Shown here: one piece after another, positions 1-64,000 of the stretch
Layout of the letters: the number at the start of each line of letters is the position of its first letter
Position numbering within the stretch: position 1 is the first letter of the stretch
Origin: an uncultured Acidobacteriia bacterium
Lineage (GTDB): Bacteria > Acidobacteriota > Terriglobia > Bryobacterales > Bryobacteraceae
DNA length: 64,000 nt
Direction: 5' to 3'
Assembly: GCA_903875575.1 (NCBI GenBank)
Contig: CAIQWJ010000019.1
Span: forward strand, 1 to 64,000
Notes under the pieces: generated by a model
What the model was told of the DNA's origin: nothing
What the model saw: only the letters and a program-made list of their open reading frames with translations
The model's database searches: none
Translations under genes and position numbers: made by a program

Positions 1-64
1 TCGAATACAGACACGATCTTAGCATGAACGCGGGCGTGGAGACTGCGATAGACTAGGAATACGT

Positions 65-141
65 GCGCCCGTAGCTCAGCTGGATAGAGCGTTTGCCTCC
101 GAAGCAAAAGGTCGTGAGTTCGAATCTCGCCGGGCGCACCA
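65..141 (+). tRNA. tRNA-Arg (anticodon CCG)
   Basis: Complete cloverleaf with an encoded CCA end. The acceptor stem GCGCCCG pairs with CGGGCGC, and the anticodon loop CTCCGAA gives anticodon CCG, which reads the arginine codon CGG. The T arm contains the usual GTTCGAATC. The 3' half is repeated perfectly about 8.1 kb downstream, so this gene is the integration site of a mobile element. The copy here is intact, meaning the element restored the tRNA 3' end on insertion. Confidence 0.97.
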
Positions 142-144
142 TAT
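94..144 (+). repeat. attL: 51-bp direct repeat inside tRNA-Arg
   Basis: The 51 bases from the anticodon stem through CCA and three further bases are identical to a copy at 8202-8252. A duplicated tRNA 3' end flanking an integrase gene is the usual footprint of tyrosine-integrase insertion. The core crossover should lie within this repeat, probably in the anticodon or T-loop part. Confidence 0.93.
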
Positions 145-208
145 AAACCACTCACTCTCAAGCAATTGCACGTTCCGCGGCTAGTTTAGCATCGGTCCGC
201 AGTTTAGG

Positions 209-231
209 ACTGTGCCCGATTTTGTGCCCAC
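209..231 (+). repeat. Putative integrase arm-type site, left copy
   Basis: A 23-base sequence containing two GTGCCC hexamers separated by six bases (GTGCCCgattttGTGCCC) recurs identically at 8042-8064 near the other end of the element, and both copies are followed by a near-matching GTGCAT. The position just inside each att repeat fits arm-type integrase binding sites. The function is inferred from position and repetition only. Confidence 0.5.
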
Positions 232-397
232 CCTGTGCATTTTGCGTATTCGAGCAGAGGCCCGGAACCATTGATTGGTCAGCTTCCCGTTTGGGTGTGC
301 GGTTTTAGTCCACCCGGGGCCGTTCTCGGTATGGAACAATCATGACTGTGGCGCGATCTATGGCTAAAACCGTTGGCGGCCCGGAAGCGGAGGCTGA

Positions 398-1009
398 ATG
401 AGGCATACGTGGATTACTCTGGTGCTTCTTCTGTCATGCCCAATCATTGACGCGCAGGATTCACCACAGTACAGCGCCAAGGGCCTGTCTTTCAAACTGA
501 ACGATCTGGCAATTACGCAAGGTGTGCTCGGAGCCCAGATGACCGCGACGTTGCTGAACCAGACCGAGCACTACTGGCACGCCATGAGCGTCAATGTGAC
601 TGTCAGCGTTGAATGCGAAGGAAAGCCGAAGCGAATCAAGTTTGATGCGCTCGTCGGGACGTTGATTCCAGGAAAGAACGCGCTGTCGGCTACAAGCTTC
701 TCGCAGAAGAAGCCGTGCATGTATGCATCGACTGAAAAGGTTGAGCTGACCGCTTTAAGCCCGCTCAGCGCCCCCGAAGAACAGCTAGAGAAGGATTACG
801 CGAAAAGCCTCGAAAACGTTCGACGTGCCGAGGAAAGCCTGGCGAGACTAAAGGCGGAACAAGCTGCGGACCGAGAGAAAAAGCGGCAAGAGGCTGAGCA
901 CAAGTGCCATGAAATGTACGCCTCGATTGGGGACAAAAAAACTTCGGACCTCACCGTCACCGAAGCCGGCCTGGTTCAAGCGTGCAGATCGCTGGGAGTC
1001 TACAACTAA
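398..1009 (+). CDS. Exported coiled-coil protein of unknown function (element cargo)
   Basis: A 203-residue protein. The N-terminus (MRHTWITLVLLLSCPIIDAQ) is a typical Sec signal peptide. The middle (about residues 25-125) looks like a small beta-rich domain with two cysteines, and residues 128-170 form a highly charged helix (EEQLEKDYAKSLENVRRAE and following) predicted as coiled coil. The start is set by a GGAGG four bases before the ATG. It is the only gene between the tRNA and the integrase and is transcribed towards the integrase tail, so it is probably cargo. No family was recognised. Confidence 0.75.
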   Translation: MRHTWITLVLLLSCPIIDAQDSPQYSAKGLSFKLNDLAITQGVLGAQMTATLLNQTEHYWHAMSVNVTVSVECEGKPKRIKFDALVGTLIPGKNALSATSFSQKKPCMYASTEKVELTALSPLSAPEEQLEKDYAKSLENVRRAEESLARLKAEQAADREKKRQEAEHKCHEMYASIGDKKTSDLTVTEAGLVQACRSLGVYN

Positions 1010-1025
1010 ACAAACATGCCACGCC

Positions 1026-2210
1026 TCACGCAATCGCCAGAACTTTTGTAACCTCCGCCATCTCGGTCCGCCCGGTGACATTTTGGATTTCTTGACTGCT
1101 CCCCTGGACTGCGCGCGCCCGGGCGAAGGCTTCGCGTGCGGTGTTCAGGTTCGGATGAACGTAACGCCGTGTGGTTCCGAAATCACTGTGCCCTGCTAAA
1201 TACGCCAGTGTGTAGGGGTCCAGAATCCCCGCCCATCGGGTCAGGCATGTGTGCCGGAAGGTGTAGGGCACGAAAAGGACGATCTTCGCGAGCTTGCAAG
1301 CCTTCTCGTGTTGCCGCTTCAGCGTGGATTGTTCCAAGTGCCCGCTTGCGGTCGGAGCCGAAAAGACCCAGGGCGATTCGCCGCCCCGCCGCAGTTCCAA
1401 CACTCCGCGCGCGCGTTCCGAGAGTGGTATCTCGCGTCTCGCGTTGATCGTCTTCCCGTGCGGGACATAGATCGTATCGCCCCTGTAGTGCTCCCATCGA
1501 AGCCGCTGGCACTCTTCCGGACGTAATCCACAGTCGAGTAGGATTGAGGCCACGTCCCGCAAAAGATACGGGTCTTCTGGCTTCTGTGGAGGTTGGGCCC
1601 GCTTCGTGGCACGGACGCCATGCAGGGCCTTCTCGTAGGCTTCCAATGTGGAGGTGGCGAGATCGCCCGCCGCCTTCATGTAGGCGTTTTCCTCATCGGC
1701 TGAGAGAACTCGCTCGCGCCGTCGCTCGCCCGGTACAAGCGATATTTTCGCCGGTAGCTTCTCCACCTTGCCCCACTCCACCGCAAGATGAAAGGCACGG
1801 CGGAGAACTTGAAGCGCGCGATTGATACTGGACACTTCATACTTCGCCTGGCGTTGCCTCTCGATGAAGCTCGCAATCACTTCCGCCGGTATTTCATTGA
1901 GCTTCGCTCCCGCCAGTGCCCCATAGCCCGTAAGGTGCCCCAACTGGATTCGGTAGTACGCGAGTGTCGATGGCTTGTCTGCGAAGTTGGCTTCAACGTG
2001 CGGCAGGAATTCCAGTTTGACGAACTCTCCGAAGGTTGGGACAGGTGCCCGGTCGCGAATCCCAACCTCGCCCTTGGCAAGTTGGGTCTTACGTGCCGCT
2101 TCGATCTGCTCCGCCACGCGCTTGTTAGTCTGCTTCGTGCTCTCACGGAACTGCGCTCCGCCGAACGCGAATTTGAACCACCAGACTTTGCCGCGTTTGT
2201 AGACTGCCAT
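1026..2210 (-). CDS. Tyrosine recombinase / phage-type integrase
   Basis: A 394-residue site-specific recombinase, presumably responsible for inserting the element into tRNA-Arg. It has an N-terminal SAM-like core-binding region (about 60-150) and a C-terminal catalytic domain with Arg230 in CGLRPEE, Lys253, Arg319, His341 in LAGHSDFGTTRRY and nucleophile Tyr350. The first position of the usual HxxR box is tyrosine (Y316-T-F-R319), a substitution seen in a subset of integrases. The gene lies next to the att tRNA and points towards it. It starts five bases after the stop of a small gene, and likely forms an operon with that gene and the serine recombinase. Confidence 0.95.
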   Translation of the reverse strand: MAVYKRGKVWWFKFAFGGAQFRESTKQTNKRVAEQIEAARKTQLAKGEVGIRDRAPVPTFGEFVKLEFLPHVEANFADKPSTLAYYRIQLGHLTGYGALAGAKLNEIPAEVIASFIERQRQAKYEVSSINRALQVLRRAFHLAVEWGKVEKLPAKISLVPGERRRERVLSADEENAYMKAAGDLATSTLEAYEKALHGVRATKRAQPPQKPEDPYLLRDVASILLDCGLRPEECQRLRWEHYRGDTIYVPHGKTINARREIPLSERARGVLELRRGGESPWVFSAPTASGHLEQSTLKRQHEKACKLAKIVLFVPYTFRHTCLTRWAGILDPYTLAYLAGHSDFGTTRRYVHPNLNTAREAFARARAVQGSSQEIQNVTGRTEMAEVTKVLAIA

Positions 2211-2214
2211 GGCC

Positions 2215-2376
2215 TTACTGTCCGCCCCGTTCTTCCAGCTTCCGCAGTAATTCGGCTTGCCGATTCGCCGGGAGTTTCTCCAGTTCGGTTTTCAGTTCAG
2301 CCACCTTCCGCTCAAGCCTGGCGCGATCCCGCATGGCCGTCGCTGTGTTCTCTGTTTTGCCGGTTCGTTTTGCCAT
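2215..2376 (-). CDS. Small charged helical protein between recombinase genes
   Basis: A 53-residue ORF beginning MAKRTGKTEN, rich in Lys, Arg and Glu, with a strong amphipathic helix (DRARLERKVAELKTELEKL). It sits between the serine recombinase (25 bases upstream) and the integrase (four bases downstream), so it is likely translated in the same operon. An upstream in-frame start would overlap the recombinase; the internal Met was chosen because it avoids this overlap. It could be a recombination accessory factor, but no family was recognised. Confidence 0.55.
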   Translation of the reverse strand: MAKRTGKTENTATAMRDRARLERKVAELKTELEKLPANRQAELLRKLEERGGQ

Positions 2377-2401
2377 GTGCGGTTCGAATCTCTCCGCGCG
2401 C

Positions 2402-3073
2402 CTAAGCCGCCCGCAACGCTTCAGCAACATACTGAAACCGCCATGCCGTTCCGCGCCGCGTCGTGAAGCCTCGCCGGTTCAGTTCGTCCGCAATTCGCCG
2501 CGTGCTGAATCCATCCGCCTTCAACTCCCGCACGCGCGAAAGAATGCCCTGTTCCGCCGGGTCCGCTTCCAGATGCGTGCCATCCGCCGCCACTCGATAG
2601 CCGAAAGGCAGAGTACCCACGCGTTCGCCGTTCGCGCGCTTGTGGTGCATAGCGTCCCGCGTGCGCTCTCCGATGGCTTCGCGTTCCCACTGGCTTACTG
2701 AAACCATGATGTTGAGCACCAGACGCCCCGCCGCCGAACGTGTGTCGAGCGAATCGGCAACGCTGACAAGGGAAACGCCGCGCCGCTCGAATCGCTTCAG
2801 CAGTTCGGCAAGATCGGCAACACTCCGGGTGAGACGGTCCAGTTTCGCAATGATGACGGTATCCACCGCGCCCGCGTCCACCATGGCGAGAAGTCGCGCC
2901 ATGCCGTTTCGGTTTAAGGACTTTGCCGACTCGCCCGCGTCCATGATGACTTCCGCGAGTTCCGCGCCCTGCACTACGGCCATGGCCCGGACCTTCTCCG
3001 TTTGAGCTTCCAACGAAACGCCGAAGTCCGCTTGTTTCTCCGTGCTCACTCGGACGTAGCCAATAGCTTTCAT
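2402..3073 (-). CDS. Serine recombinase (resolvase/invertase family)
   Basis: A 223-residue protein with the resolvase N-terminal domain: GYVRVSTEKQ with nucleophile Ser10, DAGESAKS, and AKLDRLTRSVADLAELL followed by the SVSQWEREAIGERT helix. The C-terminus (about 150-220) carries a recombinase-type DNA-binding region with GFSTRRIADELNRRG as helix-turn-helix. The length is that of a small serine recombinase, not of a large integrase. It is divergent from the small basic protein gene at 3138, across a palindromic operator. A role in DNA inversion, multimer resolution or element mobility cannot be told apart from sequence. Confidence 0.92.
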   Translation of the reverse strand: MKAIGYVRVSTEKQADFGVSLEAQTEKVRAMAVVQGAELAEVIMDAGESAKSLNRNGMARLLAMVDAGAVDTVIIAKLDRLTRSVADLAELLKRFERRGVSLVSVADSLDTRSAAGRLVLNIMVSVSQWEREAIGERTRDAMHHKRANGERVGTLPFGYRVAADGTHLEADPAEQGILSRVRELKADGFSTRRIADELNRRGFTTRRGTAWRFQYVAEALRAA

Positions 3074-3088
3074 GAGTAAAGAATATCA

Positions 3089-3127
3089 TTTGTGATATCA
3101 CAAAAGCAATGGATTTGTGATATGACA
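3089..3127. promoter_or_regulatory. Palindromic operator in divergent promoter region
   Basis: The perfect 16-bp palindrome TTTGTGATATCACAAA is followed ten bases later by a second imperfect copy starting TTTGTGATAT. Both lie in the 64-bp gap between the divergent serine recombinase and the small basic protein, where they would overlap both promoters. The likely ligand is the adjacent 88-residue protein. This is inferred from symmetry and position. Confidence 0.6.
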
Positions 3128-3137
3128 TAATCAGGCA

Positions 3138-3404
3138 ATGGAACCGCCCGAAAAGCGAAGAGGACGTCCGCCCGAAGGTCTCGGCAAAAAAGGTGAACCG
3201 GATCGTATACGCGACTATCCGCGCCAACTGTTCACCATGCGCCCCGTAACGAAGGCCCGCCTCAAGGCGATTGCCGAACATGAGAACCGCTCGGAATGGC
3301 GAGTGGTTGAGGACGGCATCACCGCGTACTTCGAAGGTCTGACGGCGAAGAATCGCCAAGCCGTCGAAACTATCGCGAGAAAAGCCGCAGCCGCAAGGGG
3401 GTGA
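3138..3404 (+). CDS. Small basic protein, probable ribbon-helix-helix-like regulator
   Basis: An 88-residue protein with a disordered basic N-terminus (PEKRRGRPPEGLGKKGEPDR) reminiscent of an AT-hook-like tail. A short strand (RQLFTMRP) and two helices (VTKARLKAIAEHENRSEWRVVEDGITAYF) follow in the order expected for a ribbon-helix-helix fold. It starts 11 bases after a duplicated palindrome shared with the recombinase promoter. This suggests an autoregulatory repressor of the element's recombination operon. The fold call is a judgement from pattern, not alignment. Confidence 0.6.
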   Translation: MEPPEKRRGRPPEGLGKKGEPDRIRDYPRQLFTMRPVTKARLKAIAEHENRSEWRVVEDGITAYFEGLTAKNRQAVETIARKAAAARG

Positions 3405-3554
3405 CGCTGAAACTTTCACCCCGCTTGTCATGTAACCGTCCCGTTGTATGACACTTGTCGCCCGTTCCGCCCTCATCCTATCTTCCGTGCGCGTTCGGTG
3501 ACTGTCGCACAATGACGTGACTCGCCCGTGCCTTGTCGGAAAGTCCATCGAAGA

Positions 3555-3842
3555 TCAGATGTCATCGAAATTCACTCCGATCAGACGCTTGACGAGAATC
3601 TCGTCCTTGCCGTCCTCATCCACCAGCCGATGGTCTACGGCCCGTCGCCTGGGGTACAGGTACGGCAGCAATTCTGATGCGGCCCGCAATCGCAGTTCTG
3701 GGGCCGATGCCGCTTCGTTGGCAACGTCGATGATGACTTGAACCGGGTCGAAGCCCGCCGCCTCCAACCGATCCGCGAGTTCCAGGGTCCGCCGGTTCGG
3801 CACTCCTAGCCGCCGTCCGCCCGTTTTCCTTCGGTTTGCCAT
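3555..3842 (-). CDS. Conserved mobile-element protein, unknown function
   Basis: A 95-residue protein beginning with a basic stretch (NRRKTGGRRLGVPNRRT), then helices LELADRLEAAGFDPVQVIIDVANEA and a segment ELLPYLYPRRRAVDH. This pattern resembles small proteins found beside terminase or replication genes in phages and islands; it is not diagnostic. It lies 19 bases downstream of the 180-residue gene and probably belongs to the same leftward operon. A GAGG about a dozen bases upstream is a weak ribosome site. Confidence 0.6.
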   Translation of the reverse strand: MANRRKTGGRRLGVPNRRTLELADRLEAAGFDPVQVIIDVANEAASAPELRLRAASELLPYLYPRRRAVDHRLVDEDGKDEILVKRLIGVNFDDI

Positions 3843-3861
3843 TGTCTATTTTTCCTCTACT

Positions 3862-4404
3862 TTAGAAGCTCTGCATGACCTGTGAAAGGGGTTCTATCTG
3901 GATTTCTTGACACCGTGTTGCCTTCATATCCGCAGCCTCGTTCAGCCTCCGGTCCCTGATTCTCCACGGGTCCGCCGGGTGCCGCTCCATTTCTGAAAGC
4001 ACGCTCATGGGGACGGGTTCGCCTTCAGCGCGCCGCGCCTTGTAGTCCATGGGAACGCCCGCGCCGTCCAAATAACGGACTGGCAACTCCGCATTTCCCA
4101 GCGTGCGGAGTGCCGCGCGGATTTCCGGCCCGTCCAAGTCACTCCAGAGGCCGATGGTTGCGCCATTCTCCAGAGTCATGATGCGGACGCCCGCCCGGTT
4201 CAGAAGCCGTCGCGCTCTTCGTGCCTGCTTCGTTTCAGTCTCAATCTCGAAAGGATCGGCGGGAAAGGCACCTTCAAAACCTACAGAACCGAGTTCTGAT
4301 GGTTTTGTAGGGCCGCTGTCTGCACCTTCCGCCAAAATGCCGCCGTTCGGTTTCCAGGCCAGCCATCGGCTTCGCGCCGCCGTTTGCCTGGATATGCCGC
4401 TCAT
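3862..4404 (-). CDS. Hypothetical protein coupled to primase-like gene
   Basis: About 180 residues starting MSGISRQTAARSRW. The ATG overlaps the stop of the primase-like gene in the sequence ATGA, which fixes this start over an upstream in-frame one and implies translational coupling. The N-terminal third is a linker containing GPTKPSELGSVGFEG, and a related PTKPTEP string occurs in the upstream primase-like protein. The middle (TKQARRARRLLNRAGVRIM) is helical and basic. It may be a replication accessory protein of the element; no family was recognised. Confidence 0.6.
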   Translation of the reverse strand: MSGISRQTAARSRWLAWKPNGGILAEGADSGPTKPSELGSVGFEGAFPADPFEIETETKQARRARRLLNRAGVRIMTLENGATIGLWSDLDGPEIRAALRTLGNAELPVRYLDGAGVPMDYKARRAEGEPVPMSVLSEMERHPADPWRIRDRRLNEAADMKATRCQEIQIEPLSQVMQSF

Positions 4405-6845
4405 TCCCACACCCCCGGATTCACTTCGTACCGATTCGACGGACGCCCGCCAAAGGGTCGAGACTCGCCAGACAAGTCCCGGACCCATCTGGCATCCTCA
4501 AGGACTTCGGCCGCCTGCTTCACCGCTTCCGGTGAGTCCAGACCGCTCCACCCCTTCAGATAAACGTCCCGACAGGAGAAGAAGCCATCGGCCCCAATTT
4601 TGCGCCTCTTGATCTTGTCCGCCAGTTCGCGCGCGGCAAGTAGTTGCGGAGTCACGATGCACGAGTAGACCCGCCGCGCATGGGATTCCAGATACTCGCA
4701 CCACGCCGCCGCCCGCGTCGCGCTTGCCAATGAAACCGTATTGTCGTTGCTTCTTCCCGCCGTTTCCGAGAGATGAAACAGAAGCGCCAGGCTGGGCATA
4801 AGGCTCCGGTACTTGCTCAAGTGGGAAATGAGCGCCGGGTGAAGTTCGCCACCGCGAATCTTGCCTTCGAGTTCTTCCAGCCACGTGACGAAGAGTTCCT
4901 GTGCATCCGCATCAAAACGGAACCGCTTCGCTTCTTCCGCTTTCATCTCCACCAATGCGCGAAAGACTTCCGCGGCCTGTTGCGCCGTTGCCGGATCTGG
5001 TGCCCGGTCCACATAGGTCCAGTCCTGTGCCGTGTCCGGCCATACCAGCAATTGAAACCGCTGAATCAATCCGTCATTGCTCGGACCGTCTTCCAGCGCA
5101 TCCACCAGATATGAGCGAAGTCTTCCCGGCTGGATGCCACCTAACATGGACATGCAGCAAGCCTCAACGTGGACTGTGCCCCGCCCGATCCGGTCTATCG
5201 TGTGCCCCGTATCCCCGTTCCACGCCTGAAGACAGAATGCGCGTTCACCTTCCCGGCCCGCACGGTCCAATTGACTCAACCAGCCGGTGAGTTCGTCCCG
5301 GATTACCAGAATTCCCGCCGGGTTTTCGCTCATGGTCTGGTGGAGCGCCTCGAAGGTGGCATCATTCACGACCAACCGCCGCAACTTCGGTTCATCCGGT
5401 TCGTCTCCCGGCCTTTCCGGTGCCGCGTTTCCCTTCTTCGATGCCGCCTTGAACTGCTCCTTCCACGCCGCACGGCGAAGTTCGTGTTCCTCTTTCTCCC
5501 GCGCGTAATCATCCAGCGCCTCTTCGTGCGCCCCACGCCATTCGGTCTGAATCAGCTTCAGCGGGCAGGTAGCCGCCTGTATGACGGGTGACTTCATAAA
5601 GCCCGGTGGGGCGATGATTCCACCCCAAAGGTTCGGCACAATCACCCAGCCGGTATCGTTGGCCTTCGGCTGAATGACGGCCCGCCGGTTCACCGTACCG
5701 GCCAAACAGAGCACCATGACCACCGCCGGGTAGTCCATCGGGACTTGCATACGTTCCGCAACGTCCGCCACCAAGGGACGGAACGAATCCGGCAGCAGTT
5801 CTTCGGAGAACGCTTGCACGGGCGGAAGCTCACTTTGGATCGGTTCCGGCTTCGGCCAAACGTCCGCCGACTCGACGCCCGTCGGGTGTCGGTCCCCACC
5901 CGCCAGTCCCCAGCGTTCCCGCAACTCCGAGAGCGCCGCCGCGTCCATCGGCTTCGCCGCGTCCTCCAGTTCGCGGAATTGCTCGAAGGTGCCGCCCGCG
6001 TCTCGCCAATCGGTAACGTCACCCTTTGCCGGCAAGTCGGGAAGTTCCACTATGCGGACGGAAGCCGCCGCACCCATGAGGGCCGAAGCAACCGCCGCCG
6101 CGTGTTTCCGGCCCGGTTCGTCATTGTCGGGAAGAATGACGATATGCCGGTCCCGGAAGTAGTCCGTCCACTCGGTGTACAGGTGACTGTTACCGGACCC
6201 GCCCGGATTGCAGGATGCTACCAGCCCCCATCCTTCCAGCGTCTGAACATCCTTTTCGCCTTCGGGTAAGTAGATTACTTCCGTCTTCAGGACGTTCGGC
6301 AGACGGTACGGAACGCGCGCTACACCGTCAAGATTCCAAACGGTACCGCCGTTCCGATCAGGCCTGCATTGTCTGAAGCACTTATCGCCATCCGGCTTCC
6401 GGTAGCGGACTTGCTCGAAGAGTAGGTTTCCACTCCGATCCACGTACGGGTAGCGGGCAATCTCTCGCCCGCCACCCGCCGGGCCAGTGGGTTCTGTGGG
6501 TTTTGTAGGTGCCATACGGGTCCGTTTTCCGTTTGAGCGGATACCATGATGCCGGTATTCGGGTTCTATCCGCCCCACCAGCCGGACGATCTCAGCTCTC
6601 GCGGTTTTGAAGTCCGCCCCGGTTAAAGCCTGTTCGAGTGCGAAGATGTCCCATCCCCGTCCGCATTGGGAGTGACAGAACGCATTCCCTGTGGCAATGT
6701 TCACGGCGAAGTTATGCTCCTTCCCTTTGTGGACGGGGCATGGCCCACGCCGTTCGCCGCCGTGTGTTTGCGTCAGCTTCGGGACCCGTGCCGCGTAGTA
6801 CGTGGAGACTTCGCTTGCAGTGAAAGCGATAGCCGGATCAACCAT
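4401..6845 (-). CDS. Primase-like protein: zinc finger, TOPRIM, DUF3987 ATPase-like
   Basis: An 814-residue protein of mobile-element replication. Residues 36-61 form a CHC2-type zinc finger (C36-P-V-H39 with C57 and C61). A TOPRIM domain follows, with acidic residues in LPEGEKD (about 194-200) and ILPDNDEPG (about 237-245). The C-terminal half (from about 345) matches the DUF3987 pattern, including APPGFMKSP as a Walker-A-like loop and VIRDELTGWLSQLD. It begins immediately after the stop of the AlpA-like gene (TAG then ATG). It probably primes element DNA replication; no separate helicase is visible. Confidence 0.85.
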   Translation of the reverse strand: MVDPAIAFTASEVSTYYAARVPKLTQTHGGERRGPCPVHKGKEHNFAVNIATGNAFCHSQCGRGWDIFALEQALTGADFKTARAEIVRLVGRIEPEYRHHGIRSNGKRTRMAPTKPTEPTGPAGGGREIARYPYVDRSGNLLFEQVRYRKPDGDKCFRQCRPDRNGGTVWNLDGVARVPYRLPNVLKTEVIYLPEGEKDVQTLEGWGLVASCNPGGSGNSHLYTEWTDYFRDRHIVILPDNDEPGRKHAAAVASALMGAAASVRIVELPDLPAKGDVTDWRDAGGTFEQFRELEDAAKPMDAAALSELRERWGLAGGDRHPTGVESADVWPKPEPIQSELPPVQAFSEELLPDSFRPLVADVAERMQVPMDYPAVVMVLCLAGTVNRRAVIQPKANDTGWVIVPNLWGGIIAPPGFMKSPVIQAATCPLKLIQTEWRGAHEEALDDYAREKEEHELRRAAWKEQFKAASKKGNAAPERPGDEPDEPKLRRLVVNDATFEALHQTMSENPAGILVIRDELTGWLSQLDRAGREGERAFCLQAWNGDTGHTIDRIGRGTVHVEACCMSMLGGIQPGRLRSYLVDALEDGPSNDGLIQRFQLLVWPDTAQDWTYVDRAPDPATAQQAAEVFRALVEMKAEEAKRFRFDADAQELFVTWLEELEGKIRGGELHPALISHLSKYRSLMPSLALLFHLSETAGRSNDNTVSLASATRAAAWCEYLESHARRVYSCIVTPQLLAARELADKIKRRKIGADGFFSCRDVYLKGWSGLDSPEAVKQAAEVLEDARWVRDLSGESRPFGGRPSNRYEVNPGVWE

Positions 6846-7064
6846 CTATTTCGCCTCTGCCCGGAACTCGCTCCCGCTCGGTTGTGCCTCGATCCAAGCC
6901 GCCACATCGGAAGGCTGGTACCGAACAGCCGCCCCGATCTTTCGGAAACGGGGTGGCTGCTTGAGCAGCCTGCGTCTGCGAATTGAAGCCACCGAAAGCC
7001 CGACGATACGCGCTACGTCCCGCTCGGTTAGTAACTCTTGAAGTGAATTGTCTAATGTTGCCAT
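6846..7064 (-). CDS. AlpA/excisionase-like helix-turn-helix protein
   Basis: About 72 residues from the internal Met (MATLDNSLQELL); a longer version with a start at 7103 is possible. The segment LLTERDVARIVGLSVASIRRRR, then RFRKIGAAVRYQPSDVAAWIEAQ, is the classic MerR-like helix-turn-helix plus wing of AlpA and excisionase proteins. Such proteins direct excision or activate the integrase. It is the first gene of the leftward replication operon and abuts the primase-like gene with no gap. Confidence 0.85.
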   Translation of the reverse strand: MATLDNSLQELLTERDVARIVGLSVASIRRRRLLKQPPRFRKIGAAVRYQPSDVAAWIEAQPSGSEFRAEAK

Positions 7065-7144
7065 TCGCTTAAACCTCATTAGCGCTCGTTGCGCTAGCTT
7101 CATTTAAGAACGAATATCAGGATTGGTCACTGGAAACGTAGGGG

Positions 7145-7972
7145 CTAATGCGGGGTGGTTCGTTTCCGATTATGGCGGGGGCGTTGGTCAAGTTGAATCT
7201 TGTCCGCGATGCGCTTCAAACCTTTGCCTATCGCTGAGTTGTGGTCTGGGCCTTTCGGGTCAGGTCCGCCGACATGGAGATGGAGTTCGTCGAGCCGCCA
7301 ATGAATTTCTGAATGACTCCGGCCAGCTTGCCACATAGCCAGGCCATCGGCATACACCATTTCATCTATTTGTGGGCGCGAAGTCCATTTCTTGGCCGCT
7401 CGGACGTGTTCGTGGTACACCCGGTCACACTCAGCCCGGAACCGCGATTCGAACTGTTCCTCTGTCTCGCCTCTGGGACGGTCCCAAGGACCGACTGAAA
7501 CTCGGACCGATAGCGCATCCTGAAGCGCCTGGACCTCGGACACTCCCGTGGACACACTGTAAAACGTCGGGTCGCCTGCCGGGAATGTCACATGCATCTC
7601 GATTGGGTGATGCCATTGCAGGCATATCCGAGGGTAGTAAATCGAGTCTCGCCAGGTGCGCAACGTTTCCAGTGCCGTGTCTATTGCCCACGCGGCAGGC
7701 TCGCTACCGAACGTGAGACGGCACTTCCCAGCCCAGTCCGAGAGGGCATGAGACAGAACCGGATCGGAGTATTGGACGACACTCCAGAGATTGTAGACGG
7801 GCGACGGAGTATTTACTTCATACGATAGCAAGACGGTCTCTAGCAACTCAGCCAGAACTTCAGGGGATTCAAGGACGTAAGCTTCCAGGAAGCGTTGCCG
7901 GGCCACTTCGATCGAAACCGCGTCAGGCCGATCTTTTCGGCGAAACTGTGCCATCTCCGCCTCTTTCGCCAT
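7145..7972 (-). CDS. Hypothetical protein near the right end of the element
   Basis: About 275 residues from the ATG giving MAKEAEMAQFRR; an in-frame TTG further upstream is less likely. The protein is soluble, with several Trp and His residues (ICLQWHHPIEMHV, SEIHWRLDELHLHVGG) and a basic C-terminus. No signal peptide, membrane segment or known motif is visible. Its place beside attR, outside the replication operon, makes it a candidate cargo gene. Confidence 0.6.
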   Translation of the reverse strand: MAKEAEMAQFRRKDRPDAVSIEVARQRFLEAYVLESPEVLAELLETVLLSYEVNTPSPVYNLWSVVQYSDPVLSHALSDWAGKCRLTFGSEPAAWAIDTALETLRTWRDSIYYPRICLQWHHPIEMHVTFPAGDPTFYSVSTGVSEVQALQDALSVRVSVGPWDRPRGETEEQFESRFRAECDRVYHEHVRAAKKWTSRPQIDEMVYADGLAMWQAGRSHSEIHWRLDELHLHVGGPDPKGPDHNSAIGKGLKRIADKIQLDQRPRHNRKRTTPH

Positions 7973-8041
7973 GGTGTTGCTTGCTATCGATGAGAGCAAC
8001 TTGTCTGCCTCTCGGCGTGTTCGGCCACGCGCGACCGATTC

Positions 8042-8064
8042 ACTGTGCCCGATTTTGTGCCCAC
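8042..8064 (+). repeat. Putative integrase arm-type site, right copy
   Basis: Identical to 209-231, in the same orientation, about 140 bases inside attR. The rest of the 374-base gap from 7973 to 8346 holds no convincing ORF; apart from this repeat and attR nothing was recognised. Confidence 0.5.
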
Positions 8065-8201
8065 TCCGTGCATAGCATGGTTACGAAAGGTTGCTCAACC
8101 CCAAGGCGTCGATATCCGTAAACTATTGAAAGAATACAACATTTAGCACCAGAGCGCAATCGTGCTCAAGCCTGCTAAACTATTGATTTAACGTAAGGTG
8201 A

Positions 8202-8252
8202 TGCCTCCGAAGCAAAAGGTCGTGAGTTCGAATCTCGCCGGGCGCACCATAT
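8202..8252 (+). repeat. attR: partial tRNA-Arg copy
   Basis: An exact 51-base copy of tRNA-Arg positions 94-144. The upstream acceptor and D arm are absent, so it is not a functional tRNA. It marks the right junction of the integrative element. Confidence 0.93.
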
Positions 8253-8346
8253 TCCGCACGACTTTTCCACCCACCTAACAAAAACGACGGATTCCGTTAT
8301 TTCGGAACCCGCCACTCTCTGAATCACTGCAACTTCGTGTTTCTAA

Positions 8347-10080
8347 CTAACCCCGGCCCGGACCACCCTGAGCGGCACCGCGTCCGCCGCCACGGCCGCC
8401 AGCTGCAGGTAACAGCGAGACCAGCTTGTCGTCCTGCAGCGGGCGCGATTCACTGACGGTATCGAAAACCATCGCCTGTGGATTGTCCGGCGTATAGGGC
8501 CGCCACTCCAGACCAGGCTGGCTGGGATTCCCTGTCTTCGCAAAACGCACCCAGGCACCGGCAACTTTGTCCTGAAGCGCCATGGCGACCGGGCCGCCGC
8601 CGGTTGCGAGTTTGATCTGTGGCACGTTCAGAGCGTGGAAGCAGAACGCCAGTTCGGAACAATGGAACGCTGTGATGCCACCATTGATTGGGTATTCCCA
8701 CGCATATACATAGTTGTAGACGGGCGTCTTGCCCTTCTCCAGCTTTCGCGCCAGCAGGTTCTTCGAGCCGCCGCGCGACCCGCCCGCGTAATAGAGAACG
8801 TCCTGAATCTTTTTGCGCGGGAAGGCCTGCTTGAACTCCGTGACGATCGCGTCCTTCTTATCGCCGAAGGCTTTTGTGAGCTGCTCGTCGATTTCCGCCG
8901 CGGTCCATTCGTTCTTACGTCCATCACCACGGGTGAGCGTGCCCTGCATTTCGCTGAAGACGGTGCCGGAGATGACGGGGATGTTGTCGGCCCAGTCGCA
9001 GAATTCGCGCATCACGTACTGATCGTCGGCGATGGGGTTCCAGCCGCCAACCTGGATGCCGAGTTCGCGGCTGACAGCCTGGCCCGCCGCGGTTGCAGCC
9101 GCGAGGAGTTCGAGATAGGGAACGGCCTTGAGTTTGTCAATCTGGCTGCCTGTCAGGTTCAGGCTCTTCAGCAAGGCAGCCGTAAGCGCCTGCTGGCCTT
9201 TGATAGCCGCAGCGGGATCTGTGCCGCGATAGCTGGCGCTGCCGCTCTGCGCGGAGACCTTATGGAACAGGCCCTTCGCCACCGGCATGTGCATCAGGCG
9301 GACCACTTTGCCGCCGCCGCCGGATTGCCCGAAGATCATCACGTTGCCTGGATCGCCGCCGAAGGTTTCGATGTTGTCGCGCACCCATTGCAGCGACGCG
9401 ACCAGATCGGCCATACCGGTCTGGCGCGAATTCGCGTACTCAGGACCGTAGGCGGAGAGATCCAGCGTGCCGATGACGTTCAGACGGTGATTGACGCTGA
9501 CCACGACGACGTCGCCGAACTCGCTGAGACTGCGGCCGTCATAGGCGTAGCCTTCCATGGAGGCACCATTCGTGAAGCCGCCGCCGTGCATCCAGACCAT
9601 GACGGGCTTCTTGACAGCCGGTTTCAGATTCTGGGTCCAGACGTTGAGGTTCTGGCAATTCTCGTTGGCGACCCCGAAGCGGTGCGGGAAGACGAGTTCG
9701 TCGGAACTGACCGCGTTGGAGAGCGGACTGGGACACACCGCACCCAACACCTGGGCGTTCTTGACACCTTCCCAGGGCTGTACTTCTTTGGGTTGACCGA
9801 AGCGCTCGGCTGTGGCGTAGGGAACTCCCAGGAATGAATAGGTCTTGCCTTCGCGCAGGCCGCGAAGTTTGCCACCCTTTATGGTTACGACCGGGGGGGT
9901 CAGGTTCGGATTGGCAGGGGCAGCCGGAGTGGCACCGGCGGGGGCGGGGGCTTTCGGCTTCTCCTGGCCTAAAGCGGTGGCGGATTGGAGGGCAACAGCG
10001 GCGGCTCCACCAATTAAGGTAGAACCCACGAGCTGGCGGCGATTCATGGAATTAGGTTTTGGCGATTGTTCACGTGACAT
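8347..10080 (-). CDS. Tat-exported type B carboxylesterase
   Basis: About 577 residues of the carboxylesterase/lipase alpha-beta hydrolase family, expected to hydrolyse esters outside the cytoplasm. The start MSREQSPK is preceded by AAAGG. The N-terminus carries MNRRQLVGSTLIGGAAAVAL, a twin-arginine signal. Family marks include the oxyanion-hole region WMHGGGFTNGAS, the nucleophile elbow in NVMIFGQSGGGGKV (GxSxG with Ser) and the late histidine in FHCSELAFCFHAL. A Pro/Ala linker follows the signal and a Gly-rich tail ends the protein. Substrate unknown. Confidence 0.9.
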   Translation of the reverse strand: MSREQSPKPNSMNRRQLVGSTLIGGAAAVALQSATALGQEKPKAPAPAGATPAAPANPNLTPPVVTIKGGKLRGLREGKTYSFLGVPYATAERFGQPKEVQPWEGVKNAQVLGAVCPSPLSNAVSSDELVFPHRFGVANENCQNLNVWTQNLKPAVKKPVMVWMHGGGFTNGASMEGYAYDGRSLSEFGDVVVVSVNHRLNVIGTLDLSAYGPEYANSRQTGMADLVASLQWVRDNIETFGGDPGNVMIFGQSGGGGKVVRLMHMPVAKGLFHKVSAQSGSASYRGTDPAAAIKGQQALTAALLKSLNLTGSQIDKLKAVPYLELLAAATAAGQAVSRELGIQVGGWNPIADDQYVMREFCDWADNIPVISGTVFSEMQGTLTRGDGRKNEWTAAEIDEQLTKAFGDKKDAIVTEFKQAFPRKKIQDVLYYAGGSRGGSKNLLARKLEKGKTPVYNYVYAWEYPINGGITAFHCSELAFCFHALNVPQIKLATGGGPVAMALQDKVAGAWVRFAKTGNPSQPGLEWRPYTPDNPQAMVFDTVSESRPLQDDKLVSLLPAAGGRGGGRGAAQGGPGRG

Positions 10081-10250
10081 ATTCGGCCTTTCAGTCGGAC
10101 ATACGACTTCCGAACGGCATTCTATCATTTCGCCTGATCCGCGTGGTTTATGCGGTTTCGGGCGCTGCTCCGGCGTGAGGGCGTATTTGCAACAGATGTT
10201 ACACTGGGCAACAGGTTTGCCTCTGAAGCGGGGCGCGCCTTTCCTGCCTT

Positions 10251-11120
10251 ATGCTGATCCGCGACAGACTGGCCACCGGTAAGCCTTCCATCTCATTTGA
10301 GTTCTTTCCGCCAAAGTCCGACGAGGCCGCGGTACAACTGGAACAAACCATTGTCGAACTGAGCGCCCTCGATCCTGCTTTCGTTTCCGTGACATACGGA
10401 GCCGGGGGTTCCACGCGTGAGAAGACTCTCGAAATCGTCTCCCGTATCCGTCAACACGCGGGAATTGAGGCGATGGCGCATCTGACTTGCGTGGGCGCGA
10501 CCCGTGAAGAGATTGGGGCGGTGGTGAATCGGCTGGTGGCTGCCGGGGTGACGAATATACTGGCTCTTCGGGGCGATCCCCCGAAGGGCGAAACGACCTT
10601 CACCCCTGCGGCGGGCGGCTTCGCGTACGCGAGTGAACTGGTGACGTATATAAGAGAGCAGCATGGAGTGACTCTCTCCGTTGGCGGCGCGGCCTATCCG
10701 GAAACACACGTGGAGTGTGGGGATCCGACTGTTGATCTGGAGAATCTGAAGCGCAAAGTGGATGCCGGGGTGGATTTCCTGATTACTCAGTTGTTCTTCG
10801 ATAACCGGCGATATTGGCAATTCTGCGAACGGGCGCGAGCCATTGGGATTCGGGTGCCGATCATTCCGGGGATCATGCCGATCACGAGTGCCAGCCAGGC
10901 GAAGCGGTTTGGCGCTTCGCTGCCGGGCCGGTTTGGCGAGGAATTGGATAGCCGCGGCGCGGATCCGCGGGCGGCCATGCAACTGGGCGTAGCCCATGCC
11001 ACGGCGCAATGTATCGACCTGTTGCGGGGCGGCGCGCCGGGCGTCCATTTTTACACGCTGAACCGGAGTACGGCGACCAAGGATGTTTTTGCCGAACTGC
11101 GGATCGAGGGCCTGGCCTAA
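10251..11120 (+). CDS. metF: 5,10-methylenetetrahydrofolate reductase
   Basis: A 289-residue TIM-barrel flavoenzyme reducing methylenetetrahydrofolate to 5-methyltetrahydrofolate for methionine synthesis. Diagnostic strings are SFEFFPPKSDEA (catalytic Glu), FVSVTYGAGGSTRE, HLTCVGATREEI, LALRGDPP, AAYPETHVEC and DFLITQLFFDNRRYWQF. Length is normal for the bacterial enzyme. The 120-base upstream region shows no recognisable SAM or cobalamin riboswitch. secG follows after 62 bases. Confidence 0.97.
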   Translation: MLIRDRLATGKPSISFEFFPPKSDEAAVQLEQTIVELSALDPAFVSVTYGAGGSTREKTLEIVSRIRQHAGIEAMAHLTCVGATREEIGAVVNRLVAAGVTNILALRGDPPKGETTFTPAAGGFAYASELVTYIREQHGVTLSVGGAAYPETHVECGDPTVDLENLKRKVDAGVDFLITQLFFDNRRYWQFCERARAIGIRVPIIPGIMPITSASQAKRFGASLPGRFGEELDSRGADPRAAMQLGVAHATAQCIDLLRGGAPGVHFYTLNRSTATKDVFAELRIEGLA

Positions 11121-11182
11121 GGTTCGGCGCTTCGACCCGTTTTAGCGGGCGGGCGAGGGGACTGCGCTATACTGGGCAGGTT

Positions 11183-11515
11183 GTGATCCAAGCTCTTCTT
11201 GTTACTGTCCATGTAATTGTGTGTCTCTTCCTGATCATCGTTGTGCTGCTGCAAAGCGGCAAGGCGGCGGATCTTGCGGGGGCTTTTGGCGGCCAGGGTT
11301 CGCAGACGGCTTTCGGGCCTCGCGGATCGGCGACGCTGTTGTCGAAGGCGACGACGATTTCGGCTATTCTGTTCATGCTGACGTCGATTTCGCTCTCGAT
11401 TGTGGCGACGCGGGCCGGTGGCGTGACCTCTGGCGCTCCGGTGCTGGAACGCCATGGTGGGAAGACGACCACGAGCGCGCCTGCTACACCGGCGCCGGCA
11501 CAGCCCAAGAAGTAG
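11183..11515 (+). CDS. secG: Preprotein translocase subunit SecG
   Basis: A 110-residue membrane protein of the SecYEG channel. Two transmembrane helices (VIQALLVTVHVIVCLFLIIVVLLQS and TTISAILFMLTSISLSIVA) flank the conserved loop GGQGSQTAFGPRGSATLLSK. The C-terminal tail is Ala/Pro/Lys-rich. The GTG start (VIQALL) is chosen because it begins exactly at the first helix, as in other SecG proteins. A tRNA-Leu gene follows closely, a common arrangement. Confidence 0.93.
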   Translation: MIQALLVTVHVIVCLFLIIVVLLQSGKAADLAGAFGGQGSQTAFGPRGSATLLSKATTISAILFMLTSISLSIVATRAGGVTSGAPVLERHGGKTTTSAPATPAPAQPKK

Positions 11516-11538
11516 TTAGCAACAGCACGCCCAGCCTT

Positions 11539-11625
11539 GCGGAGGTGGCGGAATTGGCAGACGCACTAGCTTGAGGTGCTAGCGGGAGCAATCTCGTGGG
11601 GGTTCAAGTCCCCCTCTCCGCACCA
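11539..11625 (+). tRNA. tRNA-Leu (anticodon GAG)
   Basis: An 87-nt class II tRNA with a long variable arm and encoded CCA. The acceptor GCGGAGG pairs with TCTCCGC (one G-U), and the anticodon stem CTAGC/GCTAG encloses TTGAGGT, giving anticodon GAG. Confidence 0.97.
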
Positions 11626-11645
11626 TATTTTCAGTAGTTTACAAG

Positions 11646-11679
11646 AATCGGCCACCTGATGAGGGTGGCCGATTTTGTT
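11646..11679 (+). terminator. Rho-independent terminator after tRNA-Leu
   Basis: An 11-bp perfect stem AATCGGCCACC/GGTGGCCGATT with a 7-nt loop is followed by a T-rich tract. It lies 20 bases after the tRNA and would end the secG/tRNA-Leu transcript. Its symmetry means it may also serve the leftward operon whose last gene stops at 11705. Confidence 0.8.
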
Positions 11680-11704
11680 GTGACAGAGCTTTCCTTGCCT
11701 GAGC

Positions 11705-12487
11705 TCAGCCCCGCAAATTCTGCAACGCGACCACGAGATCCCGGGCGATTGGCGCGAGAAATCCCGATACTCCGGCCACAAGCAAGAGTGCCACGACTCG
11801 AATCAGCCAGTCTTCCCCTCCCACTTTCCCGGCTGCTGCCCCCAACCCAAATGTCAGAACCGTGCTGAGGACCCACGCCCAGATCTTCATCAACCGCTCC
11901 CAGCGCGAACCCGCTTCCAGTTGGAAAGAGGCGATAGATTGCGTGAGCTGATGCCGCACCCGGTTCCGCGCGTCAATGAGGGACTGCCGGCTCTCGGAAG
12001 CCTTAACGAGTTCCGCCTTGTCGTATTGTTGGGTGGGTACCAGCGGCACGGGAGGCACGGGCCGGTTTTTCAGCAGAAGAATGACGTCGGCCTTAGTACC
12101 GTAAACGGTTAGCATACGGAACAGTTCCGAATTGAGCGGCGGGTAGTCGAGCAGGATAGTCGCCGCGGCGGAGAACTGAGTACAGAGGGTCGCAACGTCC
12201 CCGCCGTAGAGAGCGAACTCATCGCCATCGCTGGCGAGGCGGCGGAGTTCTCTTTCTGCGCGGGCAGCCAGTTCTTCCGGCTGTGTGTCCGTCACTTGTC
12301 TTGCACGGGCCGCAAGCCAGAGACCCAGCCGACGGCGGTTGTAGTTCATGCGCACGGGCGTCATTTCTTTGACTGCCTGAAGGAATGCCATCGATAGTGA
12401 GCTGATGGCGGTAAGCGCCATGAGATACGACAGCTTATCGTGCGAGATTTTAGTGAGCGCGGCCGGGACCGCTGTCGTGATGTCCAT
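11705..12487 (-). CDS. Membrane protein, last gene of an unrecognised three-gene operon
   Basis: About 260 residues from MDITTAVP, chosen because AGGAGG lies four bases upstream. A long cytoplasm-like helical region follows a weak N-terminal hydrophobic stretch (LSYLMALTAISSLSMAFLQAV). The C-terminus holds two clear transmembrane helices (WAWVLSTVLTFGLGAAAG and WLIRVVALLLVAGVSGFLAPIA). It is 21 bases downstream of the trypsin-fold gene in the same orientation. No family was recognised. Its job may be to place or anchor the other two products at the membrane. Confidence 0.65.
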   Translation of the reverse strand: MDITTAVPAALTKISHDKLSYLMALTAISSLSMAFLQAVKEMTPVRMNYNRRRLGLWLAARARQVTDTQPEELAARAERELRRLASDGDEFALYGGDVATLCTQFSAAATILLDYPPLNSELFRMLTVYGTKADVILLLKNRPVPPVPLVPTQQYDKAELVKASESRQSLIDARNRVRHQLTQSIASFQLEAGSRWERLMKIWAWVLSTVLTFGLGAAAGKVGGEDWLIRVVALLLVAGVSGFLAPIARDLVVALQNLRG

Positions 12488-12508
12488 AGTACCTCCTGAA
12501 ATCATGGT

Positions 12509-13189
12509 TCATGGTGCGATCGAGAGTGAATAGGCCGGAAAATCCTGCCAGATTAGGGGCGCGATACAGCAGTAGCCAAGCCCACCGCCGGGTCCGGCCA
12601 TGTGCAGGCCCAGGAACTGGCCAGTGGCGTCATCTACCACCGCCGCTCCCGAATCCCCGTCGCGAAGGTCGCCAGATGTCGCGGTATATGAAAGGAGCCA
12701 GGAAAACGAGTATTGCTTTCGGTTCAGCTCCACTGGCACGTCGCCGTAGACCTGGCCGGCCGTCACGTTCACCTTCCCTCTGGACGTAAACACCGTCAAT
12801 GGGCGCCCTGCCAACAGCAGATAGTCCGAGGCCTTCAGATTCATCGCATACTGGCCCGCCGCCAGCCCCAGAGGTGCGTTCGTCGCCTGTACCGCGGCGG
12901 GATCCAGCAGTACGAGACCGGCGTCAACGAAGTTGGTGCCGTTCTCATACGGGATCCAATACCATACCTTCCCTACGATGTTGGCACCCTTCGGAAGATC
13001 GGCGGTCGAAGGGCTCTCCGCTGGCAGCAAAGCGGAATTAGGATTGTTCGGAGCTGCCACCACGTGCGTACAGCTCATCGCGTAGTTGTGGTTTCCGGAG
13101 TCTTTCACCACCACGCCAAGGGTTCCGAAGGTGGGGAATGTCGCCGTCGGAACCCCCAGCGTGTCGGCAGCCTGTATTTGTCGGGCCAT
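12509..13189 (-). CDS. Trypsin-fold serine-protease-like protein without signal peptide
   Basis: A 226-residue protein with a chymotrypsin-like triad pattern: His in YAMSCTHVVAAP (about residue 42), Asp in NFVDAGLVLLD (about 89) and Ser in RDGDSGAAVVDD (about 180), the last being the classic GDSG box. No Sec or Tat signal is visible, so it is cytoplasmic or exported by another route. Its start codon shares a base with the stop of the upstream exported protein (TAATG), implying coupled translation. Activity is inferred from the three motifs only. Confidence 0.75.
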   Translation of the reverse strand: MARQIQAADTLGVPTATFPTFGTLGVVVKDSGNHNYAMSCTHVVAAPNNPNSALLPAESPSTADLPKGANIVGKVWYWIPYENGTNFVDAGLVLLDPAAVQATNAPLGLAAGQYAMNLKASDYLLLAGRPLTVFTSRGKVNVTAGQVYGDVPVELNRKQYSFSWLLSYTATSGDLRDGDSGAAVVDDATGQFLGLHMAGPGGGLGYCCIAPLIWQDFPAYSLSIAP

Positions 13190-14523
13190 TACTTAGTTGC
13201 GGTCGCCGCGGTACCGGCCTTGGCTGACGAGCTCGATGCTGAGCCGAGTTTCTTGATCGCATCGAGCACTGGAACGTTGATTCCGAACGTCAGATGCGAC
13301 GAATATCGCTGGGTGATGTTCGCGGCGGTCGCCGTGGCGGAGCCTGTGGGTGCGACGTTGTGGTTCGCGAAGGCCGAGCCGACAAAGAACTGGAGTTGCT
13401 TGATGCCCCAAGCGCCGCCCACCATGAAGTTTTCTCCCGGGCGACCCGTAACTCCGATGCCAGCCACCGCGCGTGGCATCAGCCACCGTTTATCTCCGTA
13501 TTTGAGATCCACCAGGTCCGGGTAGATATTGATGACCGCATAGAGCGATTGCTTGTTGATCGTCGTCGGTGTGTAGACGCCGGAAGTGGACGAGTAGTCC
13601 AGCAGTGAAAGCTTGTTGACCGGCACGGCCACGCTCGCATCCCACCAGTACTTTCCTTCGTTATCGTATTTTTGCGATTGGCCGACCAGAGTGGGGTTGC
13701 CTTTCAATTCCACGCCAAACACCGTCACGTCGCTCGGGACGTCGACCTTCTCGATCACGCCTCCGCCCGCCATGTCGAAGTTCCTGTCAACTGATGCCGC
13801 CTCCACGTTGTTAACGGCCAACCGTAGCAGCGAGAGCAGGTTTTGAAGGTTGATTGGCTGCTTTTTCGCCACGATGGCGCGGTAACTCACGTTGCTGAAA
13901 CTATCGAGCACCTGCTGTTTCTCGGACTTGGCCGGGTCAACCGCGAGGGTTGCATCGAGGTGGAGGAAAACGACCGCGATGCGTTTCACGCCCTGGATGT
14001 GCAGGCCATCGGTAAGTTCAGTCGCATTCGCTCCCTTGCGCTGGGCCAGCAGCCAGCGGTCGTGGACGGTGCCGTTGCCGGAGGCGTCATAGCGGGCCAG
14101 GTGAACCACGGCCCAGTTCACACCATCGGGCCACAGTTTACTTTCGCTGAGGAAGCTTTTGACAGCAGTGGCGAGCGCGCTGGTGTCTTTGCCGTCGTTG
14201 CCGAGCAGCGTGCCATTGAAGTTTTTCTTAATATCACCGATTGCTGTCTTCGCATTGGCGGAAAAGCATTGGTCGTCCTTCGCGCTGGTGCACGATACCG
14301 TGGCAATCTCTCTGGCATTAGAAGCCTTCAGGACATCGCTACTGGTATCGGTGGTGGCGGCTGATGCCAGGGCTTGCTGGTTTGCCGTGTTAGTCCCGGT
14401 CGGCAAGCCTGGCTTCCCAGGCCCCGCAGGAGGAGGATCCGCAGCGTTCATCCTGGCAGTTCCGCCCGTTGCTGTGAAGGCCGCCATCGCGGCTGCTAAA
14501 ACCCATATCTTCCGTTTGAACAT
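13189..14523 (-). CDS. Exported beta-rich protein, possibly outer-membrane
   Basis: About 444 residues from MFKRKIWVLAAAMAAF, a Sec signal; AAAGGGG precedes this ATG. A helical N-terminal region with two cysteines (VSCTSAKDDQCF) is followed by a C-terminal half of alternating strands (KYWWDASVAVPV, YAVINIYPDL, PRAVAGIGVTG, NFMVGGAWG, LQFFVGSAFANH, SHLTFGINVPV) that resembles a small beta-barrel or porin-like domain. It heads an operon with the trypsin-fold and membrane proteins. No family was recognised. Confidence 0.65.
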   Translation of the reverse strand: MFKRKIWVLAAAMAAFTATGGTARMNAADPPPAGPGKPGLPTGTNTANQQALASAATTDTSSDVLKASNAREIATVSCTSAKDDQCFSANAKTAIGDIKKNFNGTLLGNDGKDTSALATAVKSFLSESKLWPDGVNWAVVHLARYDASGNGTVHDRWLLAQRKGANATELTDGLHIQGVKRIAVVFLHLDATLAVDPAKSEKQQVLDSFSNVSYRAIVAKKQPINLQNLLSLLRLAVNNVEAASVDRNFDMAGGGVIEKVDVPSDVTVFGVELKGNPTLVGQSQKYDNEGKYWWDASVAVPVNKLSLLDYSSTSGVYTPTTINKQSLYAVINIYPDLVDLKYGDKRWLMPRAVAGIGVTGRPGENFMVGGAWGIKQLQFFVGSAFANHNVAPTGSATATAANITQRYSSHLTFGINVPVLDAIKKLGSASSSSAKAGTAATATK

Positions 14524-14650
14524 GTTTGCCCCTTTTTCAACCCGGTTGCCCGGTGTTCGCTTTGACCCGACATATTGATAAGCGGATAAGGCAAGAAAGA
14601 GAGGACACGAAATCATACGGGCGGTCGTTGCGACCTGCGATCATCAGATC

Positions 14651-14800
14651 ATGAGCATCCCCGCCGAAGAAGACTATAACGCCAGCGATAAATGTGGAAG
14701 ATGCGGCTGTGCGCGTCGGGATCACTCGCCCGCGTGTGCCAGCCACCCGAAGTGCAAGACCTTCTCGGCCCCGAAAGCGCACAAACCGAAAAAGCGTTAA
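14651..14800 (+). CDS. Putative 49-residue Cys/His-rich small protein
   Basis: A short ORF starting MSIPAEEDYNASDK, then a CGRCGCARRDH motif, further cysteines at positions 29 and 35 and histidines at 25 and 32, and a basic tail ending KPKKR. The CxxCxC...C...C spacing suggests metal binding (zinc or iron-sulphur). It lies in the 289-base gap between the exported-protein gene and the S46 peptidase gene, on the opposite strand to both. There is no strong ribosome site, so expression is uncertain, but the Cys/His pattern is unlikely by chance. Confidence 0.45.
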   Translation: MSIPAEEDYNASDKCGRCGCARRDHSPACASHPKCKTFSAPKAHKPKKR

Positions 14801-14812
14801 CGCGCCAGCGCC

Positions 14813-17089
14813 CTAAAGCGCTGCGTTCTTCACGCCGAGTTCCTGCAGCAGCGACTTCGCCTTATACACAACCGTCAGCGCTTCGGTAATCCCCTGCGCC
14901 GCCACGTGTACCGCGCGTGCCTGCTCGTCGGTGTACAGGAAAACCTCCGGAAGGCTCTCCAGATTGCCGTCAAACGTAACACCAATCAAATCGCCCGCCG
15001 CATTCACTACCGGGCTGCCGTAATCGCCACCGCCGATGTCGGAGGTTGAGACGAAATTTAGCGAAGCGATGGGGTCCAGCTTGTCCTTGGCATCCACCCA
15101 CTGCTTCGTCACCTGGTATGGACCCTCATTGTTACGCCGGTAGTAAAGCCCACTGAAGGTTGCCGCGAAAGGCGACGGCTGGCCGGCGCGGTCGCTGTAG
15201 CCCTTCACCACACCGAAAGCCACACGCGGCGTGGACGTTCCATCCGGATAGTCTGATGTGCCGAAGAGACGGAAGCGGTAGGCGGCGATCTTCTCCGCCG
15301 CTGAGGCTTCCAGCGAGCCGATGTTGTCCTCGTACTCCTTGCGGATTTTGTCGGATGGCGCTTCAAGCGTGAGGGCGAGCTTGATCAGGGGGTCGTCCGA
15401 CTTGGCCAGCGCTTCTTTGCTGTTGAGCGAGGCGCGCACGGCTGGGTCGGCTAGTTTCGAGCCCTTCACCATGGCGGTGACGGATTCCGCCGTCGTCTTG
15501 CCGGTCAGGAAGGCCTTCAGGTTGATTTCTTTAATATCGGGGCCGTTTCCACGACCGCCGCCGGGGCCCCCAGGACCGGGAACCATGCCGGGTCCACCGC
15601 CCATGTCGCCACCACGACCGCCGCCAGGACCGCCACGGCCACCCCCGGGACCGCCCCCGCGTCCGCCCCCGGTTGCAGCGAGGTTCACGGTCTTCAGCTC
15701 ATCCATGTAGCGGGTCAGCACGGCGATTTCGACGGCCTCATTGATGACGGCGTCCTGATCCACGGGGAGGCCGCGAACCAGTTCGCGCGCGATTTTAAAC
15801 AGCGCCGAACCGGGCGCGGGCTCTTCTTCCAGAATCTGGTAGTTCTTATCCTGCTGGCCCCAGCGCTTGTAGGCGGTATCGACTTCGTCCCAGACTTTGG
15901 CTGCATCCATGCCGAGTTTCGGATTGCCTTCCACGGCGCGACGGATTTTGAGATCGAACGCGGTTTTGCGGGTCACCAGGCGGTCGTCCCGCAGACCGAT
16001 GACTTTGCCAGCCACGGTTTTGTATTCGGCGAGGAAGGTTGTCAAAGTCGCAAGTGCGGCAGCCTGATCGGGACCGCCTTTCGCGACCATCGTGCTGAGA
16101 TCGCTCACCAGAGGTTGCAACCGGGAGATCTTGCGCGGCAGTTCCGTGTCGCGCAGGAAGGTCAATTCGCCGGCGGTGATGACGCGCGAGGTGGGGGCTG
16201 GATTGCCGGAGGTGATGACGGCATCGCCATCCTGGATGGGGGAGTTGTTCCACTTCAGAAAATGTGGCGTGGCCGCAGGTTTGCCGCCTTCGTAAGCGCG
16301 GAGAAAAGCCACATCCATGCCATAGCGCAGGTACGAAATACTATCGCGCTCGCGGCCGAAGAAGGCGATGGAGCGTTCCGGCGCGAAAACCAGGCGCAGA
16401 TCCGAAAACCGTTTGTACTGATAAAGGTCGTAACGGCTGCCGGAGAAAAGCTTGACCACGGTGCAGATGTTCTTCGTTTTCGCCACGCAATCGCTTTCAA
16501 TCTTCGCGATATTGGCGTTGCGCTCGCGCAGCACCTGGGGGGAGGCGGCAAGATCTTTAGCGAGGCCCTTGGCTGTGTCGTCATTCTTCGCGGCGTTCGC
16601 GCCTTTGACCTGATTGGTAACGTCTTCCGTGCTCAGCAGAACGGACGCCTCCAGCCCGGGGCAGGCGAGTTCGGCGGTTTGCGAAGCGGCGTAAAAGCCG
16701 TCGTTGGTGTAATCGTGATCTTTGGTGCTGAGTTTGGCGATACAGCTGGCAACCAGATGCTGGTTGGTGAGCACCAGGCCGTTGGCGGAGACGAAGGACG
16801 CTGAACCGGCACCGTTGTTCAGACGCAGCGTTGCGAGGCGCAGATTTTCAGCCTGAGCGGCAGGAATTTCGAGGGAGCGCTTTGCTTTGGCCGGATCGCC
16901 GCTGGCACCGAGAGCGCCTGCTGGTGCACCGGGTGCGGTGGTTGCTACGGGGGACGGGGCCGGCTTAGGCAATTGATTCCAAAGCCAGATTCCGTCTTCC
17001 GCACGGGCGGGGGTGAGGGTGGAACCGAGAACCAGGAGGATGATCCCGGTGGCGAGGAAGCTGGTCTTGCGCATCGTCTTATTAGACAT
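14813..17089 (-). CDS. S46 family dipeptidyl-peptidase (DPP7/DPP11-like)
   Basis: About 758 residues; exported serine exopeptidase releasing dipeptides. A Sec signal (MRKTSFLATGIILLVLGSTL) precedes the mature EDGIWLWNQLP segment. The catalytic His is in GLVLTNQHLVASC, a candidate Asp in YGMDVAFLRAYE, and the Ser in GGGDYGSPVVNAAGDLIGVTFDGN, all S46-like. A Gly/Arg-rich insertion of about 40 residues (coded around 15545-15670) interrupts the helical domain and is unusual. The start was taken at MSNKTMRKTS; MRKTS five codons later is equally possible since neither has a clear ribosome site. Confidence 0.88.
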   Translation of the reverse strand: MSNKTMRKTSFLATGIILLVLGSTLTPARAEDGIWLWNQLPKPAPSPVATTAPGAPAGALGASGDPAKAKRSLEIPAAQAENLRLATLRLNNGAGSASFVSANGLVLTNQHLVASCIAKLSTKDHDYTNDGFYAASQTAELACPGLEASVLLSTEDVTNQVKGANAAKNDDTAKGLAKDLAASPQVLRERNANIAKIESDCVAKTKNICTVVKLFSGSRYDLYQYKRFSDLRLVFAPERSIAFFGRERDSISYLRYGMDVAFLRAYEGGKPAATPHFLKWNNSPIQDGDAVITSGNPAPTSRVITAGELTFLRDTELPRKISRLQPLVSDLSTMVAKGGPDQAAALATLTTFLAEYKTVAGKVIGLRDDRLVTRKTAFDLKIRRAVEGNPKLGMDAAKVWDEVDTAYKRWGQQDKNYQILEEEPAPGSALFKIARELVRGLPVDQDAVINEAVEIAVLTRYMDELKTVNLAATGGGRGGGPGGGRGGPGGGRGGDMGGGPGMVPGPGGPGGGRGNGPDIKEINLKAFLTGKTTAESVTAMVKGSKLADPAVRASLNSKEALAKSDDPLIKLALTLEAPSDKIRKEYEDNIGSLEASAAEKIAAYRFRLFGTSDYPDGTSTPRVAFGVVKGYSDRAGQPSPFAATFSGLYYRRNNEGPYQVTKQWVDAKDKLDPIASLNFVSTSDIGGGDYGSPVVNAAGDLIGVTFDGNLESLPEVFLYTDEQARAVHVAAQGITEALTVVYKAKSLLQELGVKNAAL

Positions 17090-17262
17090 CAACTGGATTG
17101 ATTCCGGGTAGGGTGCGAGTTCCCGAATGGGCCGGAGTATTTGGCCCTCCCCGTGTAATTCTGTGCAAATCACATTGCAACTTATTCAAAATAGATACGT
17201 TTTTCACCATTGCGTTGCACGAACCTCACGCCAATGTAACTTCCAGGGACTACAACTGAAGC

Positions 17263-18129
17263 ATGAGGTGCGACCTCCACGTTCATACCAAACACTCCGG
17301 CATGTGTACGGTACCCGGACTCTCGCGCGTTTGCCTGGAGTCTTACAACGAGCCCCGTGCACTTTACGAGACCCTGAAGCGGCGTGGCATGGGCCTGGTA
17401 ACCGTCACAGATCATGATTCGATCGAGGCGGCGGAAGAACTTCGGAAGTATCCTGATTTCTTCCTGAGCGAAGAAGTGACCGTCACATTGCCGAGCGGCA
17501 CAGAGATGCACGCCGGCGTTTACGGCATCACGGAGCAGGATCACATCGAACTCCAGCGACGCCGTACCGACACGGAGAGTCTGCTGGCCTATGCCGTTGA
17601 AAACCGGTTGTTTGTAACGGTCAATCACCTGTATTCCAGCCTCACGGGCGCGCGGGCCGAGGGGGATTTCGAGCTCTTCGCCCGCGAGTTCCACGGCGTG
17701 GAAGTCGCCAACGGCCACATGCTGGCCAGTGCCAACCGACTGGCTGCGAAGTTTGCCGCCCGGCATCGGTTGCCCGTCACAGCGGGTAGCGACGCACACT
17801 CTTCGCACGGCGCGGGCCGAACGTTCACGGAAATCGCCGGAGCTCGCAATGCGTCTGAGTATGTGACGGCGTTGCGGCGCGGTGAAGGCGTTCCTCATGG
17901 AGAGTCGGGCAGTTGCTGGAAGCTCACGCAGGCGATCTCGAGTATTGGCTGGTCCCTGCTGTGCACGAAGCCGCGAGCGGCGGTGTTGGCCCCGCTGTTT
18001 GCGTTCGTTCCGGTGTTCGCGGTGGTGAACTATTTCCGCGAGCATGCGTTTGCATGGTATTGGGGCCAGAAAAATGATCTGGTGGAGCCGGAGGCCGGTT
18101 CTCTGGCACTGCGGGCGTTTGAAATATGA
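17263..18129 (+). CDS. PHP-domain phosphoesterase-like protein
   Basis: A 288-residue PHP protein. Metal-binding motifs are DLHVHTKHS at the start, VTDHDSIEAAEEL, EEVTV, VNHLYS, and TAGSDAHSSHGAGR. These ligands place it with metal-dependent phosphoesterases rather than polymerases. A hydrophobic C-terminal stretch (AAVLAPLFAFVPVFAVVNYF) may touch the membrane. Its stop overlaps the start of the PAP2 phosphatase gene (ATGA), so the two are coupled and may act on a shared, perhaps lipid-derived, phosphate ester. That link is inference. Confidence 0.85.
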   Translation: MRCDLHVHTKHSGMCTVPGLSRVCLESYNEPRALYETLKRRGMGLVTVTDHDSIEAAEELRKYPDFFLSEEVTVTLPSGTEMHAGVYGITEQDHIELQRRRTDTESLLAYAVENRLFVTVNHLYSSLTGARAEGDFELFAREFHGVEVANGHMLASANRLAAKFAARHRLPVTAGSDAHSSHGAGRTFTEIAGARNASEYVTALRRGEGVPHGESGSCWKLTQAISSIGWSLLCTKPRAAVLAPLFAFVPVFAVVNYFREHAFAWYWGQKNDLVEPEAGSLALRAFEI

Positions 18130-18674
18130 CACTGGCGCGGGCAAAAGAGACGCTTTCGGTGCCGGATTACCGGCTGATGCGGCGCGTCAACCGCTGGCGC
18201 GCGCCTCGCTGGTTCCGCTGGTGGATGCTGCTTGCCACGCGGGCCGGCGATGGCTGGCTTTGGGGTGCACTCGGTATCGCGCTGCTGCTTTCAGGCGATG
18301 CGCAAAGTGCGCGTGCGGTGGAAGCCGCAGTCTGCGCGGTCTCCATCGGTATTCTGATCTTCCATAAGATCAAGCGTGTAGTGGGCCGGGTGCGACCGCG
18401 CGATATCGAGCCGCACTGCTGGGCCTGCATCGTGACCCGCGACAGGTTCTCATTCCCTTCAGGGCATTCCACAACTGCTTTCGCGGTCGCTGTGGCGGTT
18501 GGTTCTTTCTATCCGGAAGCCAGACCGCTGCTGCTGGTGCTGGCGGCGAATGTGGCGATTTCCCGGGTGGTCGTTGGGATGCACTTTTTGAGCGACATTC
18601 TGGTGGGCTCCGGTATGGGGGCACTGCTGGGATACGCGGCTTTTCTAAGTTTCACGCGCGGTGGGCTGATTTAA
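18126..18674 (+). CDS. PAP2-family membrane phosphatase
   Basis: A 182-residue membrane protein with the three phosphatidic-acid-phosphatase motifs: KRVVGRVRP, FPSGHSTTAF and SRVVVGMHFLSD. Several transmembrane helices surround them. Members dephosphorylate lipid phosphates such as undecaprenyl or phosphatidyl phosphates at the outer face of the cytoplasmic membrane. It overlaps the PHP gene by four bases and is the last gene of the pair. Confidence 0.92.
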   Translation: MTLARAKETLSVPDYRLMRRVNRWRAPRWFRWWMLLATRAGDGWLWGALGIALLLSGDAQSARAVEAAVCAVSIGILIFHKIKRVVGRVRPRDIEPHCWACIVTRDRFSFPSGHSTTAFAVAVAVGSFYPEARPLLLVLAANVAISRVVVGMHFLSDILVGSGMGALLGYAAFLSFTRGGLI

Positions 18675-18758
18675 CAAGGCCGGCGCGTTTCAAGCTCGCC
18701 GTTCGAACTTCGCCAGGCAAATGTCCTGGGAGGTTTGGATGGTGTTCGTTGCAGGGGC

Positions 18759-18780
18759 GGGGACTCCGGAAGGGGTCCCC
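18759..18780. other. GC-rich hairpin with GGAA tetraloop
   Basis: A 9-bp stem GGGGACTCC/GGGGTCCCC (one G-T wobble on this strand) encloses GGAA, a GNRA-type loop. It lies in the convergent gap between the PAP2 gene and the glycosidase-like gene. It lacks a T tract on either side, so it is at best a terminator-like or RNA-stabilising structure. Confidence 0.4.
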
Positions 18781-18799
18781 GGCTCAGGCTTCGCGCTTG

Positions 18800-21610
18800 T
18801 TATCCCTTTCGGACAAGATAGTACGGCTGCGCGGAATAGTCGCGCGGCAGGCCGGGGTATAGCGTCGGCGTGTCACCATCCGGCAGCACTTCGAAATAAT
18901 ACTGCAACGGGTAGGGCGAAGCAACATACGCCGCCGGAATTTCGGCGCGAAATCCGTTCGCGGTGGCCTCCATTGCGATCGTCTCCCACTTCTCCGCTTG
19001 ATTCACGTGCCGATAGGCAAGGTTCAATTTCCCCATCACCTCCGGCGGCAGGGAAGCCTCAATCGCAAGCGCAGTTCCCGCGCGGTAACGACTTACCGGC
19101 GTATGCTTCAGAGCGATGGTTGCACGCTGCGGCGTTGCCAGGGCCCCGGCTATGGCGGCTGTGGCTGTGATGGGGGGAGCCGTTGCCTTCGCGGCCGCCA
19201 TATCAGCAATGTCCTGATCGATGGCTGCGAGCCTGTCTCGCCATGTACCCCGAAGATTCGCGGCGTAACCGAAAGTGAGATCTGGCCGATAGATGTTGTT
19301 TGCGGTATCGGCGATCACCTGCCACGCATCGCGCGCGCGCTTGTACGCGTTCAGCGCGGCAGCGAGCGCGGCGGGATCGGCGGAGCGCGTGTAAATTCCA
19401 TACAACACACCCGCACGAAACTTCGCTGCGAAAAACTTACCCAGGTTGTTCTGAATCGAGATGTCGATGGCCCAGCGTTTTTGATCGGCGGTCTTCGTGG
19501 TGCCGTTCGCCGTCTCGGCCTCAGCAAGTTTCGCCTCGGAACTGCGGGCCAGATCCTCAAGCCAGGCCGCAACCTCAAGAGGAGAGTAGCTAGCGGAGCG
19601 CTCACCCTTGATCAAATCATCGGCGCACTTGTCAATCGTGCAGAATAATTGCGGATCCAGCGGACTGGTGGTGCCGAAGCGGCGCGGCGAAGGCGTGTCA
19701 CCATAAACATCCTTCGCATTCTCCACCACAATCGACTGATTCGTGTAAATCTCCGGCCAATAGCTGACGTTGGCGGCTGACGGCAGGTGCGCGGTTGTAA
19801 CGGTCGGCAGGATGCGACTGGAAAGTGCAAGCGCTTCTTCGCAGGCGTCTGCGGCAGGTCCCATCGCCTTTCTCAGAAATCGCTTTCGCGCGTCCGGTGT
19901 ACTGGCCGGATTGTAAATTCCGCGGCCCCACACGCGATACGTATAACGGTACTTCTCCCAATCCGGCACGGAAATCGGCGTCACCCCGGCGTAGGCGTCG
20001 CGACCTCCAGCGAGACCAGAGCCTTTGCGGCCCTTGAACGACAGCGGCTCCATCCATTCCACACCATCGCTCCCGGAGAAGTTGGACGCGCGCCCGTAGG
20101 CGTTCGCCATTTGCGGATCGCCCCAGAGCAACAGCCTCTGGGTACCCGGCCAGATGCGATGCAGCACCGCATGTTTGCGATCTTCACGCAGCAGATCGCC
20201 GTATCCGTAGCGCATGAAATTGCGCGACCCGTTGCTGAGCGACATCAGCGCCCCGGCTTTTTCAGATTCGCCGGGCTTTGGCATTTCGTTCGGGCGGATG
20301 GACGCCTGATGGTACGGCAGACCCATGTGCTCGGCCCAGTATTTCGGCGAGACAGTGCCCGGCATGCCGGTCGCCTGCGCCAGGCCGATCATCTGCGCGT
20401 CAATTCCCTTGGCGTGTTGATCGATTTCGATCTTTCGACCGACGGCGGTAATACCGGAAAGAACCGTCTTCCAGAATGGATAGCTTTGTTCCGGCACGCC
20501 GCTTTCGCCGTGCGTGCGAAGGGTAACGCCAGTGATGGCGGGGCACGCCACCAGCAGGGCATGCAAAGCATCGCGGCAATAAGCGGCGTGTGTGGCTGGT
20601 GTCAGGCCGGTGATGCGGTGGCTGGCATTGGGAGTTTCATGGAAATCCCAGGCGTGAGTCCACAGGCCGAGCTGGAAATCCAGCCCGCGTTCTGCGGCGG
20701 CCGCGCTGATGAATTGCAGGGCGCGCAGGTTGCGGCTGCGTTCATCGTCCGTAAGCAGGGTCGGCTTTCCTCCGAACGGTGTGGAAATACTGACCTGCAC
20801 GTTATAGCCCGGGACGTTGAGCAGAAACGGGTAGGAGAAATGGAGATAGGCGTCGCGAATCTCGCTCACAAAGTCGTAGCCTATACCAAAACTGAGATTG
20901 ATGCGATTAAAGCGATGCGTGACAAGCATCGTCAGGTAGTCGCGCCATGCGCTCTGGTCATAGAACCATGGTTTGTCTTCCACTTCACTGACGAACGCGC
21001 GCAGAACGCTGCGGATGCGGTTGGCTGGTCGCTCGACGGTCCGTGGGAGGGCGAAAGCTGCCGCTGCGGTGTCCGAATAGTCAAGGCGATCCGCGAGCTC
21101 CAGCATGGCGTAGACCAGGCCGCGCGGGTCGCGACCAGCGGCGGTAATCACCCGGCGGCCACCCAGAGAGGCGGTTGAGAGGGTAAAGGATTCTGCGGTC
21201 CCGGGCGGTTGGGAGGCGGCCGGCAAAGTGACCGGCGGTATAAGATTTGGGCCGCTGGTGACGATGCAGATTTCACCCGGCGTCACCATGGAAAGCGACT
21301 GGACCACGCGACCGGCGATTTGATGGCTCTGCAGGCGGTTCAGGAATTCGGTGACAACCCAGCGGGATGGAGGGGCGGAGGCGACGGGGTCGGCAGGGTC
21401 CTGGACGATGACGACGGAACCGGGCGCGATGGCCGGAACAGGGGCCGTGCCGCGGCCTGAGCCAGCACCGGGCACGGGTCGCTGCGCGCGGGCGAGACTG
21501 TCCACAGAAACGCCCAACGCGGTGCCCACGCCGGCCGCCTGGCCCGCAGTTTTCAGGAACTCGCGTCTCTGGATTATACGCTTCAATTTCAGGGCCAGCC
21601 TCGGACTCAT
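18800..21610 (-). CDS. Tat-exported glycoside-hydrolase-like protein
   Basis: About 936 residues from MSPRLALK, supported by GGGAGG five bases upstream. The Tat signal contains RREFLKTAGQAAGVG. Residues from about 65 to 190 look like the alpha/beta GH67N/GH20b-type domain preceding many glycosidases (GRDPRGLVYAMLELADRLDY). A TIM-barrel-like region follows (MLVTHRFNRINLSFGIGYDF, LDFQLGLWTHAWDFHE, THGESGVPE). The C-terminal third is helical with a final beta domain. It probably acts on polysaccharide or uronic-acid linkages; no catalytic acid could be assigned. Confidence 0.7.
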   Translation of the reverse strand: MSPRLALKLKRIIQRREFLKTAGQAAGVGTALGVSVDSLARAQRPVPGAGSGRGTAPVPAIAPGSVVIVQDPADPVASAPPSRWVVTEFLNRLQSHQIAGRVVQSLSMVTPGEICIVTSGPNLIPPVTLPAASQPPGTAESFTLSTASLGGRRVITAAGRDPRGLVYAMLELADRLDYSDTAAAAFALPRTVERPANRIRSVLRAFVSEVEDKPWFYDQSAWRDYLTMLVTHRFNRINLSFGIGYDFVSEIRDAYLHFSYPFLLNVPGYNVQVSISTPFGGKPTLLTDDERSRNLRALQFISAAAAERGLDFQLGLWTHAWDFHETPNASHRITGLTPATHAAYCRDALHALLVACPAITGVTLRTHGESGVPEQSYPFWKTVLSGITAVGRKIEIDQHAKGIDAQMIGLAQATGMPGTVSPKYWAEHMGLPYHQASIRPNEMPKPGESEKAGALMSLSNGSRNFMRYGYGDLLREDRKHAVLHRIWPGTQRLLLWGDPQMANAYGRASNFSGSDGVEWMEPLSFKGRKGSGLAGGRDAYAGVTPISVPDWEKYRYTYRVWGRGIYNPASTPDARKRFLRKAMGPAADACEEALALSSRILPTVTTAHLPSAANVSYWPEIYTNQSIVVENAKDVYGDTPSPRRFGTTSPLDPQLFCTIDKCADDLIKGERSASYSPLEVAAWLEDLARSSEAKLAEAETANGTTKTADQKRWAIDISIQNNLGKFFAAKFRAGVLYGIYTRSADPAALAAALNAYKRARDAWQVIADTANNIYRPDLTFGYAANLRGTWRDRLAAIDQDIADMAAAKATAPPITATAAIAGALATPQRATIALKHTPVSRYRAGTALAIEASLPPEVMGKLNLAYRHVNQAEKWETIAMEATANGFRAEIPAAYVASPYPLQYYFEVLPDGDTPTLYPGLPRDYSAQPYYLVRKG

Positions 21611-21748
21611 GATAACCTCCCAGCCGCGACGCAATCGGGTGTGATATCAATGGTGAAAAGGCCGGAAGCTGACCCCTGTTGGCTGGCGTGAGATCCGTAT
21701 TCGCATTCAAGTGCGGGAACGCCGCTTCCGGTAGTGAAAGGTAACACC

Positions 21749-22054
21749 GTGGACTCCCCGAACCGTAAGTTGATCCGCCCATCGTTCAATGAAGTGAAGG
21801 ACAAGATGGAGCAGCCCCGTAAGGCGCCGCCCTTGAAGCGCCCCACGCCGCCGGATCAGACCAACGCGGAGAATTTCTATTACGTCAAACAAATGCAGGC
21901 CAAGACGCCTATGGTGATCACACTCAAGGACGGCGAAGTCCTTAAAGGGAGCATCGAGTGGTATGACCGCTCATGTCTCAAAGTGAATCGCGATGGCGCG
22001 CCGAACGTTTTGGTCTACAAAAGCAATATTAAATACCTGCATAAGGACGAATAG
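21749..22054 (+). CDS. Divergent Hfq/LSm-like RNA-binding protein
   Basis: About 101 residues. The C-terminal 60 (NAENFYYVKQMQAKTPMVIT and LKDGEVLKGSIEWYDRSCLK, then VLVYKSNIKYL) follow the Sm1-Sm2 pattern of Hfq, with VYKSNIKYL in place of the usual YKHAI motif. The N-terminal 40 residues are basic and proline-rich, an extension absent from typical Hfq. A GTG start with GAAAGG seven bases upstream was chosen; an earlier in-frame GTG has no ribosome site. It probably acts as an RNA chaperone for small RNAs, by family. Confidence 0.8.
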   Translation: MDSPNRKLIRPSFNEVKDKMEQPRKAPPLKRPTPPDQTNAENFYYVKQMQAKTPMVITLKDGEVLKGSIEWYDRSCLKVNRDGAPNVLVYKSNIKYLHKDE

Positions 22055-22111
22055 TCCGTTTTACAAGGCGGAGAATAGTCCCCGGAAATCTTGCCGCGGC
22101 GGTGTGCCCGC

Positions 22112-23281
22112 ATGACTCGGCGGAGGGCGTTCCAATCTCTGGCTGCTTTGGGCTTAGGCGCGCCTCTGCGCGCGGCCACTTCACTGCCACCCGCCACCCA
22201 GGCGTCCAGCGTTTCTAAGATGATGGTCGCGCCTAAGGCTGGCACAAGCGATATACGATTGCGCCCGGTCACTGTTGCTCCCGAACGCGTCATCCGCACC
22301 ATCGTGGGACTTCGTCCCTTCCGGCCATCCGGCTTTGTGGTTCGCGGCGAGGAAATGCGCGGCAAAACCGTGGTCCACAACTACGGCCACGGCGGGGCCG
22401 GTATTACGCTTTCCTGGGGTACTGCGCATCTGGCGGCGCTCGAAGTGCAGAAGACAGGCCAGAAGGAAGTTGCTGTGGTGGGTGCCGGTGCGGTCGGCAT
22501 GGCGACGGCGCGGTTGCTCGTGGAGCGTGGTTTTAGGGTTTCGATGTACACCAGAGATCTGCCTCCCAACACGACTTCCAATATTGCCGGCGGCCAGTGG
22601 TTCCCTTTCACGTTTTACGATGTGGACCATCTGACGCCCACTTTTGAAGAGCAGTTCGCCACAGCGCTCGAATTTTCCTACAAGCGGTATCAGACGATGG
22701 TGGGCGATTACTACGGTGTCCGCTGGCTGCCGAATTTTCAGATGGCGGATGCACCTCTGCCGACGAATGGCTTGTTAAGCCGGACCGGTCCCGTTTTCCG
22801 CATGTTGCCGCAGTTCACGGAACTGGTTCCCGCGCGGCATCCGTTCCCATTTCGCTATGCGCGCCGTTTCGATACGATGTTCATCCAGCCGCCGATCTAT
22901 CTGGACGCTATGCTGCGGGAATTGCGAATCTCCGGCGTCTCGGTCGAGGTCCGCGATTTCCGCGATGCCGCAGAGATTCTCGCACTGCCGGAGCCGGTGA
23001 TTGTGAACTGTACGGGTCTGGGAGCAAAAGGCCTGTTTGGCGACGAGGAACTGATACCGATCAAGGGTCAGCTCACGATTCTGATACCCGATGACGAAGT
23101 AACCTATGCCACCATGGCACCGGAACTCTACATGTTCCCGCGGCGTGACGGAATTGTGCTGGGCGGGTCGCACGAGCGCGGCGTTTGGGATCTGGCCCCC
23201 GATCTGGCGGAGACTGAGCGCGTCCTGACGCAACACGCCGATATTTTCCGAAGAATGGCGCGTCCGGCAAGGGTGGGTTAA
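22112..23281 (+). CDS. D-amino-acid-oxidase-like FAD enzyme with permuted domain order
   Basis: About 389 residues. A probable Tat signal (MTRRRAFQSLAALGLG) is followed at 62-75 by RTIVGLRPFRPSGF and at 89-95 by HNYGHGG then GITLSWG. In standard D-amino-acid oxidases these form the C-terminal end. Only afterwards comes the FAD dinucleotide-binding strand VAVVGAGAVGMATARL (about 120-135), then TTSNIAGGQWFP, VIVNCTG and a terminal DGIVLGGSHERGVW. The ORF is unbroken. This order suggests a circular permutation of the DAAO fold; substrates are presumably D-amino acids. The stop is two bases from the convergent thioesterase. Confidence 0.8.
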   Translation: MTRRRAFQSLAALGLGAPLRAATSLPPATQASSVSKMMVAPKAGTSDIRLRPVTVAPERVIRTIVGLRPFRPSGFVVRGEEMRGKTVVHNYGHGGAGITLSWGTAHLAALEVQKTGQKEVAVVGAGAVGMATARLLVERGFRVSMYTRDLPPNTTSNIAGGQWFPFTFYDVDHLTPTFEEQFATALEFSYKRYQTMVGDYYGVRWLPNFQMADAPLPTNGLLSRTGPVFRMLPQFTELVPARHPFPFRYARRFDTMFIQPPIYLDAMLRELRISGVSVEVRDFRDAAEILALPEPVIVNCTGLGAKGLFGDEELIPIKGQLTILIPDDEVTYATMAPELYMFPRRDGIVLGGSHERGVWDLAPDLAETERVLTQHADIFRRMARPARVG

Positions 23282-23283
23282 GA

Positions 23284-23754
23284 CTACTCCCGCCTGCGGT
23301 GTTGCAACCGGTATTCCCGTCGTTCCCCTGCCTGTTCAAATCTCCTCTTCTCTACGTCCGTCTCCGGCACCACGGGAGGCACCGGCACGCTTCGCCCATC
23401 CTTTGTCACCGCCACAAACGTCAGAAATGCCGAAGAAACGTGCTTTTCCTCACCCCGAATGAGATCTTCCACCCAGACCTTCACCCCGACCTCCATCGAA
23501 GTATTAAACGCGCGATTCACGCTTGCCCGTAGCCGGACCAGCTGGCCGATCCGGACAGGTGAAATGAAATCCATGTGGTCCACCGACGCCGTGACCACAG
23601 GGTTCCGGCAGTGTTTCATGGCGGCAATGGCGCCAGCGAGGTCGACCAGGTGCATGATCTTGCCCCCAAGGAGGTTTCCCCGGCCGTTGGCGTCGTTTGG
23701 CAGCGCCAGTTCCGAATACTCTGAAATCGACTCTCTCACATAGCGTCCCTGCAT
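23284..23754 (-). CDS. Acyl-CoA thioesterase, hotdog fold
   Basis: A 156-residue single-hotdog protein of the YciA/BACH type, hydrolysing acyl-CoA thioesters. The marks are LALPNDANGRGNLLGGKIMHLVDLAGAIAAMKH, then VTASVDHMDFISPVRIGQLVRLRASV, and the closing strand HVSSAFLTFVAV. The ATG is preceded by AGGAGA at good spacing. The Arg/Glu-rich tail is probably disordered. It converges with the DAAO-like gene. Confidence 0.9.
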   Translation of the reverse strand: MQGRYVRESISEYSELALPNDANGRGNLLGGKIMHLVDLAGAIAAMKHCRNPVVTASVDHMDFISPVRIGQLVRLRASVNRAFNTSMEVGVKVWVEDLIRGEEKHVSSAFLTFVAVTKDGRSVPVPPVVPETDVEKRRFEQAGERREYRLQHRRRE

Positions 23755-23821
23755 GATGATTCTCCTGTGTGTTCCAATTCTATGGATGCGGTAAACAGCC
23801 GGTTAGACCCAACTCTGATCT

Positions 23822-24211
23822 TCAGCCCCCGATTTGCCGAAGATACGCACGGGCACAGGCACGGATCTGCGTCGTTAGCGGGTCGCCTGCAGGTTCGGAA
23901 GCAGAGGTGGGGTCCACCACCGCTCGACCCACGGCTACGGGGTGATGGTCGCGCTCCAAAGCCCACGCCACCACCACACCTTCACCATCCCGGCTCTTGA
24001 CAGTAAAGCGCGCGGCATCTTCTGGTGCCAGCGCTGCCCGCTCGCAGTGGCCGCGGGCGTACCCGAAGTTGCAGCAGCGCCGCAGTATTTGAGGCTCGAT
24101 CGTCGCACTGTTATCTGCTGCGCAGACGCCATCGAAGAGATCCCCCAGCGGTGGCGCGATGGCGATGAGTTCGCCTAATGTCAATGTCGGCAGGAAGAGG
24201 GGGCAGGCCAT
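23822..24211 (-). CDS. Small Cys-containing conserved hypothetical protein
   Basis: A 129-residue protein with CCNFGYARGHCERAA at about 46-60, a cysteine cluster of the type seen in a family of small Acidobacteria proteins that might bind metal. The remainder reads like one alpha/beta domain (VVVAWALERDHHPVAVGRAVV). It is divergent from the TPR gene 55 bases away. No strong ribosome site is seen. Function unknown. Confidence 0.55.
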   Translation of the reverse strand: MACPLFLPTLTLGELIAIAPPLGDLFDGVCAADNSATIEPQILRRCCNFGYARGHCERAALAPEDAARFTVKSRDGEGVVVAWALERDHHPVAVGRAVVDPTSASEPAGDPLTTQIRACARAYLRQIGG

Positions 24212-24266
24212 TTTTGTGAAGATGGGTGAGGAAGCGCCGGGACTCGACGCTATAGTAGCAATAGCG

Positions 24267-24581
24267 ATGGCAAATAGCCGTATTGAAATTCTGAAGTCAA
24301 TGGTGGAGCAGGACCCGGCTGGTGCCTTCGGGCGTTATGGCCTGGCCATGGAGTATGTGAATTCCGGCGAACTGGAAGCCGCTAGCGAACAGTTCACGGC
24401 TCTGCTGGAACACAACCCCAACTACGCAGCCGGGTATTTTCACGGCGGACAGACGCTGGAAAAGCTCGGGAGAACCGAGGATGCGAAAGCGTTATACCGG
24501 CGCGGGATCGCGGTGACCACGGCAACTGGCGACGGTCACACGCGCAGTGAACTGGAAGGCGCGCTCGCTCTTTTGGGATAG
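24267..24581 (+). CDS. Small TPR-repeat protein
   Basis: About 104 residues starting MANSRIEILKSMVEQDP. Two to three tetratricopeptide-like repeats (FGRYGLAMEYVNSGELEAASEQF and AAGYFHGGQTLEKLGRTEDAKALY) fill the protein, so it is a protein-binding scaffold. The internal Met was chosen because the upstream extension has no repeat character and overlaps the divergent gene. It is 21 bases before the lasso RRE gene and may be co-transcribed; a role in that pathway is unproven. Confidence 0.75.
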   Translation: MANSRIEILKSMVEQDPAGAFGRYGLAMEYVNSGELEAASEQFTALLEHNPNYAAGYFHGGQTLEKLGRTEDAKALYRRGIAVTTATGDGHTRSELEGALALLG

Positions 24582-24602
24582 CGGAACCGATCCGACTAAT
24601 AT

Positions 24603-24899
24603 ATGAGTGTGAACCAACTGAGCGACGATTGTCATTTTTCCTGTCCGTTCCACGTGACCACAAACCGGATAGAAGACGAACTGGTGGCGTTGAATCTCGA
24701 AACCAGCGCCTATTACGGCGTTGACGGTATCGGAACGCAGATCTGGCGGCTATTGATCGACGAGAATATGACGATCGCCGGGGCAGCCGGCAAATTGATT
24801 GAAGAATATGATGTCGATATGGAGACCTGCCATCGCGAGGTCCGGGCGTTTGTGGAGCAATTGTTAGATGCAAAGCTTCTGGAGGCGGTTCAGTCTTAG
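24603..24899 (+). CDS. PqqD-like RiPP recognition element (lasso B1 protein)
   Basis: A 98-residue PqqD-family protein. Such stand-alone RRE domains bind the leader of a RiPP precursor and deliver it to the modifying enzymes. The fold is visible in EDELVALNLETSAYYGVDGIGTQIWRLL followed by helices (TIAGAAGKLIEEYDVDMETCHREVRAFVEQLLDAKLLE). It overlaps the B2 protease gene by 32 bases. B1 plus B2 side by side is a hallmark of lasso-peptide clusters. No clear ribosome site precedes the ATG. Confidence 0.9.
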   Translation: MSVNQLSDDCHFSCPFHVTTNRIEDELVALNLETSAYYGVDGIGTQIWRLLIDENMTIAGAAGKLIEEYDVDMETCHREVRAFVEQLLDAKLLEAVQS

Positions 24900-25347
24900 G
24901 CTGCGGTCTGTTGCCCGCATGTCGCGGAGCGACAGGACGCTGGTTGCCGAGTCCGTTGTGATGCTTGCGGCGGCGCGGATACTTGTCAAAGCGACGCCAC
25001 GTGGGCAACTGATTAGGCGCATCGGCGGCGCGGTGCCGGAAACGGTTGAGACCGGTCTGTCGGAGGTTGTGATGGGCACCCGGGCGCTCGACGCAGTCCA
25101 TGTCGGGAAGATGGTGGAGCGCGTATCGCACTTCACATGGTGGCGCAGCATGTGTCTCGAAAAAGCGTTAGCTGGCCGGTGGATGCTGCGCCGCAGGGGG
25201 ATCGCCAGCGTGATGTACGTGGGGATGGCGAAGCAGGGACAGGAGTTTGTGGCACACGCCTGGCTGGTTGGTGAGGGGCGAACCGTCACTGGCGGGGGTT
25301 TGCAGAAGTATTCCACGCTGGCAGCGTTTCGCGAGCTCAAGTTCTAG
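24868..25347 (+). CDS. Lasso peptide leader protease (B2, transglutaminase-like)
   Basis: A 159-residue transglutaminase-fold cysteine protease that removes the leader from the lasso precursor. The conserved CLEKALAGRWMLRRRG contains the likely nucleophile Cys96, and FVAHAWLVGEGR contains His130. The third triad member is not obvious: a Glu occurs where Asp is often seen. It is translationally overlapped with the PqqD-like gene and stops five bases from the convergent kinase gene. Confidence 0.9.
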   Translation: MQSFWRRFSLRLRSVARMSRSDRTLVAESVVMLAAARILVKATPRGQLIRRIGGAVPETVETGLSEVVMGTRALDAVHVGKMVERVSHFTWWRSMCLEKALAGRWMLRRRGIASVMYVGMAKQGQEFVAHAWLVGEGRTVTGGGLQKYSTLAAFRELKF

Positions 25348-25352
25348 CGAGC

Positions 25353-26267
25353 TTACGGTCGGGATTCGGCTGCCTGCGCCATGTCTTTGTCGATGGCTTC
25401 GGCAACTTCTTCTATCGTCACGCCTTCACTGGGACGCTCTAAAACGTTCACCCGGACGGAGTCCGCCAATCGGCAGATCTTCGCCAGCACAGGCGGCCAG
25501 TTGCGGACCGCGTCGGCGAAGCGCATTTTGTAAAGGTGGGGGCGGAGAGATTCCAGCTTTTCGAGTCCGGAAAGTGGGCGAATCTTTACCTCCGTCGAGT
25601 CCCCCGGATGCAACACGTAGATCGCTTCCAGTTTCTTTGGCTTTTCGCAGAATGCCCGATCCACCGGATAGTTGAATTTTTCCAGGTCAAACCGAACACG
25701 CTCGAGTGCTCTGTCGTTCAGGCCGAACTGCTCGAGAGTGTTCTTCCAGAGCTTGATTCGGGGATATCCAGGAGCGACAGCCAATTCGTGGGAATCAAAA
25801 TCGATACCACTGATATCATCGGCCACCAGGCTATAGCCATGCTGCAGGAGCGCCATCGTGGTGGTCGATTTGCCGGCACCAATTCTGCCCACGACGATCA
25901 GAGATCCGTCGTGCCTGGAAACGGCATTGCCGTGCAGGGGAACCAGACCTCGTTGGAACAGCAGCGCACCGGAGCAACTCCCCAGCACATGCAGACGGGA
26001 AACGTCGTCATGGGTGGGGTCTGATTCGAATTCAATCAGGTTGCCGTTCGTGACCCGGCCGGAAAAACCGTGCAGGGGGAAGCGGATGGCGCATTCCTGA
26101 CCGCGGAAACGAAAGCGTTCCCCATATTGGACGGTTGGCTCGCCCAGCCATTGGGGGACCGCCGTGCGGCGAATCCGGATAGTCGGTTCGTCGGCTGTGG
26201 TCGGCAGGCCAGGCAGCGCCAGATCCGAGCCAAGCGTCAGTCCAAAGGCTCGGTAGTTAGGCTCCAT
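25353..26267 (-). CDS. HPr-kinase-like protein of the lasso cluster
   Basis: About 304 residues. It has an HprK-type P-loop, VGRIGAGKSTTTMALLQHG (about 126-144), followed by VADDISGIDFDSH. The N-terminal third is a variable beta-rich region. Related kinases in paeninodin-type clusters phosphorylate the C-terminal Ser of the precursor, and the precursor encoded just upstream ends in Ser. The ATG giving MEPNYRAFG was preferred over an upstream TTG. It lies 57 bases downstream of the precursor in the same orientation, so they likely share a transcript. Confidence 0.87.
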   Translation of the reverse strand: MEPNYRAFGLTLGSDLALPGLPTTADEPTIRIRRTAVPQWLGEPTVQYGERFRFRGQECAIRFPLHGFSGRVTNGNLIEFESDPTHDDVSRLHVLGSCSGALLFQRGLVPLHGNAVSRHDGSLIVVGRIGAGKSTTTMALLQHGYSLVADDISGIDFDSHELAVAPGYPRIKLWKNTLEQFGLNDRALERVRFDLEKFNYPVDRAFCEKPKKLEAIYVLHPGDSTEVKIRPLSGLEKLESLRPHLYKMRFADAVRNWPPVLAKICRLADSVRVNVLERPSEGVTIEEVAEAIDKDMAQAAESRP

Positions 26268-26324
26268 CCCCAAGATCAATCTACCATTGCGAAATCGCCA
26301 GGGTAGACCTTCATCCCGGAATCG

Positions 26325-26504
26325 TTACGAGAGTGAGCCGGTATCGGTTTCCAAGGCACTTCCGACGCCGCCTCGCGTGTCGCCAAAAGGAATGGCGATG
26401 ACCTGAGGCGTCTGCCAATTTTTCTTCGTACAGTTTGGTGTGTGCCATGGCTTCTTGGGTGTGGCACCGTTGTTCAGTGGATTTGTCGGCTGTTCCATGA
26501 ACAT
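26325..26504 (-). CDS. Lasso peptide precursor (A), predicted core GGVGSALETDTGSLS
   Basis: A 59-residue ORF lying between the cyclase and kinase genes on their strand. The leader ends WQTPQVIAIPFGDTR. W-x-x-P-x-V matches the aromatic-x-x-P-x-aliphatic motif bound by lasso RRE proteins, and Thr is at position -2 before the cut, as almost always in lasso precursors. The core would begin with Gly1 and place Glu8 for an 8-residue macrolactam ring, leaving the tail TDTGSLS with C-terminal Ser for phosphorylation. A second in-frame Met is two codons in. No strong ribosome site. An overlapping 63-codon frame lacks these features. Confidence 0.82.
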   Translation of the reverse strand: MFMEQPTNPLNNGATPKKPWHTPNCTKKNWQTPQVIAIPFGDTRGGVGSALETDTGSLS

Positions 26505-26594
26505 CTTATCGACCGGTCCGGTGAGATCCTGTAGCGTTACCCCGCCGACGTGACGCCGACCAGGCTGATCAGGGGACTGAATTTGTACGAAGCA

Positions 26595-28382
26595 TCACAG
26601 GTGGGTAGATGCAAAACAGCAAAATGCCTCACGAACACCAGTCAGTGCGACCATGCTGCCCGATTCCGCCGCTGAATCGACTGCTTTTCTGACCTTCAGC
26701 AGATCCACATATCGGCTTGCCGCTGATTTCTCTTTCCGAGTCTCCAGGTGGGTGGCCCAGTCTGAGTGTGCCCGCAAATACTCCTTCTCCAGAGCGTTGA
26801 TCGTCGCCGGTTCCTTCTTTGCCAACTCCCAATTCTCGTGGCCTGGCAAGAGCGGTGTGATTGCCTGCAGGAAGAGCGACCGGCGGGGGGTGGTGGTGTT
26901 CTCGTGCAGGCCAATGGCGAATTCCACCAGACGCCGGTCCAGAAGCGGATACCGATAAACCAGGCCATTGCGTGCGCCACTGGCCGCCCAGTGTTCTGCT
27001 CGTTTCGTAATGTGTCCGCTCTCCAGATAACGGCATATGGTGGCTCGATTTGCGGGGAGACGCCGGACCGCGGGACCTTTCATCACGTCCACTTCGCGGG
27101 AATGACGGGCTGCGAACTCCCCCTGGATGCAGGAAGCCGCGTGCATGGAATAGGGGTTGGCCTTCGTACGGGCATAGAGGCTGTCTGGCAGCCTTTGGCG
27201 GATGAAGTCCCGGAACCTCTCTTGAATGCCCGCAGGGGCCGCCGCACGGCATGAAACAGCTTCATCCCCACCCCAGCCGGAGAGGATAACCCGAAGCTTC
27301 CTCTTTTCCGCGCGCTCCTGCACGTTTGCTTCGCGGGTCAGCATCTCCATCGGTTCTACCGTAAAGTCTTTTTGAAATGTTGCAATCAGGCTTTCCCGGG
27401 TTCCTGGCAGGTACTCGCAGACCAATTCTTCCTGCCGACAGACAGCGTCGATCCGGGCGTACTCTCCTTCCAGCCGCCCGCCCACCTGAGGGGGCGGCGA
27501 CCAGGAAAACATTGCCAACTCCTCCCCGCGCACTCGCAGGATCCGGGCAGCCGCGATTGTGACAGCCGAAGAATCCACTCCACCACTCAGATGGGACCCT
27601 ATTGGAAAGGCGGAGCGAACCCTGCACTCTACAGCCTGACGGAAAAGACTCCCCATAGCCTCTGCGAGATCGCCTGCCCCGCCGCTGCGAATTTCCGCCA
27701 CATCGTCCGGCGACCAGTAGCGCGAAAGTTGCAGCCCCCCGGTGTTCACGGTCAGCGTATGACCGGGAGGAAGCTTGACGATATCGACAAAGAAGGTCTG
27801 CCGCAGTTCCGCGAAGTAGGTGCTCATCTGGAGCCATGCAGCTAGGAGGGGTTCGTTGAGCTTCGGATTCTCTGTCACAGCCAGGACAGCGCGCACATCG
27901 GACGCAAACGAGAATCCCCCTCCATCGTGCCGATAGACAAACGGGACGCACCCAAAGGGATCACGGGCGCAGAACAGCGTCCTCTCTTTTGTGTTCCAGA
28001 TGGCAAACGCGAAATCGCCAAGCAGGCGTGGAACGCAGCCCGCACCCCAGCGTTCAAAGGCCAACAGGATGAGACTGCTGTCAGGCGTTTGCTCGCGCCC
28101 GTTGTCGGGGACTCCAAGGGCATCGAAGAGCTCCGCTCGATTGTCGATGCGCGCGTCGGCCGTAATGATCAGATGCGGTGCAACCCGGATGTTGGTGGGG
28201 AGGCGCTCCAGCATCGATTCCGGTGTTGTACGCAACATCAGATGGCCCAGTCCGGCGGATTCGCCGCACCACTGGCCATGGCCATCGCGACCCCAAAATG
28301 ACATGGCTTCTGCCATGGGAGCCAGAGTTTCCCGCTGAACGGGAACACCGCCATATCGCACCATTCCGTAAATTCCGCTCAT
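26595..28382 (-). CDS. Lasso cyclase (AsnB-like, C protein)
   Basis: A 595-residue asparagine-synthetase homologue. By family it adenylates the ring Glu/Asp side chain and closes the macrolactam. The N-terminal domain begins MSGIYG, with Ser at position 2 where glutamine-using AsnB has the catalytic Cys, so ammonia production is not expected. The synthetase domain carries the PP-loop SGGVDSS (about 266-272) and SGWGGDE (about 368-374). The precursor gene follows 90 bases downstream. It is divergent from the nucleotidyltransferase gene. Confidence 0.9.
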   Translation of the reverse strand: MSGIYGMVRYGGVPVQRETLAPMAEAMSFWGRDGHGQWCGESAGLGHLMLRTTPESMLERLPTNIRVAPHLIITADARIDNRAELFDALGVPDNGREQTPDSSLILLAFERWGAGCVPRLLGDFAFAIWNTKERTLFCARDPFGCVPFVYRHDGGGFSFASDVRAVLAVTENPKLNEPLLAAWLQMSTYFAELRQTFFVDIVKLPPGHTLTVNTGGLQLSRYWSPDDVAEIRSGGAGDLAEAMGSLFRQAVECRVRSAFPIGSHLSGGVDSSAVTIAAARILRVRGEELAMFSWSPPPQVGGRLEGEYARIDAVCRQEELVCEYLPGTRESLIATFQKDFTVEPMEMLTREANVQERAEKRKLRVILSGWGGDEAVSCRAAAPAGIQERFRDFIRQRLPDSLYARTKANPYSMHAASCIQGEFAARHSREVDVMKGPAVRRLPANRATICRYLESGHITKRAEHWAASGARNGLVYRYPLLDRRLVEFAIGLHENTTTPRRSLFLQAITPLLPGHENWELAKKEPATINALEKEYLRAHSDWATHLETRKEKSAASRYVDLLKVRKAVDSAAESGSMVALTGVREAFCCFASTHL

Positions 28383-28440
28383 ATCCTGCGCAACCTGTAG
28401 ATTCTCGGCAACGGCACCCTCACTGTTATAACGCCAATTG

Positions 28441-28473
28441 TGTCATGGGATGTCATACTGTGTTCAAAACACA
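28441..28473. promoter_or_regulatory. Repeats in divergent lasso promoter
   Basis: The 91-base gap between the divergent cyclase and nucleotidyltransferase genes contains two TGTCAT hexamers ten bases apart and a perfect inverted repeat TGTGTT-CAA-AACACA that ends directly before the nucleotidyltransferase ATG. This arrangement could be an operator or a start-masking hairpin. Function is inferred. Confidence 0.35.
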
Positions 28474-29586
28474 ATGTCTGATCGCCTCGCGCCGAAGTCC
28501 AGGCCGCAAAATTCCGGTGTGGCTCTGGATTCCCTATTGGCTGTGCTGAAGGACCCATCGCTGGTGAGCGAACTGGTGAAGAACCCGGATCTGTGGGCTG
28601 AGGTCCGTCATCTTTCCGAAGTTCATCGCCTGGCCGGAGTGTTGGCGCACTCCACCTCCGCCTTTCTACCCGCCGGAGAGCGCACCTGGCGTGACCGCGT
28701 TCTCATGACACACCATGGGCGTCATGCGCGGTTCACCAGTCTGCTTCGTACGCTGGTGCAGACTTTCGATTCCGGGGGCCTGCGCAGCGTTGTTCTCAAG
28801 GGACCCGTGCTGGCGGAGCGTTTCCACGCCGTCCCCTGGTTGAAGTTTTCTCACGATCTGGATCTTCTGGTGCGGGTTTCCGACATTCCAGCCGCTGCCC
28901 GTATCATGGATGGCCTGGGTTTCCGAATGCGCGGAGATTTTCCGTGGAACCTGCAACGCAACTACGGCCACCACCTCAATTTCCACGCCCCGGGTGACGA
29001 ATTGGAAGTCGAGGTCCATTACTCCTTCAAGGCTGGCGCGCACTTATTTCCGGCGGAAGATTTTCTGGAACGCTCAGTCCCGTGGCATTCCCCGGCTGGT
29101 TTCGATTGCCAGGTGCTGGCCCCTGCGGACGAAGTGTTTTACCTGATCATTCACGCGGCCGGACATGCTTTCCAGAGGCTGCGGTGGCTTTACGATGCAT
29201 TGGCGGCGGCGAAGACGCTGGATGAATCGGCACGTGCCCGGGTGCGTAGTTTGGCAATCGAGCGGGGCCTGACCGGATATTTCGTCGCAGCCGACATGGC
29301 GTGCCGCGAGTTCTTCGGCGAGCCGTTACCACTGGATCTCGCGGGCTTCCGGACACCTTGGCTTTGGTCGCCCTTGCAGCCGGGTCATCTGCGAATCATG
29401 GCGCAACGCAACGACTACAGCTTCGGAATTCGGACCCTGGATGTTTGCCGCATGAGCGGTTCCCCGGCCAGCGCGCTGCGGCTTTGCCTGGAAAACGGCA
29501 GCGGCAAATGGCCCACGTGGATCTACCGTTTGCGCGGCGGCTCCGTGGGCCCGGAAGTATTGGCTCGCTCTCTTCGGTCGCTGTGA
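28474..29586 (+). CDS. Nucleotidyltransferase family protein of the lasso cluster
   Basis: About 370 residues resembling the uncharacterised nucleotidyltransferase family (NTP_transf_5 type) often found with lasso and other RiPP genes. The core strand-turn is RSVVLKGPVLAERFH followed by LKFSHDLDLLVRVSDI, with D-x-D acidic residues, then LEVEVHYSF carrying a third acid. The ATG giving MSDRLAPK is used; an earlier in-frame start lies in the repeat region. It ends 12 bases from gyrB, which is convergent. It may add a nucleotide group to the peptide or another cluster product; this is untested. Confidence 0.82.
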   Translation: MSDRLAPKSRPQNSGVALDSLLAVLKDPSLVSELVKNPDLWAEVRHLSEVHRLAGVLAHSTSAFLPAGERTWRDRVLMTHHGRHARFTSLLRTLVQTFDSGGLRSVVLKGPVLAERFHAVPWLKFSHDLDLLVRVSDIPAAARIMDGLGFRMRGDFPWNLQRNYGHHLNFHAPGDELEVEVHYSFKAGAHLFPAEDFLERSVPWHSPAGFDCQVLAPADEVFYLIIHAAGHAFQRLRWLYDALAAAKTLDESARARVRSLAIERGLTGYFVAADMACREFFGEPLPLDLAGFRTPWLWSPLQPGHLRIMAQRNDYSFGIRTLDVCRMSGSPASALRLCLENGSGKWPTWIYRLRGGSVGPEVLARSLRSL

Positions 29587-29598
29587 TCCCGGTCTGGA

Positions 29599-32049
<2,451 letters not shown>

Positions 32050-32086
32050 TTAACTTTTCAAAGATCGGGTAATGTGTGTTGAGTCG

Positions 32087-33193
32087 TCAGATGCGCATCG
32101 GCATCACGACATAGCGATACTCGTCGTGCGCTTCGGTGCCAACCGGTTGCAGCTCGCCAGCGCTCTTCTGGTCTTTCAGCGAGAACGCGACCTGAGACTG
32201 CGGCACGGCGCGAAGGAAATCCAGGAGGTACTGGGCATTGAAGCCAATTTCCAGCTCCGGGCCCGCGTACTCCGCCGGTACACTTTCTTCCGATTCGCCT
32301 GTTTCCAGCGACGATGCAAAAATTCTCAGTTCTCCCGCTGCGAACTGGACCCGGATGGCCCGCGACCGCTCATCCGCAAATTGCGCGACACGTTCGATGG
32401 CGGCCTTCGCTTCGTCCTTTAGTACGGTCGCGATGTTTGTGTTGTCCTGCGGAAGTACCCGATCGTAGTCCGGGAAGTTGCCGGTCAGCTTCCGGGTAAT
32501 GAGGAGACGCTGGCCAAATTCGAAGAAGAGGTGATTATCGTCGCCGGAGAAACCGGCCTGCGCTTCGGCGTCGGCACCGTCTGAGAGCTTGGTGATCTCT
32601 GCCATAGCCTTGCGGGGAACGAGCGACCGATAAGATCCCTGACCCGCAGTTGTGGCATGGGTGTAAGCGAGACGATGTCCGTCGGTTGCAACCATGGTAA
32701 GACCCTTTTCGCCCATCAGCAGCAAGGCACCGTTCAGTGTGAACCGGCTTTCTTCCATGGAGATTGCGAACATCGTCCGGGCAATCATCGCGGTGAGCTG
32801 GCGAATCGGAATGCGCGCCACTGCTTCCGGCATGGGAGGCAGTTCGGGGAAACTTTCGCGGCTCATACCAGCGATGCGCGTACGGGAACGGCCGCAGGTG
32901 AGCGAAGCCCAGTGGTTATCGGCAAACTTGACGGTGATTTCGGCATCCGGCAGCAGGCGAACGTAGTCCAGCAACTTGCGCGCCGGGATGGTTCCCGAAC
33001 CTTCCTTCTTCACTTTCGCCGGGCATGAAGTTCTCATCCCCAGTTCCAGATCGGTCGCCGTCAGATACAGACGGTCGCCCCTCGCTTCCAAAAGAACATT
33101 GGAGAGTATCGGAATCGTGGTCTTCTTTTCGACAACACCCTGCAACAGCCCCAATTCCCGGGCCAGATCCGCCTTAGTGACTGTGAACTCCAT
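32087..33193 (-). CDS. dnaN: DNA polymerase III sliding clamp (beta)
   Basis: A 368-residue beta clamp with its typical three repeated domains: MEFTVTKADLARELGLLQGVVEKKTTIPILSN at the start and the C-terminal EYRYVVMPMRI ending, which builds the partner-binding pocket. ALLLMGEKGLTMVATDGHRLAY is the domain-II landmark. AAGGA precedes the ATG. It lies between dnaA and gyrB as near many bacterial origins. Confidence 0.97.
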   Translation of the reverse strand: MEFTVTKADLARELGLLQGVVEKKTTIPILSNVLLEARGDRLYLTATDLELGMRTSCPAKVKKEGSGTIPARKLLDYVRLLPDAEITVKFADNHWASLTCGRSRTRIAGMSRESFPELPPMPEAVARIPIRQLTAMIARTMFAISMEESRFTLNGALLLMGEKGLTMVATDGHRLAYTHATTAGQGSYRSLVPRKAMAEITKLSDGADAEAQAGFSGDDNHLFFEFGQRLLITRKLTGNFPDYDRVLPQDNTNIATVLKDEAKAAIERVAQFADERSRAIRVQFAAGELRIFASSLETGESEESVPAEYAGPELEIGFNAQYLLDFLRAVPQSQVAFSLKDQKSAGELQPVGTEAHDEYRYVVMPMRI

Positions 33194-33526
33194 TTGGGTC
33201 CTTCAGCTCCTCTCTCTCAATATCGCCGACAATCAAGTCCCACACAACACCGCTTACCACTTTCGAAGCACCCAAGCCCGTAAGGCGAATTCGGGTCAAC
33301 TTCGCCTATTGCTTTTGACGTTATAGAAATATACGTAGTAAGTACCGTATCAGTAGACAGTGTCGAAAAGTGGAAGACTCTCTAAATTATACAAAAAAAA
33401 AGACGTTCTGGCTAATTTCCCTTGTGCAAAGAAACCGCGCCTCCGGTGCCAAACCGGCACTGCCACTCTTTTTACACAGCGATCCAGAGGTTTTAAAACA
33501 GCCCCTCTGTTGAAATCTAAATAAGT
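33194..33526. other. dnaA-dnaN intergenic region, candidate oriC
   Basis: A 333-base non-coding gap. It holds one exact match to the loose DnaA box TTWTNCACA (TTTTACACA, 33470-33478), a one-mismatch reverse box at 33424-33432, and a one-mismatch reverse box in the 3' end of dnaA at 33550-33558. An AT-rich tract with nine consecutive A residues (about 33370-33402) could be an unwinding element. Box density is low, so the call rests mainly on gene context. The dnaN promoter must also lie here. Confidence 0.4.
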
Positions 33527-34846
33527 CTACTGGAATGAATCAATTACACTGTGGATCAACTTGTTCATCTCAGGATTGTGCTGCCGCTCGGCCGTGATCT
33601 TGTCGATCGAGTGGATCACGGTGGTGTGATGCTTACCCCCAAATGCGCGGCCAATCTCGGGAAGGGATGCTGGGGTCAGTTCTTTAGTGATGTACATTGC
33701 CACCTGGCGCGGCACTACAATTTCCTTGCGGTTACTCTTTTCGCGGAGCTGCGTCGGCTTGATCCCGTACTTTTCTGAGACCGCCTTCATGATGGAATCG
33801 ATCGTGATCCGGCGTTCCTGTTTCTCCACCAGATGCTTCAGAACCTGTTTGGCCATCAGAGGCGATATAGGGGTCTGGGTGAGGGACGAGTAGGCGATCA
33901 GCTTCGTGAGAGCGCCTTCCAGCTCACGTACATTCGATTTAGTCTTCTCCGCGATAAATGCGCAAACTTCCTGGGGCAGCTGAATGCCGTCGATCTCTGC
34001 CTTCTTCTGGAGAATTGCCATGCGCGTTTCCAGATCCGGCGCCTGAATATCCGCCATCAGGCCCCACTCAAAACGTGAGCGCAGGCGCTCTACCAGGCCG
34101 GTGATATCTTTCGGAGGGCAGTCGCTCGAAATGACAATCTGCTTCTGCGCATCATGTAACTCATTGAAAGTATGGAAGAATTCTTCCTGGGTACGGTCCC
34201 TGGAGCCCAACGACTGGATGTCATCTATCAGCAGGACGTCCGCTGAGCGGTAGCGCTCCCGGAGTTGTGCCATACGGCCCAGCTTAATCCCGCTGACCAC
34301 TTCATTGGTGAAGCGTTCGCTGGTGGTGTAGATGATCCGCATCTTGCCGCGGGTGATCAGCGACCGGCCAATGGCATGCATCAGATGGGTTTTTCCCATC
34401 CCGACCCCGCCATAGAGATAAAGAGGGTTATAGCGTCGGGACGGATCGATGGCCACAGCTTGGGCGGCAGCATGTGCAAACTGATTACAGGCGCCCACCA
34501 CAAACGAATCGAAAGTGAACTTCGGATTGAGGGTGATGGGCGATTCCAGCTCAGGCGACGAGCCGCCACGGTCTCCCGCGTGCCCAGGCCTTAAACCGTC
34601 CACCACGAATACGACGTTGTCGATGCCGGTGCCAAGTGACCTCGCCAAAGCGTTGATCAGCGTCTTGTACTCGTCTTCGAGAAACGCAACAGTGCCCTCA
34701 TCGGGTACTGCGACCGTGAGGATCTTATTTTCGAGATTGGCGAAGCGGGCACGAAGGATCCAGTTCTGATAGCTCTCAGCGCTGAGCTTTCGCGCGAGCT
34801 GTTCTTTAATCAGATCCCAGGGCGTTCGTTGGTCGTCACTACTCAC
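33527..34846 (-). CDS. dnaA: Chromosomal replication initiator DnaA
   Basis: A 439-residue AAA+ initiator. Domain I begins TPWDLIKEQLARKLSAESY. Domain III has Walker A GGVGMGKTHLMHAIG and Walker B VLLIDDIQSLGSRDRTQEEFF. Domain IV ends with the DnaA signature IGRAFGGKHHTTVIHSIDKI, which binds DnaA boxes. The start is GTG with GAGGAGA upstream. The 274-base upstream gap contains one near-match DnaA box (TTTTCCACC at 35027-35035), possibly for autoregulation. Confidence 0.97.
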   Translation of the reverse strand: MSSDDQRTPWDLIKEQLARKLSAESYQNWILRARFANLENKILTVAVPDEGTVAFLEDEYKTLINALARSLGTGIDNVVFVVDGLRPGHAGDRGGSSPELESPITLNPKFTFDSFVVGACNQFAHAAAQAVAIDPSRRYNPLYLYGGVGMGKTHLMHAIGRSLITRGKMRIIYTTSERFTNEVVSGIKLGRMAQLRERYRSADVLLIDDIQSLGSRDRTQEEFFHTFNELHDAQKQIVISSDCPPKDITGLVERLRSRFEWGLMADIQAPDLETRMAILQKKAEIDGIQLPQEVCAFIAEKTKSNVRELEGALTKLIAYSSLTQTPISPLMAKQVLKHLVEKQERRITIDSIMKAVSEKYGIKPTQLREKSNRKEIVVPRQVAMYITKELTPASLPEIGRAFGGKHHTTVIHSIDKITAERQHNPEMNKLIHSVIDSFQ

Positions 34847-35120
34847 AAGACAAAAAATCTCCTCAAGAAGCCAGAATCCGGCCCCGGAGCCCGAGGCTGC
34901 ACAGGCCTCGCTCGACTGTTCAATGGTCGGTAGCAGGAAGGGGTAACTACGATGAGTACCGCGATGCTGCGAACAGGTCGTAGTCTAACACAAATGGGCT
35001 CGGTCTCAGCTACGTTTTAATCGCGGTTTTCCACCGTTAGTGTCCCGTGCGTCGTCTCCGCCGGGGCCGAACCGGGGATCTTCTTTTTTTCCAACAAGCT
35101 GCGGATTTTGGTCGTCTCAG

Positions 35121-35624
35121 TCACTTTTGCGGGTAGGGAGTGACAGGATCGCGGAACAAAAGATGGTCGATATGGTGCTGGGCGTGAACCACGTAGTCCT
35201 CCGCCAGAAACCGCAGCGAAACCGGCTCTCCCGCCCCGATGAAACAAGGCGTTTCGAGGCTGGATTCGGGAATGAGCTCAAGCGCGACAGCGATTAGCGC
35301 ATTGTGCTGTTGCCACGCGTCGACGATGTCCGTCCACGGCATTTCCTGATAGTTGTGGGCCTCAACCCAGGCGTTTTGGGCGTAGGAGGGTCCCCGGAAA
35401 CTCTCCCCTGCCGCGCCGGCGATCCTGGCGCAGACGAAGCGGGCATGGTTGTTAATCGCGGAATCAATCAGGTGGCCGAGTTCTTCTTTTGGAGACCAGC
35501 TTCCCGGACCGCCTCGGCGTACGGCGGACTCCTGTTCCGGGAGAACGAGAAGCTGACGATGCTCGCGTTCAAGCAGGTTTTTGAGTAGCTGCGAAAGTTG
35601 CCGGGGCATAGACAATTGTGTCAT
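35121..35624 (-). CDS. DinB-family metal-binding protein
   Basis: A 167-residue four-helix-bundle protein of the DinB/YfiT type. The metal ligands are probably the His in ELGHLIDSAINNH and the pair in VVHAQHHIDHLL. The family includes thiol-dependent transferases and many proteins without known substrate. GGAAG precedes the ATG. It is a single gene upstream of dnaA and divergent from the tRNA-Gly side. Confidence 0.85.
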   Translation of the reverse strand: MTQLSMPRQLSQLLKNLLEREHRQLLVLPEQESAVRRGGPGSWSPKEELGHLIDSAINNHARFVCARIAGAAGESFRGPSYAQNAWVEAHNYQEMPWTDIVDAWQQHNALIAVALELIPESSLETPCFIGAGEPVSLRFLAEDYVVHAQHHIDHLLFRDPVTPYPQK

Positions 35625-35759
35625 GGCAGCTTCCGGTTTTCACCGGCTACTGGCGCCAGCGACAGGCGTGCTGTATCATAACGAATGTACGTAACGAACG
35701 TACCTTCCAGTCTGCTTCGGTCTTAACCGGTCGGCGCGGCAACGGAAGTTGGTTTTCAA

Positions 35760-35835
<76 letters not shown>

Positions 35836-35902
35836 TCTTTTCTTCAATCCTGAATCCGGCTTCTGCCCGGTGACATCCTCATTGGTATCATCCCCTTTTG
35901 TC

Positions 35903-36646
35903 ATGCCGGTCGAATTGTCCCCATCCACGAACGCCATAAATATAGTTGAAGCGTCGCTTCGGGAATTCGGCCAGTCTTCCGTTGTTCTCAGCAGCTTCCA
36001 GCGCGAGGGCGTCGTCATTATCGATATGGTGCAGAAGGTCGCCCCGGGAACTCCGGTCCTCACCATCGATACTGGTCGCCTTCCGGTCGCAACCATGGAA
36101 ATGATCCGGAAGATTGAGGACCGTTATTCCCTGACTGTGGAGCATGTTCGCCCCGATCCCGCCGAAGTGGAGACGATGGTGGCAGCGCACGGTCTGGATC
36201 TGTTTCACGACAGCTATGCGCATCGCGTCCTCTGCTGCCAGGTCCGCAAGGTTCGGCCACTCGAAAAAAGGTTTGGCACCGTAGCTGCCTATTTCGCCGG
36301 ATTGCGTCGCTCTCAGAGCGATTCCCGTGCCGATATTGAATTCATTGACCGTAGCTCCACTCCTGTGAAGATCTGCCCTCTTGCCGATTGGAGTCCTCAG
36401 GACGTTCTCCGGTACATCGCAGCCAACAATCTTCCCGAGCATCCGCTTTACGCCGCAGGCTACACCAGCATTGGCTGCGATCCCTGCACCCGCGCCGTCC
36501 ATGCCGGCGAAGACGAAAGGGCCGGCCGATGGTGGTGGGAGACCGACGAAGCCAAGGAGTGCGGCCTGCATTTCAGCCCGGACGGTAAGGTGGAGCGCAA
36601 AGTCGATGTACTCCTCCGTGAAATACTGGAACGTACGGCGGTTTAA
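35903..36646 (+). CDS. cysH: Adenylylsulfate (APS) reductase, iron-sulfur type
   Basis: About 247 residues; reduces APS to sulfite for cysteine synthesis. The cluster cysteines are C111-C112 in VLCCQVRK and C192/C195 in IGCDPCTRAV, which distinguish APS reductases with a [4Fe-4S] cluster from PAPS reductases lacking it. The catalytic ECGLH motif is at about 219-223. The ATG giving MPVELSPS is preferred; a GTG 11 codons earlier is possible. It precedes cysC by 39 bases. Confidence 0.92.
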   Translation: MPVELSPSTNAINIVEASLREFGQSSVVLSSFQREGVVIIDMVQKVAPGTPVLTIDTGRLPVATMEMIRKIEDRYSLTVEHVRPDPAEVETMVAAHGLDLFHDSYAHRVLCCQVRKVRPLEKRFGTVAAYFAGLRRSQSDSRADIEFIDRSSTPVKICPLADWSPQDVLRYIAANNLPEHPLYAAGYTSIGCDPCTRAVHAGEDERAGRWWWETDEAKECGLHFSPDGKVERKVDVLLREILERTAV

Positions 36647-36685
36647 GATCGCCCTCGGGCTGACACCCGTCGCCCGATACGACAT

Positions 36686-37222
36686 ATGCAACATAAGGGA
36701 TTCACATTGTGGCTAACCGGCATGTCCGGTGCCGGCAAGAGTACCATCTCCGACCAGATCATGGCCCGATTTCGCGAAGGCGGTGCCAAAGTAGAGCTAC
36801 TCGATGGGGACATTGTCCGCACCAACCTTTCGCAGGGTCTGGGCTTTTCCCGCGAAGATCGGGACATCAATATTCGCCGGATCGGGTTTGTGGCTGAAAT
36901 GCTTTCCCGCAACGGCGTGATCGCCGTGGTTGCTGCTATCTCTCCGTACCGCGCAACAAGGGACGAGGTCAAAGCGAAGATCGGGAACTTTCTGGAGGTG
37001 TTCGTGGATTGCCCCGTGGAAGTTCTGTCTCAGCGGGATGTGAAGGGTCTCTACAAGAAGGCGCTTGCGGGAGAAGTGGGTAACTTTACCGGCATCTCGG
37101 ATCCTTACGAACCACCCACGAATCCCGACGTCACCGTGCGTTCGGATCGCGAGACGCTCGACGAAAGTGTCGGCAAAGTCTGGGCAGAATTGCTTCGTCG
37201 CGGGTGGGTTGAGGGCGCATGA
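36686..37222 (+). CDS. cysC: Adenylylsulfate kinase
   Basis: A 178-residue APS kinase making PAPS. The P-loop is LTGMSGAGKSTIS (about 10-22), followed by LLDGDIVRTNLSQGLGFSREDRDINIRRI and VAAISPYRATRDEV, all typical. Its stop overlaps the ATG of the PHP gene (ATGA). No ATP sulfurylase gene is in view. Since the neighbouring reductase looks APS-specific, PAPS may serve sulfotransferases or another use. Confidence 0.95.
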   Translation: MQHKGFTLWLTGMSGAGKSTISDQIMARFREGGAKVELLDGDIVRTNLSQGLGFSREDRDINIRRIGFVAEMLSRNGVIAVVAAISPYRATRDEVKAKIGNFLEVFVDCPVEVLSQRDVKGLYKKALAGEVGNFTGISDPYEPPTNPDVTVRSDRETLDESVGKVWAELLRRGWVEGA

Positions 37223-38073
37223 TCGATCTCCACAGCCATACCGACCAGTCCGACGGAACGTTCACAGCTGCAGAATTAGTAGCCGAGGCGGTTCGCATCG
37301 GGCTCAAAGCTCTCGCCATCACGGATCACGACACGATGTCCGGCGTGGAACAGGCCGTACCGTTTGCCGAAGCCGCCGGCCTCAGACTGATCCGCGGTAT
37401 CGAACTCTCCACGAAGTACCAGGGAGTCTCCGTCCATTTGCTCGGCTACTTCCCCCTCCAGCAACCCAGCGACGAGTTTCGCCAATGGCTCTCCTTTCTG
37501 ATGGAGACGCGGCGGGACCGCAACCGCCGCCTGATTGAACGCCTGGTTTCGCTCGGCATTCCCATCACGCTCGAAGAAGTAGAGGCGTACGGCAAGACGT
37601 TGACAGCCCGTCCGCATTTCGCTCGCGTGCTGATCGACAAGGGTTATGCGAAGGACATGCAGGATGCCTTCGACCAGTATCTGGATGAAAAAGGTCGCGG
37701 CTATGTCCAGCGTCACGATATTCCCATCCAGGAGGCGATTGACCGGATCCGCAACGCGGGCGGTGTCACGTCGCTCGCGCATCCTGTGCGCGTGGCGAAG
37801 AATCAGTGGGACGTTCTGGAACGCTACATTGGCGAGCTAGCCGAAACAGGCTTGCAGGCCGTCGAGGTGTATCACAGCGACCACAGCCCGGAGAATGTTT
37901 CCTTCTATAAATCTCTTGCGGAGCGTTTCGGTTTAGGGATCACGGGTGGTTCGGATTTCCACGGTGGCAACAAACCGCTGATATCGCTTGGCACGGGTTG
38001 CCGCAACAATCTGAATGTGCCGGACGAATTGGCCGACAGGTTGGCTGGTCTGGTGACTTCAAAACCGGCGTAG
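37219..38073 (+). CDS. PHP-domain phosphatase (TrpH/YciV-like)
   Basis: A 284-residue PHP protein with MIDLHSHTDQSDG, ITDHDTMSGVEQA, RGIELSTKYQGVSVHLLGYF, SLAHPVR, and GGSDFHGGNKP, supplying the metal ligands. The TrpH/YciV group includes enzymes that hydrolyse 3',5'-bisphosphonucleotides such as pAp. Coupling to cysC by a four-base overlap makes pAp recycling after PAPS use a reasonable guess. It ends 20 bases before a strong bidirectional terminator. Confidence 0.88.
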   Translation: MIDLHSHTDQSDGTFTAAELVAEAVRIGLKALAITDHDTMSGVEQAVPFAEAAGLRLIRGIELSTKYQGVSVHLLGYFPLQQPSDEFRQWLSFLMETRRDRNRRLIERLVSLGIPITLEEVEAYGKTLTARPHFARVLIDKGYAKDMQDAFDQYLDEKGRGYVQRHDIPIQEAIDRIRNAGGVTSLAHPVRVAKNQWDVLERYIGELAETGLQAVEVYHSDHSPENVSFYKSLAERFGLGITGGSDFHGGNKPLISLGTGCRNNLNVPDELADRLAGLVTSKPA

Positions 38074-38093
38074 GCGCTTGATCAAATAAAAAA

Positions 38094-38124
38094 CGGCGGT
38101 GGGAGTTTTTAGCTCCCACCGCCG
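38094..38124. terminator. Bidirectional terminator overlapping a stop codon
   Basis: A 12-bp perfect stem CGGCGGTGGGAG/CTCCCACCGCCG with a TTTTTAG loop; the A-rich left flank becomes a U tract for leftward transcripts. It separates the convergent cysH-cysC-PHP operon and the giant surface gene. The stop codon of the surface gene lies in the loop, and one arm of the stem encodes its last residues (LGGGS). Confidence 0.88.
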
Positions 38125-41100
38125 AGTGTTGACAGCCCGAATGCTAGAGTGAACTGGACGGTGCCCGTACCGGCGGAGGACGCACTGGCTTGCGCAGTGC
38201 CATCGGTGGCCGTAATCGTGACGGTTCTGCTGCTGATCACGGAGCTGCTCGTGACAGAAACAATACCGGTTGCGGTGTTGAAAGTGACCCATGAGAGGGC
38301 CGCAGTGCCTGCATCCAGAGCGTAGGACACAGTGCCGGTGTTGCCGGTGCTGACCAACGAGGTGTTGACCGGTCCGGCTGAGCCGGCGTGCAGCGTGCCA
38401 ACAAGTGAGGTGGAAACGGCCATATTCACCACGATGGTGAGATTGGCGGTGCCTGTGAGCGGTGTACCAGCGGTGGAGTCCTGAGCGGTGACGATCACCG
38501 AATAGGTCCCGGCCGGGGTGGCCGCGCTGGTTGTGATCGCGCCCGTGGACGGGTTGATTGCCAGACCAGTGGGCAGCGGGTGGCTCGTGATGGCCATTGA
38601 ATAGTGGTACGGGTAGACGCCGCTGGTAGCGGTGACCTGTGCGACACTGTTGTTCGGTGTAGCGAAGGTTGACAGAGTTGGTGTGGAGGCAGTCATGTAG
38701 AGGCCACCGGCAACCGTTACAACGAAGGTATCCGTACCCGTTACAGGTATGTTGGCGGTGTCCGTGGCAGTGACTGTCACCGTGTAGGAGCCAGCCGTAC
38801 CTGCGGCGGGAGTGCCGCTGATCAGACCGGATGCAGGGTCAATGGACAGACCCGAAGGCAGCAGACCTGAAGTGACGGCGTAGGTGTAGCCGGGAGTACC
38901 CTGGCTGGCCGTCACAGAGTTGTGTGAGCTGACCAGAGCGATGCCGACCGTGGCGGCCACGGTGTCTGCCGCGTTGTTGTTGCCGCTGTTCGGACCCACC
39001 ATTTTCAGCCGCGGAGCCACCCAGAGAGTAACTCCGGCCTGGCTATGGCCGCTGCTTGTGACCACCTGTACCGGAAGCTGTACGGGTTGCAGGATGCTCT
39101 GGCCGGTAAGGCCAGCCGCGGTCGTGAAGGCGCTGGCGGAATTGACCGGCAGCTTCACGTTGACCTGATAGAGACCTGCGATCGTGCCGGCAACCCAGCC
39201 CGCGTAGGTGATATTGGATGCCGCATCCACGCCGCCAATGTACAGGTGCGTAATGTCACCCGTCACCATGCAGGGTTGAAAGCGGCCTGTATTGAGCACG
39301 GACGGGATGATGACTGTTCCGTCCAGCGACGTGAGAGCGGTTCCGGTCTGCGCATTGTTGAACGAAGTCAGATAGGAGGCCGTCGTAACGCAGTCAGCGG
39401 ACCAGACGTATCCGTTTCCACTGTTGTCCGAAGCCGCGGCGGAGTTGTCGCCCGTGCCGTCCGGAGCTCCCAGACCCGTCATGTAGATCGAGATCACATC
39501 TGAATTCCCGGAGCCCGTGCGGATTCCCGCCGGGTTATTGGCACCGATCAGGTTGTAGTTCAGGTCCAGTGCCGCGCCGCTGCCCTGGCCATCCGCACCG
39601 ATGGTGAAGATACCAGGATCGGTTGCGACCAGGCTCACACTGAAGGTCGCGCTGGTGTCCAACGAACCATTCGGTCCGTAGTTCACCAGGATGTCAATCG
39701 GAGTCACTGCGGCGGAGATGGCACTCGGTACCATCAGGTTTATTTGTCCATTCGTGGCGAACAAAATCGGCGCGTTCGTCGGTGTGAAAGCGGAACCTGT
39801 GTGCGGCTGGAAAGTCACACTCAGGTTGCTGGTAGTCGAATTGAACTGGAGCTGCGTCGGGTAGGTCAGGGAGACCGGGTCCGGCGAGCCGGTGAGCACC
39901 TGAGTGCTCGTGCAGTTCGGGCAGAAGTTCGTGCCGAAAATACTGATCATGTCGTATGGAGCTACCGACACACTACTGTTCTGCAGAAGCGCGGAAGAGC
40001 TGGTCACGGCCTGTATGATCGGGTTGTTTCCGATCGCGAGGGCGGCCACACTGGTCGCAATGTTGCATGTTCCTGCTAACGGATTGCACACACCAAGCGT
40101 AAAAGATCCGCCGGCAAATGGAATCGGATCGGAACCGCTGGGGATCGAGATCGTCAGCGTGATGTTCGATTGGTTCACGACGTTGACATGAATATTGGTA
40201 TCGAACGTCATCGGCTGGCCAGTGGTTGTAACGACACCCACCCGTGTCATCTGCGTCGGGTCGGTGCTATAAACAAAGCCTGTGCCTGATAGCGTGACGG
40301 TATACGGAGTACTGCCCGCGGATTGGACGGGGAGGGTAGACGGACTGTAGGAGGTGATCGTCGCCCCCGGAGACTGTACCGAGATCTGGAATGTGATGAC
40401 CACGGTCGAAACAGGGCTTCCCCACGTCAGGGTCATCGTGCCGGTCAGCGTATTGCCGGGCTGTGCGGCCGCGAAGGCCTGCTGGCTGAAACTCACATTG
40501 ATGGGAGTTCCGAAGCTGTAAGCCAGCCCGCTTTGCTGTGCGGCCGGAATGACGGGTGCCAGCAAGCCGCCAGTGGTTGCCGTATAAGCAATCGGTGTAT
40601 CGGTGGAAATGGCGGTGATGGTCGGCGTTGGCAGAGCCTGACCGATGGTCCACGGGATACAGAATGTGGTAGCGGACGCCGGTGTGCAGGCCTGCGAAGA
40701 GGGCGGTGCCTGAACCGTCAGTTGCGGAGCCTTGTTGGTGAGCAACATGGTGACGGGAATCGTCATGTCGCCATACCCGGAGACGCTGATCACTACACTT
40801 GCGGAATAGGTGCCTGGTGCCAGTGTGTCGGCAACTCCGGTCGAACTGAACCGTAGGCTCTTCGGGGCCAGACCTGTTGTGGAGTCCAGTCGCAGCCAGC
40901 TCGGTAAAGTGGCCGTATTGACGGAAAAGAACGGCGAAGGCAGGCTCACGGAGGTGGATGAGATGGTGACATCCACGGAACCTGCGGTGCCGGAACCTTT
41001 CACATAAGTAAGGGAAGGTGCCGCCGGGCTTGCCTGCAGGAGCGTCGGATTCACAATCAGCGCGCTGACTGAGATAATTTTGTCGCTCGCCGGGGGTGCA

Positions 41101-42293
41101 GCCAGATGAAAAGTTGTCGTGTTCGTGGTACCAACCGCGCCGCCACCGCAAGGGCTTCCCGTGGATAGTGAGGTGACAGAGAGTTGTGCCGGGATTGAGG
41201 AGGTAGCTGTTGCGCTCCCGACGGAGGTAACCGACAGCCATGCGGCGGAGCCGCTGGTGTCAATGCTAAATGCAGTCGAAGATGGTGCGCTAACTGATGC
41301 TGTCTGCGCGTAGTTCGGCGTATATGTGTTGCCGCTCTTGGCACAGGTGATGGAAATAGTAGTCGGGCTGACGACCAACGCAGACGCGGAGGGCGGTGAG
41401 ACCGTCAGGTTCACGGTAATGGACTGCACCGGTCCCGGCGCGTTCAGTAGCTTGATGGTAGTGGTTGCTGTGTTGCTGCCGGAACTTGCCAGGTTGTTAC
41501 ACCCGGTGGATTGGCCGGCAGTACCGTTGGCCACAACTGTAAATGTGATTGGAGTGCCTGATGTCGCGGTTCCCGACGGTACCACCGGATTGAGGACGGC
41601 CCATGTTGCGGCCGCGTTCCCGTTGGAGTTGTCATAGCTGAAGGGCGTGCCGCCTGTTGCCGTGGAAGAAACCGTGATCGTCTGCGCGGGTCCAGGATAG
41701 TAGTTCCCGCCAGCAGTCTTCACGCAGGTGAGATTAATGGTTGCCGGAATCGAGAGACCTGAAACACTGGACGTCACCGCGACCGTCGCTGGCATTGCGA
41801 CGTCTGTGACCGCGCTCGATGGGCTTCCGGGCGCTGCCACTGTCCCCGCCAAATGTGTGAAATTGAAGGTCACTGATGTGGAGCCCAGACCGGATCCGGC
41901 GCATCCTACTCCGGGTACCGAGGCAAGACTAAGGGTGTACTGAATACCTGTGGCCGAATTTGCCGCGTTCAGGACCTGACTTCCCGGGGCGGTGAGGACC
42001 ACATTCGCCGTTCCGGTTCCCGTGATCGACGTCGTTGCGACGGTAATGATGTTTGTGAGTGTGAGTGCAGCCAGTGGCTTTACCACCACGACTGCGGCTG
42101 GCCCTGGCCCGGTGGCTGTGTTGCAGGTCAGGGTTACCGAGGTGATGGGGGAGCCGCCGACGTTATACGTTCCCAACAGGTTCGCGGCTTTCAGCATGCC
42201 CGGCCCTGCGGTCAACGCAACCAATACGGGAAAGATATGCGAGACATAATATCCTGCTCTTTTTCGCCCGGTTCGTAATAGCGAGGTGTCCAT
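38109..42293 (-). CDS. Giant secreted Ig-like surface protein with TIGR03437-type segment
   Basis: About 1394 residues, Thr/Ser-rich and Cys-poor. The start MDTSLLRTG has AAGGAAGG upstream; an N-terminal hydrophobic signal follows (HIFPVLVALTAGPGML). Several beta-sandwich repeats with BACON/Ig-like character occupy the first 750 residues. A segment DPGIFTIGADGQGSGAALDLNYN through VISIYMTGLGAPDG resembles TIGR03437, a domain described from Solibacter proteins. C-terminal putative-Ig repeats include LPSGLSIDPASGLISGTP and LPTGLAINPSTGAITTS. Probably an adhesin or extracellular structural protein. Confidence 0.85.
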   Translation of the reverse strand: MDTSLLRTGRKRAGYYVSHIFPVLVALTAGPGMLKAANLLGTYNVGGSPITSVTLTCNTATGPGPAAVVVVKPLAALTLTNIITVATTSITGTGTANVVLTAPGSQVLNAANSATGIQYTLSLASVPGVGCAGSGLGSTSVTFNFTHLAGTVAAPGSPSSAVTDVAMPATVAVTSSVSGLSIPATINLTCVKTAGGNYYPGPAQTITVSSTATGGTPFSYDNSNGNAAATWAVLNPVVPSGTATSGTPITFTVVANGTAGQSTGCNNLASSGSNTATTTIKLLNAPGPVQSITVNLTVSPPSASALVVSPTTISITCAKSGNTYTPNYAQTASVSAPSSTAFSIDTSGSAAWLSVTSVGSATATSSIPAQLSVTSLSTGSPCGGGAVGTTNTTTFHLAAPPASDKIISVSALIVNPTLLQASPAAPSLTYVKGSGTAGSVDVTISSTSVSLPSPFFSVNTATLPSWLRLDSTTGLAPKSLRFSSTGVADTLAPGTYSASVVISVSGYGDMTIPVTMLLTNKAPQLTVQAPPSSQACTPASATTFCIPWTIGQALPTPTITAISTDTPIAYTATTGGLLAPVIPAAQQSGLAYSFGTPINVSFSQQAFAAAQPGNTLTGTMTLTWGSPVSTVVITFQISVQSPGATITSYSPSTLPVQSAGSTPYTVTLSGTGFVYSTDPTQMTRVGVVTTTGQPMTFDTNIHVNVVNQSNITLTISIPSGSDPIPFAGGSFTLGVCNPLAGTCNIATSVAALAIGNNPIIQAVTSSSALLQNSSVSVAPYDMISIFGTNFCPNCTSTQVLTGSPDPVSLTYPTQLQFNSTTSNLSVTFQPHTGSAFTPTNAPILFATNGQINLMVPSAISAAVTPIDILVNYGPNGSLDTSATFSVSLVATDPGIFTIGADGQGSGAALDLNYNLIGANNPAGIRTGSGNSDVISIYMTGLGAPDGTGDNSAAASDNSGNGYVWSADCVTTASYLTSFNNAQTGTALTSLDGTVIIPSVLNTGRFQPCMVTGDITHLYIGGVDAASNITYAGWVAGTIAGLYQVNVKLPVNSASAFTTAAGLTGQSILQPVQLPVQVVTSSGHSQAGVTLWVAPRLKMVGPNSGNNNAADTVAATVGIALVSSHNSVTASQGTPGYTYAVTSGLLPSGLSIDPASGLISGTPAAGTAGSYTVTVTATDTANIPVTGTDTFVVTVAGGLYMTASTPTLSTFATPNNSVAQVTATSGVYPYHYSMAITSHPLPTGLAINPSTGAITTSAATPAGTYSVIVTAQDSTAGTPLTGTANLTIVVNMAVSTSLVGTLHAGSAGPVNTSLVSTGNTGTVSYALDAGTAALSWVTFNTATGIVSVTSSSVISSRTVTITATDGTAQASASSAGTGTVQFTLAFGLSTLGGGS

Positions 42294-42550
42294 AGTGGAC
42301 CTTCCTTTTCGTTGTGGATTGTTGACGACAGCGCCAAACAACGGCGGTTACATCTGTCGCTGGAGTGTTTGTCGGCAGTTTGCCGGTTTATTTCTAGTTG
42401 AGGTCGATTTGTCTTCTGTGCCCTCTCGGTAGCCCTGGTTTGTTCCGCTTTGGCACGGAAGTGGCCAGCCGGGCTTCTTTCCGGACGTCTTTTGTGTCCT
42501 TTCGCCCGTAACGACTTCCCCCATGGACCGATGCAGATTAAGATGGTATT

Positions 42551-42640
42551 GGAGGAATGGCAGAGCGGTTGAATGCGCCGGTCTTGAAAACCGTTAGAGT
42601 CGAAAGGCTCTCGGGGGTTCGAATCCCTCTTCCTCCGCCA
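42551..42640 (+). tRNA. tRNA-Ser (anticodon TGA)
   Basis: A 90-nt class II tRNA with encoded CCA. The acceptor GGAGGAA pairs with TTCCTCC, the anticodon loop CTTGAAA gives TGA, and a long variable arm (AGTCGAAAGGCT) is present. Confidence 0.97.
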
Positions 42641-42738
42641 GTTCTATCCTGTAACGTCGCCGCGCCGCTCCAGCGACATTTCGTTGTGTTGAGGCCCTTC
42701 CGGCAATTGGGTATTGCGGCAACTGAGGTAACCTTCGA

Positions 42739-44160
42739 ATGAAGCGCTGGGTATGGAGAGTGCTGCGAGTGGCCGCCTGCACCTTCGGGGTATGGCTGGT
42801 CGCACGGCTCGTCTTCCTATTTATGCCAACCCAGGACGTGGTCGCCGCCATGTTGCTGTTATTGGCTGTTCTGGCGATGGCAACCCTGGCCGACCGCGTA
42901 TTGGCGGTTGCCACCTCTCTCACCGCCGGTTTGTGTTTCAGTTACTACTTCATTTATCCGTCGAACAGTTTTACCATCCAATCCACGGAGGATGCGGTCA
43001 GTTTTGCTACGTTTCTGATCGCCGCCATCTCGGGAAGTCATCTTTCCATTCGCGCCGAATTGCGGGCTGAAGAGAGTGAGCGCCGGCGCAGGGAAATGGC
43101 GCAATTGCAGGAGTTGGGTTCGGTGCTGGTTGCCACCGATACCGTGGGAGAGGCCGCTGGCAGAACGTCGGAGGAAATCACTTCTTTGTTCGGATGTGGC
43201 ACTATTTTGCGTCTCGATGGTGTAGGCAGGGTGTTTCGGGCGGGCGTAGTGCCGGAGCGGGCCTCCGACGAAGCCGCAATCCCAAACGTCGTTCACCAGG
43301 TCAATGCGGACACCAGTCTGGAACTATATGGGGTCCTCCCTTCAATAGAAGTACAGAATGCGTTGGTGCATCTGATCTCCCTCGTTCTGGATAAGGCCCT
43401 CGCCGCCGAAGAGCGCGCCCGCATGGTCGCGTCCCAGAAGGGCGACGAGCTCCGCACCACCGTCCTCAACGCGCTGGCCCACAACTTCATGACTCCATTG
43501 ACTTCCATTAAGGCCGCCGCGTCCATGATGCGCGGTTCGGAAACGGAGCCTGCGACATATATTCGGGAGTTGGTGGAGATTATCGATGAGGAAGCGGATA
43601 GGCTGGATGAGTTGATTCGGGACTCGCTGGATCTGGCCCGGCTTCAGGCGCGACAGGAGAATCCGCGTTCCGAGAATTGTTCGGTAGCCAGTCTGATTGA
43701 CGGTGTGACGCGAAAAATGAAACGCCACCTGGCGGGTCGCGTCACGATTATAGAGATACCCGATGATCTCCCGTCTGTTCGTGGCGATCATTTTCTCTTT
43801 GAGCAGATGTTGTCCCAGTTAGTGGACAACGCCTGGAAGTATTCTGTTTCCGGTGCGAAGATTTGGATTTGTGCCCGGCATCTGGTCGATACAGTGGAAT
43901 TGACGGTCCGGAACCAGGGAATACAGATTCCAGATGGCGAACGCTCGCTGGTGTTTAATCGGTTTTACCGGGGCGATCGGAGCCGTGCCAGCATTGAGGG
44001 AACAGGCTTGGGGCTGGCCATCGCCCGTACGATTGCCGAGGCCCATCAGGGTAAAATCTGGTTGGATGGCGATCCCGAGGGTCCCGCATTCCGGGTGACC
44101 CTGCCGGTTGGCGCTTTAGAGGAGAATCATGATCGAGAACCGCACTATATTACTGATTGA
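42739..44160 (+). CDS. KdpD-like sensor histidine kinase
   Basis: A 473-residue membrane kinase. The first 110 residues hold about four transmembrane helices in the DUF4118 arrangement seen in KdpD (VVAAMLLLLAVLAMATLADR). A GAF-like region (about 125-225) follows. The dimerisation box ALAHNFMTPLTSIKAA contains phospho-acceptor His248, and the ATPase domain has QLVDNAWKYS and GTGLGLAIARTIAEAH. The N-terminal KdpD and USP domains are absent and no kdpFABC genes are near, so the signal may not be potassium. It overlaps the regulator gene by 32 bases. Confidence 0.9.
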   Translation: MKRWVWRVLRVAACTFGVWLVARLVFLFMPTQDVVAAMLLLLAVLAMATLADRVLAVATSLTAGLCFSYYFIYPSNSFTIQSTEDAVSFATFLIAAISGSHLSIRAELRAEESERRRREMAQLQELGSVLVATDTVGEAAGRTSEEITSLFGCGTILRLDGVGRVFRAGVVPERASDEAAIPNVVHQVNADTSLELYGVLPSIEVQNALVHLISLVLDKALAAEERARMVASQKGDELRTTVLNALAHNFMTPLTSIKAAASMMRGSETEPATYIRELVEIIDEEADRLDELIRDSLDLARLQARQENPRSENCSVASLIDGVTRKMKRHLAGRVTIIEIPDDLPSVRGDHFLFEQMLSQLVDNAWKYSVSGAKIWICARHLVDTVELTVRNQGIQIPDGERSLVFNRFYRGDRSRASIEGTGLGLAIARTIAEAHQGKIWLDGDPEGPAFRVTLPVGALEENHDREPHYITD

Positions 44161-44875
44161 TGACGAGCCCCAGATTCGCCGGGTTCTCAAAACGAGCCTG
44201 AGCTCGAAAGGAGCGCGGGTTTTTGATGTTGCCAGTGGTGAGGAAGCCGTTGAATTGCTTCGACGTGAAGTTGTTGACCTTGTTCTGCTGGATTTGAATA
44301 TGCCGGGCATGGGCGGTCTGGCTGCCTGCCGGGCCATCCGTGGGGGTTGGGATGTGCCCATTATTGTTGTGTCCGTTCGCGATTCTGATCAGGATAAGGT
44401 GGAGGCGCTCGATGCCGGCGCCGATGATTACGTCTCAAAGCCCTTCAGTTTCGACGAACTGATGGCCAGGATGCGGGCCGCTTTGCGGCGAACCGGCTTT
44501 GCCACGGATACCGCCCCGCGGAAGATATCGGTACCGGGACTGGAAGTTGATTTTGCAAATCGGAAAGTTCTCGCCAATGGCAGTAACGTTCGTTTGACGC
44601 CCACTGAATTCGATATCCTTCGATACCTTGTGTCTCAGGCGAACAAACCGGTACCCCACAAACGGTTGCTCCAGGCCATTTGGGGCCCTGAATTCGGCGA
44701 TCAAATCGAATACCTGCGGGTTTTCATCAACCAGTTGCGCAAGAAGATTGAGCCGCATGGTTCGAAGCCGATATTTATTACAACGGAGCCCCGCATCGGT
44801 TATCGATTCGTTCTGCCGGAGCCGTCCGAAACGCTCGAGGTCGGCGTCGCGGTGGGTACTCCCGCCTTGGCTTGA
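44129..44875 (+). CDS. OmpR/KdpE-family response regulator
   Basis: A 248-residue regulator. The receiver domain has acidic pocket DDEP, phospho-acceptor Asp55 in LVLLDLNMPGMGG and Lys104 in YVSKPFSFDEL. The winged-helix domain (about 140-235) ends RVFINQLRKKIEPHGSKPIFITTEPRIGYRFVLPE, the OmpR/KdpE class mark. AGAGGAG lies before the ATG inside the kinase gene, so the two are coupled and should work as a pair. Confidence 0.95.
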   Translation: MIENRTILLIDDEPQIRRVLKTSLSSKGARVFDVASGEEAVELLRREVVDLVLLDLNMPGMGGLAACRAIRGGWDVPIIVVSVRDSDQDKVEALDAGADDYVSKPFSFDELMARMRAALRRTGFATDTAPRKISVPGLEVDFANRKVLANGSNVRLTPTEFDILRYLVSQANKPVPHKRLLQAIWGPEFGDQIEYLRVFINQLRKKIEPHGSKPIFITTEPRIGYRFVLPEPSETLEVGVAVGTPALA

Positions 44876-44962
44876 CTAGTGGTATCCCCGGGGTTTTCAG
44901 TGTGAGGTTGTGCGCAGGCGACCGCCGGGCTTACTCTGGAAAGAGAATGGTTTGTCAACTTA

Positions 44963-45478
44963 ATGGGTGAAACTCCGTCGATGTTTGGCCCACCGGATTC
45001 CCTGCCAGAAACTGGTTCACGTGCTGGTCATGGGCAGTCCGCTGCATCACAGGCTGCTCGTATGGCGGGCAAGACGGCAGGAGTGCCTTCAGGCGAGGCA
45101 GTTCCCATGGCGCAGCCCGAAATACCAGATAAACTTTACTTCCGTATTGGCGAGGTCAGTCAATTGGTGGGGGTGGAAGCGTATGTGCTTCGTTACTGGG
45201 AGTCGGAGTTTCCCGGGTTGTCTCCGCGCAAGTCGTCCAGTGGACAGAGGATGTTTCGGCGCAAAGACGTTGAACTCCTGCTCCGCATCAAGCATTTGCT
45301 GTACGGGCAGAAGTTTACGATTGAGGGCGCACGCAAAGCGCTCGCCGATAAAAACAAAGCTCTAGATGTACGAAAAAGTACACCTGTGCGGCAGGCGCGG
45401 CAGACCGATCTCTTTGGTTCTAATCCCTTGCCGGAGATCCGCAAGCAGTTGTCTGAGATCCTCGCTTTGCTCTCTTAA
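44963..45478 (+). CDS. MerR-family transcriptional regulator
   Basis: A 171-residue protein. After a flexible Ser/Ala-rich N-terminus of about 50 residues comes [31 protein letters not shown], the MerR helix-turn-helix, then the wing [37 protein letters not shown] short C-terminal helix follows and no ligand domain or metal cysteines are present, so the inducer is unknown. Start not certain: no strong ribosome site. Confidence 0.88.
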
Positions 45479-45495
45479 CTCTCTGCTCTCGAAAC

Positions 45496-46458
45496 CTAGA
45501 GCATCGCTGGGTCTGTCGGCTGGCTTCCCACAATTAGACCGTAGATCCGATCCAGATCTTCATCGGAATAATACTCGAGTTCGATCAGACCCTTTCCTTT
45601 ACCTTTTTCCATAATCCGGACCCGCGTTCCGAGCACTCTCTCTAACTCATTGATAGCTGCCCGAACATTGGGGTCTACCGGCTTCGGCTCCACCTTCTTT
45701 ATAACAATCTCATCGCCAGCCTCTTTGGGCGGCTTGGTATATTCCTCGATCTGGCGGACTGACCAGCCATCCGCTATACAGCGCTTCGCAATCTCTCTTT
45801 GTTGCGCTTCATTGGGGAGTTTGAGTAGAGCCCGTGCGTGCCCCGGCGTGAGTTTGCGTGCCGACACGAGTTCCCGCACATCAACCGGGAGCTGCAACAG
45901 ACGGATCGAATTGGTCACCGTGGCGCGGTCTTTGCCCGTTTTCTGCCCGATCTCTTCGTGGCTCAGGGAAAGCTCGGCCGCCATCCGTTCGAAGGCGATC
46001 GCCAGTTCGATCGGGTTGAGATCCTCCCGCTGGATGTTCTCAACAATCGCCAGTTCCAGAACCTTTTGATCATCGGCCTCTCTCACGATGATCGGAACCT
46101 GCGCCAGTCCAGCCAGGCTGGCCGCCCTCCATCGGCGCTCGCCAGCGATGATTTGAAACTCGCCCACCGCCACTCGCCGGACAAGGATTGGCTGGATGAT
46201 CCCTTCGCGCTCAATGGACTGCGCCAATTCGAGCAAAGCGTCCTGGTCGAACTCACGCCGCGGTTGGTTGGGATTGGGGGCTACCGCCTTGATATCCGTC
46301 AGAATGACGTTCCCGTCTGCCGGTGGTTCAGGTCTCGCTGGAACTGGAGCATTGGCATTGCCGGGAGTATTGCCACGGGAGGGTAACAGGGAGTGAAGTC
46401 CCTTCCCTAAAGCCTTCTTTGGTTCAATTACCGGCTTGCGCTGTTCGCTTGTGCTCAT
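45496..46458 (-). CDS. parB: Chromosome partitioning protein ParB
   Basis: A 320-residue CTP-dependent clamp protein that loads at parS. The N-terminal motif KALGKGLHSLLP, the ParB/sulfiredoxin box IVRRVAVGEFQIIAGERRWRAASLAGL, ENIQREDLNPIELA, and a helix-turn-helix (SHEEIGQKTGKDRATVTNSIRLLQLP) are all present. The C-terminal dimerisation region ends the protein. Its start lies 35 bases inside parA, with AGGAAG upstream. Confidence 0.96.
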   Translation of the reverse strand: MSTSEQRKPVIEPKKALGKGLHSLLPSRGNTPGNANAPVPARPEPPADGNVILTDIKAVAPNPNQPRREFDQDALLELAQSIEREGIIQPILVRRVAVGEFQIIAGERRWRAASLAGLAQVPIIVREADDQKVLELAIVENIQREDLNPIELAIAFERMAAELSLSHEEIGQKTGKDRATVTNSIRLLQLPVDVRELVSARKLTPGHARALLKLPNEAQQREIAKRCIADGWSVRQIEEYTKPPKEAGDEIVIKKVEPKPVDPNVRAAINELERVLGTRVRIMEKGKGKGLIELEYYSDEDLDRIYGLIVGSQPTDPAML

Positions 46459-47212
46459 TGGTCAGAACTTCCTTAGCAAGTTGGATGTAGGCCTCAGATC
46501 CACGGGACCCTGGGTCATAGGCAAGAATTGATTTTCCGTGGCTGGGTGCCTCCGCCAAACGGATGTTACGAGGAATTACCGTCTTGAATACGTCCTCACC
46601 GAAGAATTCGCGCAAATCCGCCGCCACTTGTCTTGCCAGATTCGTGCGGTCGTCAAACATGGTTAGGAGAATACCCTCGATGTTCAGCGGGTGTCCGAAC
46701 GACTCCCGAATGCGATCAATCGTATCCATGAGTTCGGAAACACCCTCCAGCGCGAAAAACTCGCACTGAATGGGTACCAAAACCGAATCAGCCGCCATAA
46801 GGGCATTCAATGTGAGTAGATCCAGTGCCGGGGGGCAGTCAATCAGGATGTAGTCATAGCGATCCCGGACTTGATCCAGGCGATGGCGCAGGATTCGCTC
46901 GCGATCATCCACATTGACCAGTTCCAAATTGACGCCAATCAGGTTCTTATCGGCTGGCAGAACATCCAAACCCTCCATACTGGTGTGGCAAATGGCATGT
47001 TCGACCTCCTTTCCATCTATGAGGACATCATAGATGGTCGCCAAATCGGGCGTCTTCTGGATTCCAAGGCCGCTGGTAGTGTTTCCCTGCGGATCAGCGT
47101 CAATCAAAAGTACTTTGACATCGCTGACGGCAAGGGCAGCCCCGAGATTTATGGTTGTGGTGGTCTTGCCCACACCACCCTTCTGATTAGTTATTGCTAT
47201 GACTCGACTCAC
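46424..47212 (-). CDS. parA: Chromosome partitioning ATPase ParA/Soj
   Basis: About 262 residues. The deviant Walker A is IAITNQKGGVGKTTTTINLG, and DYILIDCPPALDLLT is Walker B. The GTG start giving MSRVIAITNQ was chosen because ParA proteins begin directly at this strand; an ATG ten codons earlier would sit at the edge of a parS site. It is the first gene of parA-parB, and its promoter region contains two parS sites. Confidence 0.95.
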   Translation of the reverse strand: MSRVIAITNQKGGVGKTTTTINLGAALAVSDVKVLLIDADPQGNTTSGLGIQKTPDLATIYDVLIDGKEVEHAICHTSMEGLDVLPADKNLIGVNLELVNVDDRERILRHRLDQVRDRYDYILIDCPPALDLLTLNALMAADSVLVPIQCEFFALEGVSELMDTIDRIRESFGHPLNIEGILLTMFDDRTNLARQVAADLREFFGEDVFKTVIPRNIRLAEAPSHGKSILAYDPGSRGSEAYIQLAKEVLTNEHKRTAQAGN

Positions 47213-47241
47213 GCTCAGATGTACTCTAACACAGCTTCTCA

Positions 47242-47257
47242 TGTTTCACGTGAAACA
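47242..47257. promoter_or_regulatory. parS site 1
   Basis: The sequence TGTTTCACGTGAAACA is a perfect 16-bp palindrome equal to the widely conserved bacterial parS. It lies directly upstream of parA, so ParB bound here could also repress the operon. Confidence 0.95.
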
Positions 47258-47270
47258 TGCACGGTAAGTA

Positions 47271-47286
47271 TGTTTCACGTGAAACA
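47271..47286. promoter_or_regulatory. parS site 2
   Basis: A second identical TGTTTCACGTGAAACA, 29 bases from the first (start to start), in the parA-mnmG gap. Confidence 0.95.
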
Positions 47287-47382
47287 TTCCACCGAAACCA
47301 ACTCCACGAAACACTAAAACACCCCAAAACAGCGTTTTTACAGGCCAAGTATCTAAATTGGCTTCGCTTTGCAATTTTGATT

Positions 47383-49182
47383 TTAGCCCCTGGACGCCAG
47401 ATTCATATACACATCCAGGAGCGCAACTGCCGCTGGAGTCACCCCTGGAATGCGAGCCGCCTGCCCCAATGTCGCTGGCCGTACCCGCTCCAGTTTCTCG
47501 CCCACCTCCCGTGAGATACCGGGGATGCCCACAAACCGCATCGTCACCGGGATCGCGCGCGTATCCGAACTCTGCATCCGCTCGATCTGACGACGCTGTT
47601 GATCCAGATACCCGGCATACTTTACCTCCGTCTCCACGGTCATCAGTACCCCGCGCTCCGGCTTGGCCCCCAGAAACTCGGTAATCCATGGCAAATGCTC
47701 ACCAATCCGGTTCTCTGGCCTTCGAAGGGCCGCTGCCCGTGGATTATTCTGCATCTCTCCAAGCAAACGATGCACCTGGGCCTGCTTCGCCACGAAAAAC
47801 TCCCGCCGTTCCTGTGTTGCCAGCCCAATATCCATCGAAATCGGCGTGAGGCGCTCGTCGGCATTGTCAATCCGCAACCGCAACCGATATTCCGCCCTCG
47901 ACGTGAACATCCGATACGGTTCGTCGGTCCCCTTGGTAATCAGATCGTCAATCATGATCCCGATATAGCCCTCGGACCGTGGAATGATCACAGGAGCCTG
48001 TCCCATCACTGTCCGGGCCGCGTTAATTCCAGCCATCAGTCCCTGCCCTGCTGCTTCCTCGTACCCAGAAGTGCCATTGATCTGGCCGGCAAGGAACAAC
48101 CCAGGCAGTTTCCGTACTTCCAGACGATGATCCAGTTCTCGTGCGTCCACCGCATCGTACTCAATCGCATAGCCCGGACGGATCATTTCCGCCTGCTCCA
48201 GCCCCGGAATCGACGCAATCACCGCCGCCTGCACATCAATCGGCATGCTCGTCGACATCCCATTCACGTAAATCTCGTTCGTATCCAGCCCTTCCGGCTC
48301 CAAAAAGATCTGGTGAGCCGTCTTATCGGGGAATTTGACGAACTTATCCTCTATAGATGGGCAGTACCGTGGGCCGATTCCCTCAATCTGACCGCTATAA
48401 AGCGGTGATCGCCCGATACTCTCTCGTATGATGCGCGCCGTCTCGTCCGTCGTACGTCCCAGAAAACACTGGATCTGGCTGCGCTCAATCTTGTCGGTCA
48501 GGAATGAGAATGGCGTCGGCTCCACATCACCAGACTGGGGTTCAAACTTTGACCAATCAATGGAGCGCGCGTCCAACCGCGGTGGCGTACCCGTCTTCAG
48601 CCGTGTCCAGCCAAGTCCCAAACTGCGGATCTGGTCCGCCAACACCACAGACGGAGCTTCTCCATTGCGCCCACACTCAAACTTACGCTCGCCGATATGC
48701 GCCAAACCATTCAGGAACGTCCCTGTCGTGATAATGACGGCGTTGCTGTGAATACTGCGGCCATCCACTAGTTGCACACCGCGAACACGCCCATCCTCGA
48801 TCCGCAACCCGGCGACCTCAGCCTGCTTGATTCGAAGATTCGGCTCCCGCTCCAAGACTTCCTTCATGCGGATTCGATATTGTTTCTTATCGCACTGGGC
48901 ACGAGGCGACCAAACCGCAGGCCCGCGACTCGTGTTCAGCAGTCGGAACTGTATCCCAACGGCATCCGCAACCTCCCCCATCACTCCACCGAGGGCATCA
49001 ATCTCCCGAACCAGGTGCCCCTTGGCAATACCCCCAATCGCCGGATTACAGGACATCTGCGCGATCAAATCCGAATTCATCGTGATCATCACGGTGCGGA
49101 GCCCCATCCGGGCGCAGGCCCGCGATGCCTCGCAACCCGCGTGACCCCCACCGATAACGACTATGTCGAACGTCTGATCCAT
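47383..49182 (-). CDS. mnmG: tRNA uridine-5-carboxymethylaminomethyl modification enzyme MnmG (GidA)
   Basis: A 599-residue FAD protein that, with MnmE, modifies the wobble uridine of several tRNAs. The N-terminus [22 protein letters not shown] binds FAD, followed by [24 protein letters not shown] and [13 protein letters not shown]. The C-terminus [22 protein letters not shown] is the GidA signature. Slightly shorter than the E. coli protein, still full length. The usual partner rsmG is absent between it and parA. Confidence 0.96.
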
Positions 49183-49241
49183 GTTGTTTGCTCGTCCCGC
49201 CGTACAGGCAATAAGCTACCATTGTAACCGGGCAAACCAAA

Positions 49242-50450
49242 GTGAAAGTACTCGTTATTGGCGGCGGCGGCCGCGAACATGCATTAGCCTGGCGACTGCG
49301 CCAGTCTCCTTCCGTAACGGAAGTCCACGTGACTCCCGGGAATCCCGGCATCGAATCCGTAGGAACCTGTCACGCAAAATCGGATTATGTGCAAATAGTC
49401 CAGTCCCTGGGCATTGACCTCACCGTTGTGGGGCCCGAGGCCCCGCTCGTGGCTGGCGTTGTCGACAAATTCCGCTCCCTCGGCCTTCCCATTGTCGGCC
49501 CAACCGCAGAAAATGCCGCCCTCGAAGGCAGTAAGGTTCACTCCAAACGGTTCATGGAGCGCATCGGAGTCCCCACTGCCCGTTTCGCGGCCGTCACCAC
49601 TGAAACTGAAGCACGCGACGCCCTGCGTCAATTCCTCCTGCCCGTAGTCCTGAAAACCGACGGCCTCGCCGCTGGCAAGGGCGTCATCATCGCTCAAACC
49701 AAGCAGGAGGCTGAAGCCGCACTCTCCACCCTCGCTTTCCCCATGGTGATTGAGGAATTCCTCGAAGGCGAAGAGGTCAGTTTCATCGTCCTCTGCGATG
49801 GCAAGCGCGGCGTCCCGCTCGAGCCGTCCCAGGACCATAAGCGGATCTTCGATGGCGACCAGGGCCCCAACACCGGCGGCATGGGTGCCTACTCCGACTC
49901 ACGCATTATGGGCTCCGCCATGCGCCAGCAAGTCATGGACACCATCATTGAGCCCGTCGTAAAAGCCACCGCCTTCAGCGGCTTTCTCTATGCAGGCCTG
50001 ATGATGACCCCACAAGGGCCAAGCGTCCTCGAATTCAACGTCCGCATGGGCGACCCGGAGACCCAACCACTCATGATGCGTCTCGAAAGCGACTGGGGTG
50101 TCGCTCTGATGGCAGCAGCCCAGGGCGAACTGAAGCCCGAACTACTGCAATGGTCCCCTGAGCCTTCTATATGTGTAGTGATGGCTGCCGCCGGCTATCC
50201 CGGCGCATCACAAACCGGGCAAACAATCTCCGGCCTCAACGACGTCCCCAACGGCGCGGTCGTCTTCCATGCAGGCACCAAACGAGTCGGTGACGACATC
50301 GTCACCGCCGGAGGCCGCGTCCTCGGCGTCACGTCTAGCGGCGTCGATCTCCAGGATAGTATTGATCGAGTCTACGCCGCCGTCGACCGCATCCATTTCG
50401 AAGGCGCGCAGTATCGTCGCGATATCGGAGCCAAAGGCCTCCTGAAATAG
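49242..50450 (+). CDS. purD: Phosphoribosylamine-glycine ligase
   Basis: A 402-residue ATP-grasp enzyme of purine synthesis (GAR synthetase). [78 protein letters not shown] and [19 protein letters not shown] are diagnostic. The start is GTG. It is divergent from mnmG with 59 bases between and is followed by tRNA-Arg(CCT). Confidence 0.97.
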
Positions 50451-50479
50451 AAAACAAGACGCTACAATAGTGAAAGTGC

Positions 50480-50556
50480 GGGCACGTAGCTCAGATGGAT
50501 AGAGCGGTCGCCTCCTAAGCGGCAGGTCGGCAGTTCGAATCTGCCCGTGCCCACCA
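50480..50556 (+). tRNA. tRNA-Arg (anticodon CCT)
   Basis: A 77-nt cloverleaf with encoded CCA. The acceptor GGGCACG pairs with CGTGCCC, the anticodon loop CTCCTAA gives CCT and reads AGG. No duplicated 3' end is visible nearby, so no element is inserted here. Confidence 0.97.
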
Positions 50557-50659
50557 GTACTCCCGCCCTGTATTCGCCCGCGACGCCGTTATATAATACA
50601 AAGATAGTTTTCATTCTGGTCCGGGACGAATTACCGGGCCGTCCGGACAGTCAACTCTT

Positions 50660-52273
50660 ATGTTTGGAACACCGTTGCCCGCACTACTCGTCGCTTCCAC
50701 CCTCACGAAACTCTCGCGCGGAATGTTTGACGACACCTTCGCCGGTATCCACCAGCTAGCCTGGTTCGACTGGGCGATTCTCCTTCCCTACTTCGGTATC
50801 CTCTGCATCCTCTCCATGTACGGGATGCATCGCTTCGATACTATCCACACCTATTTCAAACACCGCAAGAAGGCCACCACAGCCGAACCACCACAAAAAT
50901 TTGCCGAGCTCCCGAAGGTCACCATCCAGCTTCCGCTCTATAACGAACGCTACGTTCTGGAGCGCCTGATCGACGAAGTGGTGAAGATCGAATACCCAAA
51001 AGAGTTACTTCAGATTCAGGTCCTCGACGATTCCACCGACGACACACACTCGTTCGCCGAAGCCCTGTGCGAACGCTACAGGAACATCGGTCATCCCATC
51101 GTCTATCTGCACCGCACCAATCGCGAAGGCTTCAAAGCCGGCGCGCTTCAGGAAGGTCTCAAGAGCGCAACCGGCGAGTTCGTCGCCGTATTCGATGCCG
51201 ATTTCATCCCGCCGGTCGATTTCCTGCTCCGCACCATTCACCACTTCGCCGATCCCAAAGTCGGCGTTGTGCAGACCCGCTGGAGCTACCTCAATAAAGG
51301 TTTCAACTTCCTGACAGAAGTGGAAGCAATCCTGCTCGATGGCCATTTCATCCTCGAACACGGGGCCCGCTCCCGCGCCGGCTACTTCTTCAACTTCAAC
51401 GGCACCGCCGGCATTTTGCGCCGCACCATGATTGACGACGCTGGCGGCTGGCAGCACGATACGCTCACCGAAGATTCCGATCTCAGCTATCGCGCGCAGT
51501 TAAAGGGATGGAGATTTGTCTACCTCCCGTTTGTCGATTGCCCGTCCGAACTTCCTGTGGAAGTCCACGGTTTTCAGGTACAGCAGTTCCGCTGGGCGAA
51601 GGGACTCACGCAGTGCGCGAAGAAACTTCTGCCGGGAATCCTGCGCTCCAATATTCCATTCCGCGTCAAAGCCGAAGCCTTCATGCACCTGACGCCGAAT
51701 ATCTCTTACCCGCTGATGATCGTTGTCTCAGCGCTGATGCTGCCGGTCATGATCGTGCGCTTCTATATGGGTATCTGGCAGATGCTGCTCCTCGATCTGC
51801 CGCTCATCGTTGCCTCGTTCCTTTCCCTTTCCGCTTTCTACGTCATCTCGCAACGTGAGCTGAATCCAAAGACCTGGAAACGCAGCTTTTTCTTCATGCC
51901 GATGCTCATGGCGGTCGGCGTGGGCCTGACGATCATCAATACCCGCGCAGTCCTGGAAGCCCTGTTCGGCGTGCAGAGCGGTTTCGTCCGCACTCCGAAG
52001 TACGCTATCGAAGGCACCCAACAGAAACGCATGGCCGTGAAGAAGTACAAGAGCCGCAGCGGCTGGCTGCCCTACTTTGAACTGGCCTTCGGCACATATT
52101 TCCTGTACATGTGCATCTTCGCCATATCCACCTACAACTTCCTGTCACTGCCCTTCCTGTCGCTGTTCGTCGGTGGTTACTATTGGGCGGGCTTCGGCAC
52201 TCTGTATCAGGAACATCAGGACCGCATGCGCCATAACCGCCAACAGAAACTGGTTTTCGAAACCGCGCAGTAA
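50660..52273 (+). CDS. Family 2 glycosyltransferase, cellulose/mannan-synthase-like
   Basis: A 537-residue membrane glycosyltransferase. One N-terminal helix (ILLPYFGILCILSMYGM) precedes the catalytic domain with LPKVTIQLPLYNERYVLERLID, LDDSTDDT, AVFDADFIP (DxD), TLTEDSDLSYR and QQFRWAKG (QxxRW), as in processive beta-glycan synthases. Several C-terminal helices form a channel-like part. A second Met at 50723 could be the true start. The product is probably an extracellular polysaccharide. A PLP-enzyme gene follows after 12 bases. Confidence 0.92.
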   Translation: MFGTPLPALLVASTLTKLSRGMFDDTFAGIHQLAWFDWAILLPYFGILCILSMYGMHRFDTIHTYFKHRKKATTAEPPQKFAELPKVTIQLPLYNERYVLERLIDEVVKIEYPKELLQIQVLDDSTDDTHSFAEALCERYRNIGHPIVYLHRTNREGFKAGALQEGLKSATGEFVAVFDADFIPPVDFLLRTIHHFADPKVGVVQTRWSYLNKGFNFLTEVEAILLDGHFILEHGARSRAGYFFNFNGTAGILRRTMIDDAGGWQHDTLTEDSDLSYRAQLKGWRFVYLPFVDCPSELPVEVHGFQVQQFRWAKGLTQCAKKLLPGILRSNIPFRVKAEAFMHLTPNISYPLMIVVSALMLPVMIVRFYMGIWQMLLLDLPLIVASFLSLSAFYVISQRELNPKTWKRSFFFMPMLMAVGVGLTIINTRAVLEALFGVQSGFVRTPKYAIEGTQQKRMAVKKYKSRSGWLPYFELAFGTYFLYMCIFAISTYNFLSLPFLSLFVGGYYWAGFGTLYQEHQDRMRHNRQQKLVFETAQ

Positions 52274-52285
52274 CGCTCAGCCGGC

Positions 52286-53239
52286 ATGACCCACGTTATT
52301 ACTCCGGAGATGATCCGCGAGGCGGCGGATCGTATCCGTCCTCTGGCTCGCCGAACGCCCGTCATGACGTCACGCAGCATCGACGACCGGGCGGGGGTCA
52401 GTCTCTTCCTCAAGTGCGAAAACTTTCAGCGCGGCGGTGCGTTCAAAATCCGCGGTGCAGCCAACCTGATCCTCGCCCTCACACCCGAAGAGCGGACACG
52501 GGGCGTGGTGGCATTTTCGTCCGGGAACCACGCGCAGGCCGTTGCGGTCGCCGCCGAATACGTCGGTATGTCGGCCACCATCGTGATGCCGGAAGACGCG
52601 CCGCAATCCAAGATGGAGCCAACGCGCGCTCTCGGTGCGCGCATCATCACCTACAACCGCTTCACGGAAGACCGCGAGAAGATCGCGGCCTCAGTCATGG
52701 TTGAAACCGGCGGTGTCCTTGCTCCCCCCTACGATCACCCGATGATCATGGCAGGCCAGGGAACCTCCGTGCTCGAACTCCTCGAAGACGTACCCGACCT
52801 CGATGCCATTCTGACGCCCCTCGGCGGCGGTGGTCTCACCTCCGGAGCTTCCGTAATTGCGAAGTCCATCAACCCCGACATTCGTTTTTTCGGTGTGGAG
52901 CCGGAACTTGCCAATGATGTCTGGCAGTCGCTGAAAAAAGGCGAACGAGTGACCATCGCCTCCCCCGACACCGCCGCAGACGGCCTCCGCACCCTCTCGC
53001 CGGGCAAACTCACCTTCCCCATCCTGCAAGAGAACCTGGAGAGCGTTCTGCTGGTCACGGAAGAGGAAATCCGGGCGGCGGTCAGATTTCTGCTGGAGCG
53101 CGTCAAGATAGTCGTGGAACCGAGCGGCGCGGTCGGAGTGGCAGCGGCCATGTTCGGAAAACTCCCGGCGGGAATTCGCCGCGCCGGAATCGTTCTCTCA
53201 GGCGGAAACATTGATCCCGCGTACCTGAAGTCTCTCTAG
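52286..53239 (+). CDS. PLP-dependent threonine/serine dehydratase-like protein
   Basis: A 317-residue fold-type II PLP enzyme. The lysine for PLP lies in GGAFKIRGAANLI, the phosphate-binding loop is LGGGGLTSG, and ENFQRGG and SSGNHAQAVAVAAEY are conserved. The regulatory ACT domain of biosynthetic IlvA is lacking, so a catabolic threonine dehydratase or a serine racemase is more likely. It is co-directional with the glycosyltransferase, with no obvious functional link. Confidence 0.9.
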   Translation: MTHVITPEMIREAADRIRPLARRTPVMTSRSIDDRAGVSLFLKCENFQRGGAFKIRGAANLILALTPEERTRGVVAFSSGNHAQAVAVAAEYVGMSATIVMPEDAPQSKMEPTRALGARIITYNRFTEDREKIAASVMVETGGVLAPPYDHPMIMAGQGTSVLELLEDVPDLDAILTPLGGGGLTSGASVIAKSINPDIRFFGVEPELANDVWQSLKKGERVTIASPDTAADGLRTLSPGKLTFPILQENLESVLLVTEEEIRAAVRFLLERVKIVVEPSGAVGVAAAMFGKLPAGIRRAGIVLSGGNIDPAYLKSL

Positions 53240-53349
53240 CGAAGCGGTCGAACCAGGAAAACCTCGTCCGAATTCGCGTACGGATGCCGTTGCGCCCCTT
53301 CTGGATTCCCTCAGAGCCGTCGTACGGTTACAATTCATTTGAGGTTACC

Positions 53350-53949
53350 GTGAAACACTCTTTGCTGGGCAATTGTTTGTTGACGGGAAACAGCGCGTTG
53401 GTATCTGGCAGTCATTCACAATCCGAAGGCAGGCGCTTCGCGCGAGTACGGATGCTGTTGCCTATGGCCGGGTTGCTGGCCGCAGCCAGCGCGTTTGGCC
53501 TTGATCCGGCGTACCAGCCGCTCACTCTTTACAAGGGCTCCTGGCTCGTAACGCCGAAGACTCAATCCACGCCGTCCACCGACCTGTTACGGAACGATTG
53601 CGCCATGGCGGGCAGATTCTTTGCCTGCCAGCAAACCGTAAACGGTAAGCCGGGTTCTCTCCTCGTTATTGTTCCGGCCAGCAAGCCGGGCGACTACTAC
53701 ACGCAGACCGTGCAGCAGGAAGGCTGGGCGAATGGCCGAGGGGCACTCCACATTGACGGAAATGTATGGACGTATTCCGGAAAGTCGGAAGAAAACGGGA
53801 AAACGACCTGGCAAAAGACCACAAACCTGTTTACAGGCCGGGATCGCATTCACTATGAGGTATCTGTGTCGCAGGATGGTGTCAACTGGACAGTGACGGC
53901 AGCCGGGGATGAAGTCCGCACGTCGCGCACGACCCCGCCTGGAAAGTAG
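53350..53949 (+). CDS. Exported small protein of unknown function
   Basis: About 199 residues from a GTG with GAGG five bases upstream; a Met at 53452 (MLLPMAGLLAAASAFG) gives a better Sec signal, so either the N-terminus is long or translation starts there. The mature part (PLTLYKGSWLVTPK, NDCAMAGRFFACQQTVNGKPGSLL, TWQKTTNLFTGRDRIHYEVSVSQDG) is beta-rich with two cysteines, similar in feel to DUF1579-type lipocalin-like proteins. No firm family. Confidence 0.6.
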   Translation: MKHSLLGNCLLTGNSALVSGSHSQSEGRRFARVRMLLPMAGLLAAASAFGLDPAYQPLTLYKGSWLVTPKTQSTPSTDLLRNDCAMAGRFFACQQTVNGKPGSLLVIVPASKPGDYYTQTVQQEGWANGRGALHIDGNVWTYSGKSEENGKTTWQKTTNLFTGRDRIHYEVSVSQDGVNWTVTAAGDEVRTSRTTPPGK

Positions 53950-53996
53950 CTTCATGGCCGGCGAGATGACGCGGGGATACCATCTATACATACGCG

Positions 53997-54896
53997 ATGA
54001 CGACTCTGACGAACAAAATCTCCTGCGTGGTGGAAGCTCACAATCTGGTGGGCGAGGGGCCTTTGTGGCACCCGGAATCGGAGTGTGTTTTCTGGACCGA
54101 TATCAATGGGTTTAAGATCTGGCGGTACTCGCCGGCTACGGGCGAGACGGCGGCGTGGAGTTTTTCTGAGCCAGTTTGTTCACTATCGCTGACTACGGAC
54201 CCGGAGCGATTGCTCGTTGCGCTGGGATCTGCGGTCATCATCTGGCGGCCGGAGACCGATGAACGGAGACCGTTCGCGCGGCCGGAGCCGAACATCCCGG
54301 CGAATCGGATGAATGATGGGGCCACGGATCCATCTGGTTATTTCTGGGTGGGGAGCATGGCTAACAATGTCGGCCAGAACGGCGAGGACGTGCATGCCGG
54401 GGGGTTCACGGGATCATTGTTTCGCGTGGCGCCGGATGGTTCGGTGACGGTGTGGGATGACGGGTTTGGGATTACGAACACGCTGGAGTGGAGCCCGGAC
54501 CGGAAGACCTTTTACTGCGGTTGCTCGGTGAAGAACGTAATTTATGCTTACGACTTCGATGAGGCGACGCATTCGATCCGCAATCGGCGGGTGTTTTTTG
54601 AGGGGGCGGAGCGCGGGTTGCCGGATGGGTCTGCTATGGATGCTGACGGGTGGCTTTGGAATTGCCGGTTCTTTGGAAAGTGCATCCTGGGGGTGTCGCC
54701 CGCCGGCGTGATTGAGCGGGTGATTGAGATGCCGGTATCGAATATTACAAACTGCGTGTTCGGGGGGAAGGACCTGAAGACGCTTTATGTGACTACGGCG
54801 TCGATGAACTCCAGCGGGGAGCCCCTGGCGGGGAGTTTGTTTGCTGTGGAGATGGAGACGGGTGGGTTGGTGGGCTCGAGGTTCCTTGTGAGTTAG
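53997..54896 (+). CDS. SMP-30/gluconolactonase-family protein
   Basis: A 299-residue six-bladed beta-propeller. The metal ligands are Glu in GEGPLWHPE, Asn in NRMNDGATDPSGYFWVGSM, Asn in TNTLEWSPD and Asp in LPDGSAMDADGWLWNCRF. Family members hydrolyse sugar or other lactones in a metal-dependent way. No signal peptide. It starts 47 bases after the preceding exported protein. Confidence 0.93.
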   Translation: MTTLTNKISCVVEAHNLVGEGPLWHPESECVFWTDINGFKIWRYSPATGETAAWSFSEPVCSLSLTTDPERLLVALGSAVIIWRPETDERRPFARPEPNIPANRMNDGATDPSGYFWVGSMANNVGQNGEDVHAGGFTGSLFRVAPDGSVTVWDDGFGITNTLEWSPDRKTFYCGCSVKNVIYAYDFDEATHSIRNRRVFFEGAERGLPDGSAMDADGWLWNCRFFGKCILGVSPAGVIERVIEMPVSNITNCVFGGKDLKTLYVTTASMNSSGEPLAGSLFAVEMETGGLVGSRFLVS

Positions 54897-54961
54897 AGGA
54901 TACGGACTTTCACACAGAGTTCACAGAGGAAGACACAGAGAACACAGAGAGAACCTTTGGC

Positions 54962-56632
54962 TCAGTTTGCCGTTGGGCGTGGTATCGCGCCACTTCCGCC
55001 GGACGCTCCTCTGCCTCCTGCCGGCATGGCGGCCGGGAGGTCCTTTCGCGGGAGCTTTTCCGGACGCGTTGCCGCGTTATATGCGAAAACCGCTTCGATG
55101 ATCGCCATCTGCTCCAGATCGGCTGGCTGGACGCGTTCGTAGGTGTCCATGTTGGTGTGGTGGGTGCGGGTATCGTAATCGAGCGGATCCTGAATGAACT
55201 GGAAGCCGGGGAGACCGACATTGTCGAAAGACTCGTGGTCGGTATTAGTGGTATTGCGGGCCGTGATGATGCCTGGGGTGAGATCTTTCAGCGGCGCGAA
55301 CCATTGTTCGAAGACGGGGCGCATCATTTCATTGCCCTGTAAGTAGATGCCGCGGATGCGACCGGTGCCGTTATCGATGTTGAAGTAGGCCGAGAGGTTG
55401 GCGTGCTCCGGGGTGGGCTTCATCACGGTGGGGTCGGCAAAGTGGGCTTTGACGTAGGCGGCGGAACCGTAATCGCCCTGCTCTTCACCGCCCCAGAGGG
55501 CGAGGCGCACAGTGCGATCCATTTTCACATTCAGACTCTTGAGGATGCGCAGGGCTTCCATGGCGACGGCGCTGCCGGCGGCGTTGTCGGTGGCACCGGT
55601 GGCGTAGTGCCATGAGTCGAAGTGACCGCCGAGCATGACGATTTCCTGCGGTTTGGTGGCACCGGGGATTTCGGCGATGACGTTGAAGGAGTCGGTCTCC
55701 GGGGTGAATTCGGTTTTGATATCGAAGGAGAGTTTGACGGGCACGTTGTGCTGGAGCAGGCGCGCGATGCGGTTGTAGTTTTCCGCCGTAATGACGACGC
55801 GGGGGAGGTTGTGGGTGACGTCGCCCGTGCGGGGCGCACCGCCGCCGAAGACGAGGCCGGTCTGGCCCAAGGCGCTGGCGGTGGCGCTGACGACCATGAC
55901 GGCACCCTCGTCCTGGAGGAATTTGCGCTGGGTTTCGGCGAAGGCGCGGCGTTCGGCGGGAGTCATGGCGGGCGTGGCCGGAGGCGTGGCGGGCGCGGCG
56001 GCCGGAACGGGGAGGGATTCCACGAAGATGTCGTTGAGCTGATCGTTCGTGTAGCGGTAGGCCAGGGGGGTGAGGGGGAGTTGCATATCCACAAGCGCGT
56101 TGGTCAGAACGATCTTGCCTTTGAGTTTGCCGCGGAATTTTTCGAGATCGGCAGGCGTGGCGAGAGTGGCCAGCGTCGCTTCGGCGGTGAGGGGGCCGTT
56201 CGTACCGGAGGTCCAGGCGATGGGTGCGCCAATAAGGGACATGAAGGACGGCTCGACCATGGCACCGGAGTAGGCGGTGACCTGCCAGCCGGGGATGGGG
56301 CCGGTGGTGAGGTCGGAGGTGGACCATTTTTCCAGATTGACGTTGCTGAGGCCCCATTCTTTGAGCTTGGCGACGGCCCATTCACCGGCGGCGCGGAATT
56401 GGGGAGAGTTGGTGAGGCGGGGACCGTGGAGGTCGGTCAGGTTCCAGACGGTGTCCATGACTTTGGAGGGGGAACCGCCGCGGCCGCCGGAGCCGAGTTC
56501 GGCTACTTTGATGCGGTGGATGACGTTGAGGTCAATGGGTTCCGGGGCGGTTGTGCGCTGGGCGAAGGCGAGGGCGGCCAGGAGGAGGGGGGTAGCGATG
56601 AGAAGGGCGAGGAAGCGGTTGCTGGTTGGCAT
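54962..56632 (-). CDS. Exported M28 family metallopeptidase
   Basis: About 556 residues; zinc aminopeptidase-like. The start MPTSNRFLALLIATPLLLAAL is a Sec signal; upstream Met codons are less likely. The catalytic domain shows VMLGGHFDSWHYATGATDNAAGSAVAMEALRIL (zinc His and bridging Asp), WGGEEQGDYGSAAYV (catalytic Glu) and TNTDHESFDNVGLPG. A PA-like insertion lies between the signal and the catalytic part. The C-terminus is Gly/Ala/Pro-rich. A short CACAGAG-rich tract follows its stop. Confidence 0.9.
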   Translation of the reverse strand: MPTSNRFLALLIATPLLLAALAFAQRTTAPEPIDLNVIHRIKVAELGSGGRGGSPSKVMDTVWNLTDLHGPRLTNSPQFRAAGEWAVAKLKEWGLSNVNLEKWSTSDLTTGPIPGWQVTAYSGAMVEPSFMSLIGAPIAWTSGTNGPLTAEATLATLATPADLEKFRGKLKGKIVLTNALVDMQLPLTPLAYRYTNDQLNDIFVESLPVPAAAPATPPATPAMTPAERRAFAETQRKFLQDEGAVMVVSATASALGQTGLVFGGGAPRTGDVTHNLPRVVITAENYNRIARLLQHNVPVKLSFDIKTEFTPETDSFNVIAEIPGATKPQEIVMLGGHFDSWHYATGATDNAAGSAVAMEALRILKSLNVKMDRTVRLALWGGEEQGDYGSAAYVKAHFADPTVMKPTPEHANLSAYFNIDNGTGRIRGIYLQGNEMMRPVFEQWFAPLKDLTPGIITARNTTNTDHESFDNVGLPGFQFIQDPLDYDTRTHHTNMDTYERVQPADLEQMAIIEAVFAYNAATRPEKLPRKDLPAAMPAGGRGASGGSGAIPRPTAN

Positions 56633-56928
56633 GACCGAACTTAGCATGGACGAGGGGTGGATTTCCACTGCGGAGAAAGGGGAGATTGGTGAGCTGTTGG
56701 GTGAACCGCTGGGTTTGACCTTTCGTTCGCTTCGAGGCGGGAGATTGTGTCGGAATGTCCGTGTCTATTAGATGACACGCCCGGTTATCTTCAAACGACC
56801 ACCAATTATGACGAATTAACCCGGACATAAAACAGATCAATCGGACGAGCGACAGCAGATTCTAATTATTTGTCTTGTAGTGCGGCGCTTTCTCGTGATC
56901 CTATCACCCAGTCACGAGGAATTGCAGC
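56633..56928. other. Divergent intergenic region
   Basis: Nearly 300 bases between the leftward M28 peptidase and the rightward surface-protein operon. No convincing ORF or RNA was seen. The AT-richer second half (from about 56800) probably carries the promoter of the rightward operon; GAGGAA just before 56929 is its ribosome site. Confidence 0.5.
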
Positions 56929-57723
56929 ATGAATATGCTACCCACAATCCCCCCCGCACGTTTCAGACCGCTCCTTGAGACGCGTGCGCGCCGAGCGCTC
57001 ATTGTAGCGGCTCTTCTTTGCGGTACCAGCGCGGCGTCGCTGCGAGCGCAAAGCACAACAGGCCAAACGAATTCGACCTCGCAAGGCGCATCTGGCTCCT
57101 TTCCGGTTTTACGGCAGCCGGTCTTCGATAGCGGGAAATTGAACGGCGTACCGCGCGATTTCATTCTCTATCGCTTCTTTTTTGCGCACGTGCAGTCGCT
57201 TGAGAAATTTGCGGATGGCATTCAGAACGGCAGCGTGGCGGCAGCCATCGCGAGCCGTAAACCTTTGTCGGCGCTGCCGCCCTCTCGCGCCAATCAGGTT
57301 GCGGTCCCTCCGCCCCTGGCGCAGCCAATAAGCGGACAGGCCGCGAAAGCAACTATCGCGGATGACGGAGCCAAGCCGCGTCACCAGATCAAGAATGGAG
57401 CCGGGCTTGCCGATGCCGAGGAGGCTCTTGTGAAAAACACGGCTGCCCGGTGCATGACGGATTTAGCCGCATTCGACAAGGTGAACGTTCCATTGGTCAA
57501 AGCGATCACGGCGAAGTATGCGCCCGGCGCGACGCTGTCCGGCCAGGATAAGGCGCGCATTGCACAGATGTCGAACGCCCGTGAACAGGTAGTCACGGAT
57601 TATGTGGCGCAGTTGCGCTCGGCAATGGGCCCACAAAGATTCGCGGTTCTGCATGCATTCGTAGTGGGCAGCGAGACGCCGAATATCCGGCATCGGGATA
57701 CGAAAGGGGCCCGCGTCAAATGA
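56929..57723 (+). CDS. Exported protein, first gene of a coupled surface-protein operon
   Basis: A 264-residue protein. After a basic N-terminus comes a hydrophobic stretch (ALIVAALLCGTSAASLRAQ) fitting a Sec signal. The mature part is mostly helical and Ala/Lys-rich (RFFFAHVQSLEKFADGIQNG, DAEEALVKNTAARCMTDLAAFD). GAGGAA precedes the ATG. Its stop overlaps the start of the next gene (ATGA). No family was recognised. Confidence 0.65.
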   Translation: MNMLPTIPPARFRPLLETRARRALIVAALLCGTSAASLRAQSTTGQTNSTSQGASGSFPVLRQPVFDSGKLNGVPRDFILYRFFFAHVQSLEKFADGIQNGSVAAAIASRKPLSALPPSRANQVAVPPPLAQPISGQAAKATIADDGAKPRHQIKNGAGLADAEEALVKNTAARCMTDLAAFDKVNVPLVKAITAKYAPGATLSGQDKARIAQMSNAREQVVTDYVAQLRSAMGPQRFAVLHAFVVGSETPNIRHRDTKGARVK

Positions 57724-59846
57724 GGCGAATATTTTCATTTTCACCGGGCCTGACGGCGCTCGCAGTCCTACTTGGCTGTTTGGCCGCCACCCCCGCCCGT
57801 GCGCTGGACTACTACAGTACGGCTGACATTTCAGGCAGTTACGTCAGCATGACGGCGGTCATGTCGCTCGATTACTACAGCGACTGCACCTTCGAATATC
57901 TTTGCGAGGCGTTTGTGGAAGGGCAGGAGTATGTAAATGGGGGGTATGTCGCGTACAGCAGCGGCGACAGCGGCACCGACAACGGGTCAGACATCACTGC
58001 CGAAGCCGTTCTCTACGATCTTGCCGTTCTTGGCAACACCTACACAATGGAGGGCTTCTATTATGCGTTTAACGACTATATCGAGGAGTGGTACTACTTC
58101 GGATACAACAGCGCATCGACTACCGCTCAAGCCCCGCCTTCGCCACCGGTGATCGCTGGTATCAGTCCCAGCACTGGGGTTGCGGGCCAATCAGGATACA
58201 TCGCGATTTACGGATGGAATCTTTCGGGCGGTTCCGTCTCGGTGAGTATGGATGGGGCGTCGCCGCAGGTGATCTATGTTTCGGATGGCCAGGTGAATGT
58301 GTATTATTCGAACGTGGTGGCAGGAACCCATTACCTGAGTGTCTGGACATCAGACGGAGGCTGGAGCACTAACAGTGCGCCGTTTACGGCCGTGGCGGCC
58401 GATCCATCGCCAGCAGTGACTTCGTATTCGCCGACGGCGTTCTCGTATACTTCGAGCAACCCGCTGACGATTTCGGGCAGCGGGTTTGGAACTTCGCCGG
58501 ACGTTTACGTTTCTTATCCGGATGGCAGCGGCGAATGGGCGGCTGTCAGCAACGCGGCTGACACGTTGATCTATGCGACGGCGTATCATCTTAGTTCGGT
58601 GGCGGGGACCGTGGCGATCACCGTGTATTCGAACGGTTACTGGGGGCAGGGGTTTATTGGGAACAATCCGAGTTCGACGACCGTCTACGCCAGTGTGAGC
58701 GTGCCTCCGGTGGTGACGGGTCTCTCCGATAATGGAACGGATTTTCCTGGTACGAGCGGGACGCTGACGCTTACGGGGACGAATCTGGCGGGCAACACCA
58801 CGGCATGGTTCGATTTCGGTCCGGCGACGGTCACGTCGTTCGCGCAGAATTCGGCAACTATCATTTATTCGATTCCGGCTAACGTGTCGATCGGGTTCCA
58901 CACGCTGTATGTGGCGACTCTGTATGGAAACTGGACTGGATTGTTGTTTCAGGTAAAACCGACACCTGTGCTCTTATGCGCACCTCAGACTGTGACCCGG
59001 GGAGGCAATGTGAACTGCAGCGTTTCTAATGCAATTGCAGGCGCGGTGTCCAGCTGGAGTTTTTCCAATGGCACCGTCGTGGTGCCCGGGCCGATTCATC
59101 TGACCACGTGGTCGGGCGTGATGGTCACCAGCGGGACGGTAAGTGCGGCTATTGCCGGTTATGGCAACCTGACGGCGAACATTACCGTTAATGCGCGGCA
59201 AAACTGGAATACGCAACCGGTTGCACCACAGCAGGTCCCGGATGGCACTCTACCATGGCAATTTCCAGCTGGAACCTGGAACGCTGGTAATCTGCCGTCT
59301 CCGCCTGCAGTCGGAGCGCCGCTCGGAACTTCTCAAGCAGGTCTTATATTTGACTACAGCTTCTCAACCCTGCCAAGCGGCCCAAACTCCGGTCCCAATG
59401 CCGGGTTTTCGTACGTCACTTCGGTTACGTATCCTCCGGCTGTCTTCAACTTCAAATACGAGATCGCGATTGATGTTTCAAATGCGGCGTCGACATTTGC
59501 AAAGAATCAGTGCGGGATCTATCCGGCGAATGCGTACATCTCATACGCGAACCTGTCCGCGCAAGTCACACGCCATGAAGCGGGTCAGCTGGGGCAGAGC
59601 CACTGGTTCGAGTACTCTACCTCGCTTTCCAATGCCGATAACAATTTTGGCCTCTATTTGGAATCGGCGGTTGCGAATCCGGGCGACGCCAATTTCGGGA
59701 ATACGTTAACGCGTCGCGTTCAACAGCAAACGGGGCAGGTCGGGGCTGACACAGGCGTAGAGCCCTTTGACGTGACACATGATATAAACGGACTTCCATT
59801 GGGAGAAATTAATTATGCGCCGTACACCGACAATGTCTGCCACTAA
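57720..59846 (+). CDS. Secreted IPT/TIG-repeat surface protein
   Basis: A 708-residue protein. The Sec signal is FSFSPGLTALAVLLGCLAATPARA. The N-terminal part is Tyr/Asp-rich (DYYSTADISGSYVSM). From about 140 to 430, IPT/TIG-like repeats occur: PPVIAGISPSTGVAGQSGYIAIYGWNLSGG, PAVTSYSPTAFSYTSSNPLTISGSGFG and PPVVTGLSDNGTDFPGTSGTLTLTGTNLAG. The C-terminal 250 residues have a different, Asn-rich composition. Overlaps both neighbours and probably belongs to one transcript with them. Confidence 0.8.
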   Translation: MRRIFSFSPGLTALAVLLGCLAATPARALDYYSTADISGSYVSMTAVMSLDYYSDCTFEYLCEAFVEGQEYVNGGYVAYSSGDSGTDNGSDITAEAVLYDLAVLGNTYTMEGFYYAFNDYIEEWYYFGYNSASTTAQAPPSPPVIAGISPSTGVAGQSGYIAIYGWNLSGGSVSVSMDGASPQVIYVSDGQVNVYYSNVVAGTHYLSVWTSDGGWSTNSAPFTAVAADPSPAVTSYSPTAFSYTSSNPLTISGSGFGTSPDVYVSYPDGSGEWAAVSNAADTLIYATAYHLSSVAGTVAITVYSNGYWGQGFIGNNPSSTTVYASVSVPPVVTGLSDNGTDFPGTSGTLTLTGTNLAGNTTAWFDFGPATVTSFAQNSATIIYSIPANVSIGFHTLYVATLYGNWTGLLFQVKPTPVLLCAPQTVTRGGNVNCSVSNAIAGAVSSWSFSNGTVVVPGPIHLTTWSGVMVTSGTVSAAIAGYGNLTANITVNARQNWNTQPVAPQQVPDGTLPWQFPAGTWNAGNLPSPPAVGAPLGTSQAGLIFDYSFSTLPSGPNSGPNAGFSYVTSVTYPPAVFNFKYEIAIDVSNAASTFAKNQCGIYPANAYISYANLSAQVTRHEAGQLGQSHWFEYSTSLSNADNNFGLYLESAVANPGDANFGNTLTRRVQQQTGQVGADTGVEPFDVTHDINGLPLGEINYAPYTDNVCH

Positions 59847-60507
59847 TGGGATGCGCTGCAACGTTCGCTTTGTTGCGCGGGTGGCGTTGTTCCATGCTTG
59901 CTGCACTATGGGCTGGGGGCAAATGGTGCTCGACGGGAACACGCCGATCCTGCGGACCCCGCCGGATTCGGGCCATACCGTGAGGGTTGGGGGAAACAGT
60001 AACCAAATTTCCGCACCGCTTCCACTAGAAGTGAAGATTCGCGATCTTAACCCCGCCAGCGTAGCAATGGGCGATAAAATGACGGCGACAGTTCTCGTGC
60101 GCAACATTGGAAAGGTCCCAATCGATCTTCCCTGCTCACACGATTTCCTGAGTGTGTTTAAAAGCGGAAACCGGGATCAGCGGTCACTTAGCGCGGATGC
60201 TGTTTTTCATTTTGGGGGAGTTCAACTGTTCCTGCCGGGCGCAGTGTTCGCGGGCTCTCCAGACGTACCCGGCTCAATGTGCACTTTGGCTCCTGACGCG
60301 ACTCTTACAATTCTGGCCACAATCGTCGCCTTCGGAGATGCAAGGCTTGAGGACCAGCGACAAGCCAACACGCTGTTGTCAATGAAGATCCAGTTGATTG
60401 AGATTTTCCACGACGGAGGCGAGGAGCGAACCACAAATGCTTCCAAACCCGCCGTCTCTGTTAACGCGATACCGATTTTCTGGCGGGAGCCCCGGAAGGT
60501 GCAGTGA
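59815..60507 (+). CDS. Tandem secreted paralogue 1
   Basis: A 230-residue protein with hydrophobic N-terminus (FVARVALFHACCTMGWGQ), then the shared blocks QMVLDGNTPI, PLEVKIRDLNPAS, NIGKVPIDLPCSHDF, VPGSMCTLAPDATLTILAT and IPIFWREPRKV. The domain is beta-sandwich-like with two conserved cysteines. It overlaps the IPT/TIG gene by 32 bases. The two downstream copies are more like each other than like this one. Unknown function. Confidence 0.65.
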   Translation: MRRTPTMSATNGMRCNVRFVARVALFHACCTMGWGQMVLDGNTPILRTPPDSGHTVRVGGNSNQISAPLPLEVKIRDLNPASVAMGDKMTATVLVRNIGKVPIDLPCSHDFLSVFKSGNRDQRSLSADAVFHFGGVQLFLPGAVFAGSPDVPGSMCTLAPDATLTILATIVAFGDARLEDQRQANTLLSMKIQLIEIFHDGGEERTTNASKPAVSVNAIPIFWREPRKVQ

Positions 60508-60614
60508 GTGAACTGTCACTTGTCTCGCGTCAACTACTTTTGCCACTTTCGCTTTGTTTCGCAGGTCGCGCTATTTCATGTTTTCTGCGCTCTCAGTTGG
60601 GGGCAAATGGTGCT
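60475..60614 (+). repeat. 140-bp perfect direct repeat, copy A
   Basis: Spans the end of paralogue 1 and the start of paralogue 2. Identical over 140 bases to 61159-61298, 684 bases away, which is exactly one gene unit. The interiors of the units have diverged, so the junction is either the trace of unequal crossing-over or kept identical by gene conversion. Confidence 0.9.
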
Positions 60615-61191
60615 GGACGGGAACACGCCGATTCAGCGAGTCCCGCCGGACTCGGGCCATACAGTGAGGGTTGGGCGCAATAGTACGCAGTTACCACCCA
60701 CGCTCCCCCTGGAGGTAAAGATTCGCGATTTGAATCCCGCGAACGTTGCGAGGGGCGAGAACATGACCGCCACGATTTTGGTCCGTAATGCCGGCAAGAG
60801 TCCGATCGACCTGCCGTGCTCGCACGATTTTGCGAGCGTATTCAGGAGCGAAATCGCGGACCAGCGATCACTGAGGGCGGACGCCGCTTTCGCCTTTGGA
60901 GAGCTTACGATCACACTCACGGGTGCTGTGTTCGCTGGCTCTCCAAACGTCCCTGGCTCGATGTGCACGCTTGCCCCGGAGGCGACACTCATCATTCTGG
61001 CCACGATGAATGCCAGCGGAACCGCGTGGCTAGAGGATCCGAAGCAGTACAACACGCTTCTATCCATGAAGATTGAGGTTATTGAATTTTTTCACGATGG
61101 CAGTCTGGAGCAAATCATCAACTCCTCCAAACCGGCTGTCTCCGTGAACGCGGTACCAATTTTCTGGCGGGAGCCCCGGAAGGTGCAGTGA
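60508..61191 (+). CDS. Tandem secreted paralogue 2
   Basis: A 227-residue homologue of its two neighbours. The GTG start follows the stop of copy 1 with no gap (TGAGTG), so translation is coupled. The N-terminus FVSQVALFHVFCALSWGQ resembles a signal peptide. Blocks shared with copy 1 include QMVLDGNTPI and MCTLAPEATL. Its signal-coding start is identical to that of copy 3 at DNA level. Confidence 0.65.
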   Translation: MNCHLSRVNYFCHFRFVSQVALFHVFCALSWGQMVLDGNTPIQRVPPDSGHTVRVGRNSTQLPPTLPLEVKIRDLNPANVARGENMTATILVRNAGKSPIDLPCSHDFASVFRSEIADQRSLRADAAFAFGELTITLTGAVFAGSPNVPGSMCTLAPEATLIILATMNASGTAWLEDPKQYNTLLSMKIEVIEFFHDGSLEQIINSSKPAVSVNAVPIFWREPRKVQ

Positions 61192-61298
61192 GTGAACTGT
61201 CACTTGTCTCGCGTCAACTACTTTTGCCACTTTCGCTTTGTTTCGCAGGTCGCGCTATTTCATGTTTTCTGCGCTCTCAGTTGGGGGCAAATGGTGCT
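61159..61298 (+). repeat. 140-bp perfect direct repeat, copy B
   Basis: Spans the end of paralogue 2 and the start of paralogue 3; identical to copy A. Confidence 0.9.
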
Positions 61299-61872
61299 CG
61301 ACGGGAATACGCCGATCCGGCGGGAGGTGAATCCAAGCCACTCCTTCACGATCAAGCGCAATAGTACTCAAATTCCTCCGGGACTCCCCCTTGAGGTGAA
61401 GATTCGCGATCTGAATCCCGCGACTCTGGCGATGGGCGAGAACCTGACCGCCACGATCTTGGTCCGCAATATTGGGAAGGAGCCGATCGACCTTCCCTGT
61501 TCGCACGATTTTGTGAGCGTGTTCAGGAGCGGAATCGCGGATCAGCGATCTCTGAGTGCGGACGCCGTTTTCGCTTTTGGAGAGTTTTCGATCAACCTTT
61601 CAGGTGCCGTGTTCGCCGGTTCTCCAAACGTTCCTGGCTCGATGTGCACTCTGGCCCCTGAGGCGACACTAACAATTCTGGCCACGATGAATGCCAGTGG
61701 AACCGCGAGACTGGAGGATCCTCATCAGTACAACACACTTTTGTCCATGAAGATTGAGGTTGTTGAATACTTTCATGATGGCAGTCTGGAACAGATCACA
61801 AACTCCTCCAAACCCGCTGTCTCTGTAAACTCGATACCGATTTTCTGGCGGGAGCCGCGGAAGGTGCCGTGA
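61192..61872 (+). CDS. Tandem secreted paralogue 3
   Basis: A 226-residue homologue. Again a GTG start directly after the stop of copy 2. It differs from copy 2 most between residues 45 and 60 (REVNPSHSFTIKRNSTQ region) and keeps the two cysteine blocks PCSHDF and SMCTLAP. It ends the coupled chain; 139 bases separate it from the toxin-antitoxin pair. Confidence 0.65.
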   Translation: MNCHLSRVNYFCHFRFVSQVALFHVFCALSWGQMVLDGNTPIRREVNPSHSFTIKRNSTQIPPGLPLEVKIRDLNPATLAMGENLTATILVRNIGKEPIDLPCSHDFVSVFRSGIADQRSLSADAVFAFGEFSINLSGAVFAGSPNVPGSMCTLAPEATLTILATMNASGTARLEDPHQYNTLLSMKIEVVEYFHDGSLEQITNSSKPAVSVNSIPIFWREPRKVP

Positions 61873-61985
61873 GTACACAGAGTCGTTGTCAAGCGTATCG
61901 TGCTCGCTGATGCCGGGCGCGGAGGCGATTGCCGGCGGGCATGACCGAACCTGGCATGAAAGCGGAGGGAGTGTAAATTTCGTGA

Positions 61986-62012
61986 TAAACTAAACTAACA
62001 AAACTTAGTTTA
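61986..62012. promoter_or_regulatory. Toxin-antitoxin operator overlapping the antitoxin start
   Basis: TAAACTAA occurs twice with a three-base overlap (61986-61993 and 61991-61998) and its complement TTAGTTTA lies at 62005-62012, ending on the A of the antitoxin ATG. The inverted repeat fits autoregulation by the antitoxin or complex. No Shine-Dalgarno is visible before the ATG. Confidence 0.6.
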
Positions 62013-62257
62013 TGGAGACCATCAACATTCACGAAGCCAAGACGCACTTGTCCCGACTGGTGGAACGGGCCGCGAACGGAGAACCGTTCATTATTGCGAA
62101 GGCAGGGAAACCTCTGGTTAAAGTCATGGCGCTCGACGCACCCATGGCTGGGGAAGTACGGCGACTGGGATTCATGAAAGGCGAAATCCACGTTCCAGAC
62201 GATTTTGATCGAATGGGGAGCCAGGAGATTGAGGATCTCTTCAGCGGGGCAAAATGA
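62012..62257 (+). CDS. Phd/YefM-type antitoxin
   Basis: An 81-residue antitoxin. METINIHEAKTHLSRLVERAANGEPFIIAKAGKPLVKVMAL is the Phd/YefM N-terminal DNA-binding fold. The C-terminal tail (MGSQEIEDLFSGAK) would mask the toxin. Its stop overlaps the toxin start (ATGA). It probably represses its own operon at the palindrome over its start codon. Confidence 0.92.
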   Translation: METINIHEAKTHLSRLVERAANGEPFIIAKAGKPLVKVMALDAPMAGEVRRLGFMKGEIHVPDDFDRMGSQEIEDLFSGAK

Positions 62258-62640
62258 GAATCCTTCTGGACACGCATCTTCTGCTTTGGGCTGCCGACGA
62301 TGGGACGCGCTTACCGGCGAAGGCTCGCGCATTAATTTCGGATTCGCGGAATCAGCTTGTCTATAGTGCGGCCAGCCTGTGGGAGATTGCTATCAAGAGC
62401 GGGTTGGGGCGGGACGATTTCCAGGTGGATCCACGGATACTGCGGCGTAGACTTGTGGAAAACGATTACGAGGAGTTGGCCGTTACCGGCGAACATGCGG
62501 TCATGGTGGACGGCTTGCCGTCAATCCACAAAGATCCATTCGATCGTTTGCTGGTTGCGCAGGCGATGGTGGAAGGGATCACCCTTCTAACGTCGGATGA
62601 AATTATGGCGCAATATCCAGGACCAGTCCGATTCGTTTGA
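62254..62640 (+). CDS. vapC: VapC-like PIN-domain toxin
   Basis: A 128-residue PIN ribonuclease. Acidic metal-binding residues are Asp in MRILLDTHLLLWA, Glu in AASLWEIAIKSGLGR and Asp in HKDPFDRLLVAQA, with a fourth Asp near LLTSDEIM. Such toxins cleave RNA, often tRNA, when the antitoxin is lost. The Phd-type antitoxin with PIN toxin is a known pairing. Confidence 0.93.
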   Translation: MRILLDTHLLLWAADDGTRLPAKARALISDSRNQLVYSAASLWEIAIKSGLGRDDFQVDPRILRRRLVENDYEELAVTGEHAVMVDGLPSIHKDPFDRLLVAQAMVEGITLLTSDEIMAQYPGPVRFV

Positions 62641-62690
62641 GCAGTTTTGGTGATGGATGGCGGGTGATGTCGGCTGGCTAGACTCCGAAA

Positions 62691-62891
62691 TCAGAGGCCG
62701 AAAAGTGTACTCCTGCGCCGAAAGGCTTTCGTCAGTGCAGGAGCATGCGGGGGTGGTTTCAGAAGCGCTTCCGCGATCTTCCGTTGGTCCTCGACTGAGA
62801 GCTGGATTATTGCAGACTCCCTGGATGGTCCCGCAAGCTGCTGCGGGCGCGCCCGTTTGAGCTTGGCAGTGGTTCGCGTTTCATGGGCCAT
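62691..62891 (-). pseudogene. Remnant of a DUF1778 (TacA-type) antitoxin
   Basis: About 66 codons. The C-terminal half IIQLSVEDQRKIAEALLKPP followed by ALTKAFRRR matches the end of DUF1778 antitoxins, and the start MAHETRTTAKLKR resembles their N-terminus. The ribbon-helix-helix core expected in between (about 30-35 residues) is missing and replaced by ARPQQLAGPSRESA. No GNAT toxin gene is next to it. It looks like an internally deleted, orphan antitoxin. Confidence 0.5.
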
Positions 62892-62954
62892 CCTACTTCC
62901 AGTATGCGGCAAGATGCCGTACGTTTGAAAGGAAGCCCAGGCAAGGTATTCACG

Positions 62955-63599
62955 CTACTCCCGTTCGAAGCGGGCGATTTCGTCGAGTTCGCTTTGGGCG
63001 GTGCGGATGCCTCGCCCGACGAAGTTGTTTTCCACGGCTGACCGGCCCTTTACCCGGACGATGGCGTACAGGATTCCCAGGCACGCGAAGCCGCTGGCGA
63101 TGAAGGACCAGACGACTCCCTGGGCGTGGACCCAGATGTCCGCGCCCAGGGCGGCGAAGACGACGAGGGTCAGCGGGATCCAGATGAAGCATCCGACGAC
63201 GGCGAAGACGGGCTGCTCGACTCGGGCGCGCCAGAGGCGGAGTTCGGCGAGGCATTGCTGGATTTGCAGCACGGGCGCACTGTAGTCGATGCGGTCGATC
63301 AGGATGGCCGTGCGCGCGGCTGAGGCGATGAGCATCAGCCCGTAGACGTGCATCATCAGGCCAGGCAGCATCAGGTGCAGGGTGCCGAGGTGAGCGACCC
63401 AGAAACGCGCAAACGGCAGGATCAGAGCGGCACCGCCGACGACTTGCGCCTGTTGGCCCCAACGGAGCGGGCGGAGGGCGCGACGGATGTCCTGTAGTTT
63501 GCCGCCACGGTAAATGGTGAGGTTGAGGGCGTAGTGTTGTTCGATGCGGCGGTCGAGTTCTTGCCAGGCGGTCTTCATGTCGTCAAGTTCGAGGTTCAT
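62955..63599 (-). CDS. Membrane protein coupled to an ECF sigma factor
   Basis: A 214-residue protein with a cytoplasmic helical N-terminus (LDDMKTAWQELDRRIEQHYALN) and about four transmembrane helices (AQVVGGAALILPFARF, LMLPGLMMHVYGLMLIA, PVFAVVGCFIWIPLTLVVFAALG, VVWSFIASGFACLGILYAIV). Its start overlaps the end of the sigma gene by 17 bases. The position is that of an anti-sigma factor, but no zinc-anti-sigma motif is visible, so that role is only a guess. Confidence 0.7.
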   Translation of the reverse strand: MNLELDDMKTAWQELDRRIEQHYALNLTIYRGGKLQDIRRALRPLRWGQQAQVVGGAALILPFARFWVAHLGTLHLMLPGLMMHVYGLMLIASAARTAILIDRIDYSAPVLQIQQCLAELRLWRARVEQPVFAVVGCFIWIPLTLVVFAALGADIWVHAQGVVWSFIASGFACLGILYAIVRVKGRSAVENNFVGRGIRTAQSELDEIARFERE

Positions 63600-64000
63600 G
63601 ATTGAGTTCCTTCTTTAGCTTTTGCTTGATGCGGTTGAGTTTGGTGGCGACGTTGGTTTCGGTGATGCCGAGGATGTCGGCGATTTCCGCGTAGGGGCGG
63701 TCTTCGAGATAGAGCAGGATGAGAGCGCGATTCAGGGGATCGAGCTGTTCGATGAAGGCTCGCAGAGCGGGCAGGCGTTCGTCTTCGCCGGGGTCAGTTG
63801 GGCGGGCCGGAATTCGATCGAGGTGTTGCCGATCGAGCGGCTCGGTGAGGTTCGATGGTGCCTTGCGACGTAGTTGGGAGATGGCTACGTTGAGGGCGAT
63901 ACGGTACAGCCAGGTGGAGAATTTGGCGCGGGATTCGTCATAGTTGGCGAAGGAGCGCCAGAGCTGGATGGTGATTTCCTGAGCGAGGTCCTGACGATCT
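63583..64000 (-). CDS. ECF-type RNA polymerase sigma factor (5' end outside window)
   Basis: The last 138 codons of a sigma-70 family protein continue past the window edge. Region 2 is seen in QDLAQEITIQLWRSFANYDE followed by FSTWLYRIALNVAISQLRRK, and region 4 in LILLYLEDRPYAEIADILGI followed by NVATKLNRIKQKLKKEL, the ECF helix-turn-helix. The linker (LTEPLDRQHLDRIPARPTDPGEDE) is short as expected. Downstream is the coupled membrane protein. Confidence 0.92.
   Translation of the reverse strand, partial: DRQDLAQEITIQLWRSFANYDESRAKFSTWLYRIALNVAISQLRRKAPSNLTEPLDRQHLDRIPARPTDPGEDERLPALRAFIEQLDPLNRALILLYLEDRPYAEIADILGITETNVATKLNRIKQKLKKELNHEPRT

Follow-up and report, generated by a model that had tools for sequence, protein, structure and literature searches.

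In the window, meaning the whole 64,000-nucleotide stretch of DNA analysed here, profile matches place the lasso-peptide genes B1, B2, K, C and N at 24603-29586, and a precursor gene, A, was read among them (Table 1). We consider it probable that this locus represents a complete lasso gene set of the paeninodin/pseudomycoidin type, in which K would phosphorylate the C-terminal Ser of the precursor and N would act afterwards. Its assignment as a lasso-peptide cluster is supported by the predicted genes, a threaded macrolactam being the predicted product, and it is well supported that the locus is a new example of an already known kind of system.

Table 1. Features of the lasso-peptide locus (window positions) and Gly-ending precursors of the survey (locus handles)
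Feature	Position or locus	Strand	Evidence or remark
B1, PqqD-like RRE (RiPP recognition element)	24603-24899	+	PF05402 63.6 bits (cut-off 23.4)
B2, leader peptidase	24868-25347	+	NF033537 74.1 bits (cut-off 33)
K, HprK-like lasso kinase	25353-26279	-	Hpr_kinase_C 27.4 bits, slightly below Pfam cut-off 33.3
A, 59-codon precursor ORF between C and K	26325-26504	-	grammar scan; homologues beside cyclase and kinases
A leader, residues 1-44	26373-26504	-	read from sequence
A core GGVGSALETDTGSLS	26328-26372	-	read from sequence
C, asparagine-synthetase-like lasso cyclase	26595-28382	-	PF13537 73.8 bits, PF00733 72.5 bits, both above cut-off
N, nucleotidyltransferase	28438-29586	+	PF14907 104.8 bits (cut-off 31.2); TTG start as listed
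Gly-ending W(-17)-like precursors	L134, L137 (two), L140 (two), L147, L148		mostly outside grammar

The first-pass annotation had named an RRE, a B2 protease, an HprK-like kinase, an AsnB-like cyclase and a nucleotidyltransferase within 5 kb, and the profile matches recovered all five where it had put them. Against the narrower lasso models, B1 reached 54 bits with NF033536, its best such model, below the cut-off of 80 (NF033530 was likewise unreached), and C reached 377 bits with NF033535, below the cut-off of 525. B1 and B2 overlap by 32 nt. B1 is 82% and 73% identical to its counterparts in G593 and G595, respectively, which belong to the same genus as the window, and C96 and H130 of B2 are invariant in an alignment of seven B2 proteins. 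Copies of N adjoin orthologous kinases in G524 (61% identity), G595 (49%) and G593 (48%). No ABC transporter was matched among the 29 window proteins scanned. What characterizes a lasso cluster is found here in the B2 peptidase, the RRE, the cyclase and a precursor with an RRE motif, Thr(-2), a small residue 1 and an Asp or Glu at 7-9.

K is listed with a TTG start, an ATG at 26267 being the alternative, and in an alignment of ten kinases its residues H116, G131, G134, G136, K137, S138 and D154 are invariant. The spacing of its H-G-G-G-K-S-D-D motif, with both Asp present, is identical to that of the lasso kinase motif given in the relevant passages of PMC10368454, and an alignment of 295 aa shows 29% identity between K and its counterpart in a Priestia cluster annotated as paeninodin-family. 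A first scan of the genome contigs with K returned 58 pattern stretches and zero relatives. An orphan regulatory role for K was rejected because its gene neighbourhood in the window, as in G593 and G595, includes B1, B2, A and N. In G477, a K occurs without any other lasso gene within 15 kb.

The precursor was sought with a grammar scan of the 64-kb window, whose two strands together hold 559 ORFs between 30 and 100 aa long; A was the sole one to fit. The 59-codon minus-strand ORF with W-x-x-P-x-V, Thr(-2), Gly1 and Glu8 that the first-pass annotation had described is thereby confirmed, and no better precursor emerged among these ORFs. Its leader contains WQTPQV at -15 to -10 and Thr at -2, as well as a second W-x-T-P ten residues 5' of WQTPQV. 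Its core carries Gly1, Glu8 and a C-terminal Ser (Ser59) within the tail TDTGSLS, from which a Gly1-Glu8 ring and phosphorylation at Ser59 are predicted. This C-terminal Ser was absent from the earlier description. When 60 first-order Markov sequences as long as the window were scanned, the grammar without Gly1 occurred 0.88 times per 64 kb, equivalent to 0.002 times in a 316-base gap read on a single strand. Including Gly1 gave 0.03 occurrences per 64 kb, and requiring a C-terminal Ser in addition gave none. The coding score of the A frame is weak, since it amounts to +0.06 bits per codon compared with 0.19 to 0.45 in the nine neighbouring training genes.

Other frames were considered and rejected. 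The longer competing frame previously held to hide A from gene calling does exist (26276-26467, minus strand, 63 aa, GTG start, four codons longer than A), but its codon usage disfavours it (-0.18 bits per codon against +0.06) and a hiding role is unsupported; as a precursor it fails for want of the lasso grammar and by its codon score. The 45-aa ATG frame at 26311-26448 likewise lacks the grammar and scores below A in codon usage, and the 59-aa ORF at 28379-28558, overlapping the start of N, has no motif.

The first-pass annotation had named a lack of homologues beside related clusters as refuting its reading; such homologues of the 59-residue ORF do lie beside related cluster genes, namely in G593 and G595. 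One is located directly 3' of a G593 cyclase that is 64% identical to window C over residues 1-381 (E 2.2e-7, 49% over 43 aa) and keeps both WxTP copies. Two more, one in each genome, sit directly 5' of orthologous kinases in the K-N gap, the kinases being 63% and 55% identical to window K. A search with the 59 residues that admitted E values up to 5 gave matches in all 19 genomes, nearly all of them noise, with one significant match besides A itself; the G595 precursor appeared at E 0.57 only and the second G593 precursor went unmatched, both being accepted by position and reading. Across the four homologues, A included, W30, P33, F40, T43, E52, G56 and S59 are invariant, so that the C-terminal Ser is found in all four, and most inner positions vary. 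The acceptor is at position 9 instead of 8 in three of the four, and the core of both kinase-linked homologues begins with Ser.

That the 59-codon ORF arose by chance, with the true precursor elsewhere, is highly improbable: the weak codon score and the searches of A, with no match in Pfam and none above cut-off in NCBIfam, would fit such a frame, whereas the homologues at orthologous places conserve leader, acceptor and C-terminus, and the grammar fits no other ORF of the window. The reading of the locus as a lasso cluster with A as its precursor is supported both because homologous precursors adjoin related genes in two genomes of the genus and because an annotated paeninodin-family cluster shares its C-A-K order and leader spacing.

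This cluster, on Priestia aryabhattai plasmid pB2.3, is ordered C-A-K-B1-B2, with C-A-K on one strand as in the window, and both systems have an HprK-like kinase, separate B1 and B2, and a precursor with W(-15), P(-12), T(-2) and a C-terminal Ser. However, the window differs from paeninodin-family clusters in the presence of N, in the ABC transporter not seen nearby, in B1-B2 being on the strand opposite to C-A-K, and in the extra upstream WxTP of the leader. Against the paeninodin model NF033524, whose cut-off is 27, A scored 6.4 bits with E 7.7, the match covering residues 27-34 only; A is probably paeninodin-like in mode but falls outside this sequence family. The pseudomycoidin (psm) cluster, likened here by its description in PMC9266682, also combines a kinase and a nucleotidyltransferase with a C-terminal Ser as the site; the product of the window is a predicted one. 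The Bradymonas bsf cluster, as presented in the passages of PMC10368454 devoted to it, shares A, B1, B2, C, K and N and the kinase motif spacing, yet its precursor has YxxPxL and Ile(-2) in the leader, is phosphorylated on Ser3 and ends in Asp. Finally, the lasso clusters from soil in PMC9064862, whose best matches are acidobacterial, share B1, B2 and C with the window, the precursor having been annotated by hand in one of them; in the parts of that article describing them, the sole kinase named is aminoglycoside-phosphotransferase-like, unlike K, and a C-terminal Ser goes unmentioned.

In the pathway that we propose, whose chemical steps and their order are all inferred, B1 would bind the leader via W(-15)xxP(-12)xV(-10), and K would phosphorylate Ser59 on the linear precursor. 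B2 would then cleave after Arg(-1), adjoining Thr(-2), and C would close a ring of eight residues by joining the amine of Gly1 to the side chain of Glu8, with the tail TDTGSLS threaded through it. The role of N is the least certain step: it may build on the phosphoserine, perhaps leading to a sugar on it, reminiscent of PsmN, which according to the review PMC9266682, in the portion concerned, is required for the hexose of pseudomycoidin. The elements expected for phosphorylation of a C-terminal Ser are present in the window as the kinase motif, the C-terminal Ser and Trp(-15), and the pseudomycoidin branch is represented by the PF14907 nucleotidyltransferase. The same portion of the review has PadeK acting on the C-terminal Ser of its precursor, and W(-15) occurs in the paeninodin-like PbaA (PMC13381572, section 9).

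It is possible that the pathway is decaying or partial, with K and N as older residents and the window C-A pair as an insertion that may not function with them, but we regard this as improbable. G524 has only N and K from its contig start to a TPR gene, K stands without a lasso gene within 15 kb in G477, and in both G593 and G595 the cyclase is on a separate contig from B1-B2-K-A-N, all of which would be compatible with decay. Against it, all six window genes (A, B1, B2, K, C and N) are open, B1, B2, K, A and N occur together in G593 and G595 with a same-clade cyclase elsewhere in each, the C-A pair is found again in G593, and the C-A-K order recurs in G429 and Priestia. The contig bearing the G595 cyclase stops after 146 aa of it. 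In the window genome, no close GalE, a marker for the second lasso site of the sister genomes, was found.

To relate leader type to C-terminal residue, 66 stretches similar to window K, C or B2 were surveyed, a similarity-picked sample that includes several close relatives; a binomial tail computed on it is given no weight. W(-15/-16) together with T(-2) was found in 45 ORFs of 28 loci, and 42 of the 45 end in Ser; in the subset of 27 cyclase-selected loci, the corresponding figure is 17 of 18 ORFs, from 13 loci, 11 of which have K. Treating 'W-type' as one class proved too broad, and the recount by spacing separated -15/-16 from -17/-18: with W(-17/-18) and T(-2), two of five end in Ser by the grammar count, and seven W-x-x-P-x-L precursors of the longer spacing, read by eye, end in Gly, each beside a kinase (Table 1). 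The precursors of L063 and L064 have a C-terminal Ser without Thr(-2). Among 60 B2-selected loci, none of 37 Y-type matches ends in Ser, 16 of them lying in kinase-bearing loci, and one of six W-type matches does, the other five looking like chance frames by eye. With no more than one W(-15/-16) precursor in it, this unbiased sample alone is insufficient for the claim linking leader and Ser. Two sets of 30 short B2 loci gave zero and six W-type matches, of which five end in Ser, all five being also in the 66-stretch sample.

These counts bear on an alternative that accepts the lasso assignment but has K act on an internal Ser or Thr, or denies N a role in glycosylation; we judge it unlikely, though less so than decay. 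The BsfK of PMC10368454, in the passages concerned, phosphorylates Ser3 of a Y-type precursor, HprK-like kinases also adjoin precursors without a C-terminal Ser, such as the Gly-ending precursors and Y-type ORFs just mentioned, and the window core contains further Ser and Thr; the constancy of the C-terminal Ser among variable inner positions in the four homologues, and its prevalence in the W(-15/-16), T(-2) precursors of kinase-rich loci, argue instead for the C-terminal site.

Our preferred reading, phosphorylation of the C-terminal Ser, invites a broader proposal, which we offer tentatively and hold to be somewhat doubtful: that W(-15/-16), Thr(-2) and C-terminal Ser form a two-ended signature of one phosphorylation pathway across several phyla, and that the pathway in the window genus is modular, with B1-B2-K-A-N stable beside gyrB and the cyclase mobile along with its own precursor copy. 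In a sister species, a single cyclase would then appear to act on two precursors whose loci are unlinked.

The locus provides a concrete predicted product, for which [M+H]+ values of 1332.628 (lasso), 1412.594 (with phosphate) and 1574.647 (with phosphate and hexose) were calculated. In the pertinent passages of PMC10368454 and PMC9064862, lasso clusters of this lineage are reported in silico or as recovered DNA. If the acidobacterial label given by the first-pass annotation is correct, it also places a leader type called typical of Bacillota (PMC13381572, section 9) in another phylum. Should the link between W(-15/-16) and Ser hold when sampling is unbiased, the site of lasso phosphorylation could be predicted from the leader. 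Furthermore, the scattered cyclase of the sister genomes makes testable the idea of a lasso cyclase serving precursors encoded elsewhere.

The lasso-peptide cluster that the first-pass annotation had claimed is borne out: a PqqD-like RRE (B1), a leader peptidase (B2), an HprK-like kinase (K), a precursor gene (A), an asparagine-synthetase-like cyclase (C) and a PF14907 nucleotidyltransferase (N) are all present, and B2 scores above cut-off with its curated lasso model. B1 and C do so with their Pfam families but not with the narrow lasso models NF033536 and NF033535, respectively, and no ABC transporter was matched among the 29 window proteins scanned. The start of B2 shares 32 nt with the end of B1, while C, A and K follow each other on one strand with spacers of 90 nt (C-A) and 45 nt (A-K); K is met by the convergent B1-B2 pair, C and N are divergent, and dnaN and dnaA come next after gyrB on the N side.

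Coordinates of the window cluster and of features in comparison loci (L-numbers)
Sequence	Position	Feature	Remark
Window	24603-29586	lasso gene set	order B1 (+), B2 (+), K (-), A (-), C (-), N (+)
Window	26325-26504 (-)	precursor A	59 codons
Window	29599-32025	gyrB	past N; named by eye
L069	6341-7252	sulfotransferase-like gene	by eye
L064	8528-9364	sulfotransferase-like gene	by eye
L069	8217-8402	precursor	
L069	9248-9400	second precursor	with following stretch, 9248-9581
L132	8995-9186	precursor	
L133	2510-2830	precursor	
L070	5521-5652, 5692-5826	two precursors	YxxPxL
L235	8095-8424	precursor	Y-type
L264	8248-9041	precursor	Y-type
L265	3904-4233	precursor	Y-type
L065	8783-9459	precursor array	
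L066	5817-6776	precursor array	
L067	8134-9306	precursor array	
L189	41-3028	six precursors	
L134	6555-6689	longer-spacing W-x-x-P-x-L	
L137	3161-3295	longer-spacing W-x-x-P-x-L	
L140	5838-5969, 6079-6249	longer-spacing W-x-x-P-x-L	
L147	6984-7190	longer-spacing W-x-x-P-x-L	
L148	6931-7119	longer-spacing W-x-x-P-x-L	
L061; L062	55-2249; 3997-4914	kinase	
L151; L131	3101-9469; 2051-10263	second site	

The 59-codon ORF likewise holds as the precursor, being the sole fit to the lasso grammar (RRE motif, Thr(-2), small residue 1, Asp/Glu acceptor at 7-9) among 559 window ORFs of 30-100 aa. Its W-x-x-P-x-V, Thr(-2), Gly1 and Glu8 read as claimed: residues 30-44 are WQTPQVIAIPFGDTR, with W(-15), P(-12), V(-10) and T(-2), and the core GGVGSALETDTGSLS ends in a C-terminal Ser. 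An extra W-x-T-P lies ten residues upstream of the W(-15) motif. Chance matches per simulated 64-kb sequence numbered 0.88 without the Gly1 requirement and 0.03 with it, and a grammar of Gly1 plus final Ser found none across 60 such sequences. At +0.06 bits per codon the A frame has a weak coding score (nine neighbouring genes range from 0.19 to 0.45), and the competing 63-aa frame scores below it, at -0.18.

The first-pass annotation had let this precursor stand or fall by homologues near related clusters; these were looked for and found in G593 and G595, two other genomes of the window genus, beside a cyclase and kinases. When the 59 residues were searched against 19 genomes of the genus, the sole significant match besides A itself was G593:C145 (E 2.2e-7, 49% over 43 residues), a 68-codon ORF with doubled WxTP and core GSTPSAGPETSQGAGS, immediately downstream of a cyclase with 64% identity to window C over residues 1-381 and 39% over 397-591. 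The G595 match (E 0.57 only; 51 codons, leader motif WHAPRI, core SGSIASLPENSTGTMSS) and a second G593 precursor missing from the search listing (58 codons, WTTPRL, core SGEIPGIPENSSGSTGS) both occupy the N-K gap, directly upstream of K. Besides Met1, the four-precursor alignment keeps K28, W30, P33, F40, T43, E52, G56 and S59 invariant; core position 1 is Gly or Ser, the acceptor stands at 8 in A and at 9 in the three homologues, and only A and the cyclase-linked G593 copy possess the first WxTP.

Variant precursors occur in other loci. Lys stands six residues ahead of the Glu acceptor in both L069 precursors, L132 and L133, and, if Thr is -2, the first core residue of both in L069 and of the one in L132 would itself be Lys. 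After the second L069 precursor comes a short stretch similar to the beginning of B2, which looks like an A-B2 duplication with a truncated B2; the sulfotransferase-like genes lie within two lasso clusters of the window genus. The L070 pair adjoins C and K, its likely cores being Asp-ending with no Asp/Glu at 7-9, and L235, L264 and L265 carry Ile, Leu or Val at the Thr(-2) place, resembling Ile/Val(-2) leaders in excerpts of PMC10368454.

By their site contents, the window is the only one with a cyclase at this site among itself, G593, G595, G524 and G477 (another genus). In order, the G593 site holds gyrB and N, then a polysaccharide-deacetylase-like gene (this and gyrB named by eye), followed by A, K, B2, B1 and a TPR gene; in G595 the TPR gene lies together with N, A, K, B2 and B1; in G524, whose contig begins just beyond N, only N, K and the TPR gene occur; and in G477 K stands without any other lasso gene within 15 kb. 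Kinases lacking adjoining cyclase, precursor or B genes (L061, L062) are accompanied by N in G524 and alone in G477. The G595 cyclase, of the same clade as window C, sits on a separate contig (75% identity over 146 aa, then contig end). Since listed contamination is 6% in G593 and 10% in G595, the origin of any single contig there is uncertain; the exonuclease and GalE neighbours common to the G593 cyclase contig and G524 argue that this contig belongs to G593. G524 has a different lasso cluster at another place: the second site, beside exonuclease, GalE and a PEP-CTERM-like gene (by eye), holds a C-A pair in G593 and this different cluster in G524.

We further compared leader type with the C-terminal residue in 66 stretches, namely 65 loci picked by similarity to K, C or B2 plus 10 kb of the window. 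The W(-15/-16) and T(-2) grammar matched 45 distinct ORFs in 28 loci, 42 of them ending in Ser (a background of 10.1% among 6323 short ORFs); for the cyclase-selected loci the tally was 17 of 18 ORFs from 13 loci, with record titles including Bacteroidales, Halomonas, Verrucomicrobia, Gillisia and Sphingomonas. Y-type ORFs end in Ser in 2/7 cases in the 66 stretches and in 0/37 in 60 B2-selected loci, 16 of these 37 adjoining a kinase; the latter loci gave six W-type matches, one with final Ser and the remainder chance-like by eye. A simple rule that W means Ser is countered by seven W-x-x-P-x-L precursors with longer leader spacing, which end in Gly next to a kinase. The correlate of final Ser in these loci is thus W with short, paeninodin-like spacing and not W or kinase alone, a lead from a biased sample that is no survey; the phosphorylation of Ser3 of a Y-type precursor by BsfK (PMC10368454, excerpts) agrees with this link. 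These longer-spacing counter-examples form a family, in L134, L137, L140, L147 and L148, that ends in Ser-Gly. Arrays of 3-5 Ser-ending W-type precursors lie near C and K in L065, L066 and L067 (three genomes, one family; similar leader, differing cores), and L189, a 4950-base contig titled Proteobacteria bacterium, has six, with B1 and C present and K absent on the contig.

K and nine relatives all share H116, G131, G134, G136, K137, S138 and D154, spaced as in the lasso kinase motif H148-G163-G166-G168-K169-S170-D186-D187 excerpted from PMC10368454; the second Asp is kept in window K, with Glu in its place in L063 and L064. According to excerpts of PMC13381572, HprK kinases and NTP transferases are typical of paeninodin-like clusters, whose leaders have a nearly invariant W, at -15 in PbaA. 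PadeK phosphorylates the linear precursor at its C-terminal Ser, and in pseudomycoidin a hexose on the C-terminal phosphoserine requires PsmN, directly or via a host enzyme (PMC9266682, in part). Priestia aryabhattai pB2.3 is annotated as cyclase, 'paeninodin family lasso peptide', 'aldolase', PqqD chaperone, B2 and ABC transporter, the 'aldolase' being the kinase match (29% identity to window K over 295 residues); its precursor shares W(-15), P(-12), T(-2) and the final Ser with A.

The cluster and its precursor are correctly identified. Novelty is modest, as both lasso clusters of Acidobacteria and lasso clusters with a kinase have been published (PMC10368454, PMC9064862, PMC13381572, as excerpted); no W-type, C-terminal-Ser precursor from Acidobacteria was found in the literature searched, outside which most subscription papers, including the Kretsch et al. 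survey, fell. The best-supported predicted product would be a C-terminally phosphorylated lasso peptide, perhaps a glycosylated one.
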